Assembly (NCBI RefSeq): GCF_027923555.1 | Contig: NZ_AP025523.1 | Span: 1,612,001-1,676,000 of the forward strand | Source of the DNA: Vulcanimicrobium alpinum | GTDB taxonomy: Bacteria; Vulcanimicrobiota; Vulcanimicrobiia; Vulcanimicrobiales; Vulcanimicrobiaceae | Length of the DNA stretch: 64,000 bases | Reading direction: 5' to 3' | Part shown: piece after piece, positions 1-64,000 of the stretch | Layout of the letters: each line of letters starts with the position of its first letter | How positions within the stretch are numbered: position 1 is the first letter of the stretch | Program-made: the position numbers and the translations under genes | The notes under the pieces: model-generated | The model's database searches: none | Told to the model about the DNA's origin: nothing | The model's input: only the letters and a program-made list of their open reading frames with translations

Positions 1-126
1 GTGCTGGCGCAGCGAGGGAACATCGACGACCACGTCGGTTTTGTAGGCGAGGTAGGGCGGCGCTTGCGCGTACGCTGCAGCCGCGGCGTTCGCAGCCTGA
101 CGAAAGGCGACGTCGGCGGCGATCAT
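1..126 (-). CDS. partial hypothetical protein, N-terminal 42 codons
   Basis: The minus strand is open from an ATG at 126 to the window edge, so only the first 42 residues are visible and the gene continues beyond position 1. The peptide begins MIAADVAFRQAANAAAAAY and continues with a hydrophilic YLAYKTDVVVDVPS segment, which looks like real protein rather than a GC-rich shadow frame. It is transcribed divergently from the heme-binding-like gene at 175, leaving about 48 bases for both promoters. The family is not recognised and no clear ribosome binding site is seen, so the start is tentative. Confidence 0.4.
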   Translation of the reverse strand, partial: MIAADVAFRQAANAAAAAYAQAPPYLAYKTDVVVDVPSLRQH

Positions 127-174
127 GCGCGCTCGCAGGGGAGGGCCGGAGAAGCGTGCGAAAGCGGCGTCATC

Positions 175-606
175 GTGTCGGACTCTTCGCGTTCAACGTA
201 TACCGCTACCGCTCCGTTCCTCACCCTCGCCGGCGCGCGCGCCGTTGTCGACGCGGCGCTCGCCGAATCCGAGCGGATCGGCGTCCCGCAGAACGTCGCG
301 GTCGTCGACGCCGGCGGAAACCTGCTCGCGTTCGCGCGCGGGGACGGGGCGCGCATCGCCTCGATCTCGATCGCGATCACGAAGGCCGTCTCCGCGGCCA
401 CGCGCAAGCGCGCAACCGCCGACGAAGGCGGCGGCGATCCGATCGCCACGATTCGCAGCGCGCTGGCCGCCGACCGCGTGACGGGGATCGGCGGCGGGAT
501 CCCGCTGGTGGTCGACGGTTACGTCGTCGGCGGGGTGGGCGCCTCAAGCGGCGCGATCGATGAGGATACGCAGGTCGCGCTCGCCGGAGCCGCCGCGCTC
601 GGCTGA
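175..606 (+). CDS. GlcG/HbpS-type heme-binding-like protein (DUF336)
   Basis: A protein of 143 aa when started at the GTG at 175. It carries the GlcG/HbpS pattern: an N-terminal helix with LAGARAVVDAALAESER, then VAVVDAGGNLLAFARGDGA, then a glycine-rich end with GIPLVVDGYVVGGVGASSG. Members of this family bind heme or serve as small accessory proteins beside oxidoreductases; no enzyme partner lies next to it here, so its role is open. The frame stays open to position 1, but the upstream part lacks family similarity and overlaps a credible divergent gene, which is why the GTG at 175 was chosen. Confidence 0.8.
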   Translation: MSDSSRSTYTATAPFLTLAGARAVVDAALAESERIGVPQNVAVVDAGGNLLAFARGDGARIASISIAITKAVSAATRKRATADEGGGDPIATIRSALAADRVTGIGGGIPLVVDGYVVGGVGASSGAIDEDTQVALAGAAALG

Positions 607-628
607 CGGCCGCCGGCGGCATTTCGTC

Positions 629-1039
629 CTACGGGCGATACGTGCCGAACGACCACCAGTAGTCTTCGCAGTCGTACGCCGCGTATTCGCGCGAGCCGTA
701 GTTGTCGCGCGGTTCGATCGCGATGCGCGCGCCGGCGGCGCGGGCGCGCGCGCAGTGCGCATCGGGATCGGCGACGTAGACGTAGATCGATCCGGTGATC
801 CCGCCGAGGGCGCGCGGCGTGCGTGCCGGGTAGTCGCCGCCCTCGCGCGCGCTGCCGAGCATCAGCACGGCCCCGTTGAGGGTGAGCTGGGCATGGGCGA
901 CCCCGCCGTCGGGGGTGTCATAAACGAGCTGCGTTTCGAAGCCGAAGGCCTCGCACAGCCAGCGGATCGCGGCGCGGGCGTCGGCGTAGCGCTGCGCCGG
1001 ATACAGGACCTGTGTCGTGGAGATGACCGGTTGGCTCAT
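629..1039 (-). CDS. VOC-superfamily (glyoxalase/bleomycin-resistance-like) protein
   Basis: A 136-aa protein with the paired beta-alpha-beta-beta-beta layout of the vicinal oxygen chelate fold. It shows a first module around YADARAAIRWLCEAFGFE and VAHAQLTLNGAVLMLG, and a second around SIYVYVADPDAHCARARAAGA, ending with DNYGSREYAAYDCEDYWWSF. It is closest in style to the PhnB/YdcE-like subgroup often annotated only as VOC family. The substrate cannot be told from sequence. It lies 9 bases downstream of an AraC-type regulator on the same strand. The ATG is preceded by a TAGGAT box only 6 bases away, which suggests a leaderless transcript. Confidence 0.85.
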   Translation of the reverse strand: MSQPVISTTQVLYPAQRYADARAAIRWLCEAFGFETQLVYDTPDGGVAHAQLTLNGAVLMLGSAREGGDYPARTPRALGGITGSIYVYVADPDAHCARARAAGARIAIEPRDNYGSREYAAYDCEDYWWSFGTYRP

Positions 1040-1045
1040 GGGACG

Positions 1046-1051
1046 ATCCTA
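1046..1051 (-). promoter_or_regulatory. candidate -10 box for a leaderless VOC transcript
   Basis: On the minus strand TAGGAT ends 6 bases before the ATG at 1039, which would place transcription initiation at or next to the start codon. No convincing -35 hexamer or Shine-Dalgarno sequence is seen. The same arrangement recurs before the genes starting at 21851, 24844 and 47618. Confidence 0.4.
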
Positions 1052-1942
1052 CATCGCCGCCGCCGGCTCGTCTTGGAAAATCTGCTCCGCGATGCTGGCG
1101 CTGTGTGGAAAGTGCCGGGCACGGCGGAACTGCTGCGGCGTCATCCCGGCGTGCACGCGGAACTCCGCGTTGAGATGCGGCTGATCGTAGTAGCCGGCGC
1201 GCAGTGCGATCTCGCCGAGCGATGCCGGCGAGTGCTGCACCAGCTCGAGCGCGTTGCGAAACCGGACGAGCCTCGCGAAGCGCTTCGGCGCGACGCCGAC
1301 CTGATCGCGGAACGCGGCGGTAAATCGCGAGCGCGAGCGGTCGCTCAGCGCGTCCAGATCCGCGATCGCGTCGGCCCCACCGCCCTCGACGATCGCCCGC
1401 AGGGCGCGCACGACCGGCGCCGCCGGGTCGCTCCCGCGTTCGAGCCGCGACGCGACCCAGGCGATCGCCGCGCGGACGCAGGCGCCGTCGTCCCGGGCGC
1501 CGGCGCAGCGTTCGCCGAGCTCCGCCGCCGCCCGCCCGATGACGTCGTGCAGGTCGAGATCGCGCTCCGTGAGGGCGTGCAGCGACGTGCGCAGCAGCCG
1601 GAACGCGCCGGTGGGGACGAGCTGGATCCCCAGCACCCGCACCGCCCGCTCCGGCGCGAGGATCGCGGTCGTCCCGGTACGCAGTCCGCTGATGCTCAGC
1701 GGCGGATACGGATCGCACGGGCCCGGGCCGGCGGGGCGATAGCGCGCGTCGCGGTCCCCGTCGAGCTGCGCGACGATCTGCACGCTGCCGTCGGGGAAAA
1801 CGCGTTCTCCTGGGAGCGCCGTGCGGCCCGAGAAGAGCCAAATGCGCTCGAGCACGTCGGCAAGCGGATCGGCGGCGTGCGGCGTGAAGTGCGTGACGGT
1901 CCAGACACCGAGCGCGGACTCGGTCCGCGTGGTCGCGATCAT
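1049..1942 (-). CDS. AraC-family transcriptional regulator
   Basis: A 297-aa protein. The C-terminal part (about residues 190-285) is an AraC double helix-turn-helix with DLDALSDRSRSRFTAAFRDQ, VGVAPKRFARLVRFRNAL and a second helix pair SLGEIALRAGYYDQPHLNAEF, ending in the family signature GMTPQQFRR. The N-terminal domain resembles the cupin-like sensing half seen in regulators of this type (VWTVTHFTPHAADPLADVLERIW, FPDGSVQIV). The ligand is unknown. It is transcribed toward the VOC gene 9 bases downstream, so it may control or share a transcript with that gene. It is divergent from the MaoC gene at 2002. Confidence 0.88.
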   Translation of the reverse strand: MIATTRTESALGVWTVTHFTPHAADPLADVLERIWLFSGRTALPGERVFPDGSVQIVAQLDGDRDARYRPAGPGPCDPYPPLSISGLRTGTTAILAPERAVRVLGIQLVPTGAFRLLRTSLHALTERDLDLHDVIGRAAAELGERCAGARDDGACVRAAIAWVASRLERGSDPAAPVVRALRAIVEGGGADAIADLDALSDRSRSRFTAAFRDQVGVAPKRFARLVRFRNALELVQHSPASLGEIALRAGYYDQPHLNAEFRVHAGMTPQQFRRARHFPHSASIAEQIFQDEPAAAM

Positions 1943-2001
1943 CGTGGGCGCCGTCTTCCCGGCAGGTCGCCGCGACGCCCGCCGTGCAATCGAAGCCTTT
2001 C

Positions 2002-2430
2002 ATGGCGGGCATCGGGATCAAATCATTCGAGGAGTTTCGCATCGGGGACACCGCGACGTTTTCCAAGACGATCACCGATGCCGAGATCACGCTCTTCGCG
2101 GCGGTCAGCGGCGACCACTATCCGCTCCACGTCGACGAAGAGTACGCGAAGACGACGCGCTTCGGGCGCCGCGCGGCGCACGGGATGCTCAGCGCGAGCC
2201 TGCTCTCGACGGTGCAGGGGATGATCCTCCAGCGCCCCGGCGGCATCTATGTCGAGCAGACGCTGCACTTTCGCCGGCCGGTCTTCGTCGGCGACACGCT
2301 GACGGCGACCAGCGAGGTGACCGAACTGCTCCCCGAACAGCGCCGTTTTCGCTGCAAGACGACGGTGGTGAACCAGCGCGGCGAGGTCGTCGTCGACGGG
2401 CAGGCGCTGCTGCAGAAGGACGAGCGCTGA
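2002..2430 (+). CDS. MaoC-like (R)-specific enoyl-CoA hydratase/dehydratase
   Basis: A 142-aa single hot-dog domain. Residues EEFRIGDTATFSKTITDAE and the hydratase-2 motif region FAAVSGDHYPLHVDEEYA with the conserved D and H are followed by GRRAAHGMLSASLLS, which is typical of MaoC/PhaJ proteins that hydrate trans-2-enoyl-CoA to (R)-3-hydroxyacyl-CoA. Its substrate could be a fatty-acid or polyhydroxyalkanoate intermediate; nothing nearby decides this. The ATG at 2002 is preferred; an in-frame GTG at 1984 would add six residues. Confidence 0.85.
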   Translation: MAGIGIKSFEEFRIGDTATFSKTITDAEITLFAAVSGDHYPLHVDEEYAKTTRFGRRAAHGMLSASLLSTVQGMILQRPGGIYVEQTLHFRRPVFVGDTLTATSEVTELLPEQRRFRCKTTVVNQRGEVVVDGQALLQKDER

Positions 2431-2434
2431 ACCG

Positions 2435-2995
2435 ATGACGATGATCTCGCTGAGCGATCCGGCGTGGGAGAACTACACCGACTGCTACGGCTCTGGTCTG
2501 CGCGTCGCCGAGTGCCTGCGCGCGCTTGCCGCCGATCCGTTCCAAACCGGCGAGGCCGGCGACGGGAGCGTGTGGTCGCAGTTGTGGTCGCGGCTCGCGC
2601 ACGACGGAGATGTGTATCTCGCCGCGTACGCCGCGGTGCCGCACTTGGTGCAGATCGGCGCGGGGATCGTCGCCGACGAACATGCGGCGATCCCGCTCGA
2701 CTACCTTCACTTGCCGGCGTGGGTCGAGATCGTGCGCCTCACCACCGACGAAGCCCCGGAACTGCCCGACGAGCTCGCGGCGGCGTATCACGATGCGATC
2801 GGCGCGCTCGACGATCTCGCGATCGGCTACGCGCTGCGCAGTTCCGACATCGACGTCGCGCGCGTCGCGTCGGCCGCCCTGCTCGTCGCACGCGGCGACG
2901 CGGCGCGCGCCGAGGTCGTGCTCGATTGGGACGACGACGACATCGCGCAGGCGCAGCAGTACCTCGTGGACGGGCCCGCATTCGGGATGAATTGA
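2435..2995 (+). CDS. hypothetical protein with HEAT-like helices
   Basis: A 186-aa acidic, helix-rich protein starting 4 bases after the MaoC gene. It carries a region VWSQLWSRLAHDGDVYLAAY followed by AAVPHLVQIGAG, a pattern seen in HEAT-repeat-like proteins of unknown function, some of which sit near polymorphic toxin systems. The C-terminal half contains paired helices and a DWDDDDI stretch. No catalytic motif or signal peptide is visible. Its stop codon overlaps the TTG start of the methyltransferase downstream, so the two are probably translated together. I do not assign a function. Confidence 0.7.
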   Translation: MTMISLSDPAWENYTDCYGSGLRVAECLRALAADPFQTGEAGDGSVWSQLWSRLAHDGDVYLAAYAAVPHLVQIGAGIVADEHAAIPLDYLHLPAWVEIVRLTTDEAPELPDELAAAYHDAIGALDDLAIGYALRSSDIDVARVASAALLVARGDAARAEVVLDWDDDDIAQAQQYLVDGPAFGMN

Positions 2996-3687
2996 GCGAC
3001 CTGTACGACGATCCGGCGCTGGCGGCGTCGTACGCGCGCACGACGGCGGCGAACGTCTACAACGCGTGCTACGAGCGGCCCGCGCTCCGCGCCGCGGCGG
3101 GTGACGTCGCCGGCCGCGATCTGCTCGACGCGGGCTGTGCGGCGGGAGAGCACGCGGAATGGTTCGCGGCGCATGGTGCGCGCGTCGTCGCCGTCGATGC
3201 GAGCGCGGCGATGGTTGCGCTGGCGCGCGAACGGCTCGGCGTGCGGGCGCGCGTCGAGCGCGCGGATCTCGCCGCGCCGTTGCCGTTCGACGATGCGTCG
3301 TTCGATCTGGTCGTGTCTTCGCTGACGATGCATTATCTGCCGGAGTGGCTGCCTGCGCTGCGTGAGTTCGCACGCGTTTTGCGCCCCGGCGGGTGGTTCG
3401 TGATGTCGACGCATCATCCGTTTATCACGATCGGTCAGGTGCCGGAGTACTTCGGCGTCCATCGCGTCGAGGAAGCGTGGACCAGCTTCGCGCCCGAGCC
3501 GGTGCGCGTGCGGTTCTATCATCGCCCGTTCGAGCGGATCCTCGGCGATCTGCAGGCGGCCGGGTTCGCGATCCGCGCGGTGCGGGAGCCGCAGCCGGTT
3601 CCCGAAGCCGCCGAGCGCGATCCCGCCGCGGCGGAGCGCCTGCGGCGCGAGCCCGTCTTTCTGATCGTCGACGCGCAGCGCGCGTAA
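2992..3687 (+). CDS. class I SAM-dependent methyltransferase
   Basis: A 231-aa protein with the Rossmann-type methyltransferase core: motif I LLDAGCAAGEHAEWF, an acidic ribose-binding residue in VVAVDASAAM, motif III LPFDDASFDLVVSSLTMHYL, and RVLRPGGWFVMSTHHPF. This is the methyltransferase type 11 pattern and the acceptor is unknown. The TTG start at 2992 overlaps the previous stop (TTGA), the usual mark of translational coupling. The reading frame is open far upstream, but only the part after 2992 has family similarity. Confidence 0.85.
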   Translation: MSDLYDDPALAASYARTTAANVYNACYERPALRAAAGDVAGRDLLDAGCAAGEHAEWFAAHGARVVAVDASAAMVALARERLGVRARVERADLAAPLPFDDASFDLVVSSLTMHYLPEWLPALREFARVLRPGGWFVMSTHHPFITIGQVPEYFGVHRVEEAWTSFAPEPVRVRFYHRPFERILGDLQAAGFAIRAVREPQPVPEAAERDPAAAERLRREPVFLIVDAQRA

Positions 3688-3696
3688 TCGATGTGT

Positions 3697-3785
3697 CCCG
3701 CTGAGCTTGTCGAAGCGCCGCCGGATCCGAGCACGAAGTTCTTCCCGCCGTGAGCGATGCGGGCTGCGCTTCGACAAGCTCAGCG
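3697..3785. repeat. long inverted repeat between convergent genes
   Basis: A perfect 20-base inverted repeat has arms at 3699-3718 (CGCTGAGCTTGTCGAAGCGC) and 3766-3785, separated by 47 bases. It sits in the 128-base gap between two convergent genes, where it could stop transcription from both sides or act as a REP-like palindrome. The CTTCGACAAGCTCAG core is a form I know from dispersed intergenic palindromes in several high-GC genomes. The flank CAGCGTGACG also occurs in the hairpin after glnA. Confidence 0.75.
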
Positions 3786-3815
3786 TGACGGGCGTTGCAC
3801 TCGCGTGACGCGCGA

Positions 3816-4490
3816 TCAGTCGAAGAGCGTCGGTGCCTCAGCCTGCTCGACGAACGGTTCGATGCAGCGCGCGTCCTCGAAGGCGTGATGGTTCATCGCC
3901 GGCGTGACCGAATAGCCGCGCATTGCGGCGGGATCGAACGGGGCGATCGCCGCGAGCGCGTCCCCGACGTCGCCGTGCAGCCACGCGTCGAGCGCGTCGC
4001 CGGCGAGGATCGCCGGCATCCGGTCGTGGATGCTGGCCAGCAGCGCGTTCGGCTCGCAGGTGACGATCGTGCAGGTTTCCAGCCGCGTGTCGTTGCGTTT
4101 CCAGCGCTCGTAGAGCCCGGCGAACGCGAACGGCGCGCCGTCGGCGAGGATGAAGCGAAGGGGACGGCGGTTTCCTTTGCTGCCCGTCCACTCGTAGAAG
4201 CCGTCGGCGAAGATCGCACAGCGGCGTGACTCCAACGCGCCGCGGAATGCCGGTTTCTCGGCCAGCGTTTCGACCCGAGCGTTGATCAGCCGCTGGCCGA
4301 TTGACGGATCGTCGGCCCAAGCCGGAACGAGCCCCCAGCGCAGCGTCGTCAGCTCGCCGTCGGCGCGCGCAGCGAGAACGTCCTGTGTCGGCGCGATGTT
4401 GTAGCGGCGCGGGTACGGGGTCCGCGAGCGGACGCCCGGATACCGCTCGGAGAGCCGGCCGGGATCGCTCAGCGAGAAGCGGGCGCACAT
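3816..4490 (-). CDS. yedK: SOS-associated peptidase / abasic-site crosslinker, YedK (HMCES/SRAP family)
   Basis: A 224-aa SRAP-domain protein. YedK/HMCES caps abasic sites in single-stranded DNA by forming a thiazolidine link through its N-terminal cysteine. The start at 4490 is fixed by the chemistry: MCARFSLSD puts the catalytic Cys at position 2. Other family marks are visible: RRYNIAPTQ, RWGLVPAWADD, INARVETL with the active-site Asn, CAIFADGFYEW with the Glu, and IHDRMPAIL with the His. It is divergent from the response-regulator gene 76 bases away. No LexA-like box was identified. Confidence 0.93.
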   Translation of the reverse strand: MCARFSLSDPGRLSERYPGVRSRTPYPRRYNIAPTQDVLAARADGELTTLRWGLVPAWADDPSIGQRLINARVETLAEKPAFRGALESRRCAIFADGFYEWTGSKGNRRPLRFILADGAPFAFAGLYERWKRNDTRLETCTIVTCEPNALLASIHDRMPAILAGDALDAWLHGDVGDALAAIAPFDPAAMRGYSVTPAMNHHAFEDARCIEPFVEQAEAPTLFD

Positions 4491-4566
4491 GGTGACCGTG
4501 TTCGCGCGCGGGAGGCCGGTGCCCCGCGTCAGACTACGCGTGCGGCCGGAGGGCACCGTAGGCGGC

Positions 4567-5253
4567 ATGACGATGACGCGCGTCGTGGTTGCGGAAGACG
4601 ATCTCGCGATTCGCGAACTGCTGGTCCATCAGCTCGAACGCGAAGGATTCCGCTGCGAACAGGCGCACGACGGTCCCGCTGCGCTGCGCGCGGCGCGCGC
4701 GGGCGCGGACGTGCTGGTGCTCGACGTGGGTCTGCCCGTCGTCGACGGTTTCGAGATCGTGCGTACGCTGCGCCGCGAAGGCCGTGCGTTGCCGATCCTC
4801 GTGCTCACCGCGCGCACCGACGAGGTCGACCGCGTCGTCGGGCTGGAGATCGGCGCCGATGACTACGTCACCAAACCGTTCTCGCCGCGCGAACTCGTCG
4901 CGCGCGTCAAGGCGCTCGGACGGCGGATCGGCGCGGTCCCGAAGCAGGCGTTCGCGCTGCTCACCTTCGACCGGCTCGAGATCGACGAAGCGGCACGCGA
5001 GGCGCGCGTCGACGGTGCCGGCATCGGGTTGAAGCCGCGCGAGTTCGCCCTGCTGCTGGAACTCGCCACGCACGCCGGTGTCGCGATGTCGCGGGCGACC
5101 CTGCTCGAGCGGGTGTGGGGCTTCGACTTCGAGGGCGACGAGCGCACGGTCGACGTGCACGTCCGGCGTCTGCGGGCAAAGCTCGAGGAGGACGCACGGC
5201 TGCCCCGTCTCCTGCGGACGGTACACGGTTTCGGCTACAAGTTTGCGCGCTGA
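4567..5253 (+). CDS. OmpR/PhoB-type response regulator
   Basis: A 228-aa two-component regulator. The receiver domain has the acidic pair E10/D11, the phosphoacceptor D53 in VLVLDVGLP, T81 in LTAR and K103 in DYVTKPFSPREL. The C-terminal winged helix (about residues 130-226) has LKPREFALLLELATH and DVHVRRLRAKLE, ending in VHGFGYKF, which is the OmpR DNA-binding module. The ATG at 4567 gives a normal N-terminus. The last 11 bases overlap the histidine-kinase gene, so the pair is co-translated. Targets are not known. Confidence 0.93.
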   Translation: MTMTRVVVAEDDLAIRELLVHQLEREGFRCEQAHDGPAALRAARAGADVLVLDVGLPVVDGFEIVRTLRREGRALPILVLTARTDEVDRVVGLEIGADDYVTKPFSPRELVARVKALGRRIGAVPKQAFALLTFDRLEIDEAAREARVDGAGIGLKPREFALLLELATHAGVAMSRATLLERVWGFDFEGDERTVDVHVRRLRAKLEEDARLPRLLRTVHGFGYKFAR

Positions 5254-6358
5254 GAAAACGCGTCCGGCGCCGTCCGACGCGCTCGCCCGACGGATCGCCG
5301 CCGCGCCGTCGGCGGTCCCATTGCTGGCGCTGCGTCTCCCCGCACTCGAACGCGTCGCGTGGCGCCGCGGCCGCCGCGCGGCGCGCGCGCTCGAGCGGCG
5401 TGCCGTCGCGGCGTTTTCGCGTGCGGCACGCGAGGTGCTGCGCGCCGGCGATCTGCTGGCGCACGACGACGGCAGCGACGTGTTCCTCGCGGCGCTGGTC
5501 GCACCGACGCGCGACGGGGGCGCCGCCGCGCCGGTCGATGCGCGCTCCGCGCTTGCGCGCATCGCCGCTGCGCTGGAATCGGAGACGCGCCTCGACGTCC
5601 TGACCGGTTGGAGCGTCGCCGATCCGGCGCGCGCAGCGGGGTCGCTCGACGACGTCGTCGACGAAGCGATGCTTCGCGGCGCGCGCGAGCGCGAACGGTA
5701 TGCGTTCTTCTCAGCGCTCGGCCACGAGCTGCGCACGCCCCTTTCGTCGATCCGCGGCTATCTCGAAACGCTGCTCGACGAACGGGACGTCGACGCCGAG
5801 ACGCGGCAGCGCTTCGTCCGCACGGCGTATGACGAGTCGCTGCGCATGACCCGGCTGCTGGAGGGAATGTTCGAGATCTCGCTCCTCGATCTGCGCGCCG
5901 GACCGGCGGAGCGCGCGTGCGCGTCGCTGCGGCAGGCATTGACGACCGCGCGCGAGGCCTGCGCGGCGAACGCCGCCGTGAGCGAGGTGTCGATCCACCT
6001 CGCCGCAGCTCCGGCCGTCGACGTGGCGATCGACGGGGATCGGCTCACGCTCGTCCTCATCAACCTCATCGACAACGCGGTGAAGCATGGGCGCCGCGGC
6101 GGGCGCGTGGTCGTGGGCGTTGACCTCGACGAGCCGCGCTTCGTCCGCGTCAACGTCGACGATGACGGGGCCGGGATCGCCGCGCTCGACCGGGAGCGGG
6201 TCTTCGCGCTCGGCGAACGCGCGACAACGGCGCCGAACGGAACCGGGCTCGGACTCGCCATCGTGCGGCTGATCCTGGAGCGCTCCGGGGGGCGCGTCGA
6301 GCTGACGCACTCGCCCCTCGGAGGTGCGCGATTCATCGTGTCCGTCGCTCGCGCCTAA
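5243..6358 (+). CDS. sensor histidine kinase with an N-terminal GGDEF-like region
   Basis: A 371-aa protein started at a TTG at 5243, inside the end of the response-regulator gene. The kinase core is clear: H161 in ALGHELRTPLSSIRGYL (HisKA), N-box LINLIDNAVKHG, G1 DDDGAGI and G2 NGTGLGLAIV. No membrane segment or standard sensor is seen. The first about 120 residues, with LRAGDLLAHDDGSDVFLAAL, resemble a GGDEF fold that has lost its active-site signature. This is inference from a short pattern. It is presumably the partner of the upstream regulator. The ISL3 element begins right after its stop codon. Confidence 0.85.
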   Translation: MRAEKTRPAPSDALARRIAAAPSAVPLLALRLPALERVAWRRGRRAARALERRAVAAFSRAAREVLRAGDLLAHDDGSDVFLAALVAPTRDGGAAAPVDARSALARIAAALESETRLDVLTGWSVADPARAAGSLDDVVDEAMLRGARERERYAFFSALGHELRTPLSSIRGYLETLLDERDVDAETRQRFVRTAYDESLRMTRLLEGMFEISLLDLRAGPAERACASLRQALTTAREACAANAAVSEVSIHLAAAPAVDVAIDGDRLTLVLINLIDNAVKHGRRGGRVVVGVDLDEPRFVRVNVDDDGAGIAALDRERVFALGERATTAPNGTGLGLAIVRLILERSGGRVELTHSPLGGARFIVSVARA

Positions 6359-6364
6359 CAAAGT
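6357..6364. repeat. left target-site duplication of the ISL3 element
   Basis: The 8 bases AACAAAGT here are repeated exactly at 7654-7661, flanking the element. Eight bases is the usual ISL3 duplication length. The duplication starts inside the TAA stop of the kinase gene. Confidence 0.7.
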
Positions 6365-7653
6365 GGGTCTTCCGGTTTTGTAGTGGGCGGGCGAGAGGAA
6401 ATCGGTCGGCCGTCGTAATGCTACGCCATGCGAGACACCGAATTCATCCGCGGGTTGCTGCGCGTCGAAGATCCTTGGGACGTGACCGAATCAAAGCTCG
6501 ATCTCGAGCGAAATCGGGTCGATGTTCGGCTTGAATGGCAAGGCGCGGGTCGCTGTCCAAAATGCGATCGGGAGTGCCCCAAGCACGATCATCGCGAGCG
6601 CGTCTGGCGTGACCTCGATCTGGCCGGCGACCAACTTTTCTTGCACGCCTCCGTACCCCGGATCGATTGTCCCGAGCACGGCGTCACGACCGTTGCGATT
6701 CCCTGGTCAAGCGGTCGTACCGAGTTTACGTCGCGCTTCGAGCGTTTGGCGATCGCCCTCCTACTCGAGATGTCCGTCGCGGCGGTCGCGCGTCGCTTGG
6801 GCATCAGCTGGGAGCAAGTCGATTCCATTATGCTCCGGGCGGTCGAGCGCGGTAAGCAGCGGCGACTGCCACGTCTTGTGCGGCATCTCGGCATCGACGA
6901 GAAGGCCGTCAAAAAGCGGCATCGGTACTTCACGATCGTGTCCGACTTGGACCGCGGCGAGGTCCTGTGGGTCGGTCGCGGTCGCAAGCGCGAATCGATT
7001 GACGCTTTCTACGACGGCCTTTCGCACGAACAACTTCATGCCATTGAGGGCATCGCGATGGATATGTGGCAGCCGTACTTCGAGTCGACCGTAGCACACG
7101 TGCCCGATGCGGCACGGAAGATCGTCTTCGATAAGTACCACATCACGGCATATCTCACCAAAGCCGTCGATCTCACTCGTCGAGCGATGATGCGTGACAA
7201 GACGCTCGACCGAACGGCATTGAAAGGGACTAAGTATTCCTGGTTGCGCTCGTTTGCGAATCTCGACCGCGACGAACGACGTGATCTGAGCGCCTTGCGG
7301 AGCCAGTACAAACGCCTTGGCCGCGCGTGGTCGATGAAGGAGCACTTTACGGAGTTCTGGCGATATCGGCGTGAGTCCGCAGCGCGTCGTTTCTTTGCCG
7401 ATTGGTACCGGTGGGCGACGCACTCTCAATTGCCCGAAATGATCAGCGTCGCGCGCACGCTCAAACGTCACTTTGCGAACATCATCACGTACATTCGCAA
7501 GCCGATCACCAATGCGGCAGCCGAGAGCCTCAACAGCAAGATCCAAATGATCAAATTCCGCGCGCGCGGCTATCGCAATGAGGGCCGATTTGCAGCGGCG
7601 ATTCTATTCCACTGTGGTGGGCTCGACCTCTTGCCCGCCCACCCGAAGTCCTG
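6365..7653 (+). mobile_element. ISL3-family insertion sequence, about 1.29 kb
   Basis: The element lies between two AACAAAGT direct repeats. Related but imperfect ends can be aligned: the left end contains GGTCTTCCGG and then GTGGGCGGGCGAGAGG (6383-6398), and the right end, read inward, contains GGACTTCGG and then GTGGGCGGGCAAGAGG (7627-7642). The left end carries seven extra bases between the two blocks. One transposase gene fills the element and appears intact. The A of its TGA stop comes from the target duplication. Confidence 0.75.
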
Positions 7654-7654
7654 A
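6428..7654 (+). CDS. ISL3-family transposase
   Basis: A 408-aa transposase. The N-terminus has the ISL3 zinc-binding region (CPKCDRECPKHDHRERVWRD and IDCPEHGV), followed by a helix-turn-helix near SVAAVARRLGISWEQV. The DDE domain starts at HLGIDEKAVKKRHRYFTIVS, continues with AMDMWQPYFES and IVFDKYHI, and ends with the Glu region NAAAESLNSKIQMIK and ARGYRN. The length is normal for the family and no frameshift is visible, so the element may be able to move. Base composition is less GC-rich than in neighbouring chromosomal genes. Confidence 0.93.
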   Translation: MRDTEFIRGLLRVEDPWDVTESKLDLERNRVDVRLEWQGAGRCPKCDRECPKHDHRERVWRDLDLAGDQLFLHASVPRIDCPEHGVTTVAIPWSSGRTEFTSRFERLAIALLLEMSVAAVARRLGISWEQVDSIMLRAVERGKQRRLPRLVRHLGIDEKAVKKRHRYFTIVSDLDRGEVLWVGRGRKRESIDAFYDGLSHEQLHAIEGIAMDMWQPYFESTVAHVPDAARKIVFDKYHITAYLTKAVDLTRRAMMRDKTLDRTALKGTKYSWLRSFANLDRDERRDLSALRSQYKRLGRAWSMKEHFTEFWRYRRESAARRFFADWYRWATHSQLPEMISVARTLKRHFANIITYIRKPITNAAAESLNSKIQMIKFRARGYRNEGRFAAAILFHCGGLDLLPAHPKS

Positions 7655-7661
7655 ACAAAGT
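7654..7661. repeat. right target-site duplication of the ISL3 element
   Basis: An exact copy of AACAAAGT at 6357-6364. Its first base completes the TGA stop codon of the transposase. Confidence 0.7.
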
Positions 7662-7689
7662 ATCTTCTGCGTCGACAGACCGGAGCGGC

Positions 7690-8019
7690 TCAAGCGGTTT
7701 TTTGGGGTTTGATAGGCTTGATACTTGCGGCGATCTTCGCTAGCTCGCCGTGTTTCGCATCATAGAGGTCGACGGACAACTGGAGCCGGAGCCAGGTTTC
7801 CGCATCCATACCAAGAGCGCGCTCGAAGCGGAGAGCAGTATCGATCGTCAGCGCGCGCTTACCATGGATGATCTCCGAAAGGCGCGCCGCCGTAATGCCG
7901 ATATGCGCAGAGAACGCGGACTGCGTGATCCCGAGCGGAACCAGGAATTCCTCGACGAGGATTTCCCCAGGAAGGGTCGGCCGACGATTCGACGGCGTCC
8001 TGAGCGATTTCTGATGCAT
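7690..8019 (-). CDS. higA: HigA-family antitoxin
   Basis: A 109-aa protein with the HigA/VapI Xre-type helix-turn-helix: an N-terminal RRPTLPGEILVEEFLVPLGI followed by TQSAFSAHIGITAARLSEII and HGKRALTIDTALRFERALG, ending with WLRLQLSVDLYDA. Such antitoxins bind and silence the HigB ribosome-dependent mRNA nuclease and repress their own operon. It follows the higB remnant in the usual toxin-first order with about 41 bases between them. The toxin frame is broken, so this antitoxin may be acting alone. Confidence 0.9.
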   Translation of the reverse strand: MHQKSLRTPSNRRPTLPGEILVEEFLVPLGITQSAFSAHIGITAARLSEIIHGKRALTIDTALRFERALGMDAETWLRLQLSVDLYDAKHGELAKIAASIKPIKPQKTA

Positions 8020-8060
8020 AGAATATGAGTATCCGTTTTCTCAGCCTGCTTGTCGTTCAC

Positions 8061-8350
8061 TCAGTGGTAGTCGGTGATTTCCACGTCAAGCGCTCCCTGA
8101 GTGTCGTGCCAAGTAAAGCACACGCGATATTGGTCGTTGATGCGGATCGAATATTGGCCTGCCGGTCGGAGGTCAGTTTTTCAAGCCTATTTCCCGGCGG
8201 TGCCCGAAGAGACGAGAGCGACGTCGCGCTATTCAGCAAGTCAAGTTTGCGGACCGCTGTGCGATGCGCCGCTACCGAAAGCACTTTCCGAGCTGCCTTG
8301 GGTTTACGACCGTTGTAGATATCCTCCGTTCCTTCGTCCAAGAAGGTTAT
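8061..8350 (-). pseudogene. higB: HigB-type toxin, frameshifted
   Basis: Two frames together give a complete RelE/HigB-fold toxin. The first part reads FLDEGTEDIYNGRKPKAARK, then RKLDLLNSATSLSSLRAPPG and NRLEKLTSDR. The second, one frame over, reads GQYSIRINDQYRVCFTWHD and DVEITDYH, the normal HigB ending. The frame breaks near 8158-8159; adding one G on the coding strand (CAGGC to CAGGGC) restores DRQGQYSIRIN. The start is uncertain: ATA at 8350 matches the family N-terminus best, while the first standard codon is TTG at 8341. It may be a truly dead toxin or a sequencing indel. Confidence 0.88.
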
Positions 8351-8360
8351 GTTTTGTTAT

Positions 8361-8395
8361 TATTATCACTAAGCGATAATATCGTCAAGCGATAA
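8361..8395. promoter_or_regulatory. candidate HigBA operator
   Basis: Just upstream of higB there is a palindrome TATTATC-N7-GATAATA (8361-8381). The half-site AAGCGATAA occurs at 8371-8379 and again at 8387-8395. Such AT-rich half-sites next to a toxin-antitoxin operon are the expected binding sites for the antitoxin that represses it. The region is strikingly AT-rich for this chromosome. Confidence 0.6.
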
Positions 8396-8432
8396 CCGGC
8401 GCGCAAGCGTTCCCTCCGCTCCAAAGCGCGCG

Positions 8433-9815
8433 CTACTTCGCTGCGGGATTGTCGGCCGCCAGGACGCGCGGCGTTATGAAGAAGACGACCTCGTCTTTGT
8501 TGTGCGTCGCTTGGCGATTGCGGAAGAAGCCGCCGAGTACCGGGAGGTCGCCGAGCAGCGGCAGTTTGGTGATCGTCTCGCTGTCGACGTCCTCGAAGAG
8601 GCCGCCGAGCACGATCGTCTCGCCGTCGCGGACGTGCAGGACCGCGTCGACTTTGCGGTTGGCGATGATCGGAAAGCTGCTGTTGAAACCGATGATCGAC
8701 GAGTACTCCGGGTGCAGCTCCGCGGTGATCGCGCCGTCCTCCCCGATCGTCGGCGTGACCCGCAGACGGACCCCGACGTCGATGGTCTGGACGCTGGGGT
8801 AGCCGGTCTGCTGGTTCACGGTGACGACCGGATATTGCGAACCGACGAGCAGCGACGCTTCTCGATTGTTGAGCGTCGCGATCCGCGGCTGCGCGAGGAT
8901 CCGCGCTTTCCCTTTCTGCACGAGCAGGTTGAGCTGCGTGTTCACCACCAGCGAACTCTTGGTCAGCGTGTACGGAAACTGTCCGACCGCGCCGCTCCCC
9001 GCGCCGAAGCCCGCACCGGCGTACTCGATCCCCACGTTGCTCTGATCGTTGACCGGTTCGACGTCGGCAACCCGGACCTCGAACATCACCTGACGCCCCG
9101 GACCGTCGAGCCCGGCCAGCAGCGTGCGCGCCGTTGCCTGCAGTTCCGCGTTCCCGCTGACGACGACGACGTTCTGCCGGTCGTCGGCGACCATCGCTCC
9201 GTCGGGGACGCTTCCTTTGAGCGCACGCAGCGCCTCGCTCGCGCGAACGTTGTGCAGCGCGATCGAGGCTGTCGTAACCGAGCCGCCACGGCCGAACGCC
9301 GGCGCGTCGAGCGCGGCGACGAGCGCGTGCGCTCGCGCAACGGTCGCGTCGCCGCCGGTCACCAACACCGTTCCAGTCCGCTTGTCGCCGACCACGACCG
9401 TCCCGGGAGGAAGGGCGCTTTGCAGCGCCGGGACGACGTCGTCGGGACGCGCGTGCGCGAGAGAAAAGACGTTCGTGCGGGCAGCACCGGCCGCCGCGTC
9501 GTCGGGATAACGGCGGTTCATCGACGCGCTCTCGCCGACCAGCAGGATCGCACCGTCGCGATGGATCTGCAGGCCGTATGCCGAGACGAGCGTCGCCAAC
9601 GCCTCGTCGAACGTCACCCGCGCCAGCCTCAGCGTGATCCGCTGCGGTTTTACGGACCCGTCCGCGACGACGTTGCGGCCCGACTGTGCGCCGAGCAGGC
9701 GGATGACGTCGGCGAGCTCGACCTCGCGTGCGTCCAGCGTGATGCGATCGCCCTGCGCCTGCGCCGGCGACGCCGCGAGCAGAAGGGCGAGTGCGGTCGT
9801 CGCGAGTCGTCGCAT
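8433..9815 (-). CDS. pilQ: type IV pilus secretin PilQ
   Basis: A 460-aa outer-membrane secretin, shorter than proteobacterial PilQ because it lacks AMIN domains. A signal peptide (MRRLATTALALLLAASPAQAQ) is followed by an STN-like domain (ITLDAREVELADVIRLLGAQ), an N1-type domain (TNVFSLAHARPDDVVPALQ) and a second one (TTASIALHNVRASEALRAL). The secretin core from about residue 240 includes VGSQYPVVTVNQQTG, VGVRLRVTPTIGEDG and the signature LPLLGDLPVLGGFFRNR. It would form the pore through which the pilus leaves the cell. It is the last gene of the nine-gene pilus operon, 2 bases after the PilP-like gene. Confidence 0.94.
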   Translation of the reverse strand: MRRLATTALALLLAASPAQAQGDRITLDAREVELADVIRLLGAQSGRNVVADGSVKPQRITLRLARVTFDEALATLVSAYGLQIHRDGAILLVGESASMNRRYPDDAAAGAARTNVFSLAHARPDDVVPALQSALPPGTVVVGDKRTGTVLVTGGDATVARAHALVAALDAPAFGRGGSVTTASIALHNVRASEALRALKGSVPDGAMVADDRQNVVVVSGNAELQATARTLLAGLDGPGRQVMFEVRVADVEPVNDQSNVGIEYAGAGFGAGSGAVGQFPYTLTKSSLVVNTQLNLLVQKGKARILAQPRIATLNNREASLLVGSQYPVVTVNQQTGYPSVQTIDVGVRLRVTPTIGEDGAITAELHPEYSSIIGFNSSFPIIANRKVDAVLHVRDGETIVLGGLFEDVDSETITKLPLLGDLPVLGGFFRNRQATHNKDEVVFFITPRVLAADNPAAK

Positions 9816-9817
9816 CG

Positions 9818-10363
9818 TCAGGGTTCTCCGTGAAGCGTCGGTGCAGGATCGAGTCCGAAGCGGGAACCGTCGGCCAGCGCGATGCCGTCGTCGCGGATCG
9901 CGACGATCGTGCTCGCTCCGAACGCGTCGCCGACGGTGAGGAGCCGGCTCGTCCCGCCGTCATCGATCAGCGCGAAGGGGTGGCGGCCGGCGACGACCGC
10001 GGTGAGGCGCGGTGCGGCGAACGGGCGCGGCGCGCCGTCCGCTCCCGCGTTGGGCGGAAGAGCGCGCACGAAGCCCGGGATCGCGGGGATCGCCGGCAGC
10101 GCAGGGGGCGCCGCGGACACCGCCGCGGGCGATGGCGCCGGTGACGTTAGCGCGATGCCGCCGGCGAACGGATCCCGATGCGGCGTGACGAGCGGGTCGT
10201 CGGCGGCGAGCACGGCCGCCGACGGCATCGCGGCGGGCACCTGAAGTGCCGCGGCGCTGCGCGCGACGATCGGGGTCGTCGCGAAGGCACCGGCCAGCGA
10301 CGCGAGGGCGAGCGCGGCGAGGAGCACGCGTTCAGTGCGGCCGAGTGCGAACACGGTCGTCAT
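9818..10363 (-). CDS. pilP: PilP/GspC-like pilus assembly protein
   Basis: A 181-aa protein with one N-terminal membrane segment (RVLLAALALASLAGAFAT), a long Ala/Pro-rich linker and a small C-terminal beta domain (APRLTAVVAGRHPFALIDDG, then LTVGDAFGASTIVAIRDDG). This is the layout of PilP and GspC, which link the inner-membrane PilMNO platform to the secretin. Similarity is structural rather than strong; position between PilO and PilQ supports the call. The ATG at 10363 overlaps the end of pilO by 32 bases; an upstream in-frame start at 10402 is less likely. Confidence 0.75.
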   Translation of the reverse strand: MTTVFALGRTERVLLAALALASLAGAFATTPIVARSAAALQVPAAMPSAAVLAADDPLVTPHRDPFAGGIALTSPAPSPAAVSAAPPALPAIPAIPGFVRALPPNAGADGAPRPFAAPRLTAVVAGRHPFALIDDGGTSRLLTVGDAFGASTIVAIRDDGIALADGSRFGLDPAPTLHGEP

Positions 10364-10901
10364 CCTTCGTCTGGGGCTCGAGCGCGACGCGAAGGGTCGC
10401 ACTCAGGGTGGCATCGCCGCCGTCGACGCTCTTGCGCGCGAGCGAGGCGATCTCGACCGCGGCGGGTATCCGTCCGCGCGAGAGCGCGCGCATCGTCGCG
10501 AGAACGTCGACGTACGACCCTTCCAGGGTCACGTCGAGCGGCAGGGCGGCGTCGCCGGGCGCGCCCGGCTGCGCGTTCGCGGCGATCGTTGCGAAGCGCG
10601 TGCGATGCACCGCCGCGGCGACGGCCGCGTCGCGCAGGAACGTTGCGACCGCCCGCGTCGGATCGGCAGCAACGTCGACGCCGCGGAGCCGCGCTTGCAC
10701 GCGCGCTTGTTCGCGCTCGAGTGCGGGCCGCATACCGAGGACCGCACGATCGGCGACGGTGCGTTCGGCAAGGGTCGCGTTTGCGGCGAGCTGATCGCCG
10801 ATGCGCGACTCGACGGGGCGGAACGCGAACGTATAGCCCGCCGCGACGACAAGCACCGCGGCGAACGCGATGACGCGGGCGTCGCCGGCGTTCGGGCTCA
10901 C
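10332..10901 (-). CDS. pilO: PilO-like pilus assembly protein
   Basis: A 189-aa protein with an N-terminal membrane helix (VIAFAAVLVVAAGYTFAF), a coiled-coil stretch (about residues 30-75) and a ferredoxin-like C-terminal half (LPLDVTLEGSYVDVLATMRA). PilO pairs with PilN in the periplasm to hold the alignment complex together. The GTG start at 10901 overlaps the pilN stop by 4 bases (GTGA). Confidence 0.82.
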   Translation of the reverse strand: MSPNAGDARVIAFAAVLVVAAGYTFAFRPVESRIGDQLAANATLAERTVADRAVLGMRPALEREQARVQARLRGVDVAADPTRAVATFLRDAAVAAAVHRTRFATIAANAQPGAPGDAALPLDVTLEGSYVDVLATMRALSRGRIPAAVEIASLARKSVDGGDATLSATLRVALEPQTKDDDRVRTRPH

Positions 10902-11443
10902 GGACGCCGCTCCAGGGCGATCGCGTAGACGACACCCGCATGCACGGGATCGCCGTGGACCGACAGGAGCCGCGCCGACCGATACGGGCGCAGCGACGTC
11001 AGCGACGTCATCGCCGTACCGACCGCCGAGAGCCGCGCGCCGCGGCCTTCGACGGCAACCACGGTGCGTTCGACGCGCAGGGACGTCAGCCACGCGTCGG
11101 CGGGCAGATGATTGCCGAGCGCCGCGATCTCGCTTGCTCGCCGTGCACCCGAGGCACGCACCCGCACGATGCGCGCAGCGACACCGCGCAGCCGTTCGAC
11201 GTCGCGCTGGAGAACGCGCACCGAGGCGACGTCGCGCTCTGCTCGCGCCAACTCTGCGGCATAGAGCGCACCGTCCGCCTGCGCAGCGCGAAGCCGGAGT
11301 CCTTGGACGCCGCCGCACGCGCAGACGAGCACGACGGCGCCGGCGAGCGCCGCAAGCGGGCCGCGCAGGCGCGCAGGCGGCGGCGCTGGGGCGACGCCGA
11401 GCGTGCGTTCGAGCGGCGAGATCAAAAAGTTGACGCGGTTCAC
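10898..11443 (-). CDS. pilN: PilN-like pilus assembly protein
   Basis: A 181-aa bitopic protein. The short cytoplasmic N-terminus VNRVNFLISPLERTLG matches the PilN segment that binds the PilM groove (consensus INLLP). A membrane segment (LAALAGAVVLVCACGGVQGL), a helical region and a C-terminal fold with LPADAWLTSLRVERTVVAVEG follow. It starts at a GTG that overlaps the pilM stop by 4 bases and ends in the same way into pilO. Confidence 0.83.
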   Translation of the reverse strand: MNRVNFLISPLERTLGVAPAPPPARLRGPLAALAGAVVLVCACGGVQGLRLRAAQADGALYAAELARAERDVASVRVLQRDVERLRGVAARIVRVRASGARRASEIAALGNHLPADAWLTSLRVERTVVAVEGRGARLSAVGTAMTSLTSLRPYRSARLLSVHGDPVHAGVVYAIALERRP

Positions 11444-12369
11444 GCCGCGCACTCCCACATCGCAAGGCCGTAGGCGAGCGCCCAATCGGGCGAGGCGGCG
11501 CGCACGACGTCGGCGGGCAGCGCGTGCGTGCCGTGCAGGGATGCCGTCATGACCGGGATCCCCGCCGCGCGTTCGAGCGCGTCGGCGAACCCGGCCAGCC
11601 GCGAACCGTTGCCGGCTAGGACGAGCGACGTGACGTCCGCGCGCGCCGCGGCACGCGTCTCGGCCAGCGCCTGCGCGAGGTGTTCGACCAGCGCATCCCG
11701 CACGTGCTCGCCGGCGCCCGCCATGCCCATCGTGCGCTTTCGCTGTTCGGCGGTGACGCGATCGACGCCGAGCGCGTCGGCGATCGCGCCGGTGAGGCTC
11801 GCTCCGCCGATCGGCATCACGCGCTGGGTGGGGACGGGTTCGTCGCGCACGATGAGGATCGTTGCGCCTGCGCCGACGTCGACGATCGCGGCGGCTTCGG
11901 GGATAGCGCGGAGCAGAGCGAGCGCGGGGTGATCGACGGCAACCGGCCGCAGCCCGGCGCGTCGCGCCAGCGCGCTGCGTGCCTGCACGTCGGCGCGCGG
12001 CGCGGTCGCGATCGCGCATCGCTGCGCGTCGATCGGGACGACGCGCACTGCGGCGTCGTCCAGCGGATACGGCACCGAACGCGATGCTTCAAAGCGCGCG
12101 GCGCGTTCGCGTTCGCGTCGTGCGAGCGGCGGAAAGGTCGCGGTGCGGAGCAGCGCGTCGCGTCCGGCGGCGGCGAGAACGCAGCGGCGCTCTCGCGTCC
12201 CGAGTTCCTCGAATGCGTCGACGAGCGCGGCGCACGGGTCCGGAGCCGCGGGACGCGACGCAACCGCGCAAAGCGCGAGGTCTCCGTCTCCCGTGCGCTC
12301 GACCAGCGCGATACGCACGCGATCGTCGCCCAGATCGATGCCGAGCGGGAACGTCCGTGCGCGGCTCAT
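11440..12369 (-). CDS. pilM: PilM, actin-like ATPase of type IV pilus
   Basis: A 309-aa actin/FtsA-fold protein. Phosphate-1 loop GIDLGDDRVRIALVE, phosphate-2 region AAIVDVGAGATILIVRD and the adenosine motif region SLVLAGNGSRLAGFADAL are in the expected order. PilM is the cytoplasmic ring component that recruits PilN. The ATG at 12369 overlaps the stop of the prepilin peptidase by 4 bases. It is somewhat shorter than proteobacterial PilM (about 350 aa). Confidence 0.87.
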   Translation of the reverse strand: MSRARTFPLGIDLGDDRVRIALVERTGDGDLALCAVASRPAAPDPCAALVDAFEELGTRERRCVLAAAGRDALLRTATFPPLARRERERAARFEASRSVPYPLDDAAVRVVPIDAQRCAIATAPRADVQARSALARRAGLRPVAVDHPALALLRAIPEAAAIVDVGAGATILIVRDEPVPTQRVMPIGGASLTGAIADALGVDRVTAEQRKRTMGMAGAGEHVRDALVEHLAQALAETRAAARADVTSLVLAGNGSRLAGFADALERAAGIPVMTASLHGTHALPADVVRAASPDWALAYGLAMWECAA

Positions 12370-12800
12370 GCGAAGACCGACGTGAGCGTTTCGACGGCCG
12401 TCCCGGCGGCGAGGAACGGCCCGAACGGGATCGCATCGCGGCGGCCGGCGTGGCGCAAGCCGAGGAGTGCCGTCGCATAGATCCCGCCGAGCACGAACGC
12501 CGCGCCGAGCGCGACGATCCCGCCGGCGACGCCGCAGCCGGCGCCGATCGCGACGCCGAGCTTGACATCGCCGAGCCCGAGACCGCGTCCGCCCGTCGAT
12601 AGGTGCAGCGCGAGTAGCGTCCCGCCCGTGCAGACGCCGCCGGCGAGCGCCGGCGTCAGCTCGCCGCCGACCGCAGCCGATGCGAGCGCGGCGATCGCCG
12701 TCGTTCGCGTCAGCGCGTTGGGCAGCACCCCGGTGCGCGCGTCGACGGCGGCGGCCGCAACCGCGCCGGCGCACGCGACGGCCGCGGAGACCGCGCTCAT
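12366..12800 (-). CDS. type 4 prepilin peptidase (A24), peptidase domain only
   Basis: A 144-aa polytopic membrane protein with the two aspartate sites of A24 peptidases: D20 in AAAAVDARTGVLPNALT and the GLGLGDVKLGVAIGAGCG motif. It lacks the N-terminal methyltransferase domain and zinc cysteines found in PilD, so it resembles the short TadV/CpaA-type enzymes. It most likely cleaves the prepilin at 13893-14402, encoded in the same operon. Pilin N-methylation would need another enzyme. Confidence 0.85.
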   Translation of the reverse strand: MSAVSAAVACAGAVAAAAVDARTGVLPNALTRTTAIAALASAAVGGELTPALAGGVCTGGTLLALHLSTGGRGLGLGDVKLGVAIGAGCGVAGGIVALGAAFVLGGIYATALLGLRHAGRRDAIPFGPFLAAGTAVETLTSVFA

Positions 12801-13243
12801 GCGCCGGCACCCCGGTTGGCAAGCCGCTCGGCGAGGCGCGCGAAGCGGGAGTCGTGCGCGACCGCCGCGGCCAGCGCGAAGTCACGTGCTGCGCTCTTCC
12901 AGCGGCGCAATCGCTGCGCTGCCAGGGCACGATCGACGAGCAGGTTCGCGTCGCGAGGCGCATGCTGCAGCGCCGCCGACGCGATCGCGTACGAACGCGC
13001 GGCATCGCTGTCGCCGTGCCGCATCAGCAGCGAGAACGCCAGCCGGTCCGCGGCGGTCCGCGACACCGGATCGAGACGCATCGCGCGATCGTACGCGCCG
13101 ACCGCGCCGTCGATGTCGCCCGTGCGCAGCCGGTCGTCGCCGCGCGTTACGAGTGCCGACGCAACCTGTGCGTGAAACAGAAAGGCAGCGGAAACCAGCG
13201 CAACGAGGGCGACCGCGGCGCGCCGCTCCGGCGGGATCGTCAC
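12797..13243 (-). CDS. TPR-containing membrane protein
   Basis: A 148-aa protein with one N-terminal membrane segment (VALVALVSAAFLFHAQV) and about three tetratricopeptide-like helix pairs (GDIDGAVGAYDRAMRLDP; YAIASAALQHAPRDANLLVD; WKSAARDFALAAAVAHDS). TPR proteins such as PilF help secretin assembly in other pilus systems, so a scaffold role is plausible but inferred. Both ends overlap their neighbours by 4 bases. Confidence 0.75.
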   Translation of the reverse strand: MTIPPERRAAVALVALVSAAFLFHAQVASALVTRGDDRLRTGDIDGAVGAYDRAMRLDPVSRTAADRLAFSLLMRHGDSDAARSYAIASAALQHAPRDANLLVDRALAAQRLRRWKSAARDFALAAAVAHDSRFARLAERLANRGAGA

Positions 13244-13896
13244 GCGAGCGCTCCGTACAGCGCGCCCAGCGCGAGCATCAGCGTCCCGCCGATCACGTTC
13301 GGGACCGGCGTTGCGCCGAGCCGTGCGAACGGCGCGCGGACGCGCGAGCCGGCGGCGGCCAGCGCGATCAGCGGCGCGACGTGTCCCGCGGCGAACGCGG
13401 CCATGAGCGCCGCGCCGGCGGACGCGTTGCCGCCGAGGCTCGTCATTCCGGCGATCGCCGCGACGACCGGCGTGCAGCACGGAGAGACGACGCACGCGCT
13501 CGATGCTCCGAGCAGCAGCGTCCCGCCGACGCTCGAGCGGCGCGGTGCGTTCTCAGCGGCGCAGCGATGCGCCGGACTGCGGAATAGCACGATCGCGCCG
13601 CCCGCGATGAGCACCGCCGCGAGCGCCGCGTCGATCGCCGTCGACCACGCCTGCAGGGCACCGATCGCACCGGCCAGCGAGCCCAGCGCCACGTACGTGA
13701 GCACGATACCCGCCGCGAACGTCGCCGTGACGCGCCACGGATGCAGCGACGTTCCGGCAAGTGCGACGATCGCAACATAGCGCGGGGCGACGCAGGGGCC
13801 GACGCTGGAGGCGGCACCGGCGAGCGCGACCAGCGGATACGCGCCCGGGCCGCCGGAACTCACCGCGCGCATCGCGCTTGCGAACGTGTCGATCAC
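13240..13896 (-). CDS. CcdA/DsbD-like thiol-disulfide membrane protein
   Basis: A 218-aa protein with about six membrane helices. It has the two cysteine sites of CcdA: SSVGPCVAPRYVAIVALAG in the first helix and SACVVSPCCTPVVAAIAG in the fourth. CcdA moves reducing power from cytoplasmic thioredoxin to extracytoplasmic thiol proteins. Inside a pilus operon, and directly after a four-cysteine pilin, a role in pilin or secretin disulfide handling is likely; cytochrome c maturation is the alternative but no such genes are nearby. The GTG start overlaps the pilin stop by 4 bases. Confidence 0.82.
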   Translation of the reverse strand: MIDTFASAMRAVSSGGPGAYPLVALAGAASSVGPCVAPRYVAIVALAGTSLHPWRVTATFAAGIVLTYVALGSLAGAIGALQAWSTAIDAALAAVLIAGGAIVLFRSPAHRCAAENAPRRSSVGGTLLLGASSACVVSPCCTPVVAAIAGMTSLGGNASAGAALMAAFAAGHVAPLIALAAAGSRVRAPFARLGATPVPNVIGGTLMLALGALYGALA

Positions 13897-14402
13897 GGCG
13901 CGGCCTGCAGACCTGCGCCGGCGACGTACTGGATCTTCGTCGCCGTGCAGTTCGTGCCGCAGACGGAGCCGCTCGCACCGCCGCTGACCGGAACCTTCGC
14001 CAGCGTCGATCCGACGTGCACGCCCGGGCAGGTGATCGTGTAGGTCGCAGGCGCACCGCCCGTCGCCTGCGTCGTCGTGAGACTGTAGAGACCGCTGGTG
14101 CTCTGCGCCGCCGGATCCTTCGGCGTGTTGCTCAGATACGAGACGCCGTTGACCGTGAAGAGCGCCGGCTGCACGCCTGCCGCCGACGCGGTCGGATAGA
14201 CTTGATTGTCGGCGTAGTAGAGTTCGAGCGCGGTCGCGATCGCGCGCATGTTGGACTCGCACGCCGCGGTCTGCGCCTGCGAACGCGCGTTGACGAAGTT
14301 GGGGATGAGAATCCCGGCGAGGATCGCGATGATCGCGACGACGATCATCAGCTCGATCAGCGTGAAACCGCGCTCGGCCTCGCGCGCGTCGATTCGGTAC
14401 AC
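13893..14402 (-). CDS. type IV major-type prepilin
   Basis: A 169-aa prepilin with a charged 12-residue leader (VYRIDAREAERG) and the N-terminal methylation signature GFTLIELMIVVAIIAILAG, including Glu at +5. The mature part has a long N-terminal helix (NARSQAQTAACESNMRAIAT) and a globular domain with four cysteines (in AACESN, ITCPGV and SVCGTNC), enough for two disulfides. The GTG start at 14402 has a good GGAGG site upstream. As first gene of the operon it is probably the most expressed. Confidence 0.92.
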   Translation of the reverse strand: MYRIDAREAERGFTLIELMIVVAIIAILAGILIPNFVNARSQAQTAACESNMRAIATALELYYADNQVYPTASAAGVQPALFTVNGVSYLSNTPKDPAAQSTSGLYSLTTTQATGGAPATYTITCPGVHVGSTLAKVPVSGGASGSVCGTNCTATKIQYVAGAGLQAAP

Positions 14403-14508
14403 GGTCGTCCTCCGTTCGTGGGTACGACGGTGGCGGTGCCCCGGAACGACGCCGCTATTCCCGCTTTCGCTCGCGTGCGACGCGGCGATGCGCTACACTG
14501 CGAGCACG

Positions 14509-15211
14509 ATGAAGCGACGCTCGAGCGTCCGGATCGCGGCGGCACTCGGGGCGGCCGGCGCCGGCGCGGTCGCGGGCTACGGTGCCTGGGTTGCCGCGCA
14601 TTGGCTGCGCTACGGGAGCGCACGCGCGCCCGAGCCGGGTGAGGGCGACCCGCTGCCCGACCGGTTCATGCCGTCGTACGACGTCGTCGAGCGGCACGCG
14701 GTGCGCGTCGATGCGCCCGACGCGACCGTCCTCGCGGCGGCGTGCGAGTTGACGTGGCAAGGACCGCTGCTGACGCGCGCGATCATCGCCGCACGCAGCT
14801 GGTTCCTGCGCGCGCCGCCGGATCGTGCCGACCTCCCGCAGGCGATGCTGCCGTACCTGACGTCGATCGGGTGGCGCGTTCTTGCCGAAGTGCCCGGGCG
14901 CGAGATCGTTGCCGGTGCGGTGACGCAGCCGTGGCGGGGCGACGTCGTGTTTCCGCTCGACGGCGCGGAGTTCGCGCGGTTCGCCGAGCCGGCGTACGTG
15001 AAGATCGCGTGGACGCTGCGCGCCGATCCGATCGGCGATGCGCGGTGCGTGTTTCGCAGCGAGACGCGCGTCGGCGACTGACGCACGTGCGTGCCGGACG
15101 TTTCGCTGGTACTGGGCGTGTGCGTCGCCGGGGATCGTGCTGATCCGCTACTCGCTCGGCGCTGCGATCAAAGCGGAAGCGGAGCGGCGCTTCGCGGCGT
15201 CAGCGCACTGA
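14509..15211 (+). pseudogene. SRPBCC/polyketide-cyclase-like protein, frameshifted near its end
   Basis: The first 190 codons encode an N-terminal hydrophobic segment and a START/SRPBCC-like domain (YDVVERHAVRVDAPDATVLA; WRGDVVFPLDGAEFARF; YVKIAWTLRADP), then stop at 15081 after SETRVGD. A different frame continues with TFRWYWACASPGIVLIRYSL and ends at 15211, which looks like the missing C-terminus of the same protein. Removing one G near 15073 joins them as RVATDARACRTFRWYW. It may be a real late truncation or an indel error. A TACACT box lies 9 bases before the ATG. It is divergent from the pilus operon. Confidence 0.65.
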
Positions 15212-15257
15212 CGCACCGCGGCAGGGCCGTACCGCCGAGAACGGAACCCAGTCGCGG

Positions 15258-16094
15258 ATGACGCGCTTCCTGCTCTCCGTCACGCGTGTCGCGATCGCGG
15301 CGTGCAGCATCGCCGCGATCCGCACGGCAGCGGTCGCAGCGCCGATGCCGCAGCCGCAGCACGTCGTCGTCGTCATCGAGGAGAATCACTCGCTCGCGCA
15401 GATCGTCGGCAGCACGAACGCAGCATATCTCAATGCGCTCGCGAAACGCGGCGCGCTCTTCGTGCACGCGCACGGCGTCACCCATCCCAGTCTGCCGAAT
15501 TATCTCGCGCTCTTCGCCGGCGTCACCAACGACAACGGCGACGGCTGTCCGGCGACCGGCTTCGACGTGCACGCGCCGAACCTCGCGAGCGAATTGCTCG
15601 CGGCGCACCGCACCTTCGCCGGCTACGCGGAGGCTTTGCCGGCGACGGGCTCGTCGGTGTGCGCCGCCGGAACGTATGCGCGCAAGCACGCGCCGTGGAC
15701 GGAGTTCGCGAACGTCCCGCGCAGCCTGCAGCGTCCGCTTTCCGCGCTGACGTCCTTCGACGCGCTGCCGACGGTGGCGTTCATCATCCCCGACGTCGAC
15801 AATGACATGCACGACGGGACGATCGCTCAAGCCGACGCGTGGGCGCGCGCGCACCTCGACCCGCTGGTGCGCTGGGCCGATGCGCACGACACCCTGCTGA
15901 TCGTCACCTGGGACGAAGGCTACGACGATCCCAATACCGTGCCGACGTTCTTCGTCGGCCCGATGGTGAAGCCGGGACGCTACACCCAGCGGATCGACCA
16001 CTACAACGTGCTGCGTACCCTCGAAGCGATGTACGGACTGCCGTCGATCGGCCGTGCGCGCTCGGTCGCGACGATCGCCGGCTGGTGGCGGTGA
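15258..16094 (+). CDS. secreted phosphoesterase (AcpA/phospholipase C-like)
   Basis: A 278-aa protein with a signal peptide (about residues 1-29) followed by the phosphoesterase family pattern: HVVVVIEENHSLAQIVGS, then THPSLPNYLALFAGVTNDNG with the presumed nucleophile and metal ligands, FIIPDVDNDMHDG, and the C-terminal metal site LLIVTWDEGYDD. Family members are acid phosphatases or phospholipases C acting outside the cytoplasm. Its stop lies 10 bases before the convergent stop of the deacetylase. Confidence 0.85.
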   Translation: MTRFLLSVTRVAIAACSIAAIRTAAVAAPMPQPQHVVVVIEENHSLAQIVGSTNAAYLNALAKRGALFVHAHGVTHPSLPNYLALFAGVTNDNGDGCPATGFDVHAPNLASELLAAHRTFAGYAEALPATGSSVCAAGTYARKHAPWTEFANVPRSLQRPLSALTSFDALPTVAFIIPDVDNDMHDGTIAQADAWARAHLDPLVRWADAHDTLLIVTWDEGYDDPNTVPTFFVGPMVKPGRYTQRIDHYNVLRTLEAMYGLPSIGRARSVATIAGWWR

Positions 16095-16104
16095 CGGCCG
16101 CGCG

Positions 16105-16887
16105 TCAGCGCGCGACGTCGGCGAGCGCCTGATCGAAGCGCGTCAGCGCGGAATACCGGTGAACCTGCAGCAGGTCGGCGGAGTCGCCGGCGTTGCCCCA
16201 GTCCTCGGTAAATCCGAGGGCATATCCGTTCTGCGACGCGAGTCGAGCGAGTCGCAGGTCGTAATTGTCTTCCGGATAGACCAGCGCGTAGACGGGGTTG
16301 CGCTTGCCGAGATGATAGGCCAGCGAGCTGCGCGAGAGGGTCAATTCGTGGACGACCTCCTTGTCGGAGAGCGCGCGCAGGTCGGGCGGGTGGTTCGCCG
16401 TGAGGCTCTGGATCGACATCAGCCCGCTGCGCGACATCTCGACGAGCTGCGGCCAGGTGGTATGCCGCTTGCCGTGCGTCGTCGTGCCGACGTAGTTGGT
16501 GTGGACGAACATCGCGGCCGGGAAACGGTGCTTCCGCAGCAGCGGGAACGCGTTCTCGTAGATCCCGTGGCCGTTGTCGTCGAAGGTAATCGCCACGGGC
16601 TTCAGCGGCAGCGGCGCCCCGCGCTCGAGGTGCGCGCGCAGTGCGTCGAGCGTGACGACGTGATAGCCGCCGCGTTCGATCTGCGCGAGCTGCGCGCGGA
16701 AGGTGTCGACCGGGGTGTCGAACCAAACCTCTTTCGACCCGACCACGTCGTGCCACACGATCACGGCGACGTAGGGAGTTCGTCCGCCGGGTGCGACCTG
16801 CGGGAGGCCGTTATCGGCTCCGCGCGCGGGCACGGCGGCGACCATACTGCAGACCAAGGCGATCGATGCGAGGAACCTGGTGATCAT
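16105..16887 (-). CDS. secreted polysaccharide deacetylase-like protein with altered metal site
   Basis: A 260-aa NodB-fold protein with a signal peptide (MITRFLASIALVCSMVAA). Motif 1 is present as VAITFDDNGHGIYENAF. Motif 2, normally SHTxxH, reads IQSLTANHPPDL, so the first metal-binding His is replaced by Leu (CTC codon). This suggests lost or changed activity. NodB enzymes remove acetyl groups from N-acetylglucosamine polymers or peptidoglycan. It is divergent from two phosphodiester glycosidases and a second, complete deacetylase, which points to surface-glycan metabolism. Confidence 0.82.
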   Translation of the reverse strand: MITRFLASIALVCSMVAAVPARGADNGLPQVAPGGRTPYVAVIVWHDVVGSKEVWFDTPVDTFRAQLAQIERGGYHVVTLDALRAHLERGAPLPLKPVAITFDDNGHGIYENAFPLLRKHRFPAAMFVHTNYVGTTTHGKRHTTWPQLVEMSRSGLMSIQSLTANHPPDLRALSDKEVVHELTLSRSSLAYHLGKRNPVYALVYPEDNYDLRLARLASQNGYALGFTEDWGNAGDSADLLQVHRYSALTRFDQALADVAR

Positions 16888-16933
16888 CAGGGGTGATGTT
16901 GCTGCGGCGCGCGGCGGGTTTCCCCGTCGCATC

Positions 16934-19024
16934 GTGCGCAGGCGGGTGCTGGCGATCGCGGCCGGCGTCGTCGTCGTCATCCTCGCGATCCTCGCCCTGC
17001 TGCGCGATGAGATCGAACGCACCGCACTCACCTGGCGCTGCCATGCGCTGACCGGCGGCGAGGCGACGATCGGCGCCCTGCATCACGAGCACGGCGGAAC
17101 CGTGCTCGACCGCGTCCGCTTCGTCAGCGCCGACCGCGCCGTTACCGTCGAAGCTCGCCGGCTCGCGCTGCGCACGGCCGGCGGCGTCGTCGACGTCGGT
17201 GCGACATCGCCGCACGTGACGATCGCTCTCGACGGGATCCAGGCGGGCGATCTCGCGGCGGCGCGATCGGTCGTCGCCGCGCTCGGCGGAAACGGTGTCG
17301 GCGCGACGCTGGCCGCCGGGACGCTGACGCTCGTGCGTTCCGTCCGAGCGGAGCCGCTCGACGCCGCACCGTCGATCGTCCTCGATGACGTGCACGGATC
17401 GCTCGCGCTGACGCCGGCGCGGACGCGTGCCGATCTCGCGCTCAACGTCGCCGGCGGGACGCAGCATTATCCGGTCAGCGTGCGGAGCGTCGAAGCAGAC
17501 CTGCCCAACGGCGGCGTCGAGATCACCGCCGACACGCTTCCGCTCGCGACGTTGGCGGCACTGCTGCCGTCGAGCGGGATTGCGTTCGACGGCGGGATGC
17601 TGCGGCGCGTCGACGTTATCGCGGGACCCGCCGTCCGCGGCCGCTTCACCCTCGAAGGCGCCAGCGCACGGCTCGAGGGCAACGCAATCGGCGCGATCCA
17701 CGGCGAGGTCGCGATCGCCTCCAACGGGATCGGCTCGCAACTGCTCGGCGGAACGCTGAACGGCGTCCCGCTCGAGCTGCGCGGCGAAATCGACGACGTG
17801 CGCGACTGGGCCGCGTTTCCGAAGGAGGGAACGCGCGATGCGCGTGCGCTCGTCCGCATGGTCACGTCGATCGCCGAGCAGCCGAATCTCAAGTGGGTGA
17901 ACGTCGATACGACGGCGCCGGGCGTTACCTTCGGTCAATACGCGATGACCGCGAAGGACCCGATATTGAAGCATCCGGAGACGAGCGCCGACATCCCGCA
18001 TGTCGTGCAGCTGATCGCCGTCGATCCGCACGAACCGACGCTGCGCTTCGACACGGCGATCGCGAGCGATCACGTGATCTCGTCAGGCGAGCGCACCTCG
18101 CAGCTCGGGATCCGCACGCACGCCGTCGCCGGCGTCAACGGCGATTACTTCGATATCGGACGCACCTACGAACCGCAAGGGATGCTGATCCGCTCGGGGA
18201 CGCTGGTGCGCGGTCCTACCGATCGGATGGCGCTGGTGATCGATCGCGCCGGTAAGGTGACCTTCGCGGAATTCCACCTCAACGGCCACGCTCGCTACGG
18301 CGGCCGTGACGTCCCGGTGACGCAGCTCAACACGTGGCCCGCCGGCGACGCGACGGTGATCACGCGCGACTACGGCACCGTCCTGCGGCCCGCGCCGGGC
18401 GTGACGTTCGCGGCGCTCGCGCCGCTCGGCGGGGACCGCTACCGCGTGACGTCGGTGCGCGACGCCGACCGCGAGCTTGCGGTGACGTTTGGTCTCGCGT
18501 TGGGTCCGAAGCTCAAAGCGCTCCCGCCGAAACCCGGCACGACGATTCGGCTGCAGTACGCGCTCGATCCGGCGGTCCCCGATCTCGTCACGGGGATCGG
18601 CGGCGGACCGCTGCTGCTGAAAAACGGCGAGTGGTACGACGACAAACACGCGCCGGCGCCGGACGAGCGCGACGTGCAGTGGCCGGTGGTCGCGCTGGGT
18701 ACGCGCGCCGATCAGACCCTGCTCTTCGTCGCGGTTGACGGACGGCACCCGGAACGTTCGATCGGGATGACGCGTCCCGAGTTCGCCGAGATGCTCAAGC
18801 GTTTCGGCGTCACCGATGCGATGGCGCTCGACTCAGGCGGCTCGGTGACGATGGTCTCGCGCGCGCCCGGCAACGCCGATGTCACGGTGCGCAATGTTCC
18901 CTCCGACAACAGCGCGGAGCGCTACATCTCCGACGCGCTCTTCGTCTACAGTTCCGCGCCGGCGGGGACGATCGTCACCTCGCCCGCGCCGTCGCCCGCA
19001 CCGACCAGCCCGCCGATCCGGTGA
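16934..19024 (+). CDS. membrane-anchored phosphodiester glycosidase (NAGPA domain)
   Basis: A 696-aa protein. An N-terminal membrane helix (RVLAIAAGVVVVILAILALL) is followed by about 300 residues of beta-rich, AsmA/translocation-like character (TALTWRCHALTGGEATIGAL). The C-terminal NAGPA domain, with VAGVNGDYFDIG near residue 399, GIGGGPLLLKNGE and MALDSGGSVTM near 632, belongs to enzymes that cleave GlcNAc-phosphodiesters. The GTG at 16934 is chosen because an upstream in-frame GTG at 16880 would overlap the divergent deacetylase start. The next gene starts in its stop codon (GTGA). Confidence 0.83.
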   Translation: MRRRVLAIAAGVVVVILAILALLRDEIERTALTWRCHALTGGEATIGALHHEHGGTVLDRVRFVSADRAVTVEARRLALRTAGGVVDVGATSPHVTIALDGIQAGDLAAARSVVAALGGNGVGATLAAGTLTLVRSVRAEPLDAAPSIVLDDVHGSLALTPARTRADLALNVAGGTQHYPVSVRSVEADLPNGGVEITADTLPLATLAALLPSSGIAFDGGMLRRVDVIAGPAVRGRFTLEGASARLEGNAIGAIHGEVAIASNGIGSQLLGGTLNGVPLELRGEIDDVRDWAAFPKEGTRDARALVRMVTSIAEQPNLKWVNVDTTAPGVTFGQYAMTAKDPILKHPETSADIPHVVQLIAVDPHEPTLRFDTAIASDHVISSGERTSQLGIRTHAVAGVNGDYFDIGRTYEPQGMLIRSGTLVRGPTDRMALVIDRAGKVTFAEFHLNGHARYGGRDVPVTQLNTWPAGDATVITRDYGTVLRPAPGVTFAALAPLGGDRYRVTSVRDADRELAVTFGLALGPKLKALPPKPGTTIRLQYALDPAVPDLVTGIGGGPLLLKNGEWYDDKHAPAPDERDVQWPVVALGTRADQTLLFVAVDGRHPERSIGMTRPEFAEMLKRFGVTDAMALDSGGSVTMVSRAPGNADVTVRNVPSDNSAERYISDALFVYSSAPAGTIVTSPAPSPAPTSPPIR

Positions 19025-20988
19025 TCGTGTTCCCCGCGGCGCTCGCGCCGCCGCCGCCGTTTCCGCTCGTCGTCTCGCAGGCGCACGACGTCGCGTACGT
19101 CGCGCCGGGGATCGAACGCGCCGACTACCGGCTCGTCACCGCCGACGGCCCGCTCGTGATTCACGTCGTCGCCGTCGACCTGAGCGAGCCGACGGTTCGG
19201 CTCGACGCCGTCGTCGCGCACGACCGCATGATCTCGAGCGGCGAGACCCTCTCGTCGATGGCGCAACGCACCGGCGCGGTCGCGGGCGTGAACGCGGATT
19301 ACTTCGACATCGGCAACACGAACCAGCCGCTGAACGCGGTCGTCAGCAACGGCACGCTGCAGCGCTCGCCGTCACGCCGCGCCGTCGTCACGATCGGACG
19401 CGACCGCAGCGTCACGTTCGGCCGGCTGGCGTTCGGCGGCACGGTGACGTACGGCGCGACGACGCTGCCGCTCACCAGTGTGAACGAGTGGCCGCCGCAG
19501 CGCGGCGTCGCCTTCGTGACGCCCGCGTTCGGAACGCTCGCGGCAACGCCGAACGTCACCGTCGCCATGCTCGCGCCGCTCGATCCCGCGACGCGCGCCG
19601 CCGGCACGTACCGCGTCTCCGCGCTCGGCGCGCCGCCCGCCGCGCTCGTCGGCGCACCGCTGCTCGGCTTCGGCCCGGCGGCGCAGGCGGCCGGCCCGCT
19701 TCCGGCCGTCGGCGATACCGTCACGCTGGCGTTCGATACGACGCCCCCCGTCGCGCAAATCGCCGCTGCCGTCGGCGGCGGGCCGCTGCTGGTCGCGAAC
19801 GGCGCACCCGCGGTCGACCCCGAAACGCCCGCGCCCGAAGAGACGAACGTGCGCTTTCCCGTCTCCGGCGCCGCGCGCGCGGGCGCGACGCTGTATGCGT
19901 TCGCGGTCGATGGTCGCGCGCCGGCGCTGTCGATCGGCGTGACGCGTCCGCAGTTCGGCGCGCTGATGGAGGGATTCGGCGCGAGCGACGGGATGGCGTT
20001 CGATTCTGGCGGCTCCGCGGAATTGGTCGCGCGCGTCCTCGGCGACGCCGGCGCGAGCGTGATCACCACGCCGAGCGACGGCCGCGAACGTCTCATCGCC
20101 GACGGGTTGTTCGCATACAGCGACGCACCGTCGGGCGTGGACCCGCACCTCATCGTGCGCCCCTCGACGTTCGCCGCGCTGCCGGGCGCCGCGCTGCGGC
20201 CGGCGGCGTTCGTCGTCGACGACGCGGGACACCGTCTCGAGACCGCGAGCGTCGAATCCGTTCGCGCCGCCGCCATACCCGGAAATCACGAAGCTGTGTT
20301 CCGCGATCCGCGCACCGGGATGCAGACGCGGATCGGTTACCGCACCGTCGCTCGCGTCGCGTCGCTTGCGATCGCACCCGATGCGCCGAACCCGGATCGC
20401 GGCGAAACGGTCGCGCTCACGGCACGCGCATTCGACGAGCGCGGCGACCCCGTCGTCCTCGGCGACGCGGTGCGGTGGCAAGCGCGGAGCGGAAGGCTGG
20501 CTGCGGCGGGCGCCTCGGCGACGTATGTTGCGGCGGATGCCGACGACACGATCGTCGCAACCGCCGGGGGCGCCGCTGCGCGCAGCATCGTGCGCGTCGG
20601 CCGGCACGCCCTTGCTGTTCCCGGATTCAGCGAAACGGCGCTGGCGTTCGATTTCACGGGGACGACCCGCGCGGTGTACGCCGACGTCGCGCTCGCGCTC
20701 CCCGGCGAACCGCGGGCGTTCACCGTCGACGCATTCGGCGATGCGAGCGGTGTGGCGCTGCGCGCCGCGTTCGTCAACCGCTTCGGCGAGCGCCGGGCGC
20801 TGACGCTCACGCCGCACGTCGATTGGAAGGGATGGCGCACGCTGATCGTGTCGCTGCCGCCGGATTTGAATCCGCCGATCCGTCTCACCTCGCTCTACGC
20901 CGTGCCGTCGGTCGGCGGCGCGCCGGCGCACGTCGCCGGCACGGTGCGGTTCCGCGCGGCCGCGGTCGTCGTGCCGGGGCGTTCGTGA
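19021..20988 (+). CDS. second phosphodiester glycosidase with Ig-like C-terminal domains
   Basis: A 655-aa protein whose NAGPA domain comes first: VAGVNADYFDIGNTNQP near residue 88, VGGGPLLVANGAP and MAFDSGGSAELVAR near 327. The last 270 residues look like a bacterial Ig-like domain (LAIAPDAPNPDRGETVALTA) and a sugar-binding-like beta domain (ALAFDFTGTTRAVYADVALA). The domain order is the reverse of the upstream paralogue, so the two may act on different parts of one glycan. GTG start overlaps the previous stop by 4 bases. A classical signal peptide is weak. Confidence 0.82.
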   Translation: MIVFPAALAPPPPFPLVVSQAHDVAYVAPGIERADYRLVTADGPLVIHVVAVDLSEPTVRLDAVVAHDRMISSGETLSSMAQRTGAVAGVNADYFDIGNTNQPLNAVVSNGTLQRSPSRRAVVTIGRDRSVTFGRLAFGGTVTYGATTLPLTSVNEWPPQRGVAFVTPAFGTLAATPNVTVAMLAPLDPATRAAGTYRVSALGAPPAALVGAPLLGFGPAAQAAGPLPAVGDTVTLAFDTTPPVAQIAAAVGGGPLLVANGAPAVDPETPAPEETNVRFPVSGAARAGATLYAFAVDGRAPALSIGVTRPQFGALMEGFGASDGMAFDSGGSAELVARVLGDAGASVITTPSDGRERLIADGLFAYSDAPSGVDPHLIVRPSTFAALPGAALRPAAFVVDDAGHRLETASVESVRAAAIPGNHEAVFRDPRTGMQTRIGYRTVARVASLAIAPDAPNPDRGETVALTARAFDERGDPVVLGDAVRWQARSGRLAAAGASATYVAADADDTIVATAGGAAARSIVRVGRHALAVPGFSETALAFDFTGTTRAVYADVALALPGEPRAFTVDAFGDASGVALRAAFVNRFGERRALTLTPHVDWKGWRTLIVSLPPDLNPPIRLTSLYAVPSVGGAPAHVAGTVRFRAAAVVVPGRS

Positions 20989-21758
20989 CGCGCGTGCGAG
21001 CGTTCGCGTCGCGCGTCTCGGCGGCGCTCGTGCTCGCATGCGGCGGGTTCGCGCCCGCGGTCGCGGCAGCGGCGCACGCGCCGGGCGCGTCCGTCGCGGG
21101 CGTCCCGGTGCTGATGTACCATCGCATCGCACCGGACACGCCCGGCGATGCCGTGGGCCGCAGCCTGACGATCGATCCGAAGACGTTCGACGCGCAGTTG
21201 TCGTGGCTCGATGCGCACGGCATCCGCACGCTGACGATGGACGACTTGGTCGCGCAGCTCCGGCGCGGCGAGCATCCGCGACGCGCCGTCGTGCTCACGT
21301 TCGACGACGGTTACGTCGACGCCGCCACCTATGCGACGCCGCTGCTGCGCAAGCATCACGCGCGGGCTTCCTTCTATGTGTCGGCGGGATTCGTCGGTCT
21401 CGAGCGCCATGCCGGCTGGCGCCAGTTGCGTGCGATGCGCGCGGCCGGGATGGAGATCGGCTGTCACGGGACGCGTCACCTCGATCTCGCGACGCTCGAC
21501 CGCGCCGGGCTCGAGGCGGAGATCGGACACTGCGCGCAGACGCTCGCGCGCTATCTGGCGCGCCCGACGACGTACGCCTACGCGGCGGGGAAGTGGGGAC
21601 CCGAGGCGATCGCGGTGCTGCGCGAACACCGCTTCGACGCCGCCCTCACGGAACGCCCCGGGCTCGTCCGCGACCTCGGGGAGCCCTTCGCGCTTCCGCG
21701 CCGCCGGGTCGACCGCGACGACGGGATCGGCGCGTTCGCGGGGATCGCGACGCCCTGA
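20985..21758 (+). CDS. secreted polysaccharide deacetylase (NodB domain)
   Basis: A 257-aa protein with a signal peptide (FASRVSAALVLACGGFAPAV) and an intact NodB core: VLMYHRIAPDTPGD, motif 1 AVVLTFDDGYVDA, motif 2 IGCHGTRHLDLATL with both His residues, and motif 3 region PTTYAYAAGKWGPEAI. It is the third gene of a tightly coupled plus-strand operon (GTGA overlaps) with two NAGPA-type glycosidases. Removal of acetyl groups from a GlcNAc-containing surface polymer is the likely reaction. Confidence 0.87.
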   Translation: MTRVRAFASRVSAALVLACGGFAPAVAAAAHAPGASVAGVPVLMYHRIAPDTPGDAVGRSLTIDPKTFDAQLSWLDAHGIRTLTMDDLVAQLRRGEHPRRAVVLTFDDGYVDAATYATPLLRKHHARASFYVSAGFVGLERHAGWRQLRAMRAAGMEIGCHGTRHLDLATLDRAGLEAEIGHCAQTLARYLARPTTYAYAAGKWGPEAIAVLREHRFDAALTERPGLVRDLGEPFALPRRRVDRDDGIGAFAGIATP

Positions 21759-21838
21759 CCGGGGGGCGGCTGCTTGCATTTCGCGCTCGGTTTTCGACCG
21801 TTCGCGCACCGTCGCGGTCCGCGTGAGTTCGCGCGTGG

Positions 21839-21844
21839 TAGCGT
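21839..21844 (+). promoter_or_regulatory. candidate -10 box for a leaderless kinase transcript
   Basis: TAGCGT ends 6 bases before the ATG at 21851, so transcription would begin at or near the A of the start codon. No Shine-Dalgarno sequence is seen in that space. Confidence 0.4.
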
Positions 21845-21850
21845 CCGTAC

Positions 21851-22744
21851 ATGGCACGTCCGATCATGGTCGCCGTCGGAGGGGATTCCGGCACCGGCAA
21901 GCTCACGTTCTGCGCCGGGTTGCGCGCGATCTTCGGTGACGAGCACTGTACGGAAGTCCGGCTGGACGGCTATTTCGGGCTGAACCGCGCGCAGCGCAAA
22001 GCGGCTGGCGTGACGGCGCTCGATCCGCGCGCGCACAACTTCGCGGCGATGGACGAAGATCTGTGGCAGCTCGCGCACGGCAATGCGATCGTGAAGCCGG
22101 TCTACGATCATCTGCTCGGCGCGGTCAACGGTCACGAGACGATCGAACCGCGCGAGATCGTGCTGGTGCAGGGGCTCTTTCCGCTCTACACGCGCGTGCT
22201 GCGTTCGTTCTTCGACGTCTCCGTGTGGCTCGAGCCGGATCCCGAGATGAAGCTCGCGTGGACGCTGCACCGCGACACGACGCATCGCGGCTATCGCGGC
22301 GATCAAGTGCGGGCCGAACTCGAACGCCGCCGGACAGACTACGAGACGTTCATCGCACCGCAGGCGCAGCATGCCGACATCCGCGCGCACTTCACCGCGC
22401 AGGGCGTGACGTTCCGCAAGAGCGGCCGCCTCGCGCCGCTCGACTACAGCGAGTTTGCCAGCGAGTCGACGCGGCTTGAGCTCGTCGACACCGGGTCGGG
22501 CCCGTTCCCGGGGACGATCATCGAGGTCGACGGAGGGATCAGCGACGCGACCGCGCGCCGGATCGAAGATCAGATGTGGGGGCGCATCGGTGCGCGGCAC
22601 GCCGCCCGGCGGCCAGCGCAGTTGGGGACGTTCGAAGATCCCTCCGGCACGCATACCTCGCACGCGCTCGCGATCGCGCAGTTGCTGGTCGCGCGCCGCA
22701 TCGGCCTGGTCGCGGACCAACTCGCCGGCGCGCTCGCGGTCTGA
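21851..22744 (+). CDS. phosphoribulokinase/uridine-kinase-family protein
   Basis: A 297-aa P-loop kinase. The loop reads VGGDSGTGKLTF, with Leu where Ser or Thr normally follows the Lys. Further family regions are VRLDGYFGLNRAQRKAAGVT, DPRAHNFAAMDEDL, KPVYDHLLG, IVLVQGLFPLYT and TLHRDTTHRGYRGDQV, a pattern close to phosphoribulokinase. PRK phosphorylates ribulose 5-phosphate for the Calvin cycle; no RuBisCO gene is in this window, so the pathway is not proved. The C-terminal 90 residues are not recognised. Confidence 0.78.
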   Translation: MARPIMVAVGGDSGTGKLTFCAGLRAIFGDEHCTEVRLDGYFGLNRAQRKAAGVTALDPRAHNFAAMDEDLWQLAHGNAIVKPVYDHLLGAVNGHETIEPREIVLVQGLFPLYTRVLRSFFDVSVWLEPDPEMKLAWTLHRDTTHRGYRGDQVRAELERRRTDYETFIAPQAQHADIRAHFTAQGVTFRKSGRLAPLDYSEFASESTRLELVDTGSGPFPGTIIEVDGGISDATARRIEDQMWGRIGARHAARRPAQLGTFEDPSGTHTSHALAIAQLLVARRIGLVADQLAGALAV

Positions 22745-22792
22745 CGCAAACGCTGCGAGCCGGTTGCGCCGGCCGCGACGCGGGCCCGTTGT

Positions 22793-24763
22793 TCAGCGCT
22801 GCGCGAGCCGGCCGACCCAACGGTAGAGAAAGACGACGACGGCGACAAACGCGATCGCGCCGAGGATCTCCGCGGGTCCCGTGAAGCCGTCGCCGACGAG
22901 CGCGAGCGGCTCGTCGCGATTCGCCGCGACGATGATTCCCGCGTTGAGCACGCCGAAGATGCTCTCGCCGACGATGAAGCCCGAGGCCAGCAGGACGCCG
23001 AGCCGCCGTGCGGCGTCGGCGTTCGGTTTGCCGGCAACCCAGGCGTTGTACGTCTTCCCGGCGACCGCGCCGACGACGACCATCAGCGTTACCGCCATCG
23101 GAAGGTAGATCCCCAACGCGACCGCCAGCGGCGGAAACTGCCGCCGCACGGTGCGGCGCAGCGTTTCGTCGATCGCGACGATCGCGAGACCGACGAGCGC
23201 GCCGAGCCCGATGAGATTCCAGCCGAGCTGTCCGGAGATGACGCCGTTGGCCAGCGCGGAGATGAGCGTCGCCTGCGGTGCGGCGAGCGGCTGCGAGGTG
23301 ACTCCGTGCATCGGGGATCCGGCGAACCCGTAGGCGTGGTTGAGCAGGTCCAGCACGGGCGGGATGACGAGCGCGCCGAAGATCACACCCGCGATCAGCG
23401 CGACCTGCTGGCGCCACGGCGTCGCGCCGACGAGCTGGCCGGTTTTGAGATCCTGAAGGTTGTCGTTGGAGATCGTCGCGACGTTCAGCACGACGGCCGT
23501 GACGAAGAGGGCGAACGCGACGAGCGCTTTCGCCGCCGGCGGTTCGCTCGGACGTACGACGAGGAGCAGCAGCAGCGCGGCGCCGAGCACGGTGAGGATC
23601 GCGAGGCCGGAGACGGGAGAGTTGGACGAACCGATCAAGCCCGCCATGTACCCGCACACCGCGGCGACGACGAGCCCCGCGAGCACGACGTAGACGAGCG
23701 CGCCGATGACGAGCGGCACGACGGCTCCGGCGATCGCTGTTCCGTGCACGAACGCGACGAGCAGCACGGCGAGCGGGACGAGGCACAGCCCGCTGATCAG
23801 CAGGACGGTGTTGAACGGCAGATCGCGCTCCGTGATCGGCAGCGCGCCGTCGCCGTCGTCGCGGCGTGCGCGCGCGGCGGCCAGCGACGAGATTACGCCG
23901 CGGACGACCGGACCCGTCAGCCGGCCGAGCGACCAGATCGCCGCCACGCCGATCGCCCCGGCGCCGATGAACCGGACCTGGTGGCGCCACACGCCGTTTG
24001 CGAAGGCGGCGATGTCGCCGGTTTGCGGATGCATTGCGGTAAGGATCGGGACGAACACGCCCCACGCGAGCACGATCCCCGCGAGCATCGCGATGCCGAC
24101 GGTCAGCCCGACGAGGTGACCCACGCCGATGAGCGCGAGGGAGAGCCCCGTGTCGATTCCGGTCACCGCCGCTCCCGCGCGCGCATAGCGCGCGATCTCG
24201 CCGGCGAAGATCTTCGTCGCGACGATCGCGACGAACGCCGCGCTCGCGACCGACGCGACGGCGACGGTCAGCAGTCCGGCTTTGTTTTCCTTGACGGCCG
24301 CATCCCCGGCATCGCCGCCCGCAACGGCCGCCGCTCCGACGCGCAGCACCTCGGCGGCCGCGACGCCTTCCGGATACGGCAGGTCGCTCCCGGTCACCAT
24401 CGCGCGCCGCAGCGGGACGCTGTACATGACGCCGAGGACGCCGCCGACGACGCAGATCCCGAACGACTCCCAGAATGGGAAGCCGGTCCACCAGCCGACC
24501 ATCACGAGACCGGGCAGGACGAAGATGATCGAGGAGAGCGTCCCCGCCGCCGACGCGATCGTCTGGACGATGTTGTTCTCCCAGATCGTCGCGTTGCGGA
24601 AGAGCCGCAGGACCGCCATCGAGATCACCGCTGCGGGGATCGAGGAGGCGAACGTCAAGCCGACCTTCAGCCCGAGATAGACGTTCGCGGCGGTAAAGAC
24701 GAGGGTGATGAGCGCGCCGAGAATGAGCCCGCGGACGGTAAGCTCGGTCCGTTGCTGTTGCAT
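22793..24763 (-). CDS. OPT-family oligopeptide/metal-chelate transporter
   Basis: A 656-aa polytopic membrane protein of the OPT family (EspB-like prokaryotic branch). Visible family features are ELTVRGLILGALITLVFTAA followed by NVYLGLKVGLTFASSIPAAV, the GSDLPYPEGVAAAEVLRVG motif, and ISNDNLQDLKTGQLVGATPW, plus about 14 hydrophobic segments. Such transporters take up small peptides or metal-chelate complexes. The ATG at 24763 (MQQQRTELT) gives the normal family N-terminus; the frame is open further upstream without similarity. It is convergent with the kinase gene and divergent from the GNAT gene. Confidence 0.9.
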   Translation of the reverse strand: MQQQRTELTVRGLILGALITLVFTAANVYLGLKVGLTFASSIPAAVISMAVLRLFRNATIWENNIVQTIASAAGTLSSIIFVLPGLVMVGWWTGFPFWESFGICVVGGVLGVMYSVPLRRAMVTGSDLPYPEGVAAAEVLRVGAAAVAGGDAGDAAVKENKAGLLTVAVASVASAAFVAIVATKIFAGEIARYARAGAAVTGIDTGLSLALIGVGHLVGLTVGIAMLAGIVLAWGVFVPILTAMHPQTGDIAAFANGVWRHQVRFIGAGAIGVAAIWSLGRLTGPVVRGVISSLAAARARRDDGDGALPITERDLPFNTVLLISGLCLVPLAVLLVAFVHGTAIAGAVVPLVIGALVYVVLAGLVVAAVCGYMAGLIGSSNSPVSGLAILTVLGAALLLLLVVRPSEPPAAKALVAFALFVTAVVLNVATISNDNLQDLKTGQLVGATPWRQQVALIAGVIFGALVIPPVLDLLNHAYGFAGSPMHGVTSQPLAAPQATLISALANGVISGQLGWNLIGLGALVGLAIVAIDETLRRTVRRQFPPLAVALGIYLPMAVTLMVVVGAVAGKTYNAWVAGKPNADAARRLGVLLASGFIVGESIFGVLNAGIIVAANRDEPLALVGDGFTGPAEILGAIAFVAVVVFLYRWVGRLAQR

Positions 24764-24832
24764 TCCGCCTGCCCTTCGGCCCGGACGCAAACCGGCGCCT
24801 CCCGCGGCCGGGTAAGGGCCGGTGCGGCCGCG

Positions 24833-24838
24833 TAGAGT
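24833..24838 (+). promoter_or_regulatory. candidate -10 box for a leaderless GNAT transcript
   Basis: TAGAGT is followed by GGGCG and then the ATG at 24844. The block is almost identical to the one before the M3 peptidase (TAGAGC-GGGTG-ATG). Confidence 0.4.
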
Positions 24839-24843
24839 GGGCG

Positions 24844-25394
24844 ATGGAGACGGCGCGGCTTCTCTTGCGGGCTCTGCGAACGGACGATGCCCCGGCGCTG
24901 CTGGCATATCGGTCCGACCCGGCCGTGATGCGCTACCAAGGCTGGGAGCCATCGTCGCTTGACGACGCTCGTGCCTTCATCGCCGCGCGTGGGGTGAGGG
25001 GGCGCGCGGTGCGGCGTGGACGCAGTACGGAATCGTCCTGCGCGGCGCGGGCACGCTGATCGGCGACGTCGGTTTCCGCGTCGCCGAGGATCGGCGGGTC
25101 GGCGAACTCGGGATCACCCTGGCGCCGGCGCATCAAGGCCGCGGCTTGGCGACCGAGGCGCTGCGTGCGGTCCTCGGCGGGGCCTTCGGTGCGCGCGGGA
25201 TGCATCGCGTGACCGCGTCGATCGATCCGCGCAATGCGGCCTCGCTCGCGCTCTTCGAGCGGCTGGGCTTTCGGCGCGAGGCGCATCACCGCGAGTCGCT
25301 GTGGCTCGGCGGAGCCTGGGTCGACGACGTCATCGTCGCGATCCTCGGGCGCGAGTGGCGGCGGGGTCACGGCCAACGCGTCCGGACGCGATAG
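24844..25394 (+). pseudogene. GNAT acetyltransferase, frameshifted
   Basis: The first frame reads METARLLLRALRTDDAPALL and LDDARAFIAARG. A second frame continues with AAWTQYGIVLRGAGTLIGDV, GELGITLAPAHQGRGLATEA and LFERLGFRREAHHRESLW, ending at 25394. Together they form a complete RimJ/RimL-type acetyltransferase, with the acetyl-CoA loop QGRGLAT in the second part. The break is at the run of four G at 24991-24994; a fifth G restores one frame. All motifs are conserved, so recent loss or a sequencing indel is more likely than old decay. Confidence 0.85.
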
Positions 25395-25536
25395 GTCATT
25401 CGACGGCTGGCCAGCGCGGGAGGTTGCGGCTACGACACGTGGCCCATGCGCGGGGACGGTCAACCCCTGCGGCGGCACGAACAGCGCGGCATCACCATTC
25501 GACCGACTGCCCCCGCAAGGAGTTCATAGCACGCCG

Positions 25537-26967
25537 ATGCCTACCGACCTGCGCGACTTTCTCATGCTCTCGTATCGAGAGCTCGAAGAGCGAAATCTGG
25601 AGGTCAAACAACAGCGCAGCGACCGCGTAGCGCCCGACAAGATCCAGGAGATGCGGCTCAAGTACCTCGCCGACGAGCCGCGGATCAAGGCGGTGACCGT
25701 GCTCTTCAGCGACCTGGAAGGCCGCCTGCACATGCTCGACTACGACAAGAAGTTCTTGGTGAAGTCGAGCGACAACCTCACCTTCGACGGCTCGTCGATC
25801 CGCGGTTTCACGCCGCAGCGCGAGAGCGACCTTCGCCTTGCGATCGACTGGGGTGCGTTCTACTGGGCGCCGTCCGACATCTTCGGCCCCGGCAAGATCC
25901 TGGTCTTCGGTGAAGTCCTGGACAAAGACGGCTCGCAGTTCACCGCCGACATTCGCGGCGTGCTCAAGGCTTATTCCAACGACCAGTTTGCGAAGAACGG
26001 CTACACGCTCAACGCCGCGAACGAGATCGAGGGCTTCGTCTTTCAAGGCCTCGACGCGGAACAGCGGTATCACGAGACCGGCAAGTTCGAGTACGTCAAC
26101 ACCGGGGGCTACTACCATTCGCTCCCGGGCGATCCGTTGCGGCAGTTCATCGACACCGTGGCGGAAGTGCAGCGCGCGATGGGCTTCCAGAACGAGAAGG
26201 ACCATCCGGAAGTCGCGCCGTCGCAGTTCGAAATCAACTACTCGTACGGCGAAGTCGTCGCGGCGGCCGACACGATCCAGCTCTACAAGCTCATCTGTCG
26301 CCAGGTGGCGCACAAGATGGGGATGACGGCGAGCTTTCTGCCCAAACCGGTCGTCGGCGTCAACGGCAACGGCATGCACACGAATATCTCGGTCTCCAAG
26401 GACGGGAAGAACCTGTTCTGGGAGGAGCGCGGCAACGAGAACCTCAGCGAGTTCGCGTGGACCTTCGCGGACCGCATCCTCACCGCGGGCAACGATATCT
26501 GCCTGCTGCTGAACTCGAGCGTGAACGCGTTCCGCCGGCTCGACCCGCACTTCGAAGCGCCCAATCAGATCAAGGTGTCGGCAACCGATCGCGGGTCGAT
26601 GGTGCGCGTGCCGATCGGCAACGAGCGCAGCTCACGCTTGGAAGTGCGCTCGGTCGCGCCCGACGCGAACCCGTACATGGTGATGCTCTCGGTCTTCAAG
26701 ACCGGACTCGACGGGAAGGTCTCGGACGTCGCGAACCTGCGTCAGGCCGAGCGCTATCTGCCCGACAACATCTACGACGCGCTCGCTGATTTCCGCAACG
26801 CGGAATGGACGTCCACGCTGCTCGGCGCTGACGTCAAGGAACGCTACGCCGATCTCAAGCAGGGCAGCGCCGATCGGTGCGCGCGCCAGCTCGGCACCTT
26901 CGTGAAGGCACAAGAAGTGCAGTACCACCACGAAGTGTACAACCAGTACCTCTGGAACCTGTTCTAG
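25537..26967 (+). CDS. glnA: glutamine synthetase (type I-like)
   Basis: A 476-aa enzyme that would make glutamine from glutamate, ammonia and ATP. After an unusual N-terminal region of about 50 residues (SYRELEERNLEVKQQRSDRV) come the beta-grasp domain (NLTFDGSSIRGFTPQRESD) and the catalytic domain, with VNGNGMHTNISVSKDGKN near residue 275, ERSSRLEVRSVAPDANPYM, and NIYDALADFRNAEW, where the Tyr lies close to the position adenylylated in GlnA of enteric bacteria. AAGGAG lies 14 bases before the ATG. A clear terminator follows. No riboswitch or nitrogen-regulator site is recognised upstream. Confidence 0.92.
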   Translation: MPTDLRDFLMLSYRELEERNLEVKQQRSDRVAPDKIQEMRLKYLADEPRIKAVTVLFSDLEGRLHMLDYDKKFLVKSSDNLTFDGSSIRGFTPQRESDLRLAIDWGAFYWAPSDIFGPGKILVFGEVLDKDGSQFTADIRGVLKAYSNDQFAKNGYTLNAANEIEGFVFQGLDAEQRYHETGKFEYVNTGGYYHSLPGDPLRQFIDTVAEVQRAMGFQNEKDHPEVAPSQFEINYSYGEVVAAADTIQLYKLICRQVAHKMGMTASFLPKPVVGVNGNGMHTNISVSKDGKNLFWEERGNENLSEFAWTFADRILTAGNDICLLLNSSVNAFRRLDPHFEAPNQIKVSATDRGSMVRVPIGNERSSRLEVRSVAPDANPYMVMLSVFKTGLDGKVSDVANLRQAERYLPDNIYDALADFRNAEWTSTLLGADVKERYADLKQGSADRCARQLGTFVKAQEVQYHHEVYNQYLWNLF

Positions 26968-26973
26968 TCACGC

Positions 26974-27004
26974 CGCGTCACGCTGACACCCTCAGCGTGA
27001 CGCG
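26974..27004 (+). terminator. terminator-like hairpin after glnA
   Basis: A perfect 13-base stem CGCGTCACGCTGA / TCAGCGTGACGCG with a 5-base loop begins 6 bases after the glnA stop. No T-run follows on either strand. It also lies at the 3' end of the convergent cupin gene and may serve both. The TCAGCGTGACG arm recurs at the end of the inverted repeat at 3766-3791. Confidence 0.8.
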
Positions 27005-27009
27005 CTCGC

Positions 27010-27390
27010 TCAGCCTTCGTTGCGGATGTAGGCGTCGGAGCCGTTCAGCCAGTCTTCGCGCGGCGGCGAGAAGATGTCGATGTCGATCGTATCTTCGAGC
27101 GCGGTCGCCGAATGCGGCTCGTGCGGGGGGATCACGAGGACCTCGCCGGCCCGTACGATCACTTCGCGCTTTTGATCGTCGCCGAGCCTGAACTGCAGCG
27201 CGCCCGCGATGATATGCGTGATCTGCTCGTTGTGGTGCGCATGCTTGGGGACGTGATCGCCCTTCGCGAAGCGGACCTCGGCGATCATCATCGACGTGCC
27301 GGTGATCATCCGGCGCGTGAGATTGCCTTTGAGAGGCTCGGCCTTCATGTCGTCCCAACGGTAGTGCGTCGCGCCAGGCGTGTCGATCAT
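27010..27390 (-). CDS. small cupin-domain protein
   Basis: A 126-aa single-domain cupin. Motif 1 is DHVPKHAHHNEQITHIIAG with three metal-binding His and Glu residues, and motif 2 is LVIPPHEPHSATALEDT with further His residues. Such small cupins can be dioxygenases, isomerases or sugar-sensing proteins; the ligand is not evident. The ATG at 27390 is preceded by GGAG. Convergent with glnA. Confidence 0.85.
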   Translation of the reverse strand: MIDTPGATHYRWDDMKAEPLKGNLTRRMITGTSMMIAEVRFAKGDHVPKHAHHNEQITHIIAGALQFRLGDDQKREVIVRAGEVLVIPPHEPHSATALEDTIDIDIFSPPREDWLNGSDAYIRNEG

Positions 27391-27504
27391 CGGCGATCTC
27401 CGTGCAAATGCGGGCGAAGAATCTTGCGCGCGTCCGCCCCCGCGGCCTGCCGGAGACCGGGCGCGGCGAAGGAGTGATCCGCACTTCTCGGGCAAGTCCG
27501 TAGC

Positions 27505-27747
27505 GTGCCGCGCAATGAGGGAACCGAATCGTCGTGGGACGAGCGACTGCTGCCGCTGCTCTCGAGCGAGTGGCAGCGCGTCGACGCGCTCGCCGCGCGG
27601 CTGCGCGCGCCCTCGCACACGGTGCTCGCGCGGTTGAAGGACATGATGCGCCGCAATCTGGTCGAGCGGCGGATCGTGAACGATACGACGAAGATGTTCG
27701 CCGGGCGCCCGCAGCAGCGGGCAGAATTTCGGCGGACGCTCGGCTAA
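27505..27747 (+). CDS. small winged-helix DNA-binding protein
   Basis: An 80-aa protein from a GTG. Residues SEWQRVDALAARLRAPSHTV and LARLKDMMRRNLVERRIVND form the helix-turn-helix and wing of a MarR/GntR-like winged helix, with no room for a ligand domain. It lies between the divergent cupin gene and the convergent DNA glycosylase, whose stop it overlaps by 4 bases. Its small size makes it uncertain, but the fold pattern is good. Confidence 0.6.
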   Translation: MPRNEGTESSWDERLLPLLSSEWQRVDALAARLRAPSHTVLARLKDMMRRNLVERRIVNDTTKMFAGRPQQRAEFRRTLG

Positions 27748-28646
27748 CCGTCGCGATCGCCCGACGCCGCGTCACCCAGCATGCGCGCCCAATCCGGACC
27801 GAGCAGTCGCGAGAGGGCGCGGTCGGCGAGGACCTTGCCTCCGGTCTGACAGGCCGGACAGTAGTTGGTTTCGTTGTCCGCGTAGCGGATGCGCTGTACC
27901 GGTGTGCCGCAGGCGGGGCACGGCGCGCCGTATTTCCCGTGCACCGCCATCTCGGGACGGAACGCGGTGACCTTCGTAGGGAAGCGGGTCGCAGCTTCGG
28001 TTTGGAGACGGTGCGTCCAGGTCTCGAGCGTCCTCCGCGTCGCGTCGTAAAGGCGTTGCCACTGCGCGTCGTCGAGGCTGCGCGTCAGGGCGATCGGCGA
28101 GAGGTGCGCTGCGTGGAGAATCTCGTCGGCGTAGGCGTTGCCGATCCCGCTGATGGTGCGGGGATCGGTGAGGGCGCGCTTGAGCGTGCGATTCTCCGCG
28201 GCCAGCGCGGCGCGGAACGGATCGGGTCCGGTTTCGAACACCTCGATGCCGCCCGGATCGAGTTCATGCAACGCGTGCTCGCCGTCGACGACGTGAAGCG
28301 ATGCGCGCCGCTTCGTTCCGGCTTCCGTGAGCACGAGCGTGCCGTTCGAAAAGTCGAAGGCGGCGAGCGCGTTGCGCCCCCGGAGCCCGGCACCGCGCGC
28401 TTTCCACTGCAGCCGTCCCGCGATCATCAGGTGGATGACGAGCCACACGTCGCCGTCGAGACCGATCGCGATCCGTTTGCCGACGCGGCGCAGCTCGCGC
28501 ACGGTACGCCCCGTGACTGCGGAGAGCGGCGGCTCGACCGTTCGCAGAAGAAACGGCCCGTTCAATCGCATCTCTTCGAGCCGTTCTCCGACGATCCGCT
28601 GCCGCAGCGCGTGGAGGTAGGCTTCGACGTCGGGAAGTTCCGGCAC
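27744..28646 (-). CDS. Fpg/Nei-family DNA glycosylase
   Basis: A 300-aa base-excision-repair enzyme. The GTG start at 28646 gives VPELPDVEAYL, so removal of the first residue exposes the catalytic Pro, followed by the conserved Glu region. Also present are the helix-two-turn-helix segment LTDPRTISGIGNAYADEILH and a C-terminal zinc finger with CPACGTPVQR and NYCPACQTGG. These enzymes excise oxidised bases and cleave the strand. LPDVEAYL differs slightly from the classical Fpg PELPEVE, so the base preference is open. Confidence 0.9.
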   Translation of the reverse strand: MPELPDVEAYLHALRQRIVGERLEEMRLNGPFLLRTVEPPLSAVTGRTVRELRRVGKRIAIGLDGDVWLVIHLMIAGRLQWKARGAGLRGRNALAAFDFSNGTLVLTEAGTKRRASLHVVDGEHALHELDPGGIEVFETGPDPFRAALAAENRTLKRALTDPRTISGIGNAYADEILHAAHLSPIALTRSLDDAQWQRLYDATRRTLETWTHRLQTEAATRFPTKVTAFRPEMAVHGKYGAPCPACGTPVQRIRYADNETNYCPACQTGGKVLADRALSRLLGPDWARMLGDAASGDRDG

Positions 28647-28895
28647 GGCGCTACGGCGCGGCGGGAGACACGTCGCGCATCGTGCGGCAGACGCGTGGAG
28701 GCGGGAGAGAACGCGGATGCGGCGGCGCGGGCACGCCGCGTCGCTTCTCGGTGGGGCGTCGCGAGCCCGGCCGGTCTGCACGGGCTCCGCTCATCCACGC
28801 GGTTCCTTGCTGCGGTGCGACCGGGCAGCGCGCGGCGGGTATCGGGCGCCCGTGCGCGCGAAGGACCTCCGCGCGACAGTCGCCCGGAAGGATGC
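28647..28895. other. 249-base intergenic region without a recognised feature
   Basis: This lies between the divergent DNA glycosylase and PhyH genes. It is very GC-rich. I see no credible gene, RNA or repeat here; it presumably holds the two promoters. Confidence 0.5.
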
Positions 28896-29304
28896 ATGGA
28901 ACTCACGCAGGCTCAACTCGACCAGTTCGATTGCGACGGTTTTTTGCGCTTCGAGAGGCTCTTCACGGCCGACGAAGTCGGCTTGCTCAAAGCCGAGATC
29001 GCCCGCACGTCCAGCGCGAACTCCGACGCGATCATCCGCGAGCGCACGGGATCGATCCGGACGGTGTACCGTTCGCACGAACCCGACGGGCCGACGTTCT
29101 CGCCCGCATTTCATCGGCTCGTAAGCACGCCGCGCTTTCTGCGACCCGCACAGCAAGTGCTACGCGACGACGAGCTCTACGTGTTCCATTGCAAGAGCAA
29201 TATCAAGACGGCGATCGACGGCACCGTGTGGATGTGGCATCAGGACTACGGCTATTGGCAGCACGACGGCGTCCCGCGCGATACGATGGCGACGTTCCTA
29301 GTCA
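28896..29304 (+). pseudogene. phytanoyl-CoA dioxygenase (PhyH)-like gene, 3' part missing
   Basis: The first about 136 codons encode a PhyH-family Fe(II)/2-oxoglutarate dioxygenase: FDCDGFLRFERLFTADEVGL, then FHRLVSTPRFLRPAQQVL, then LYVFHCKSNIKTAIDGTVW and MWHQDYGYWQHDG with the HxD iron site. The gene is cut at the left end of an IS256-type element; translation would run on through IS sequence to a stop at 29345. The second iron His and the 2-oxoglutarate Arg are missing and are not found beyond the element. The ATG has GGAAGG just upstream. Not functional as it stands. Confidence 0.88.
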
Positions 29305-30659
29305 AGTCCCAAATCTGCTGTAATTCCGGTTCGTCGATCGCGTAAGTTAGGCTGCTCGTCTGTCTCGTTTTACGGCGGCCGGCTTGGCCACCGTCGTTGC
29401 TTTCCATTCGAAGTATTCGGTCATGTCGAAGTAGGCTCGGCTTAACCATTCGTCGTTTTGCTCGGAGAGTAACGCGCCGACCATGCGAATCGCTGCGGCG
29501 TCGTTTGGGAAAATGCGAATGACTTTCTCCCGGCGACGAATCTCTTCATTGAGCCGCTCTTGCATGTTGCTCGTGCGCAGTCGCCGACGATATTTCTCCG
29601 GCAGCGGCAAGATCGCAAACATGTCTTCGAACGCTCCTTCCAAGCACACGCACGACTTGGGCGCTGTTTCTGCGAAGCGGGCCATGAATTCCGCATATCG
29701 ACGCTCGGCCTCTTTGCGATCAGTTGCGAGGAAGATCAGCCGAGCTGCAGCGGTTACGTTTTCGCGTTCTTTCTTGGGCGCGTGATCGAGCAAGTTCTTC
29801 ATCACGTGGAACTGGCAACGCTGCCACGTCGCGCCGACGAATTGCTTGGCGATCGCCTCGCGTAAGCCCGAGTGATTGTCGGAGACGGCAACGTCGACGC
29901 CGTGCAAGCCGCGTGCTTTGAGGCCGCGAAAGAACTCGTTCCACGTCGCAAAGCTCTCCGAATCGCCGATCGAAAGACCAAGGATCTCGCGGTATCCGTC
30001 AGCACGAATGCCGCTCGCGATGAGCAGCGCTTTGCTGACGACGCTCTTGTCGGTGCGCACCTTCGTGAAGAGCGCGTCAACGATGATGAACGGGTACGCC
30101 GCGTCGAGCCGACGATTCAAGAATCCCGCGACCGGCTCGTCAAGGGCCTTCGCGAGGCGACTGAACGTCGACTTCGAAAACGACGTCCCACACAGACCTT
30201 CGGTTATCCGCGTGACCTTCCGCGTCGAGACGCCGTTGACGACCATCTCCATCAGGCCCACGACAAAGGCTTGTTCGCTGCGGCGATAACGCTCAAAGAT
30301 GTCGGTTGAGAAGCTGCCGTCGCGCGTCTGCGGCACGCGCAGGACCAGCGATCCGACGCGGGTCGAGAGCTGTCGATCGCGATACCCATTTCGATAGCCC
30401 TCCCGTTCTTGACAGCGTTCGTACCGCTCGGCGCCCAGATGATCGAGCATCTGCGCCTCGAGCACTTGGTTCAAAATCGTTTCGACGAGCTTCCCGAGCG
30501 CCGCAGGTTGATCGAGCAACGCTGGAATCGCGTCGCGGGATAGGGTAAGATCGTAATCGGCCACCGTTCCGGTCCTTTCGATTGAAGTGTTGTCAACGTC
30601 AATCTTCGAACCGGAGCGGTGGCTACCCGCCCGCTGAATTTACATCAATTATAGGGACT
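29305..30659 (-). mobile_element. IS256-family (mutator-type) insertion sequence, about 1.36 kb
   Basis: The imperfect inverted ends both start AGTCCC: left AGTCCC-AAATCTGCTGTAA from 29305, right (read inward from 30659) AGTCCCTATAATTGATGTAA. The transposase gene fills the element on the minus strand. The flanks (TCCTAGTCA on the left, CTGCCCATC on the right) do not match, so no 8-9 base duplication is present. This fits an IS-mediated deletion or recombination after insertion. Confidence 0.75.
29347..30564 (-). CDS. IS256-family transposase
   Basis: A 405-aa mutator-type transposase, full length for the family. The N-terminal part has LGAERYERCQEREGYRNGYR and LVLRVPQTRDG. The DDE residues lie in PFIIVDALFTKVRTDK, GVDVAVSDNHSGLREAI and the C-terminal EEIRRREKVIRIFPND segment, with the C/H region WQRCQFHVMKNLL between them. 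The GTG start at 30564 gives VADYDLTLSRDAIPALL. It seems intact. Confidence 0.94.
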   Translation of the reverse strand: MADYDLTLSRDAIPALLDQPAALGKLVETILNQVLEAQMLDHLGAERYERCQEREGYRNGYRDRQLSTRVGSLVLRVPQTRDGSFSTDIFERYRRSEQAFVVGLMEMVVNGVSTRKVTRITEGLCGTSFSKSTFSRLAKALDEPVAGFLNRRLDAAYPFIIVDALFTKVRTDKSVVSKALLIASGIRADGYREILGLSIGDSESFATWNEFFRGLKARGLHGVDVAVSDNHSGLREAIAKQFVGATWQRCQFHVMKNLLDHAPKKERENVTAAARLIFLATDRKEAERRYAEFMARFAETAPKSCVCLEGAFEDMFAILPLPEKYRRRLRTSNMQERLNEEIRRREKVIRIFPNDAAAIRMVGALLSEQNDEWLSRAYFDMTEYFEWKATTVAKPAAVKRDRRAA

Positions 30660-30956
30660 CTGCCCATCGTCTTACGTTGCTTCGAGCGTATCGCGTTTTA
30701 CGAACGCAAAGCGCTTGTCGATCGGGAAACGTTGCTCATGGTCGCTTCCGGCCGCATCGTGATCATGTGGAATTGCCTCGAAAGGGTCGTCGCGATTCAC
30801 CGCGCGTCGCTTGGGCCGGGCATGTGGAAGAATTTCGAGAACCTGTACCACGTTACGATTCAGAATATGGCCGAGCAGAACGTCGACGCGCTCGGTGCTC
30901 TGCCGCGTTTGCGAGAAAAGCTCGGGTTGCCGGCCGAGAGCACCACGGGGGCGTAG
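30660..30956 (+). pseudogene. 3' remnant of an unrelated gene beyond the IS
   Basis: About 98 codons are open from the right IS end to a TAG at 30956: LPIVLRCFERIAFYERKALV, then MVASGRIVIMWNCLERVVAI, then PGMWKNFENLYHVTIQNM. The alpha-helical pattern recalls DUF4760-like proteins, but I am not sure. It shows no relation to PhyH, so the sequence right of the element is not the other half of the interrupted gene. Its own start has been lost; a TTG inside the IS could give a fusion. Confidence 0.55.
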
Positions 30957-31013
30957 CATCGCGACCTATTCCGTTGCCGATCGACGCATGCCGGCCGCCG
31001 TCGCCGCGTTCGC

Positions 31014-32447
31014 TCAGCGCGTGAGGTAGGGCCGCAGGCCGGCGACGCCGCCTTCGCGGCCGAAACCCGATTCCCGGTAGCCTCCGAAGGGCGAACTGGG
31101 ATCGAACTGGTTGAAGGTCGAGCACCACACCACGCCCGCGCGCAGGCGCTGCGCGACGTACATCGATTTTGCGCCCTTGTCCGTCCACACGCCCGCTGAG
31201 AGTCCGTACGGCGTGTTGTTCGCTTTCTCGATCGCTTCGTCGGCGGTGCGGAAGGTCATGATCGAGAGGACCGGTCCGAAGATCTCCTCGCGCGCGATCC
31301 GGTGCGACTGCGAGACGCCGGTGAAGAACGATGCGCGGAAGAAGAAGCCGCGTTCGGGGAGCGCGCACGACTGCTGGTGGAGCGTCGCACCCTCGGCGAC
31401 GCCGCTCGCGACGAATTCCGCGATCTTCGCGTGCTGCGCCGCGGAGTTGATCGCGCCGATGTCGGTGTTCTTGTCGAGCGGATCGCCGACGCGCAGCGCC
31501 TCGATCCGCGCGCGCAGGCGGTCGACGATCTCGTCGTGCACCGATTCCGCGACGAGCAGACGCGAACCGGCGCAGCAGACGTGACCCTGATTGAAGTAGA
31601 TGCCGTTGACCACGCCCTCGACCGCCTGATCGAGCGGCGCGTCGGCGAAGACGATGTTCGCCGCTTTTCCGCCGAGTTCGAGCGTCAGCCGCTTGGACGT
31701 CCCCGCGACCGTCTTTTGAATGATCTTTCCGACCTCGGTCGAGCCGGTGAACGCGATCTTGTCGACGCCGGGATGCGCAACGAGCGCCGCGCCGGTCGTG
31801 CCGTCTCCGGTGACGACGTTGACGACGCCCGGCGGCAGTTCGGCCTCTTCGCAGATCTGAGCAAGGACGAGCGCGGTGAGCGGCGTCGTCTCGGCCGGTT
31901 TGAGGACGACGGTGTTCCCGCACGCCAGCGCCGGTGCGATCTTCCAGGCCGCCATCAGCAGCGGGAAGTTCCATGGGACGATCGAGCCGACGACGCCGAC
32001 AGGTGCGGGCGCGCCGATCCCGGGCAGCGCGTAGCGCAGCTTGTCGGCCCAGCCCGCGTAATAGAAGAAGTGCGCCGCCGCCTGCACGACGTCGAAGTCG
32101 CGCGACTCTTTGATCGGCTTGCCGCCGTCTTTGGTCTCGAGGACGGCGAGTTCGCGCGAACGCTCGGTGATCGCGCGGGCGATCCGGTAGAGATACTTCG
32201 CCCGGTCCGCCGGGCGCATCGTCTTCCACACCCGCTCGTACGCGTCGCGCGCTGCGGCGACGGCGCGGTCGATGTCCTGCGGGCTCCCGGCCGCGACCTG
32301 GGCGAGCTCGGTTTCGTGCGCCGGATCGATCGTTACGAACGTCGCGCCGTCCGAGGACGGCGTCCATCGCCCGCCGATGAAGTGGTCGTAGCGCGCCGCG
32401 ATCCGAACCGGGGCGGTCTCGAGCGACGGCGCGTATGCCAGGGCCAT
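31014..32447 (-). CDS. NAD(P)-dependent aldehyde dehydrogenase
   Basis: A 477-aa ALDH-superfamily enzyme. It has the cofactor segment SIVPWNFPLLMAAWKIAPAL, the Rossmann loop IAFTGSTEVGK, the general base Glu in LTLELGGKAANIVFADA near residue 257 and the nucleophilic Cys in QGHVCCAGSRLLV near 291. The C-terminal EEIFGPVLSIMTF and SPFGGYRESGFGREGG are typical of betaine/retinal-type ALDHs that oxidise aldehydes to acids. The substrate is unknown. A deoC gene on the same strand starts 5.5 kb away; oxidation of its product acetaldehyde is only a possibility. Confidence 0.92.
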   Translation of the reverse strand: MALAYAPSLETAPVRIAARYDHFIGGRWTPSSDGATFVTIDPAHETELAQVAAGSPQDIDRAVAAARDAYERVWKTMRPADRAKYLYRIARAITERSRELAVLETKDGGKPIKESRDFDVVQAAAHFFYYAGWADKLRYALPGIGAPAPVGVVGSIVPWNFPLLMAAWKIAPALACGNTVVLKPAETTPLTALVLAQICEEAELPPGVVNVVTGDGTTGAALVAHPGVDKIAFTGSTEVGKIIQKTVAGTSKRLTLELGGKAANIVFADAPLDQAVEGVVNGIYFNQGHVCCAGSRLLVAESVHDEIVDRLRARIEALRVGDPLDKNTDIGAINSAAQHAKIAEFVASGVAEGATLHQQSCALPERGFFFRASFFTGVSQSHRIAREEIFGPVLSIMTFRTADEAIEKANNTPYGLSAGVWTDKGAKSMYVAQRLRAGVVWCSTFNQFDPSSPFGGYRESGFGREGGVAGLRPYLTR

Positions 32448-32526
32448 CCGGCAGCGTTCGCTCGGCCGGCGGCGCGCTCCCCGCGCTCAAGGGAGTCCGC
32501 CGCGCCGTCGCCAAGCGGCACGCCAG

Positions 32527-34023
32527 ATGGATCGCCGACTGTCACGATCGCTTGTCGGGATAGCGCTGATCGTTGCCCTCGTCGTTCCGATCGTCGTCGC
32601 CGGCGGCTTCCTCGTCCGCTCGTTCGTCGGGCGAGCGTTCTCGACGGAGGAGCGGGTGCGCGAGACGCGCCTCTTGGCGAGTCAGGCGGTGAAGCTGCAG
32701 CTCGACCAGGAGACCGGCGTCCGCGGCTTCGCCGCGACGCGCGACCCCGTGTTCCTGGAGCCGTACCAGCAGGCGCGCGACGCGCTCGCACCGGTGCTCG
32801 CCGACCTTCGCCGCTCGCTCGTCGAGCTCGGGATGACTGAAGCGCTGCCGGCGCTCGCCGACGGCGTGCGGGCGAGCGACGCGTGGACGCGCAGGGTCGC
32901 GCTTCCGCTGACGGCGCCGCATCCCGCCGCCCCGCTGGTCATCCAGCGGTACGGCAAAGGGCTGATGGATCGCTACCGCAACGATCTCCAAACCGTCGAG
33001 GACGCGATCGGACGGCGCGAGGCCGCGATCGACGCGCAGGCGCAGTCGGCGATCGACCGCATCAACATCATTGTGATCGTCGGCGTCCTCGGCGTCGCCG
33101 GCGCGGCCGCGCTCTTCGCCGCCGAACTCGTGCGCTCGAACGCTCGGCTGGAGCAGAGCGAAGGCGAATCGGCGCGCCTGCAGGCCGCGTACGAAACGGA
33201 GCGGCGCGTCGCCGAAACGCTGCAGGACGCGTTTCTGCAGCGGCCGCTGCCCGTGCTGCCGGCGGTCAGTTTCAGTGCGACGTACGTCCCCGCGACCGAG
33301 GAAGCGAAAGTCGGCGGCGATTGGTACGACGGCGTGGAACTCTCGCGCGAGCGCGTGCTCTGCGTCATCGGCGACGTCGCCGGCCATGGTCTCGAGGCGG
33401 CGGTCTCGATGAACCGTGCGCGGCAGGCGCTCGTCACCGCCGCGGTCCAGGATCCCGATCCCGGGAACTTGCTCGCGCGTGTCAACCGCGAACTCATACG
33501 GCAAGACGCACGCATGGTGACGGCGGTCTGCGGCTTCGCCGACGCGAGGCGGTACGAGTTCGTCTATGCGACCGCGGGTCATCCGCCGCCGGTGCTGATC
33601 GAGCCCGGCCGTCCGCCGCGCCTGCTCGAGTTCGGCGGCTTGCCGCTCGCCGTGAGCGAGACGGCGGCGTACCGGACCTCCACGATCCAGACGGTGCCGG
33701 GCGCAATGCTCGTCCTCTACACCGACGGTGCGGTCGAGCATTCGCGCGACGTGATCGCCGGAGAACAGACGCTGCTCGACGCCGTATCGCGCGCGCTCGA
33801 CAACGAAACGCCCAACATCGCGGCCGCGATCCACGGGCACATCTTCGACGGGCGCGTGGTCGGCGACGACGTCGCGATCCTGACGGTCGCGTTCGCCCCG
33901 GAGGGCACGACTTCGGGTGCGCGAGTCGCGAGCGGGGCGATCGTCGCGGCCGGTGCGCGCAGCAACGACGGGACGATGACCGGAACCGTCGTCTCGATCA
34001 ACGATCTGCGGCGCGCGTCGTGA
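32527..34023 (+). CDS. CHASE3-domain SpoIIE/RsbU-type protein phosphatase
   Basis: A 498-aa membrane-bound phosphatase. Two membrane helices (about residues 8-30 and 180-200) flank a CHASE3 sensor with QETGVRGFAATRDPVFLEPY. A coiled coil leads into the PP2C-type domain: AKVGGDWYDGVELSRERV, CVIGDVAGHGLEAAVSMNRA, LVLYTDGAVEHSRDV and VGDDVAILTVAF, with the metal-binding Asp residues in place. Such enzymes dephosphorylate a STAS-domain antagonist; that partner is the next gene, overlapping by 4 bases. The external signal is unknown. Confidence 0.9.
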   Translation: MDRRLSRSLVGIALIVALVVPIVVAGGFLVRSFVGRAFSTEERVRETRLLASQAVKLQLDQETGVRGFAATRDPVFLEPYQQARDALAPVLADLRRSLVELGMTEALPALADGVRASDAWTRRVALPLTAPHPAAPLVIQRYGKGLMDRYRNDLQTVEDAIGRREAAIDAQAQSAIDRINIIVIVGVLGVAGAAALFAAELVRSNARLEQSEGESARLQAAYETERRVAETLQDAFLQRPLPVLPAVSFSATYVPATEEAKVGGDWYDGVELSRERVLCVIGDVAGHGLEAAVSMNRARQALVTAAVQDPDPGNLLARVNRELIRQDARMVTAVCGFADARRYEFVYATAGHPPPVLIEPGRPPRLLEFGGLPLAVSETAAYRTSTIQTVPGAMLVLYTDGAVEHSRDVIAGEQTLLDAVSRALDNETPNIAAAIHGHIFDGRVVGDDVAILTVAFAPEGTTSGARVASGAIVAAGARSNDGTMTGTVVSINDLRRAS

Positions 34024-34349
34024 GCGGAAGATCGTCGCTGACCGTGATCGCGCTGGGCGGCGAACTCGACATCGCACGCCGTGCGGAGATCGCGGCGGCG
34101 CTGCAGGTCGACGGCCCCGGCCCCGGGATTCTCGTCGATCTGAGCGAGGTGACGTACGCCGACTCGACGATCATCGCGGAACTGCTGCGCTTCCGCGACG
34201 CGACGCGGCGGGAGGGACGCGCGGTCGCAACCCTCATCGGGCGCCCGCAGTTCGCGCGGATCCTCGCCTATGCCGGGCTCGCGGAGGCGTTTCGCGTCTT
34301 CGACGACCGCGGCGCGGCGTTGACGTTTCTCGCGGAGGCCGGCCGGTGA
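34020..34349 (+). CDS. STAS-domain anti-sigma-factor antagonist
   Basis: A 109-aa single STAS domain: SLTVIALGGELDIARRAEIA and GILVDLSEVTYADSTIIAEL. The phosphorylatable Ser of SpoIIAA/RsbV lies in the ADSTIIAE loop. In partner switching the dephosphorylated form binds the anti-sigma kinase and frees a sigma factor. GTG start at 34020 overlaps the phosphatase stop, and its own stop overlaps the next gene, so the three proteins are made together. No sigma factor gene is in the window. Confidence 0.88.
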   Translation: MSGRSSLTVIALGGELDIARRAEIAAALQVDGPGPGILVDLSEVTYADSTIIAELLRFRDATRREGRAVATLIGRPQFARILAYAGLAEAFRVFDDRGAALTFLAEAGR

Positions 34350-34746
34350 CGCCGGACTGCGAACTGCGGCTCAACCGCAGCGCACTGCTCGACGCGCCGC
34401 AGCCGCTTCGGCATGCGCTCGACGCGTTTCTGGTCGGCGCGCAGATCCCGGAACCGGCGCGCGAGGACATCATCATCGCGGTCGGGAGGCGCTTTCGAAC
34501 GCGGTCGAACACGCCTACCGCAGTGACGTGCGCGGCGAGGTCGAGCTCTACGCGCGCACCGGCGCCGGTGCGACGCTGCTCGTCGACGTCGTCGACCGTG
34601 GACGCTTCATCGAGCGCGACGGCGGAACGCCCGGACGCGGCTTCGGGCTGCGGATCGTGCGCGCGATCGCGCGCGAGGTGACGATCGAGCCGAACGGCGG
34701 GACCAGCGTGCGGATGGTGTTCGACGTGCCGCGGCTAGCCGGCTGA
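34346..34746 (+). pseudogene. anti-sigma regulatory kinase (RsbW-like), frameshifted
   Basis: The first frame reads LDAPQPLRHALDAFLVGAQI and EDIIIAVG, then runs wrong. The correct continuation in another frame is EALSNAVEHAYRSDVRGEVE, LLVDVVDRGRFIERDGGTPG and GFGLRIVRAIAREVTIE, which has the N-box and glycine loop of the RsbW/HATPase_c_2 family. Adding one G to the GGG at 34494-34496 restores a single frame of about 134 codons. The rest is perfectly conserved, so a sequencing indel is a serious alternative. Its last 12 bases overlap the convergent hybrid kinase. Confidence 0.85.
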
Positions 34747-37092
34747 CGCCGCGTTCGACGTCGCCGGAAGCCAGCGGTCGAGGACGCGCCGCAGGTCGGC
34801 GAGGCTGACCGGCTTCGCGACGTAGTCGTCCATCCCGGCGGCGAGGCACGCGTCGCGATCCTCGCCGCGCGCGTTCGCGGTCATCGCGACGATTACGGTA
34901 TGGGTGCGGGTGCGCAATTCCGCGCGCCGGATCTGCGCCGTTGCGTCGTAGCCGTCGAGCACCGGCATCTGCACGTCCATGAAGATCAAATCGACGTTGC
35001 CGCGGGAGTGCGCCAGCACCGCCTCGGCGCCGTTCCCCGCGACCTCGGGCGCGAAGCCGAGCCGTTCGAGCTGGCGCGTCGCAAGCCGCTGGTTCACCGG
35101 ATTGTCTTCGGCGATGAGGATGCGTTCGGCGCGCGCCGGCGCAGACGGGTCCGCCGCTGCGCCCGGCAGATCGCCCGCGCGCGCCTGCACGACGCCGGCG
35201 ATCGCGTCGAAGAGCGACGACTGCGTCGCGGGCTTCACCAGGTACGAAGAGAAGCCGGCTGCCCGCGCCTGCGCGGCGAGTTCGCGATCGTCGTTGGCGG
35301 TGATCATCACCAGTCCCGTGTGCCCGAGCAGCGGATGCTGGCGGATCTTCCAGCCCAGCGCGATCCCGTCGCTCATCCCGAGGTCGTAGTCGACGAGCAC
35401 GTTGTCGTAGGGCTCGCCGCGTTCCGCGGCCCACGTGAGGTGGCGCAACGCCGTCGCGGCATCCTGGACCTTGTCGGCGTGCACGCCCCAGCCTTCGAGC
35501 GTGCGCCGCAGCAGCTCGAGCGTGCGCGGATCGTCCTCGACGACGAGCGTCCGCGTCCCGCGCAGTTCGCGCACCGCGGGAGTCCCCGGCACCGCACGGC
35601 TGCGCGCGAAGGGGATCGTGAACCAGAAGGTCGAGCCGCGCCCCGGCGTGCTCTGCACGCCGATCTCGCCTTCCATCAAACGCACCAGCCGCCGCGAGAT
35701 CGTCAGGCCGAGGCCGGTGCCGCCGAAGCGTCGCGTCGTCGACATATCGGCCTGGCGGAACGGCTCGAACAGCGTCGCTTCGGTCGTCGCATCGATCCCG
35801 ATCCCGGTGTCGGAGATCGCGAAGCGCAGCGTCACCTCGGCGTCGGTCTCGTGCTCGACCGTCACCACCACGACGACGCTCCCGCGGTCGGTGAACTTCA
35901 CCGCGTTGGAGAGCAGGTTCAGCAGGATCTGACGCAAGCGCAACGGGTCGCCGACGACGAACTGCGGGACTCCGACGTCCGCGTAGGTGACCAGTTCGAG
36001 ATGTTTGGCGTGCGCCTGCGGCGCGACGATCGCCGCCACCGTCTCGGTGAGCACGACGATCTCGACGTCGGCTCGCTCCAGCTCGAGCCGGCCGGCCTCG
36101 ATCTTCGAGAAGTCGAGGACGTCGTTGATCACGCCGAGCAGCGTTTCGCCGGAGTGGCGGATCGTCTGCACGTATTCGTGCTGTTCGCGATCGAGCGGCG
36201 TGTCGAGCAGCAGCTCCGACATCCCGATCACGCCGTTCATGGGCGTGCGGATCTCATGGCTCATCGTCGCGACGAAATCCGATTTCGCGCGCGATGCCTC
36301 TTCGGCGCGCGCGACCGCCGCGCGCAGCTCGTCTTCGCGCGAGCGGATCGTCGCGGCCATCACGCGCAGGGTACGATCCAGTTCGGCGACCTCGTCGGAG
36401 CCCGCGAGCGCGTCAGCGTCGGCGACCGGCTTCCCGCGCATGTACGCGCGAGCATGCTGTTCGACGCGCTCGATGCGCTGGGCCAGCGACCGGCTGACGA
36501 TGAACGCGAGGACGAGTGTCGCCGTCCCGCCGGCGAGCGCGACGACGAAGAGCCAGATCCCGCTCGACCGCCAGATCGCCTGCAGTTGGACCCGCGCCTG
36601 CGCGCGCCGGTCGCGCTCGATCGTGTCGAAACGCAGCTTCGCCGCGATGAGATCGGTCATGAGCGATTCGGCGCGCGCGGTCGTCGCGAGGGCGGAGCGG
36701 GCGTCGATGCTCCCCGGCTTCGTGGCTGGGGTCTCAGCGTCGAGCCGAGTGAGTTCCCGGCGTGCGAACGCGTCGATCGCCCCAACCGACTCCTCGACGT
36801 CGAGATCCCCGGCGGTGGCGGCGTGCAGCGCGCCGATCCGCGCGAGGACGCCGGCGCGTGCAGCGGCGTAGGAGGCGCGGTCGCCGCGCAGCAGGACGCG
36901 CCGCACCGCGTTCTGCGCGTGCAGCACCGAGATCAGCACGTCGTCGGAGGCTTCGAGCCGGATCGTCGCGTCGCGCGAGACGTTCTCCATCGCGTGCGTG
37001 CGCGACCCGAAATACGTGACCACCGCGATGACGCCGAGGATCAGCGCGAGCGGAACGATCACCAGCGCGGAGAGCCGCGCGCGCAGCGACAC
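34735..37092 (-). CDS. CHASE3-HAMP hybrid sensor histidine kinase with two receiver domains
   Basis: A 785-aa membrane sensor. Two membrane helices (about residues 9-28 and 175-197) enclose a CHASE3-like helical sensor ([20 protein letters not shown]). A HAMP linker is followed by the HisKA motif [21 protein letters not shown]-box [16 protein letters not shown]1 ISDTGIGI and G2 [14 protein letters not shown]. Two receiver domains follow, with phosphoacceptors in [13 protein letters not shown] and [16 protein letters not shown]. It has no DNA-binding output, so it probably signals to another protein. Convergent with the partner-switching genes; both sides use CHASE3 sensors. Confidence 0.92.
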
Positions 37093-37096
37093 GGCG

Positions 37097-37984
37097 TCAG
37101 TCCCGCGGGACGTAGTCCAGCGAGCCGTACCGCCCGGTTGCGAGCTTCTCGCGCTGCAGGAGCAGATCGTCGAGCAGCGCCGAGGCGCCGATGCGGAACA
37201 GGTCGGGATCGAGCCAAGGGTCGCCGAGCGACTCGTCGAGCAAAACGAGATACGCGATCGCGGCCTTCGTGGTGCGCACGCCGCCGGCGACCTTGAGCCC
37301 GCGGCGTTCGCCCGTGCGGCGCGCGAAGTCGCGGATCGCCTCGGCCATCACGAGCGCCGTCGCGAGCGTCGCCGACGTGCCGATCTTCCCGGTCGACGTT
37401 TTGATGACGTCGGCTCCGGCTTCGAGCGCCAGGTCCGACGCGCGGCGCGTCGCGTCGTAGGAGCCCAGTTCGCCGGTTTCGAGGATCGCTTTGAGATGAA
37501 CGTCGCCGCACACGTTCTTGACCGCGACGATCTCGTCGTAGACTCGCGCTTCGTCTCCTGCGAGAAACGCACCGCGGTCGATCACCATGTCGATCTCGTC
37601 GGCGCCGCTCGCGAGCGCCGCTTCCGTGTCGCGCAATTTCACGTCGAGCGACGAGAGGCCGCTCGGGAACGCGGTCGCGACCGAGGCGACTTTGACGCCG
37701 GTGCCGCGCAGCGCGTCCTTGGCGACGGCGACGAGGTTGGGATAGACGCAGACCGCCGCGACCCGCGGCGCACCGGGCGCGGGGAACGCCGCCTTCGCGC
37801 AGAGCGACCGCACGCGCCCCGGCGAGTCGCGTCCTTCCAGGGTCGTCAGGTCGATGCACCGGATCGCCAGGTCGATCGCGGCGAGCTTCGCCTCGTTCTT
37901 GATCGAGCGGGTCCCGAAGCTCGCCGCACGTGCCTCCAGCATGACCGCATCGACCGGCGGAGACGTAAGCGAGAGCAAGGGCAT
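37097..37984 (-). CDS. deoC: deoxyribose-phosphate aldolase
   Basis: A 295-aa DeoC/FbaB TIM-barrel enzyme that splits 2-deoxyribose 5-phosphate into glyceraldehyde 3-phosphate and acetaldehyde. Visible signatures are [65 protein letters not shown] with a catalytic-site Lys, and [15 protein letters not shown] with the Schiff-base Lys; then [17 protein letters not shown]. It begins a short minus-strand run ahead of the hybrid kinase, 4 bases apart, but a functional link is not evident. Divergent from the CoA-transferase gene 30 bases away. Confidence 0.93.
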
Positions 37985-38014
37985 GACTCTGCACGTTCGA
38001 GAAGGTCGCGCGGC

Positions 38015-39181
38015 GTGACCTCGTATGCGCCGCCGCTCGCCGGCATCCGTGTTCTGGAACTCGGTTCGTCCGTCGCCGGACCCTCAGCCGGACGGCTCCT
38101 CGCCGATCTCGGCGCCGACGTGCTCAAAGTCGAATCCGCCGAAGGCGACGGTCTGCGGACGTGGGGCGCGCCGGCGCCGGACGGCACCTCGTGGTGGTTC
38201 AAGTCGCACAATCGTAACAAACGCTTCCTGTGCTTCGACTTGCACGAAGAAGCCGACCGAGAGACCGTTCGTGCGATCGCCCTGCAATGCGACGTGCTGA
38301 TCGAGAACTTCCGGCCGGGGCGGCTCGAGGCATGGGGATTGGGCTACGAAGCGCTGCGCGCGCAGCACCCGCGGCTGATCTACGCGTCGATCAGCGGCTA
38401 CGGGCAGGATGGGCCGTATCGCGACCGCACGGGATTCGGCAACATCGCCGAGGCGATGGGCGGATTCCGCTACGTCACGGGCTACCCCGACCGGCCGCCG
38501 GTTCGGGTGGGGATCTCGCTCGCCGACGAACTCGCCGCGCTCAACCTCGTCGTCGGCATCCTGGCCGCCCTGCGGGCGCGCGATCGCGACGGCGTCGGCG
38601 ATCTCATCGACGTGTCGCTGCTCGAGTCGTGCATCGCGCTCACGCAGGGACAGCTTCCGGAATACGCCGCGCTCGGCGTGGTGCGCGAACGGCAGGGGAA
38701 CCGCTTCTCCGCGGCCGCACCGTCGGGCGTCTATCCGACCCGCGACGGGCGGTGGATCGCGATCGGCGCGAACGCCGATTCGATTTTCCGACGGTTCGCC
38801 GCCGCGATCGGCCGTCCCGAACTCGCAGCCGATCCGCGCTTCGCGACCAATCGCGACCGCTCGCGCAACATCGCGGAGCTCGAGGCGGCGATCGCGGCAT
38901 GGACGCAGAGCGTCGATGCCGGCGAAGCCGCGCGGGTGCTCACCGGCGCCGGCGTCCCGGCGGGTCCCGTCTATTCGATCGCCGACATCGTCGCCGACGA
39001 ACAGGTGCGCGCGCGCGGCGTGGTGCGCTATCTCGACGACGGTGCCGGAAATTGCGTGGCGACCGCGGCGCCGGCGGCGCGCTTGCGCGCGCATCCGGCG
39101 GTGCTCGATCACGCCGCGCGCGACGTCGGCGCCGACACCGACGCGGTGCTGGCGGAACTGGGGATCGGAGGATCGCGATAG
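38015..39181 (+). CDS. class III (CaiB/BaiF) acyl-CoA transferase
   Basis: A 388-aa protein. Typical family segments are LAGIRVLELGSSVAGPSAGR, LLADLGADVLKVESAEGDG, NRNKRFLCFDLHEEADRE, DVLIENFRPGRLEAWGLGYE and SISGYGQDGPYRDRTGFGNI, with the catalytic Asp expected in ISLADELAALN. These enzymes move CoA between carboxylic acids. The GTG at 38015 has GAAGG upstream. Its stop codon overlaps the proposed start of an ABC ATPase, so it belongs to an importer operon: an imported organic acid may be activated here. Confidence 0.9.
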   Translation: MTSYAPPLAGIRVLELGSSVAGPSAGRLLADLGADVLKVESAEGDGLRTWGAPAPDGTSWWFKSHNRNKRFLCFDLHEEADRETVRAIALQCDVLIENFRPGRLEAWGLGYEALRAQHPRLIYASISGYGQDGPYRDRTGFGNIAEAMGGFRYVTGYPDRPPVRVGISLADELAALNLVVGILAALRARDRDGVGDLIDVSLLESCIALTQGQLPEYAALGVVRERQGNRFSAAAPSGVYPTRDGRWIAIGANADSIFRRFAAAIGRPELAADPRFATNRDRSRNIAELEAAIAAWTQSVDAGEAARVLTGAGVPAGPVYSIADIVADEQVRARGVVRYLDDGAGNCVATAAPAARLRAHPAVLDHAARDVGADTDAVLAELGIGGSR

Positions 39182-39966
39182 CACCGATCATCGCGCTGCG
39201 GGACGTCAGCAAGACGTTCGAGAGCGGCTACACGGCCCTGCGCGGCGTCGATCTCGACGTCGAGGCGCAGCGCTTCGTCGCGCTTGTCGGCCCTTCGGGC
39301 TGCGGCAAATCGACCTCGCTCTCGCTGGTGGCCGGGCTCGAGGAACCGAGCACGGGGAGCGTGCTCGTGCGCGACCGGCCGGTCGCGGGGATCACCGATT
39401 CGGTCGGGTTTCTCTTTCAGCGCGACGCGCTGCTCCCGTGGAAGAACGTCCACGACAACGTCCTCTTTCCGCTGCAGCTGCGCGGCGTGCCGGGCGACGA
39501 GGCCCGACGGCGCGTCGACGCATGGCTCGGGCGCGTCGGCCTGCGCGGCTTCGAGGCCTCGTATCCGCATCAGCTCTCGGGCGGGATGCGCAAACGCGTC
39601 GCGCTGGCGCAGACGCTCGTCTACGATCCGGAGATCCTGCTGATGGACGAGCCGTTCTCGGCGCTCGACGTGCAGACGCGCAACCTCATGGAGGCGGAAC
39701 TGCTCGGGCTGTGGCAGGGCTCGGGGAAGACCGTGATTTTCGTGACCCACGACCTCGAAGAGGCGATCGCGCTCTCCGACGAGGTCGTGGTGATGACCGC
39801 CGGACCCGCGCGCGTGAAGGCGCGGTACGACGTTCCGCTGCCGCGTCCGCGCGACATCGAGACGGTCCGCTTCGATCGGCGTTTCACCGCGCTGTATCAA
39901 TCGATGTGGAACGATCTGCGGGACGAGGTGCTGGAGAGTTACGCCCGTGCGAATGCGGCCGGTTGA
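39178..39966 (+). CDS. ABC transporter ATPase, SsuB/TauB type (likely ATA start)
   Basis: A 262-aa ATPase: Walker A LVGPSGCGKSTSLSLVAGLE, Q-loop FLFQRDALLPWKNVHDNV, signature HQLSGGMRKRVALAQTL, Walker B ILLMDEPFSALD and switch His in IFVTHDLEEAI. No ATG, GTG or TTG lies where the protein should begin. An ATA at 39178, 6 bases after a perfect GGAGG and overlapping the previous stop, gives the expected N-terminus (IAPIIALRDVSKTFESGYTA). I take ATA as the probable start. It powers the permease and binding protein encoded next. Confidence 0.88.
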   Translation: MAPIIALRDVSKTFESGYTALRGVDLDVEAQRFVALVGPSGCGKSTSLSLVAGLEEPSTGSVLVRDRPVAGITDSVGFLFQRDALLPWKNVHDNVLFPLQLRGVPGDEARRRVDAWLGRVGLRGFEASYPHQLSGGMRKRVALAQTLVYDPEILLMDEPFSALDVQTRNLMEAELLGLWQGSGKTVIFVTHDLEEAIALSDEVVVMTAGPARVKARYDVPLPRPRDIETVRFDRRFTALYQSMWNDLRDEVLESYARANAAG

Positions 39967-40741
39967 CCGGCGCGTCGTCGCCGCGACGCAGATCGCGGCG
40001 ATCGCGATGGTGCTGGCGGGCTGGGAGTTCGGCGTGCAGGTGCACGCGGCGCATCCCGGGTCGGGGATCGATCCGTTTTTCTTCTCGAGTCCGAGCCAAA
40101 TTGCGGCTACGATCGGAACCTGGTGGCAGCACAACTACATCCTGGGCGACGTCGCGGTCACGATGGAGGAGACGGTCTTCGGACTGCTCGTCGGCGGCGC
40201 GATCGGCGTCGCGCTCGCGGTGCTGCTGGCCTCGAACCGTTTTCTCGGGGCGGTCTTCGTCCCGTTCCTGGTGCTGTTCAACTCGATCCCGCGGGTCACG
40301 CTCGTTCCGCTGTTCATCCTGTGGTTCGGGTTCACGCTGTGGTCGAAGGTCGTCAGCGCGGTCGTGCTGGTGCTCTTCGTCGTCTTCTTCGCGACCTACG
40401 ACGGGATCCGCGACGTCGACCCCACGCTCGTTGCCAACGCCCGCGTGCTCGGCGCGCGCCAAGCCGACATCGTGCGTCACGTGCTCGTCCCCTCGGCGCT
40501 CACGTGGATCTTCTCGTCGCTCCGCTCGGCCGTCGGCTTCTCGCTGATCGGTGCGGTCGTCGCCGAATATTTCGGGGCGCAGGCAGGCGTAGGCTATCGC
40601 ATCCAATACTCGGAAGCGCAGCTAAACACGAGCGGCGTCTTCGCCGGGCTCGCGATTCTCATGGTCCTCGTCTTCGCGATCAACCTCGTCTTTCAATGGC
40701 TCGAAAAGCGGCTCGTGGTTTGGAAGCCGCGCGTTTCGTAA
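39947..40741 (+). CDS. ABC transporter permease, SsuC/TauC type
   Basis: A 264-aa inner-membrane protein with about six helices and the BPD permease fold. The ATPase-contact loop is VANARVLGARQADIVRHVLV followed by PSALTWIFSSLR; other family regions are FLVLFNSIPRVTLVPLFILW and VVAEYFGAQAGVGYRI. It starts at a GTG at 39947 (ATG at 39953 is possible) inside the end of the ATPase gene. With its neighbours it forms a nitrate/sulfonate/taurine-type importer; the solute is unknown. Confidence 0.9.
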   Translation: MRMRPVDRRVVAATQIAAIAMVLAGWEFGVQVHAAHPGSGIDPFFFSSPSQIAATIGTWWQHNYILGDVAVTMEETVFGLLVGGAIGVALAVLLASNRFLGAVFVPFLVLFNSIPRVTLVPLFILWFGFTLWSKVVSAVVLVLFVVFFATYDGIRDVDPTLVANARVLGARQADIVRHVLVPSALTWIFSSLRSAVGFSLIGAVVAEYFGAQAGVGYRIQYSEAQLNTSGVFAGLAILMVLVFAINLVFQWLEKRLVVWKPRVS

Positions 40742-40752
40742 GGAGGGAAACG

Positions 40753-41796
40753 ATGAACGATCTGACTCGACGCCGGATGCTGAGCGGCCTCGCCGCGGCC
40801 GGCGCGTCGACCGTGTTCGGCGTACCGCAGTTCGCGATCGCGGCCGGCCCGCGCGAAAAAGTTCCGGTCGTCGTCGGCTCCGAGCACGCGCTGGTGTATC
40901 TGCCGTGGGACCTCGCGAAGGCGCTCGGCTACTTCGAGGCTGAGGGACTCGACGTCGAGATCACCTATACCAAGGGCGGCAGCGAGGCGGCGACGGCGCT
41001 GGCGTCTGGGAGCTGCGACTACAGCGGCAACGCGATCGATCACGCGGTCGCCGCGGCGGAGCGCGGGAAGTCGTTGCAGATGATCGTCGACTTCATGAAC
41101 CAGCCGGGGATCGCGCTGATGGTCCGCCCGGGCGACAAAGATAAGTACAAGACGTTCGCCGACTTCAAAGGCAAGACGATCGGGGTCACCTCGATCGGTT
41201 CGGCGACCCACGTGCTCGCGCTCTACATGGCCAAGCGCGCCGGCCTCGGCAAAGACGACGTCAAGATCGTCGGCGTCGGCGGCGGGGCGACGATGATCTC
41301 GGCGCTCGCCGGCAGCCAAGTCGACGCCGCCTACGGCAACGATCCGTACGCCACGACGCTGATTCGCACCGGCCGCGGGGTGCAGTGGGTCGGCCTCTAC
41401 ACTTCCGCCGAGACGCGCAAGTGGCTCGGCTTCAAGGAGTACTGCTTCACCGGTGCGCTCACGCGGTCCGAGGTGATCCAGAAGAACCCGGAGCGTACGC
41501 AGAAGATCGTCAACGCGCTCGTTCGCGCGCACAAGTTCATGGCGACCCGCACCTCGGCGCAGATCGCCGCGGCCCTGCCCGACGAGTTCCGCGGCGGAAC
41601 GCCCGCCGCCGACTGGGCCGCATCGTACAGCCACTCGCGCCCGGCGTACACCCAGCACGGCGAGATCGATCTGGAGGGCGTCCGCGCGAACATCGAGGCG
41701 AACGCGTACTTTCTCGGCGCTGAGCCGAAGGTCAAGCCGACCCAGCTCTTCGACCTCACGTTCGTCGACCGTGCGGCGAAGAGCGTGCGCGTCTAG
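40753..41796 (+). CDS. ABC transporter substrate-binding protein, NMT1/SsuA-like
   Basis: A 347-aa secreted binding protein with a twin-arginine-like signal (TRRRMLSGLAAAGAST). The mature domain matches NMT1/SsuA proteins: LPWDLAKALGYFEAEGLDVE, ITYTKGGSEAATALASGSCD, TFADFKGKTIGVTSIGSATH and ALAGSQVDAAYGNDPYATTL. A strong AGGAGG sits 6 bases before the ATG. The stop TAG is part of the CTAG target duplicated by the IS5-type element, so the protein end is intact although an IS begins at the next base. Confidence 0.9.
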   Translation: MNDLTRRRMLSGLAAAGASTVFGVPQFAIAAGPREKVPVVVGSEHALVYLPWDLAKALGYFEAEGLDVEITYTKGGSEAATALASGSCDYSGNAIDHAVAAAERGKSLQMIVDFMNQPGIALMVRPGDKDKYKTFADFKGKTIGVTSIGSATHVLALYMAKRAGLGKDDVKIVGVGGGATMISALAGSQVDAAYGNDPYATTLIRTGRGVQWVGLYTSAETRKWLGFKEYCFTGALTRSEVIQKNPERTQKIVNALVRAHKFMATRTSAQIAAALPDEFRGGTPAADWAASYSHSRPAYTQHGEIDLEGVRANIEANAYFLGAEPKVKPTQLFDLTFVDRAAKSVRV

Positions 41797-41894
41797 CAGG
41801 CTGATGAAAAATCGGCCGAGTTGATGTTGGCGTGACGGCGTTTTTCGCGTATTATAAGAGCAAGTCTCCTCATACCTTGGTGAGGTTGCGGCCG

Positions 41895-42977
41895 ATGCGG
41901 ACTCATGATGAGCAGCGTGCATCCGTTTGGACGACGTTGCAGCCGGAAGACACCGTGCCCGGCGATCATCCGTTGCGCCCGATGCGCGTGATGGTCAACG
42001 AAATTCTGCGCGAACTCTCGCCGGAGTTTTCCAAGCTCTACTCCCGACGGGGCCGGCCATCGATCGCGCCGGAGAAGCTGCTGCGAGCCTTGCTGTTGCA
42101 AATGTTCTACTCGATCCGCAGCGAGCCGATGCTGCTGGAGCAGTTGCGTTACAATTTGCTCTTTCGTTGGTTCGTGGGCTTGAGCATGGACGACAAGATC
42201 TGGGACCCCTCGACGTTCAGCAAGAACCGCGATCGGTTCTTGAATGGCGAAATCTCCGAGCGGTTCTTCGCCGCCGTGGTCGAGCGGGCGCGTGCCGACG
42301 AACTGCTCTCGAACGAGCATTTCACCGTCGATGGGACGCTAATCGAGGCGTGGGCCAGCCACAAGAGCTTTCGGCCCAAGTCGGACGACGAACCGCCGAC
42401 CTCGAGCGGCGGTCGCAACGAGGGCGTGAACTTTCGTGGCCGGCCGCGCAGCAACGAGACGCACGTCTCGAGTACCGATCCGGACGCGCGGTTGTACCGC
42501 AAGAGCAGCGGCGCGCCGGCGATTCTCGGCTATCTCGGACATGCTCTGATGGAGAATCGCAACGGCTTGATCGTCGGCGTGAAGACCACTCGCGCGACCG
42601 GGATCGCCGAACGCGAAGCAGCGCTGGAATTGATTCGCGGGGTCAGCGGAAGCAACCGAATCACGCTCGGCGCCGACAAGGCGTACGATACCAAAGACTT
42701 TGTCGAGGCGTTGCGAGCGCTCAACGTGACGCCGCACGTTGCTCAAAATACGACCCGTCGCCGCAGCGCGATCGACCGCCGAACCGTCCGCCATCCGGGC
42801 TACACGGTGAGTCAACGCAGGCGCAAGTTGATCGAGGAGAGCTTCGGGTGGGGCAAGACGATCGGCCGATTGCGCAAGGTGCATTTCCGCGGGCTTGATC
42901 TGGTCGGCGACATTGTGCGCTGGACGGCCGCGGCGTACAACTTGATCAGGATACGCAATCTGAGGGCCGCGACATGA
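41895..42977 (+). CDS. IS5/IS1182-type DDE transposase
   Basis: A 360-aa transposase when started at the ATG at 41895 (a GTG at 41832 is open upstream). The N-terminus carries DHPLRPMRVMVNEILRELSP and RGRPSIAPEKLLRALLLQM. The DDE triad is seen in EHFTVDGTLIEAWASHKSFR, ITLGADKAYDTKDFVEAL and KLIEESFGWGKTIGRLRK. No frameshift is visible, so it may be active. Confidence 0.92.
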   Translation: MRTHDEQRASVWTTLQPEDTVPGDHPLRPMRVMVNEILRELSPEFSKLYSRRGRPSIAPEKLLRALLLQMFYSIRSEPMLLEQLRYNLLFRWFVGLSMDDKIWDPSTFSKNRDRFLNGEISERFFAAVVERARADELLSNEHFTVDGTLIEAWASHKSFRPKSDDEPPTSSGGRNEGVNFRGRPRSNETHVSSTDPDARLYRKSSGAPAILGYLGHALMENRNGLIVGVKTTRATGIAEREAALELIRGVSGSNRITLGADKAYDTKDFVEALRALNVTPHVAQNTTRRRSAIDRRTVRHPGYTVSQRRRKLIEESFGWGKTIGRLRKVHFRGLDLVGDIVRWTAAAYNLIRIRNLRAAT

Positions 42978-43034
42978 TGCGAAGTGATGCTGACCCGAGG
43001 GGGCGTTTTCGAGATGAACCGCTCGGCAACGGGC

Positions 43035-43060
43035 TTCGAGAGGTCCGCCGACCTCCCGAA
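43035..43060 (+). terminator. hairpin downstream of the IS5-type transposase
   Basis: An 11-base stem TTCGAGAGGTC / GACCTCCCGAA with one mismatch and a CGCC loop lies 58 bases after the transposase stop, inside the element. It is followed by AACCG rather than a T-run, so termination is plausible but not certain. Confidence 0.5.
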
Positions 43061-43119
43061 AACCGTGCTGAACGGGCAGTTCGCGAACCACGCGCCGATT
43101 TTTTCACGGGGCTGCTAGA

Positions 43120-43431
43120 TCAGACCGCCCCGTTCCACAACGCCGTCAGCCGCGTGACGACCGCGCGGTCGTGCGGCTGCTCGCCGCTCCCCTTGCAGAC
43201 ACGGCAGGGGACCGGCGCGCAGTCCGCGCACGCGCCCGAGCCGCTGCAGTGACGGCAGTCGTCCTCGGGCGAGCGCATCGCGCGGCGGGCGCGCGGAAGG
43301 GTCCACCGCTCGCGCTCGCGACGGCGGTGCTCGCCGTCGAGATCGCTCTCCTTGAGCATCGCGCAGAAGCCGAACATCGAGATGCAGGCAAGAGCGCCGA
43401 CGACGAAGTCGGCGAACGTACGGTCCCTCAT
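43120..43431 (-). CDS. small membrane protein with DnaJ-like zinc-finger repeats
   Basis: A 103-aa protein with one hydrophobic N-terminal segment (FADFVVGALACISMFGFCAM), a basic linker and a C-terminal CRHCSGSGACADCAPVPCRV-CKGSG array, which is the CxxCxGxG zinc-binding pattern of DnaJ without a J domain. Such stand-alone fingers can be protein-folding or redox accessories. The ATG at 43431 is chosen because the membrane segment begins right after it; a longer frame upstream lacks protein-like character. Its stop is 2 bases from the IS target duplication. Confidence 0.65.
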   Translation of the reverse strand: MRDRTFADFVVGALACISMFGFCAMLKESDLDGEHRRRERERWTLPRARRAMRSPEDDCRHCSGSGACADCAPVPCRVCKGSGEQPHDRAVVTRLTALWNGAV

Positions 43432-43551
43432 CGCTCTTTGACTATCGGTGCCGGAGCAGCGAAGTTTGAGCGATAGCCGCCACACCTGGCGAGCGATGCT
43501 CCATGCCGCGGGTACGACGTCAGCCGACGCACACATCAACGCGGAGGTTGC

Positions 43552-43983
43552 ATGCAGACATCGGAGGTTCGGGACGCGGCCGCACAGGCCGTCAACCAAT
43601 CGAAGTCGTTCCTGAGCCGTCAGGTCGACCAGCGGACCACGGAACTCGGAGATCGCGCCGCGACGATCGCGGAAGAACTGCGCCATGTCAGCGGTCAATT
43701 GCGGCAGAGCGGGATCGCGCCCGGCGCCGACTACACCGATCGGGGCGCCGAGGCCGTCGAGAACGTCGCTCGCTATCTGCAGGGCGCCGACGGCGAGCAG
43801 TTGATCGAGGATCTGGAATCGCTGGCGCGACGTCAGCCGTGGATGGTCGCCGCGGGGGCACTCCTTGCGGGGTTCGCGGCATCCCGCTTCCTAAAGACCT
43901 CGAGCTCCCGCCGTTTCCGTTCCGGGTCGGCCGGGCGCTACGGAACCGGCGGCACGGCGTATGGATACGATTATGAGACCTGA
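43552..43983 (+). CDS. hypothetical helical protein with C-terminal membrane segment
   Basis: A 143-aa protein with an amphipathic helical first half (DAAAQAVNQSKSFLSRQVDQ), a segment LEDLESLARRQPWMVAAGAL, then LAGFAASRFLKTSS as a short membrane anchor and a Gly/Tyr-rich tail. This layout recalls DUF883/ElaB-like membrane-associated proteins. CGGAGG lies 4 bases before the ATG. It overlaps the holin-like gene by 23 bases, so it is the first gene of a three-gene envelope operon. Confidence 0.75.
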   Translation: MQTSEVRDAAAQAVNQSKSFLSRQVDQRTTELGDRAATIAEELRHVSGQLRQSGIAPGADYTDRGAEAVENVARYLQGADGEQLIEDLESLARRQPWMVAAGALLAGFAASRFLKTSSSRRFRSGSAGRYGTGGTAYGYDYET

Positions 43984-44395
43984 TGCACCGCGCGAGGCCG
44001 ATCGCCCGATTGGCGAGCTGCTGCGCGAACTCGGCGACGAGATCGCGACGCTTGTCCGCGCGGAGATCGCACTGGCACGCGCCGAGATGGCCGAGAAGGC
44101 GAAGCCTGCCGTCGCGTCCGCCGGGATGTTCGGCGGCTCGGCCCTGCTCGCGCTCGGCGCGTTCGGCGCGTTCACGACCTTTCTCATCGCCGTGCTCGCA
44201 CTGGCCCTGCAGGTCTGGGCGGCGGCACTCATCGTGACGGTGATCTACGGCGTGATCGCCTTCGCGTTCGCGCAGTCCGGAAAACACAAGTTGGAAGAAG
44301 CGACGCCGCTCGTCCCCGAGCAAACAGCGCAGACCGTAAAGGAGGATATCGAATGGGCGAAGACCCGCGCGCAATCCGGCATGAGATCGAGGTAA
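43961..44395 (+). CDS. phage-holin-superfamily/DUF1469-like membrane protein
   Basis: A 144-aa protein with the pattern IGELLRELGDEIATLVRAEI and ALARAEMAEKAKPA, followed by two membrane helices (GSALLALGAFGAFTTFLIAV; VWAAALIVTVIYGVIAFAFA). It is the usual neighbour of DUF3618 proteins in chromosomes and has no link to a phage here. Overlaps genes on both sides. Confidence 0.82.
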   Translation: MDTIMRPDAPREADRPIGELLRELGDEIATLVRAEIALARAEMAEKAKPAVASAGMFGGSALLALGAFGAFTTFLIAVLALALQVWAAALIVTVIYGVIAFAFAQSGKHKLEEATPLVPEQTAQTVKEDIEWAKTRAQSGMRSR

Positions 44396-45000
44396 CCCGT
44401 GCGCGCATGGGCGACACGGTCGAAGCGCTGGGCAACAAGGCCGACGTGCCGGCCCGCGTCAAGGACGCGGTGAACGATCGAGTGGAGACCGTCAAGGAAA
44501 GCATCGGCGATGCCGTCGGAGGGGTGATGGACGGAATGCAGCAGGCAACGCGCAGCGTCGGACGGGCGCTGGGCGGTGCGAGTGAATCGGTGAGCGGACG
44601 GGTCGGCGACACGGTCGAAGCGGTCGGCGACCGGCTGCCCGATGTCTCCGATGCGCGCAACGCCGCTCGCCGCGGCGTCGACATCGCGCAGGAGAATCCG
44701 CTCGGGCTCGCGCTCGGCGCGCTCGCAGTCGGGTTCCTTGCGGGACTGCTCGCGCCGGTGACGGATCTCGAGCGCGAACGCGTGGGGCCGCTGCGCGACG
44801 ATCTGATGCGGCGAGCGCAAGACGCCGGGACCGAGATGCTGCAGCACGGCAAACAGGTCGTCAGCGACGTTGCGCAGTCGGCAATGCAGACGGCGCAGCA
44901 GTCGGCGCAGGCGCACGCGCGCGAGGTCGCGGACGAGCTTGCGAACGGGACGAGCTCAGCGACGGCGGGTGCACGCACGCCGGGCACCGCGTACCCGTAA
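44353..45000 (+). CDS. DUF3618-domain membrane protein
   Basis: A 215-aa protein opening with the DUF3618 signature PRAIRHEIEVTRARMGDTVE-ALGNKADVPARVKD, followed by repeated helical segments with GD-VEA-G (ESVSGRVGDTVEAVGDRLPD), one membrane helix (LGLALGALAVGFLAGLLAPV) and a long Gln/Ala-rich coiled tail. Function is not established; the gene trio is common in bacteria exposed to drying or envelope stress, but that role is inference. Starts 43 bases inside the previous gene. Confidence 0.82.
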   Translation: MGEDPRAIRHEIEVTRARMGDTVEALGNKADVPARVKDAVNDRVETVKESIGDAVGGVMDGMQQATRSVGRALGGASESVSGRVGDTVEAVGDRLPDVSDARNAARRGVDIAQENPLGLALGALAVGFLAGLLAPVTDLERERVGPLRDDLMRRAQDAGTEMLQHGKQVVSDVAQSAMQTAQQSAQAHAREVADELANGTSSATAGARTPGTAYP

Positions 45001-45003
45001 GGC

Positions 45004-45546
45004 TCAGACGATCGCATCGGGTGCGGCGACGTCGGCCTCGCGGCCGGCGTCGTCGACACGGCGGTGCCAATCCGCGCCGAGCTCGTGATCGAGTTCGTCG
45101 CGGAGCAGACCGGCGGCCATGTTGGTCTCGATGACCAAGAACGCCGTCGCGATGCAGAGGAACGTCGCTCCCAGCAGGACCAGCGCGAGCGAGATCCACG
45201 GCACCGCGACCCGCGTGACTTCCTCGAGCGCGATCGAGAGCGACGACATCACGAACAGGAAGATCGCGAGATAATAGAACGTCAGCGCGCGCTCCACGAA
45301 TTGGGAGCGGCGGCGATACGAGCGCAGCCAGCGCGTATACGTGCGGACGGTCTGGAGATCGCCGCGCTGCGCCGCAGCCGTCGTCTGCGCGAGGACCTCG
45401 CGCGCGCGGTCGAAGACGCGCGCGATGCGCGTGAGCGTCGAGGCGACGAGCGATCCGGTCCCCAAGATGAGGATCGCGGGCGTGATCATCGCCGAGATGA
45501 CGCCCAGGATCGACGGAAGCCCGGAGGAGGACGCGCCGCTGAATAT
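45004..45546 (-). CDS. DUF2721-like membrane protein (start uncertain, ATA possible)
   Basis: A protein of 180 aa from an ATA at 45546, or 161 aa from the ATG at 45489. Three membrane helices and the pattern ITPAILILGTGSLVASTLTR, IARVFDRAREVL and FVERALTFYYLAIFLFVMSS fit DUF2721. The family normally has the ILGVISAM segment that lies upstream of the ATG, and an AGAGGA sequence stands 6 bases before the ATA, so ATA initiation is a real option. It begins 20 bases after the M3 peptidase stop and is probably co-transcribed. Function unknown. Confidence 0.78.
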   Translation of the reverse strand: MFSGASSSGLPSILGVISAMITPAILILGTGSLVASTLTRIARVFDRAREVLAQTTAAAQRGDLQTVRTYTRWLRSYRRRSQFVERALTFYYLAIFLFVMSSLSIALEEVTRVAVPWISLALVLLGATFLCIATAFLVIETNMAAGLLRDELDHELGADWHRRVDDAGREADVAAPDAIV

Positions 45547-45566
45547 GGCGCGTCCTCTGTTCGCTG

Positions 45567-47618
45567 CTAGCGCCCCGAAGTCTGCGCCGGCGGCGCGATC
45601 CCGAGTTCCTCGTAAAAGGCGTTCGGGTTCATCGGGCGGCCCAGGAAGCGCGCCACCTCGACGTCGGGCTCGAGCGCGCGGGCGGGCGCGAGGATGTCGT
45701 TGCGATAGGCCATCCCGGCGACCGGGTTGGTAAGCCCCTGCGCCTTGAAGCGCGAGAACATGTCCTGCGCGTAGACCTTCGACCACAAGTAGCCGTAGTA
45801 GCCCGCGTCGTAGCCGCCCATCAAGTGGCCGAACGCCGCTTCGGGATGCGTGCCGTCGACAAACTGGTTGGGGGTCGTGCGCGAGACGGTCGCCTTCCAC
45901 ACCGCGGTCGTGTCGATCGGCGGTTTGGCGGTGTGATAGATCATGTCGACGCTGGCGTAGAGGATCTGCGAGGTCGTCTGCAGCGCGTAATGCACGTAGC
46001 GCGCCGCGATCATCTTCTGGATCATCTCGTCGGGCAGCGGCTGGTTCGTGGCCACGTTCGCGCTGACGGCCTTGAGGATCCCCGGATCCCAGGCAAAGTT
46101 TTCGAGCATCTGCGAAGGCGCTTCGATGAAATCCTGACGGAAGCCGGCGGTGAGCGTCTCGTACGGCTCGTTCGCGAGCAGCGCCGCCATGTTGTGGCCG
46201 AACTCGTGGAAGAACGTCACGACGTCGTCGTGCGTCAGGAGCGCCGGCTTGCCGGGCGCGGGGGCCGGCCAGTTCCCGACGATCGCACTGGTCGCGAGCC
46301 GCACGCTGCCGTCCGGCATCACCCGGCGCGGGACGAGCGGGAAGTTCGCGAAGTGATCGTACTTGCCGGGGCGCGGATAGAGATCGAGATAGAAGCGGCC
46401 GCGCGGTGCACCGCTCGCGGCGTCGACGACGTCGTAGGTCTGCACCTGGTCCTGCCACGTCGTCTCGGAGACGCGGGTGAACTTCACGCCGAGCAGGTGC
46501 TCGTAGATCCCGAGGACGCTGTCGATCACGTGCGGGACTGGGAAGTACTGTTTGATCGCGTTCTGATCGACGGCATATTTCGTCTTGCGCAGCAGGTTCT
46601 CGTAGTAGCCCTGATCCCATTGGTCGAGCGGCGCGCCCTTGAGCGCCGCGTCCTCGTCACGCTCCGTTCGCGCCTTGGCCAGGATCGCGGCGTCGATCTG
46701 CGTGAGGAAGTTCTCGACGCGTGCCGGCGACGCGGCCATGCGATCGGCGAGCACGTACGCGGCCCACGTCTGGTAGCCCAGCAGATGCGCGAGCCGATCG
46801 CGAAGGACGAGCGCGTCCTGCAGGAGTTTCACGTTCGCGTCGCCGCCGCGGTTGTTGTATGCGATGTAGTACGATTTGCGCGCCGCGGCGTCGCTCTTGT
46901 TTTCCATGAACGGCCCGACGGTCGACTCGTTGACCGGGACGGTGTAGCCGCCGTCGGGGTTCTTTTTCAGTGCCGCAGCGACGAAGTCGGGCGGCAGCGC
47001 CTGCGCCTGCACCGCGGTGATCGCGATCGTGGACGCGTCTTTGCCGAGATTCGCCTGAAAGGTGTTCTGATCGTCGTTGAGCTTCTGCTGAAGTGAGATG
47101 TACTCGCGCCGCTGCGCGTCGGGCAGCCCCGCGCCGCTGCGCTTGAGCTGGGTGAGCCAGAGCTGGGTGAGCTTCGTCTGCGACGGCCCGTGCGAGGTTC
47201 CGCTCTTGGCCGCCGCATTGACGGCTTGATAGAGATCGGGGCGCGCCGCGAGTTCCGTCAGCGCGTTGCCGGCGTCGGTCGAGCACTTCAGCGACGCGTC
47301 GCGCACCTTCGCGTCGGTCGCGACATTGAAGAGGAAGCCTTGCGCGGCGAGGTCGTCGTTGAAATCGGCCGTCGCGTTCTCCAGCGGCAGCACGACGGTC
47401 TCAAACGTCCGCGCCGAGCGCGCGCGCACGATCGCGTTGGTGCGCGCATTGAGCTGCGCGATCGACGATGCGCACGTGGAGGCAATCTTCGCCGGCGCGA
47501 GCGCCCAGTCGACGGCGACGAGGGCGGCGGCGGGTTTGGCGTGCGCTGCCAGCGGGAGGGAGGCCAGGAGCGCGGACGCCGCGACGGCAGCCGTGCTCCG
47601 AACGATTACGGACTTCAT
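45567..47618 (-). CDS. secreted M3-family zinc oligopeptidase
   Basis: A 683-aa thimet-oligopeptidase/Dcp-like enzyme with a signal peptide (VAASALLASLPLAAHA). The zinc site is VVTFFHEFGHNMAALLANEP, with the downstream Glu in FRQDFIEAPSQMLENFAWD. The C-terminal substrate-binding Tyr/His region reads GTHPEAAFGHLMGGYDAGYY and GYLWSKVYAQDMFSRF. It would trim short peptides outside the cytoplasm. A TAGAGC box 5 bases before the ATG at 47618 suggests a leaderless transcript. The frame is open far upstream, but the signal peptide fixes the start. Confidence 0.93.
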   Translation of the reverse strand: MKSVIVRSTAAVAASALLASLPLAAHAKPAAALVAVDWALAPAKIASTCASSIAQLNARTNAIVRARSARTFETVVLPLENATADFNDDLAAQGFLFNVATDAKVRDASLKCSTDAGNALTELAARPDLYQAVNAAAKSGTSHGPSQTKLTQLWLTQLKRSGAGLPDAQRREYISLQQKLNDDQNTFQANLGKDASTIAITAVQAQALPPDFVAAALKKNPDGGYTVPVNESTVGPFMENKSDAAARKSYYIAYNNRGGDANVKLLQDALVLRDRLAHLLGYQTWAAYVLADRMAASPARVENFLTQIDAAILAKARTERDEDAALKGAPLDQWDQGYYENLLRKTKYAVDQNAIKQYFPVPHVIDSVLGIYEHLLGVKFTRVSETTWQDQVQTYDVVDAASGAPRGRFYLDLYPRPGKYDHFANFPLVPRRVMPDGSVRLATSAIVGNWPAPAPGKPALLTHDDVVTFFHEFGHNMAALLANEPYETLTAGFRQDFIEAPSQMLENFAWDPGILKAVSANVATNQPLPDEMIQKMIAARYVHYALQTTSQILYASVDMIYHTAKPPIDTTAVWKATVSRTTPNQFVDGTHPEAAFGHLMGGYDAGYYGYLWSKVYAQDMFSRFKAQGLTNPVAGMAYRNDILAPARALEPDVEVARFLGRPMNPNAFYEELGIAPPAQTSGR

Positions 47619-47623
47619 CACCC

Positions 47624-47629
47624 GCTCTA
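47624..47629 (-). promoter_or_regulatory. candidate -10 box for a leaderless M3-peptidase transcript
   Basis: On the minus strand TAGAGC is followed by GGGTG and then the ATG at 47618. The block closely matches TAGAGT-GGGCG-ATG at the GNAT gene. Confidence 0.4.
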
Positions 47630-47664
47630 CGTTCGTGAAGGTCCCCGGTGTTCCGTCGCGTGAA

Positions 47665-48759
47665 ATGCGACGCATGCTCCGTTCGCTGCTTCGTGCGAGC
47701 GCTGCCGTCGCGCTCGCGGTTTTCGTTGCTCCGGCCGCACCGTCGGCCGCACCGCCCCCGGGACTCGCATACGACGAGATCGTGCGCGTCGTCGTCAACG
47801 CAACGCCGCCGCCGCCGGGGAACTTCGCGGCCGACGTTGCCGCGATCCAGACCGCCCCGGCCGCGCCCAGCGCGCCGCCGCGCCGGCGCGGGCTCGGCAA
47901 CATCGCGAACATCGCCGGCGCCGTCCTCTCCGGTGGCGGGGCGAACGCCGTCGCAGGCGCCGTGGCCTCGGAGGCGATCTCCGCCTCGATCGAAAGCGCG
48001 CTCGAAGCGTCGATGGCCGCGCAGTTCAGCGGGCTGGCGGCGAGCGCGCGATCGTTTCTACAGCCGCATCTGCTGCGCTACGCGTACTGGAACGGCTGGG
48101 AACGGGTCGACGACGTCGCCGCGCAGACCGCGACGATCCGCAAGTGCGATTTGGGCCAAGTCGTGACCCTCAATCTGGCGCAGAAGACGTACACGGTCTC
48201 GGTCCCGGGCAGCGAGCCCGAGGCGAGCGCGCCGCCGGCGCCGCGCCGCGGGCGCGCCCCCGATCCCCAAGCGCCGGGGACCGCGGTCGCCGATCTCACC
48301 GAGACGACCCGCAGCCTCGGCCCGCTGCGGATCGAGAACCAGCCCACGACGGGGTACGACGCGACCACCAGCTTCACGATGAGCCAGGCGACCGGTTCGT
48401 GCCGCGACGGCGGCGCGTCGATTCGCACCGTGGAATATCTCTCGCCGCTGAACCGTCCGGCGGTCACCTCGTGCCCGATTCGCCGGCCCTTGGTCCCGCA
48501 GACGGCGAGCGAGGCCGTCACGATGCCCACCGGCGGCTGCCGCCCGACTTTCACCGTCCGTCGTTCGGGTCCGACCCCGCCCGGGAGCAAGCTCTCGCTG
48601 TATTCGCTGGTGACCTTCGCGCAAGCGGGCTCCGGCGCGGCGACGCCGCCGCCGGGCGGCGGCTTCGGGTTCCTCACCGAGCGCGGCAGCCTGCGGACGC
48701 TCGGGGCGACCGACGCCTCGCTCTTCGAGGTGCCGACCGGGTTTACGAAATCACCCTGA
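47665..48759 (+). CDS. secreted hypothetical protein
   Basis: A 364-aa protein with a signal peptide (MLRSLLRASAAVALAVFVAP). It contains low-complexity Pro/Ala stretches, an alpha-helical Gly/Ala block (NIANIAGAVLSGGGANAVAG), FLQPHLLRYAYWNGWERVDD, and a C-terminal half with LGPLRIENQPTTGYDATTSF and a few paired cysteines. No family is recognised; the second half could be a lipoprotein-like beta domain that binds a ligand. It is divergent from the M3 peptidase with 46 bases between the starts. Confidence 0.7.
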   Translation: MRRMLRSLLRASAAVALAVFVAPAAPSAAPPPGLAYDEIVRVVVNATPPPPGNFAADVAAIQTAPAAPSAPPRRRGLGNIANIAGAVLSGGGANAVAGAVASEAISASIESALEASMAAQFSGLAASARSFLQPHLLRYAYWNGWERVDDVAAQTATIRKCDLGQVVTLNLAQKTYTVSVPGSEPEASAPPAPRRGRAPDPQAPGTAVADLTETTRSLGPLRIENQPTTGYDATTSFTMSQATGSCRDGGASIRTVEYLSPLNRPAVTSCPIRRPLVPQTASEAVTMPTGGCRPTFTVRRSGPTPPGSKLSLYSLVTFAQAGSGAATPPPGGGFGFLTERGSLRTLGATDASLFEVPTGFTKSP

Positions 48760-48825
48760 TCCGCTCGGCGGCGGCCACTGCTGACCTTGCCCGCAGGGCC
48801 GCGGGCGTGTAGCATAGGCGGAGCC

Positions 48826-48937
48826 TCGACGAGGGTTGGGCCTCGCGCAACGGCAACCCGTGAACCCCGCCAGGCCCGGAAGGGAGCAACGGTAAGCGGA
48901 CCTTCCCGTGTGCCGCGAATCACCTGGCCCTCGTCCT
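48826..48937 (+). ncRNA. ffs: signal recognition particle RNA, small bacterial (4.5S) type
   Basis: The universally conserved apical region is present: GCCAGGCCCGGAAGGGAGCA followed by ACGGTAAGCG and the closing GTGTGCCGCGA. The outer ends pair (GACGAGGG at 48828-48835 with CCCTCGTC at 48928-48935), giving a hairpin of about 110 bases. It binds Ffh to target membrane proteins. It is followed by CTTTCTTTT, a possible termination site, and then the DUF4446 gene. Confidence 0.93.
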
Positions 48938-48952
48938 GGCCTTTCTTTTGGC

Positions 48953-49444
48953 ATGAACGAACTCACCACGGCCGTCATCGCGAGTCTGACGAGCGCGCTC
49001 GTCGTCACGAGCGCGTACCATCTGCTCGTCGCGGCGCCGCGCGCCGCGCGGATGCGCGCGATCGTCGACCAGCACGACGGCATGCTCGGCGGCGGGGCGA
49101 CCCGCGCCACCGATCGGCTGACGGCGCTCGAACGGGACGCCGTCGAGGCAGCGCGGGCGCGCGACGGGCAAGCTCGCCGGATCGAGTCGCTGGAGAAGAT
49201 GGCGCGCACCGAGGTGCCGCGGGTCGGCTTCGTCCGTTTCAACGCCTTCGACGACGTCGGCTCCGACCTGTCGTACGCGTTGGCGCTGCTCAACGGCGAG
49301 GGCGACGGCGTCGTCCTCACCAGCATCTACTCGCGCGAGGACACGCGCACGTACGGCAAGGGCGTCACCGCCTTCAAGCCCGCGACCGATCCCTCCGAAG
49401 AAGAACTCGCCGCGATCGCCAAAGCCCGAGCCGCCGCATCGTGA
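48953..49444 (+). CDS. DUF4446-family protein
   Basis: A 163-aa protein with one N-terminal membrane segment (LTTAVIASLTSALVVTSAYH), a coiled coil (about residues 40-85) and the DUF4446 signature VGFVRFNAFDDVGSDLSYAL-ALLNGEGDGVVLTSIYSRED followed by TYGKGV. Proteins of this family are often found beside ParAB in Firmicutes; here it sits between the SRP RNA and a peptidase. Function unknown. The ATG at 48953 is the only start that keeps it clear of the SRP RNA. Confidence 0.87.
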   Translation: MNELTTAVIASLTSALVVTSAYHLLVAAPRAARMRAIVDQHDGMLGGGATRATDRLTALERDAVEAARARDGQARRIESLEKMARTEVPRVGFVRFNAFDDVGSDLSYALALLNGEGDGVVLTSIYSREDTRTYGKGVTAFKPATDPSEEELAAIAKARAAAS

Positions 49445-50391
49445 ACGACGCCGACCACACGATTCTCGTCAAGATCATCCCGCCGAAGGGCCGCGCCGTG
49501 TACCGCCTCCAGTTGACGCGCCGTCATCTCGCCGCGATCGCGGTCGCGTTCGTCGTCGCGCTCGCCGGCGCGGTCGCCGCGCACACGTATCAATTGCGCG
49601 TCGCCGAGGAGCACCTGCGCGCCCTGCAGTCGCTTGCCGCGGACCAGCAGCGCAAACTCCAAACGATCGACCGTCAGGCCGACGCGCTCACCAACCAGCT
49701 CCGTTCGGTTCAGCGCGAGAACGCCGAGATCAAACGCTTGATCGGCGGCGACCGCGGCGGCCGCAAACAGCACGCGTACGTCGCGCCGCCGCCGGGCGAT
49801 ACGCGGGCGCGTGGGAGCGACTTCACCTCGGTGCAGGCACGCTTGCGGAGGCTCGCGGCCGTCTCGAACAGGACCAGCGACGACGCACGTCGTCTGCAGC
49901 GGCTCGCGCTGCGCGCGCTCAACCTGCGGCGCATGGCGTCGATCGCGCGCGAACGGCTCGTCGCCGCGATCCCGTCGCTCAACCCCGTCGCCGGCGGGAT
50001 CGCGGCAGGATTCGGCTGGCGAACCGATCCGTGGCCGGAGTTTCACAAGGGGCTCGACCTCGAAGCCGACTACGGAACGCCGGTGCATGCCAGCGCGGCG
50101 GGCGTCGTGGTCGCCGCCGGCTGGGACGGCGGCTACGGCATCAAGGTCGACATCGATCACGGGAACGGTTACCACACCTGGTACGCGCACCTCTCGCGCG
50201 CCGACGTCGCGCCCGGACAGCGCGTCCTCAAAGGCCAGACGATTGCGCTGAGCGGTTCGACGGGCGAGTCGACGGGTCCGCACCTGCACTATCAGGTGAT
50301 GTACGCCGGCGAGGCGATCGACCCGGCGCCGTTCCTGCACGGTGTCCCCGCGAAGGTGCTTGCGACACTTCCGGATCCTGCCGGCGTATAA
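49441..50391 (+). CDS. M23-family murein endopeptidase
   Basis: A 316-aa membrane-anchored protein: an N-terminal helix (HLAAIAVAFVVALAGAVAAH), a coiled coil (about residues 55-95 and 120-165), then the LytM domain with GFGWRTDPWPEFHKGLDLEA, HTWYAHLSRADVAPGQRV and GSTGESTGPHLHYQVM. The zinc residues (HxxxD, HLH) are complete, so it should cut peptidoglycan cross-links and not only act as an EnvC-like activator. GTG start overlaps the DUF4446 stop by 4 bases. Confidence 0.92.
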   Translation: MNDADHTILVKIIPPKGRAVYRLQLTRRHLAAIAVAFVVALAGAVAAHTYQLRVAEEHLRALQSLAADQQRKLQTIDRQADALTNQLRSVQRENAEIKRLIGGDRGGRKQHAYVAPPPGDTRARGSDFTSVQARLRRLAAVSNRTSDDARRLQRLALRALNLRRMASIARERLVAAIPSLNPVAGGIAAGFGWRTDPWPEFHKGLDLEADYGTPVHASAAGVVVAAGWDGGYGIKVDIDHGNGYHTWYAHLSRADVAPGQRVLKGQTIALSGSTGESTGPHLHYQVMYAGEAIDPAPFLHGVPAKVLATLPDPAGV

Positions 50392-50399
50392 GGATTGTT

Positions 50400-50672
50400 A
50401 TGTGTCAAGTCTGGCAGGTCGTCGACCTCATCTTCAAGATCTACGTGCTGCTGATGATCGTCTACGCGGTCGTCTCTTGGGTGCCGAGCATCCGCGGGCG
50501 CTGGAGCGAGTACCTCGCGATGCTGATCGAGCCCGTGCTCGCGCCGGTGCGCCGCATCGTTCCGCCGCTGGGCGGCCTCGATCTCTCGTTCATCATCGTG
50601 ATCATCGTGATCCAGCTCGTCGACAGCCAGATCGTTCGCAACAACCTCTACGCGTGCGTGGGCGGTTACTGA
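50400..50672 (+). CDS. YggT-family membrane protein
   Basis: A 90-aa protein with two membrane helices and the YggT pattern [40 protein letters not shown] and [15 protein letters not shown]. YggT proteins are linked to envelope or ion stress and often sit next to cell-division genes, but their mechanism is not established. It lies 8 bases after the M23 gene and 4 before lepA. Confidence 0.9.
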
Positions 50673-50676
50673 CCAC

Positions 50677-52506
<1,830 letters not shown>

Positions 52507-52516
52507 TCCGGCGGCG

Positions 52517-53158
52517 ATGCGGAACGCCGGCCGCGCTCGCGTCTACGTCGCGACGAAAAATGTCGGCAAGCTGCGCGAGATGGAGCAGCTCTTCGGCGAC
52601 GCGCCCTTCGATCTGGCGACGTTCGGCAAATACGAGGATCCGATCGAGGGCGATACGTCGTACGCCGACAACGCGGCGCTCAAGGCGCGTGCCCTGCACG
52701 CGCAGCTCACCCGCGCCGGCCAGCCGGGGAACGTCCTCGCCGACGATTCGGGGCTGGAAGTGTACGCGCTGGATCGCCGTCCGGGCGTGCTGACCGCGTT
52801 TTACGGCGGCGCAGAGCTGAGCTGGGCGGAGCGGCGAACGCGGCTGATCGCGGAACTCGAGGCCTCGCCGCTCGGCGCGTCCGACCGGCGGGCGCGCTTC
52901 GTGTGCGCGCTGCACTTCATCGGCGCCGACGGGCGCGAGTTCGCGACGATGGGAACGGTCGACGGTGAGATCGCGCCGCACGAGCGCGGAGAGCTCGGCT
53001 TCTCGTTCGATCCGGTCTTTCTCTATCCGCCGCTCGGGCGGACGTTCGCCGAGCTTTCCGGCGAGGAGAAGAACCGCTGCAGCCACCGCGCGATCGCTAC
53101 GGCGGCGCTGCTGGCAGCGCTCTCGCTGGCGGGCGTCCCGGCTGAGGTCCACGATTGA
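52517..53158 (+). CDS. rdgB: RdgB/HAM1 non-canonical purine NTP pyrophosphatase
   Basis: A 213-aa enzyme that removes ITP, dITP and XTP from the nucleotide pool. Family regions are VYVATKNVGKLREMEQLFGD, EGDTSYADNAALKARALHAQ, VLADDSGLEVYALDRRPGVL, GELGFSFDPVFLYPPLGRTF and AELSGEEKNRCSHRAIA, with the usual S-D-K-H residues. Starts 10 bases after lepA and ends at a hairpin before the tRNA cluster. Confidence 0.94.
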   Translation: MRNAGRARVYVATKNVGKLREMEQLFGDAPFDLATFGKYEDPIEGDTSYADNAALKARALHAQLTRAGQPGNVLADDSGLEVYALDRRPGVLTAFYGGAELSWAERRTRLIAELEASPLGASDRRARFVCALHFIGADGREFATMGTVDGEIAPHERGELGFSFDPVFLYPPLGRTFAELSGEEKNRCSHRAIATAALLAALSLAGVPAEVHD

Positions 53159-53186
53159 GGAGCTCGTGCAGGCCTGAACACGGAAT

Positions 53187-53210
53187 GAGCCCGACCGGCG
53201 GATCGGGCTC
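53187..53210. terminator. hairpin between rdgB and the tRNA cluster
   Basis: GAGCCCGA / TCGGGCTC, 8 paired bases with an 8-base loop, then GTTTA. It lies between convergent transcripts and could terminate both. Confidence 0.65.
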
Positions 53211-53217
53211 GTTTACG

Positions 53218-53292
53218 TGGTGCACCGCGAAGGACTCGAACCTTCAACCAATTGCTTAAGAGGCAACTGCTCTACCATTGAGCTAGCGGTGC
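53218..53292 (-). tRNA. tRNA-Lys (CUU)
   Basis: A cloverleaf on the minus strand: acceptor GCACCGC pairs with GCGGTGC, D-arm GCTCAATGGTAGAGC, anticodon loop CTCTTAA (anticodon CUU, codon AAG), T-arm with GGTTCGAGTCC, discriminator A and an encoded CCA. Confidence 0.95.
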
Positions 53293-53314
53293 TCAAGAGA
53301 GGACTTTACGAGAA

Positions 53315-53343
53315 CGGGTCGTGGTCGTCAAGGCCACGACCCG
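53315..53343. terminator. strong hairpin between the two tRNA-Lys genes
   Basis: CGGGTCGTGG / CCACGACCCG, 10 perfect pairs with a 9-base loop; five more pairs form outside a single A-C mismatch. It probably terminates or processes the tRNA-Lys(UUU) transcript. Confidence 0.65.
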
Positions 53344-53355
53344 CTCTCGACCGTT

Positions 53356-53431
53356 TGGTGCGCCCGGTGGGACTCGAACCCACGACTCTCGGCTTAAAAG
53401 GCCGGTACTCTACCAACTGAGTTACAGGCGC
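53356..53431 (-). tRNA. tRNA-Lys (UUU)
   Basis: Acceptor GCGCCTG pairs with CGGGCGC (one G-U), D-arm ACTCAGTTGGTAGAGT, anticodon loop CTTTTAA (UUU, codon AAA), T-arm with GGTTCGAGTCC, discriminator A and encoded CCA. Confidence 0.95.
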
Positions 53432-53451
53432 GCGCATTCCGGATCGTTCGT

Positions 53452-53480
53452 GCGAGGCTCCGCACCGTGCGGAGCCTCGC
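53452..53480. terminator. strong hairpin after tRNA-His
   Basis: GCGAGGCTCCGCA / TGCGGAGCCTCGC, 13 perfect pairs with a CCG loop, placed directly downstream of tRNA-His on the minus strand. There is no T-run. Confidence 0.65.
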
Positions 53481-53488
53481 CGATGTTC

Positions 53489-53566
53489 TGGGGTGACTGA
53501 CCGGGCTTGAACCGGCGACCTCCGGATCCACAATCCGGCGCTCTAACCAACTGAGCTACAATCACC
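53489..53566 (-). tRNA. tRNA-His (GUG)
   Basis: Anticodon loop TTGTGGA (GUG) closed by CCGGA/TCCGG. The extra 5' G (position -1) and discriminator C that mark tRNA-His are both encoded, as is CCA. T-arm has GGTTCAAGCCC. Confidence 0.95.
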
Positions 53567-53760
53567 ACGCAGGAGACCGGAAATACTCATCCGTTTGCGG
53601 CTGGATTCCCTGCTCCTGACATGTTCCCGGTAACCGCGGGAACCCCGCGATCTTGCGCCGCGACAATTTGCGCAACGGCCGCGCACGCGTCGATCTCATT
53701 GCGTTCGCTCTGCGTTTGCTACCGCGAACGTTGATCGAACTCCAAGGCGACCTTGATGCG
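53567..53760. other. 194-base gap in the tRNA cluster
   Basis: No gene, tRNA or clear repeat is seen between tRNA-His and tRNA-Arg. The promoter for tRNA-His and the two Lys tRNAs is expected here. Confidence 0.4.
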
Positions 53761-53833
53761 CGCGCCCGGCAGGAGTCGAACCTGCATCGTTCCGCTTAGA
53801 AGGCGGATGCCTTATCCGTTAGACCACAGGCGC
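53761..53833 (-). tRNA. tRNA-Arg (UCU)
   Basis: Acceptor GCGCCTG/CGGGCGC, D-arm GTCTAACGGATAAGGC, anticodon loop CTTCTAA (UCU, codon AGA), T-arm GGTTCGACTCC. CCA is not encoded. Confidence 0.94.
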
Positions 53834-53836
53834 ACG

Positions 53837-53913
53837 TGGTCGGGACGACAGGATTTGAACCTGCGACTTCTTGCTCCCAAAGCAAGCGCTCTACCAAGCT
53901 GAGCTACGTCCCG
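53837..53913 (-). tRNA. tRNA-Pro (UGG)
   Basis: Acceptor CGGGACG/CGTCCCG, D-arm GCTCAGCTTGGTAGAGC, anticodon loop TTTGGGA (UGG, codon CCA), T-arm GGTTCAAATCC, encoded CCA. It lies 3 bases from tRNA-Arg, so they share a transcript. Confidence 0.95.
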
Positions 53914-54052
53914 CAGCCTTCATCCTAGCATGCGCGCCAACCAGGCCCGGCAGAACGCGGAGCATCGCTGCTCCGGAAGCAGTTTTCCGGGCGAGCCGGG
54001 CGAACTGGTGCGCATTTTCGCCCGCCCCTTCATCAACCGGGAGGTCGTTGCC

Positions 54053-55049
54053 ATGTCACCCTCACGCGGAGCCTTTCTCACCTCCGCCGCCGGCGGAGCC
54101 GCGGCGATCGCCGCGCCCTCGCTCGTCGCCGCTGCCGCACCTGCCGAGGTAGCCGCCGCCACGAAGGGCATGACCTCACCACGCTGCGCGACGGCGGGGT
54201 CGATCACGTCGGCGTCCGTACGCCGCTCGGGATCGTCGACGTCTCCCGCGCCTCCAAGGCGCTCGGTGTCGCCCAGCCGCCGCTGACGGTCGACGACGTG
54301 ATCGCCGGGCGCGGCGATATCGCGGCGCTCCCGAAGCTCGTCGCGAACGCGCCCGCCGACGCGATCCGTGCCGAGAACGCGGTCGAGTACGGCCCGCTGG
54401 TGGGCGCGCCGCCGAAGATCGTCTGCGTCGGCTCAACTATCGCGCCCACATCGCGGAGACCGGCGAGAAGACGCCGCCGTTTCCCGATCTGTTCAACAAA
54501 TACAACATGTCGCTCAACCGTCACAACGGAACCGTCGCCGTGTCGAAGCTCGGCCTCGAGAAGTTCGATTACGAGTCCGAGCTGATGATGTACATCGGCA
54601 AGACCGCGCGCAACGTCAGCGAAGCCGACGCGCTCTCGTACGTCTTCGGGTACTCGTGCGGCAACGATTTCACCGCGCGCGACGCGCAGCAGCGCGTCTC
54701 GCGGTGGATGACCGGCAAAACGCCGGATCAGTTCGCGCCGCTGGGACCGTGGCTCGTCACCGCAGACCAGATCCCCGATCCGCAGACGCTGCAGGTGCAG
54801 ACGTTCGTCAACGGCGAGACGACGCCGCGGCAAGACATGAACACCTCGCAGATGATCTTCAACTGCGCGCACATCGTGAGCTATACGTCGCAGTTCATCA
54901 CGCTCCAGCCGGGCGACGTGATCTTCACCGGCACCCCCAGCGGCGTGATCACCGGCTATCTCAAGGAGAAGCAAGTCTGGCTCAAGCCGGGCGACCGCGC
55001 GCGCACGGCGATCACGAAACTCGGCGAACTGTACTTCACGCTGACCTGA
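54053..55049 (+). pseudogene. fumarylacetoacetate-hydrolase-family protein, two frameshifts
   Basis: Three frames in series give one complete FAH-family enzyme. First a signal-like N-terminus (MSPSRGAFLTSAAGGAAAIA). Then LTTLRDGGVDHVGVRTPLG and GPLVGAPPKIVCVG. Then LNYRAHIAETGEKTPPFPDL, DYESELMMYIGKTARN, YSCGNDFTARDAQQRVSRWM and GDVIFTGTPSGVITGYLKEK. Adding one G to GGG at 54166-54168 and one C at 54432 (GGCTC to GGCCTC) restores a frame of about 330 codons. The family opens beta-diketone or carboxylate compounds using Mg. GGGAGG precedes the ATG. Everything else is intact, so sequencing indels are a good explanation. Confidence 0.88.
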
Positions 55050-55094
55050 CGCGAAGGCGTCGCGCGCCCGTGCGGTCGAACCAAAGCGGCGCAC

Positions 55095-55176
55095 GGGCAC
55101 GTGGCGGAATCGGTAGACGCGCTGGATTTAGGTTCCAGTGGGGCGACCCATCTGAGTTCGAGTCTCAGCGTGCCCA
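55095..55176 (+). tRNA. tRNA-Leu (UAG)
   Basis: A long class II tRNA: acceptor GGGCACG/CGTGCCC, D-arm GCGGAATCGGTAGACGC, anticodon loop TTTAGGT (UAG, codon CUA), a variable arm TGGGGCGACCCAT, T-arm AGTTCGAGTCT. CCA is not encoded. Confidence 0.95.
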
Positions 55177-55283
55177 GCGAGCGGCGGCGACGACCAGGAT
55201 CGTCCCCTTGACGAAGGCCCCGCCCCCCGGTAAACTCCGAGGGTTCGTCCCCAGGCCAGCGAAAGAGCGCGCCTGCGACGTTC

Positions 55284-55358
55284 GCGGAAGTAGCTCAGCG
55301 GTAGAGCATCGCCTTGCCAAGGCGAGGGTCGCGAGTTCAAATCTCGTCTTCCGCTCCA
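55284..55358 (+). tRNA. tRNA-Gly (GCC)
   Basis: Acceptor GCGGAAG/CTTCCGC, D-arm GCTCAGCGGTAGAGC, anticodon loop TTGCCAA (GCC, codon GGC), T-arm AGTTCAAATCT, discriminator T and encoded CCA. Confidence 0.95.
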
Positions 55359-55422
55359 TTTTGATCGATCAAGACGGCGGGCGCTTGCCCGCCGTCCCCG
55401 CTTCCGGAGGTCTGCCGTCCCT

Positions 55423-56736
55423 GTGCCCTCGACGCTGAAACCGCTCGATCCTACGCAGGTCGAGCTCGAGATCAGCATCACGCCGGAAGAGTTCACCGCG
55501 GCGCAAGATGCTGCGTTCCGCAAGCTGGTGCGCAACGTGCGCGTCCCCGGCTTCCGCCCCGGCAAAGTCCCGCGCAAGATCTTCGAGAACACCTACGGCA
55601 GCTCGCAGATCCTCGAGCGCGCCCTCGACGACATCGTCCCGACGAAGTACGCGGCGGCCGTCGAGGAGCACGGGATCGAGCCGCTGGCCCGTCCGCAGAT
55701 GGAACTGCTCCCGGAGGAAGAGGGGCAGCCGCTGCGCGTGAAGGCCGTAGTGCCGATTCGGCCGGCGATCGAGCCCAAGGACTATACCGGCGTCGAGATC
55801 ACCGACGTCCCGGAGACCGCGACCGACGAGGACCTGGACCGCACCCTCGAGCAGATGCGTCGCGACGCCGCGACCCTGGTCCCGGTCGAGCGCCCGGTCA
55901 AACTCGGCGACGTCGCGACCCTGGATTACCAAGGGAAGATCGACGGCGTCCCGTTCGACGGCGGCGCCGCGACCGGACAGGAGACGGAGCTCACCGAGAC
56001 CCGCTTCATCCCCGGCTTCGTCGCCGGGATCGTCGGGATGCAGCCCGGCGAGACGAGGGAGGTGCGCGCGACCTTCCCCGACCCGTACGCGAACCCCGAC
56101 CTCGCGGGTAAGGAAGCCGTCTTCACCGTTACCGTCCACGAGGTCAAGGAACCCGAGCTGCCCCCGCTCGACGACGAGTTCGCCAAGCGCGTCTCGCGCA
56201 ACGAGACGCTCGAGGACCTGCGCGCCGACGTGAAGCGCCGGCTCGACGAGAACGTGAAGAACGGCGCGCGCCGCCGGATGTCCGGCGAGCTGCTCGACAA
56301 GATCGTCGCCGTCAACGAGTTCCCGCTCCCCGAAGTCCTCATCGAGCGCGAGATCGACTCGCTGCTGAACGACTCCCGCCAGTACGTCGCGCGGGCCGGC
56401 ATCGGCTGGGACGATTACCTGCGCGAGAGCGGCAAGATGGAAGACGAACTGCGGGACACGTACCGGGATGAGGCCGCGCGGCGCGTCAAGACGACCCTAC
56501 TCGTCGAGGCGATCGCGAAAAAAGAGGGCGTCCAGGCGACGCAGGCAGACGTCGAGTCCGAACTCGACGCGCTCGCGGCACAGTACGGCCAGCCGCGCGA
56601 GCGGATCGTCGAGGCACTGCAGTCAAACGTAGCTGCGCTGATCGACGGGATCGTGCGCACGAAGACGATCGACAAGCTGATCGAGCAGGCAAAGCGCGTT
56701 CCGGCGCCGCCTGCAACTGCACCGCCAGCCGCATAG
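55423..56736 (+). CDS. tig: trigger factor (ribosome-associated chaperone)
   Basis: A 437-aa protein with the three trigger factor domains. The ribosome-binding domain contains [20 protein letters not shown], the signature loop that docks on ribosomal protein uL23. The FKBP-type isomerase domain (about residues 150-245) has [20 protein letters not shown] and [20 protein letters not shown]. The helical C-terminal arms follow. It starts at GTG with GGAGG 12 bases upstream and heads the conserved order tig-clpP-clpX, with 16 and 9 bases between genes. Confidence 0.96.
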
Positions 56737-56752
56737 GTCACGGAGGACGCAC

Positions 56753-57373
56753 ATGGGACATCTGGTACCGATGGTGGTCGAGCAGAGCGCGCGCGGCGAA
56801 CGCGCGTACGATATCTACTCGCGCCTCCTCAAAGAACGCATCATCTTCGTCCACGGCCCGATCGACGACGGGATGGCCTCGCTGGTCATCGCCCAGCTCC
56901 TCTTCCTGGAGCGCGAGGACGCCGATAAAGACATCGACATGTACATCAACAGCCCGGGCGGTTCGGTGACCGCCGGGCTCGCGATCTACGACACGATGCA
57001 GCTGATCAAGCCCGACGTGGCGACGATCTGCGCCGGGATGGCGGCGTCGATGGCCTCGATCCTCCTCACCGGCGGGGCGCAGACGAAGCGGTTTGCCCTG
57101 CCGTACTCGAAGATCCTGATCCATCAGCCCTGGGTCCAGCAGGTGGGTGGCCAGGCCACCGATATCGAAATCCACGCACGCGATCTCATCGCGACGCGGC
57201 GGACGCTCGCGGGGATCTACGAGATCACCACCAAGCAGCCCGTCGACAAGATTCTCAAAGACATCGAACGCGACTACTACATGACCGCGCAAGAAGCGCT
57301 CGACTATGGGATCGTGGACCAGGTGTTCACCAAAGAGAACCGGTCGGTTTCTCCCAACACGCAAAGCTTGTAG
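56753..57373 (+). CDS. clpP: ATP-dependent Clp protease proteolytic subunit
   Basis: A 206-aa serine peptidase. The triad is S99 in [18 protein letters not shown]124 in ILIHQPW and D174 in [17 protein letters not shown]. Also typical are [20 protein letters not shown] and the hydrophobic-pocket region near the N-terminus ([20 protein letters not shown]). It forms the two-ring chamber that degrades substrates delivered by ClpX, encoded 9 bases downstream. GGAGG precedes the ATG. Confidence 0.97.
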
Positions 57374-57382
57374 GTCACCTGC

Positions 57383-58651
<1,269 letters not shown>

Positions 58652-58660
58652 CGCAAACGA

Positions 58661-58692
58661 CGAGGCCCGCCGGCGACGGCGGGCCTCGCTTT
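58661..58692 (+). terminator. rho-independent terminator of tig-clpP-clpX
   Basis: A perfect 12-base stem CGAGGCCCGCCG / CGGCGGGCCTCG with a GCGA loop is followed by CTTTT, 10 bases after the clpX stop. It also lies at the 3' end of the convergent stalk-domain gene. Confidence 0.93.
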
Positions 58693-58704
58693 TGCGCGCT
58701 GCGG

Positions 58705-59724
58705 TTACGGCCGCAGACGCAAGGTGCGCACGACGACCGCGCCGTCGGGCGCATGCGATTCGAGCCGCACGTCGACGACCGAGGCGGTCGCGTCGTCGAT
58801 GCGGATCGGGCGCGCGAAGTGTCCCTGCGGGTCGGCACCGGAGTCGACCGTGACCGTCGTGATGGCCGCTTCGCCGAAGCCGCTGTCCGCGTTCGCACTG
58901 ACGACGATGTGGACGCGTGAATTCGGACGCGTGAACCCTTGCACGACGAACGTGTCGCCGACCCGCGCGCCGTCCGGCGGTGAGAGGCTGCGCAAGAAGT
59001 TCGGGTTCTGCACCGGCGCGCTGGTGAACGCCCAGCGTTGCGCGATCGCGGGAGCGGTGACGCTGACCTCGTGACGCCCGTACGGGAGATCGTAGCCGGG
59101 ATCGAACGAGAACGCGCGCGGCGAAACGTAGGCCTCCGTCGTCACGTCGCGGCCGTCGAGGGCGATGCGCACGGTGTTGGGATCGATCGGGCGCGGAAAC
59201 GTCGCCCCGATCGCGGGGCGCAGCGACTGCACCGCGGCGTTGGGCTCCGGTTCGACCCGCACGAGCCGCGCCGGCGCGGGCGGCGGTGTCACCACCTCGG
59301 GCGGCGGCGGGTCGGCTTGCTGTCCGATCGCGACGAGTCGCTGAGCGCCATCGTAGGTCACGTTCGCGCCGAGAGCCTGCGCGACGAAGCGTAGCGGGAC
59401 GAGGACGCGCGCGCCGACCAGAAACGGCGGCGCATCGAGCGTCGTCGGCGTCCCGTTCACGACGGCGTTCGTCGAGCCCACGTGGAGCGAGACCGTCGTG
59501 CTGCCGCGCGTCGCGGCGATCTGTCCGGCGTCGTAGACGACCGTGGCGCCGAGGCGCTCGAAGACGCCGCGCAGCGGAACGTAGACGCGACCGACGCGCT
59601 CGACGGGCGGCTGATCGAACGCGACGGGCGTACCGTTGACCGTCACCGCGGGCGCGGTCTGCGCCGGCGCCGCGGCCACCGTGACGAGAGCGAGCAGGAT
59701 GGTCCCTGCGGCGAGTTTCTGCAT
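58705..59724 (-). CDS. secreted protein with two copper-amine-oxidase-N-like stalk domains
   Basis: A 339-aa protein with a signal peptide (LAAGTILLALVTVAAAPAQT). Two stalk repeats follow: VNGTPVAFDQPPVERVGRVY-VPLRGVFERLGA and DAPPFLVGARVLVPLRFVAQ-ALGANVTYDGA. The rest is two Ig-like domains (IGATFPRPIDPNTVRIALDG; FVVQGFTRPNSRVHIVVSAN). The stalk domain often mediates binding to the cell wall or envelope. No enzyme motif is seen, so a structural role at the surface is likely. Convergent with clpX. Confidence 0.82.
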   Translation of the reverse strand: MQKLAAGTILLALVTVAAAPAQTAPAVTVNGTPVAFDQPPVERVGRVYVPLRGVFERLGATVVYDAGQIAATRGSTTVSLHVGSTNAVVNGTPTTLDAPPFLVGARVLVPLRFVAQALGANVTYDGAQRLVAIGQQADPPPPEVVTPPPAPARLVRVEPEPNAAVQSLRPAIGATFPRPIDPNTVRIALDGRDVTTEAYVSPRAFSFDPGYDLPYGRHEVSVTAPAIAQRWAFTSAPVQNPNFLRSLSPPDGARVGDTFVVQGFTRPNSRVHIVVSANADSGFGEAAITTVTVDSGADPQGHFARPIRIDDATASVVDVRLESHAPDGAVVVRTLRLRP

Positions 59725-59748
59725 CACCGCAATCAACGCGGTGCGCCG

Positions 59749-60129
59749 TCAGGCCGGTTCCCCGCCGAGCGCCTGCAGGATCGCGCGGCGCACCGCGGGT
59801 TCGTCCTCATCGTCGAGCGCGCGGGTCAGCAGCGCGCGCGACCACTCCGAGCGCAGGCTCGCCAGCGCATCGACCAGGGTCAGACGGGCGGCGGCATCGC
59901 AACGTGCCGCTCGCGCGTCGATGAACTCGGGCCACACGGGCAGCGTGCGTCTCGGATCGATGCGCTCGGGCGCGACCAAAGCCGAAGCGGTGAGGGTTCC
60001 CGCAGCCGGAACGAACGTCGGCGCGAACGGGCCGGCCGCCGAGACGGTCACGCGGCGCGGCGCGAAGATCACGATCGCCATCAAAACGGTGCCGGCGACG
60101 GCGAGGATCGTCGGCAATTGCAGCATCAT
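59749..60129 (-). CDS. hypothetical membrane protein with a HEAT-like tail
   Basis: A 126-aa protein with an N-terminal membrane helix (ILAVAGTVLMAIVIFAP), a Pro-rich linker and a short helical tail (LTRALDDEDEPAVRRAILQA) that resembles one HEAT repeat. It starts in the stop of the 899-aa gene (ATGA overlap), so the two are one translation unit and may form a complex. No family recognised. Confidence 0.65.
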   Translation of the reverse strand: MMLQLPTILAVAGTVLMAIVIFAPRRVTVSAAGPFAPTFVPAAGTLTASALVAPERIDPRRTLPVWPEFIDARAARCDAAARLTLVDALASLRSEWSRALLTRALDDEDEPAVRRAILQALGGEPA

Positions 60130-62825
60130 TGGGCCGCTTCCGCAACGCGTGCCGATGCCTCACACGCAGTGAGGAGCGCGCGTCGCGCTTCGTCGAGCGC
60201 CTCGCCGGCCGGTGCGGCGAGGGCGCAATCGAAGAGCTCGAGCGGCGCGCCGGCGTACCGCAGGAGCGTCGCATCGAGCGCGGCGGCATAACCGTCGAGC
60301 GCGGCGCCGACGCGCGCATCGTCATCGCAGCGCCGCGCGATCAGCGCGGTCTGCGCGCGCAGCGCGTCGGGAGCCCCGAGCGGGGAATCGTGCAACGACG
60401 CGAGCAGTGCGCGCGCGTCGTTCACCGGGACGATCGCGGCGGCGTCCGATGCAGCCGTTCTTCCGGATGCGCTCGTCACGCGCGCATCGCGCGTCGAGAT
60501 TAAGGCCGTATAGAACGCGGCGATCGCGTCCCGCAGCGTCGCATCTTCGACGTCCGCTGCCGTGACGGCGAAGCCCGGGATGCGCAGCTTCACGAAGAGT
60601 CGATCGAGCACGTCGGTCTGCGCGCAGCGAAATGCGGCGTAAGCGGCGGCCGCCGCAACGTCTCCGGCTTCCAGCGCGGGCGACGGTTCGTCGGGGACGA
60701 GCACGCGCAGCGCCGTCAAGTAGGTCGCGAGACCCGCGCCGTCGGCGGTGTGCAGCATGCACGCGATCGCGTCGATCCGGTCCGCGCCGAGCGCAAGCGC
60801 TGCGCCGAAGGGCCGGTCTGCCCGCGCTCCGTTCGTCTTATCGACGGCGAGCGGCAGGACGTCGATATCGTCGAGAACGAGCGTTGCGCGGGGGTGCATC
60901 GTCGTCGTGAGCGGCATCGTCGCGCTCACCGGTTCCGGCTCCTGGGGCACCGGTACCGTCGCTTCCGTTGCAGCCGCGGCGATCTCGTCGAGCGTCGTGC
61001 ATATCGGCAAGACCGGCGCATCGATCGCATATGCCGCATCGGCGGCCCGCACCGCAAACGGATCGCAATCGATGACCGCAACGCGTCGCGCGGCGAGCTC
61101 GCTCGGGTGCGCATCCGCCGTGACCTCACAGCTCGCGAGAAGGTCGATGCCGAGCTGCGCGTCGGCGATCGCGGACCACCCGACCCTGACGCGCGTGCCG
61201 CCGCGGACGTCGCGCAGCACGACGCCGTCTTCGAGCGGCGCGCCGTTGGCGCGATCGAACAGCCCGCGTCTATCGACCGTCGTCGATCCGCCGACGTAGC
61301 GCGCACCGTCGAGCGCCGCGCGCACGAGCAGCGTCTCGGCATCCGTGACGACGTTGATCGACGCGACGACGGCGAACGGAGCGCCGGCGGTCACCTGCGC
61401 CGGCGCGTCGACGGTCACGCGGACGGCCGGCGCGTCGTCGGGGGCGGCGTCGCGCGGTGACCGCTCCGTGCACGCGGGGGAACCGACGATGAGATACCGT
61501 TCCGCATAGGCGACGTCACCGTCGTCGTCGCACGCGGCAAAGGCGAAGCGCCGCAACGTGCCGGCGGCCTCGTCCGGCACGCGCTGCGAGAGCGCGACGC
61601 GCGCGATCGTCCCGGCGGCGAGATCGACGGCCGCAGGCTGTGGCGATGCGTCATCGCCCGTTGCGTGCACGCGCAGCGACTCCGTCCGGTCGCCGAGGTT
61701 GACGAGTTCAACAACGAAGGTCGCCGTTGCGCCCGGTGCCGCTTCGCCGGGCCCTGAAACGATGCGCATGCGGACGTCGCGCAGCGCGTGCGCAACGAGC
61801 GGGGCTTCGAGCGCCGTGCCGCCGGCGTCGATCGCAGCGGTGTACGTGACGCCGTCGCAGGGCACGTCGACGGCGAACGTCAGGGCGCACGCGGCGCGCG
61901 CCGGCACGCGCGCGATGACGAGCGCCGGAGCGGCGCCGACGCCGTCGACGCGTGCGACCGCACCGGCCGGCGGTTTGCGCCGCACGCGCGAGAGCGGCAT
62001 GCCGTCGATAGCGAGCGATCCGTCGACGATCCGCAGCGGCGCCGGGATCGCCATGCGCACCGGGACGTCGGTCGCATCGGCCCAGCCGTCGTTGGCGAGC
62101 GTCACCAGCACGTCGCTGCGGCGCCGGCCGGGGCGCACCTGGACGCGCGCGGCGAGCGCGGCCTCCGGGACGACAGCGTTGCGGGCGGGCACCGCGTGCT
62201 CTTCGCCGTCGCCGGTGCGCACGCGAACGTCGGCGGCCCGCAGCTCGTCCACCGCTTCGACGATCGTCGCCTCCAGCGCGGCGTGGAGCGTTCCGCCGGG
62301 ATCCAGTCGCTCGACCCGCACCGTCTCCTCGCTGCCCGCACGCGCCCGCGTGCCGGCCGGTGCGCCGATTCGCAACGTGACGTCGTGCGCGGGACCGTCG
62401 CCCTCGTTGGTGACCGCAACGGAGACGCGAACGCCGTCGGTGCCGAGCGGCTCGACCGTCGCACCGCTCGCATCGCCCGACAGCAAGGGCCGGCAGCGCA
62501 GGACGATCGTCGCCGCGTTCGTTTCCAGCGTCCGGTCCGGCAACGCGAGCACGGCGCGCGCGCAAAACCGCGTGCCGTCGTCGAAGCCGCCCGGGAGGCG
62601 GACCTCGAGCGACGCGACGAGGTCGGTGCCCGGTGACGCCGGCTCGATGTCGACGCTCAGCGCGCCGAGCGGCACGAGCGCATCATCGCAGACGAAGCGT
62701 ACGCTCGCGGCTGGCGTCGGCGTGCGTCCGTGGTTGCGCGCGCGGAAGCGGATGCTGACGACGTCGCCGGGATGCCCGGCGCGCGGGACGATCTCGACGG
62801 CATGCAAGGTCGGGGATGCGATCAC
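60126..62825 (-). CDS. large unrecognised protein with DUF11/CARDB-like repeats
   Basis: An 899-aa protein. The first about 480 residues contain repeated beta-sandwich patterns like those of DUF11/CARDB modules (VVSIRFRARNHGRTPTPAAS; VRVSVAVTNEGDGPAHDVTL; VLVTLANDGWADATDVPVRM; ATFVVELVNLGDRTESLRVH). The last 300 residues are helix-rich and not recognised (LGADRIDAIACMLHTADGAG). It has no evident signal peptide, which is odd for CARDB-type repeats that are usually extracellular. It overlaps the 126-aa gene by 4 bases. I can give no function. Confidence 0.72.
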   Translation of the reverse strand: MIASPTLHAVEIVPRAGHPGDVVSIRFRARNHGRTPTPAASVRFVCDDALVPLGALSVDIEPASPGTDLVASLEVRLPGGFDDGTRFCARAVLALPDRTLETNAATIVLRCRPLLSGDASGATVEPLGTDGVRVSVAVTNEGDGPAHDVTLRIGAPAGTRARAGSEETVRVERLDPGGTLHAALEATIVEAVDELRAADVRVRTGDGEEHAVPARNAVVPEAALAARVQVRPGRRRSDVLVTLANDGWADATDVPVRMAIPAPLRIVDGSLAIDGMPLSRVRRKPPAGAVARVDGVGAAPALVIARVPARAACALTFAVDVPCDGVTYTAAIDAGGTALEAPLVAHALRDVRMRIVSGPGEAAPGATATFVVELVNLGDRTESLRVHATGDDASPQPAAVDLAAGTIARVALSQRVPDEAAGTLRRFAFAACDDDGDVAYAERYLIVGSPACTERSPRDAAPDDAPAVRVTVDAPAQVTAGAPFAVVASINVVTDAETLLVRAALDGARYVGGSTTVDRRGLFDRANGAPLEDGVVLRDVRGGTRVRVGWSAIADAQLGIDLLASCEVTADAHPSELAARRVAVIDCDPFAVRAADAAYAIDAPVLPICTTLDEIAAAATEATVPVPQEPEPVSATMPLTTTMHPRATLVLDDIDVLPLAVDKTNGARADRPFGAALALGADRIDAIACMLHTADGAGLATYLTALRVLVPDEPSPALEAGDVAAAAAYAAFRCAQTDVLDRLFVKLRIPGFAVTAADVEDATLRDAIAAFYTALISTRDARVTSASGRTAASDAAAIVPVNDARALLASLHDSPLGAPDALRAQTALIARRCDDDARVGAALDGYAAALDATLLRYAGAPLELFDCALAAPAGEALDEARRALLTACEASARVAEAAQ

Positions 62826-62940
62826 GCCGGACGCGGTGCCCGGGCAGCGCCCTGGCTATCGCCCCCTCGTTACCTCAACGGCGGTGAGAACGCTCGCGGC
62901 CGCAGGGCGGTTCGCGGGTGCTCTCCGAAGGGACGAGGTG

Positions 62941-63621
62941 ATGATCGACCTGTCGACCCTCCGGCGGATCCCGCTGTTCCGGGACTTCTCCGACGAGCAG
63001 TTGTCGCAGGTGCTGGCAACCGTCGCCGAGCGACGGTTTCCGAAGCACCAGTTCATCGTGCGTGAGGGCGAACCGGGCGATACGTTCTTCGTGATTGCGG
63101 CGGGTTCGGTCGCCGTAGTGCGCGTCGCGGCGGACGGCCGCGAGACGATTCTCTCGATCCTCAAGGAAGGCGACTTCTTCGGCGAGATGTCGATGTTCGA
63201 TTCGTCGCTGCGTTCGGCGTCGATCAAGACGCTGACCGACGTCGAAGTCGGTGCGGTGCGGCGCGACGACTTCCTGGGACTGATCGACCGCAACCCGCAG
63301 ATCGGGAAGCTGCTGGTGATCGAGCTCTCGGAGCGCTTGCGGGCTGCCAACGCGCTGATCGCGGCGACGACGTCGCAAGACATCCGCGCGCGGCTCGCAT
63401 CGTTACTGCTCAACCTCGCCGAGCAGTTCGGCGAGTCGGTCGACAACGGCACGCGGATCACGCTGCGGCTGACCAACCAAGAGATGGCGAACATGATCGG
63501 CACGACGCGCGAGACGGTGAACCGGACGTTGAACCGTTTCTGGGACGATCGCCTCGTCGACATGCGCACCGCGCACGTCATCGTCACCGAACCCGAGAAA
63601 CTCCGCGCGCTGATTCCGTAA
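62941..63621 (+). CDS. Crp/Fnr-family transcriptional regulator
   Basis: A 226-aa regulator. The cyclic-nucleotide-binding fold reads FIVREGEPGDTFFVIAAGSV, ETILSILKEGDFFGEMSMFD and SASIKTLTDVEVGAVRRDDF, close to the cAMP-pocket pattern GExSxxxxxxRSA though the Arg-Ser is shifted. The dimer helix is followed by the winged helix RLTNQEMANMIGTTRETVNR-TLNRF. There are no Fnr-type cysteines. GAGGTG immediately precedes the ATG. The ligand cannot be fixed from sequence. Confidence 0.92.
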   Translation: MIDLSTLRRIPLFRDFSDEQLSQVLATVAERRFPKHQFIVREGEPGDTFFVIAAGSVAVVRVAADGRETILSILKEGDFFGEMSMFDSSLRSASIKTLTDVEVGAVRRDDFLGLIDRNPQIGKLLVIELSERLRAANALIAATTSQDIRARLASLLLNLAEQFGESVDNGTRITLRLTNQEMANMIGTTRETVNRTLNRFWDDRLVDMRTAHVIVTEPEKLRALIP

Positions 63622-63655
63622 CTGCGTCCCCGCCGGCGCGGGCACCGCTCGGGGC

Positions 63656-64000
63656 ATGCCCGCGCTGGTGGAATCCGCAGCGGCCGGAGCCGCGCTCGTG
63701 CTCGGCGCCGGGAGCGTCGCGATCGCGCTCCGGGCGCAGGCGAGCGCCCGCGCCGATCGGCTCGCCCTGCGGCTCGCCCGCGAGCGGGAGGCGGCGTTCG
63801 TCGAGGCCGCGCGCCGGCTCGCCGATGCGGCGCGTGACGGCGTCGACGCGGTGCGCGACGAGATCGCGCGCGCGACGGCGGCCTCGGCACCGGTCGTGGA
63901 CGGCGTCCTGGTGTACGACGAACGTGACGGTGCGCTGCGCTGCGTGCGCGCCGACGGCGCACGATTCGCCCATTACGCCGGGTCGCAGATCGCGCTCGAT
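63656..64000 (+). CDS. partial sensor-like protein with a GAF-type domain, 3' end outside the window
   Basis: The frame is open from the ATG at 63656 to the window edge (115 codons). An N-terminal membrane segment (AAAGAALVLGAGSVAIAL) is followed by a coiled coil with RADRLALRLAREREAAFVEA, then VDGVLVYDERDGALRCVRAD and GARFAHYAGSQIALD, which looks like the opening strands of a GAF domain. A diguanylate cyclase or kinase output could follow, but it is not visible. It lies 34 bases after the Crp/Fnr gene. Confidence 0.65.
   Translation, partial: MPALVESAAAGAALVLGAGSVAIALRAQASARADRLALRLAREREAAFVEAARRLADAARDGVDAVRDEIARATAASAPVVDGVLVYDERDGALRCVRADGARFAHYAGSQIALD

Follow-up and report, generated by a model that had tools for sequence, protein, structure and literature searches.

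To our knowledge, the pilin disulfides described so far are the work of oxidising enzymes with general roles (DsbA/DsbB, BdbDC), BdbDC being itself an oxidising pair of the DsbA/DsbB type. Known CcdA/DsbD proteins transport reducing electrons and usually work through a thioredoxin-fold partner; in System II cytochrome c maturation, for instance, CcdA serves ResA/CcsX and apocytochrome c, and its gene usually lies near cytochrome or ccs genes. On the pilin side, the major pilin ComGC of Bacillus subtilis carries Cys36 and Cys76 placed for a stabilising disulfide, with residues counted from the mature N-terminus (PMC7212644), and competence in that organism requires the bdbDC operon, which encodes a thiol-disulfide system, according to a reference cited in the same paper (PMC7212644). 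On the CcdA side, Streptococcus gordonii offers a dedicated CcdA co-encoded with extracytoplasmic clients, CcdA1 and CcdA2 occurring with SdbB, Sgo_1177, and MsrAB and reducing SdbB and Sgo_1177, not MsrAB itself (PMC7034828). A literature search linking CcdA to type IV pili, whose coverage of subscription journals was thin, found nothing. The locus described below brings together a known protein family and an operon of a known type; what appears to be unreported is their combination and the accompanying co-variation.

The window (the whole 64,000-nucleotide stretch of Vulcanimicrobium alpinum DNA that was analysed) has a G+C content of 68.6% and comes from a complete genome of 3,508,363 bases. 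It contains a minus-strand operon that runs from pilin through ccdA, TPR, prepilin peptidase, and pilM, N, O, and P to pilQ, ending at 8433, with the following features:

13893..14402, minus strand: type IV pilin, probably the major pilin (GspG/ComGC-like N-terminus), from profile matches, alignments, and an AlphaFold model
13893..13896, minus strand: GTGA, the 4-base overlap of the pilin stop and the ccdA start (GTG)
13240..13896, minus strand: CcdA/DsbD_TM-type membrane thiol protein, 218 aa (PF02683 above cut-off; 5VKV alignment)
12797..13243, minus strand: membrane-anchored TPR protein with zero cysteines, gene 2 of the ccdA-TPR cassette (PF07719 TPR_2, E 9.6e-8)
12366..12800, minus strand: prepilin peptidase catalytic domain (A24), short form (PF01478, E 7.8e-10)
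11440..12369, minus strand: PilM, from orthologues, with the start inferred via an ATGA overlap with the peptidase gene
10898..11443, minus strand: PilN-like, start approximate, from the reading frame and the gene order of relatives
10332..10901, minus strand: PilO-like, start approximate, from the reading frame and the gene order of relatives
9818..10402, minus strand: PilP/GspC-like (NF041515 GspC_delta, E 1.2e-4, under cut-off)
8433..9815, minus strand: PilQ secretin (PF00263, E 2e-44; TIGR02515 PilQ, E 1.8e-60)

The coordinates, strand, and 4-base overlap that a first-pass annotation gave for the pilin and CcdA-like genes are all correct against the window sequence, as is its placement of the latter gene inside a type IV pilus operon: ccdA-TPR lies between pilin and peptidase, and pilMNOPQ lies downstream. 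A small correction is that a TPR gene (12797-13243), part of the same cassette, stands between ccdA and the peptidase gene. The GTGA overlap suggests translational coupling of pilin and ccdA. The arrangement shares with the standard pilMNOPQ operon its common order of pilin, prepilin peptidase, and PilM to PilQ, but departs from it in the extra ccdA-TPR cassette that separates pilin from peptidase; the operon of the sister clade is without this cassette. Just past the end of the pilus operon, reading of the sequence alone picked out a transposase-like gene (6428-7654) and a HigA-like antitoxin frame (7690-8019).

The pilin has the marks of the type IV class, namely a class III leader ending at G12 (PF07963 N_methyl, E 5.5e-9; TIGR02532 over cut-off), Glu5, a hydrophobic N-terminal helix, and prepilin peptidase and pilMNOPQ partners. 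At about 157 residues it is ordinary in appearance: its AlphaFold model (pLDDT 85) is that of a standard pilin, in which a long helix alpha-1 spans residues 15-66 and beta strands are present, and the top fold match is Thermus PilA4 (6XXD, E 2.7e-3). When the pilin was searched against its own genome, one other match, a weak one, was returned, so that the window protein is probably the major pilin. Its cysteines occupy precursor positions 48, 125, 148, and 152 (mature 36, 113, 136, and 140), all four downstream of the G12 cleavage site, as had been claimed for the mature protein. Cys36 sits in helix alpha-1 and Cys113 in the motif CPGxH; both are invariant in the 53 ccdA-paired pilins and also in 44 aligned pilins. 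Because ComGC residues are likewise counted from the mature N-terminus, the helix cysteine is at the same position as ComGC Cys36, and with a second invariant cysteine in the head a ComGC-like disulfide is predicted. The ComGC model matches the window pilin with a score under its cut-off, and the latter differs from ComGC in being a larger type IV pilin that belongs to a pilMNOPQ system, and in having a partner of CcdA type, encoded in the pilin operon, in place of the oxidising pair BdbDC. The second pair (136/140) is restricted to 13 of the 53 paired pilins, from three related genera that form one clade; the other 40 have two cysteines only, which leaves nothing to isomerise inside a single pilin molecule.

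The CcdA-like protein matches PF02683 (DsbD_TM) with 33.8 bits against a cut-off of 27.1, and its C35 and C140 align with both catalytic cysteines of Thermus thermophilus CcdA (5VKV; E 1.3e-16, both halves), GPCVAPR corresponding to SPCVLPL and SPCCTP to TPCIGP. The two CcdA cysteine sites reported in the first-pass annotation are therefore both present. Five cysteines (35, 112, 135, 140, and 141) occur in the protein, C112 in a loop, and a membrane cysteine within a PC motif in each half is seen in 52 of 53 orthologues. C141 is present in the same proportion as C35 and C140 (52/53), and all three are among the nine invariant columns of an alignment of 41 orthologues, although identity to relatives is as low as 25-57%. 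The AlphaFold model is all-helical (pLDDT 88); a Foldseek search of it against the PDB gave zero significant fold matches, so that assignment to the CcdA family rests on sequence profiles. While the domain and both catalytic cysteines are those of the CcdA/DsbD_TM family, the protein differs from T. thermophilus CcdA in its separate clade, its GPCxAPR and SPCCTP motifs, its linkage to a pilin, and an operon that encodes no thioredoxin partner. The genome has two more ccdA genes, both canonical and both away from this operon, one near lgt/lspA-type housekeeping genes and one near c-type cytochrome genes, and in the tree the pilin-linked CcdAs form a single clade (100/99) separate from canonical CcdA. 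A chance open reading frame was also considered for the ccdA-like gene and ruled out by its pilin-paired orthologues in 53 loci.

The survey of relatives that the first-pass annotation had proposed, carried out on 117 genomes of the class, found the pair conserved: of the 53 pilus-operon loci that carry this CcdA subfamily, all in family f1, 53 have it directly behind a pilin. The distance from pilin stop to ccdA start ranges from -14 to +6 bases across these loci and is a 4-bp overlap in 27 of them, and a TPR gene follows ccdA wherever automatic gene calling worked. The pairing with cysteine-free pilins that had been named as contrary evidence was looked for and is absent among the 53 loci. 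In genome G112 no ccdA was seen because the contig stops just past the pilin, and G064 (L131) was set aside because the stretch examined has a lone secretin gene surrounded by housekeeping genes and lacks a pilin operon. In most of the genus g5 genomes searched, this ccdA, PilM, and the pilin were all without a match. One genome, G077, has a second pilin-ccdA pair in a different setting (ATPase, platform, pilin, ccdA; not in front of pilMNOPQ), in which the pilin keeps its Cys pair and the CcdA keeps its two catalytic cysteines. This second pair (L056, contig 230) is paralogous, and its pilin has an unusual leader, EQGVTLWELL. Beyond the class, 84,980 genomes were scanned with a pattern whose sensitivity is limited to two peptide motifs, and matches came only from Eremiobacterota records and from G070.

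The presence of ccdA follows one cysteine pair of the pilin. In eight f1 genomes that form one clade (L132, L133, L134, L135, L136, L138, L141, and L142), the operon is without ccdA and TPR and runs from pilin to peptidase and from pilM onward, the L134 peptidase having been skipped by the automatic gene call. The pilins of all eight have neither Cys36 nor Cys113 (e.g., VSNTQAN against AACESN and LEDPVMYD against ITCPGVHV) but retain a C-terminal cysteine pair resembling 136/140, and this provides an internal control, in which ccdA is seen to accompany the 36/113 pair and no other. The expectation that cysteine number co-varies with ccdA was accordingly right for these two cysteines and wrong for the other two, and the earlier description of four cysteines making two disulfides proved too broad, the second pair being confined to 13 of 53 loci and a similar one existing in ccdA-minus operons. 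Pilins of families f2 and f3, which have no linked ccdA, possess Cys36 and lack Cys113. The helix cysteine stands in ACESN/ACEGN, without the CPGxH cysteine, in pilins of both f2 (L137, L143) and f3 (L139, L140), and in the two f2 pilins it is the sole cysteine.

The weight of this correlation depends on phylogeny. On PilM+PilQ trees, two changes of the ccdA label are required, most readily taken as a gain and then a loss inside the ccdA+ clade, in the lineage that is sister to the group of the window; in the AU test a single-event (single-clade) alternative stands (p 0.105), and the independent-pairs test, in which one vector served for both traits, contains just two independent comparisons. 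The perfect match across some 60 loci therefore reflects about two events, not sixty. There is also one exception on the CcdA side, G071 (L125), whose linked CcdA is without any catalytic cysteine while its pilin pair is kept.

A related cassette is found away from pilins. In family f3, a CcdA-TPR pair with no adjoining pilin encodes a CcdA without catalytic cysteines, SPSSVPR and APDATP replacing the PC motifs, and this CcdA is sister to the pilin-linked clade (96/88). With the cysteines lost where the gene is unlinked, it follows that CcdA cysteines persist where the gene is linked to a Cys-pair pilin, G071 being the one exception. The f3 cassette, a pseudo-CcdA cassette maintained minus its catalytic residues, adjoins monothiol-glutaredoxin-like and BolA-like genes (L077, L079, L074, L082, and L086), which were named by reading.

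Slightly better than an even chance is given to the explanation that the ccdA product is a dedicated CcdA-type thiol relay that acts on the pilin disulfide before assembly, presumably in the reductive direction. It is favoured because the protein is of CcdA type and has the two catalytic cysteines, because its gene invariably accompanies the pilin gene, and because its presence tracks Cys36/Cys113. Further support comes from the two canonical ccdA genes elsewhere, which would cover general use; from the single clade of pilin-linked CcdAs, distinct from canonical CcdA; from the second G077 pair, with its pilin Cys pair and CcdA cysteines kept; from the loss of the cysteines in the unlinked f3 CcdA; from the joint lack of ccdA, PilM, and pilin in most g5 genomes searched; and from the precedent of ComGC Cys36-Cys76. 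The same explanation is weakened by the small number of independent events, by the G071 CcdA, which lost its catalytic cysteines while the pilin pair remained, by the 40 pilins whose two cysteines offer nothing to isomerise, by the Foldseek search of the CcdA model with its zero significant matches, and by the lack of a thioredoxin-fold partner gene in the operon. This last point also separates the locus from S. gordonii, where the relay uses a thioredoxin-like lipoprotein and a non-pilin client; the window operon encodes no such mediator.

Under the relay explanation, the pilin would be held in the inner membrane before assembly with its globular head outside, and one disulfide would join Cys36 of helix alpha-1 to Cys113 of CPGxH, like ComGC Cys36-Cys76. 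Electrons would pass from cytoplasmic thioredoxin to the C35/C140 pair of the CcdA-like protein and then to the pilin pair, with or without a secreted TlpA-like protein, encoded elsewhere, as intermediary; two such proteins, L235 and L237, are found in the genome. The outcome may be that wrong or intermolecular disulfides are reduced, that the pilin is kept reduced until assembly, or that it is repaired following retraction, and the TPR protein may keep CcdA and pilin together close to the assembly machine. It is more speculative, and doubtful, that the relay sets the redox state of the one pilin disulfide such that pilus assembly or retraction follows thioredoxin state (e.g., in response to light or oxygen).

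Other explanations account for parts of these observations. The ccdA-TPR cassette might be a pilus assembly or stability factor in the membrane, mainly a scaffold, with thiol chemistry secondary or dispensable. The cysteine-free CcdA-TPR pairs maintained in f3 and the cysteine-free version kept in the pilin operon of G071 leave room for such a role, as does a weak PilW match, TPR proteins of the PilW/PilF type being known to function in pilus biogenesis; but C35, C140, and C141 belong to the small set of columns that stay invariant at 25-57% identity, ccdA is missing from precisely those operons whose pilin is without the Cys pair, and the f3 cassette does not adjoin a pilin, so that a scaffold is regarded as unlikely, if the most credible of the alternatives. 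Less probable again is that the CcdA-like protein is the oxidant that makes the pilin disulfide in place of DsbB or VKOR. No ordinary oxidative route is seen in the complete genome that holds the window (G000), where searches gave no DsbB, VKOR, or exported DsbA and the sole DsbA-like protein has no visible signal peptide. Against this, CcdA/DsbD proteins carry reducing electrons and a quinone site is not evident here, and VKOR is also present in most relatives with the pair, a comparison that is soft because the VKORs seen are of a short form with one CxxC. Across the class, VKOR occurs in 81 of 117 genomes and in none of the 11 genomes of the window's genus, g1, which also has four-cysteine pilins.

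An ordinary CcdA, engaged in cytochrome c maturation or general periplasmic reduction and located in the pilus operon by chance, would explain the shared domain family (PF02683). It is nonetheless given a slim chance, as two canonical ccdA genes lie elsewhere in the genome, and as the copies next to pilins group in a separate clade (100/99) and are missing wherever the pilin lacks the cysteine pair; the genomic context likewise points away from System II, the neighbour being a pilin in 53 of 53 loci. Most improbable of all is the proposal of the first-pass annotation that the cysteines and CcdA are signs of a modified conductive or adhesive pilus, for which zero support was found: the pilin is an ordinary one whose closest fold is Thermus PilA4, and the likely host, Vulcanimicrobium alpinus WC8-2, is a phototactic glider that uses type IV pili (PMC9758169). 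If the dedicated relay is real, the pilus would possess a disulfide-handling partner of its own, and CcdA paralogues would be able to specialise for a single client; the family probably includes a cultured species with pili that drive phototaxis, which makes the idea testable.
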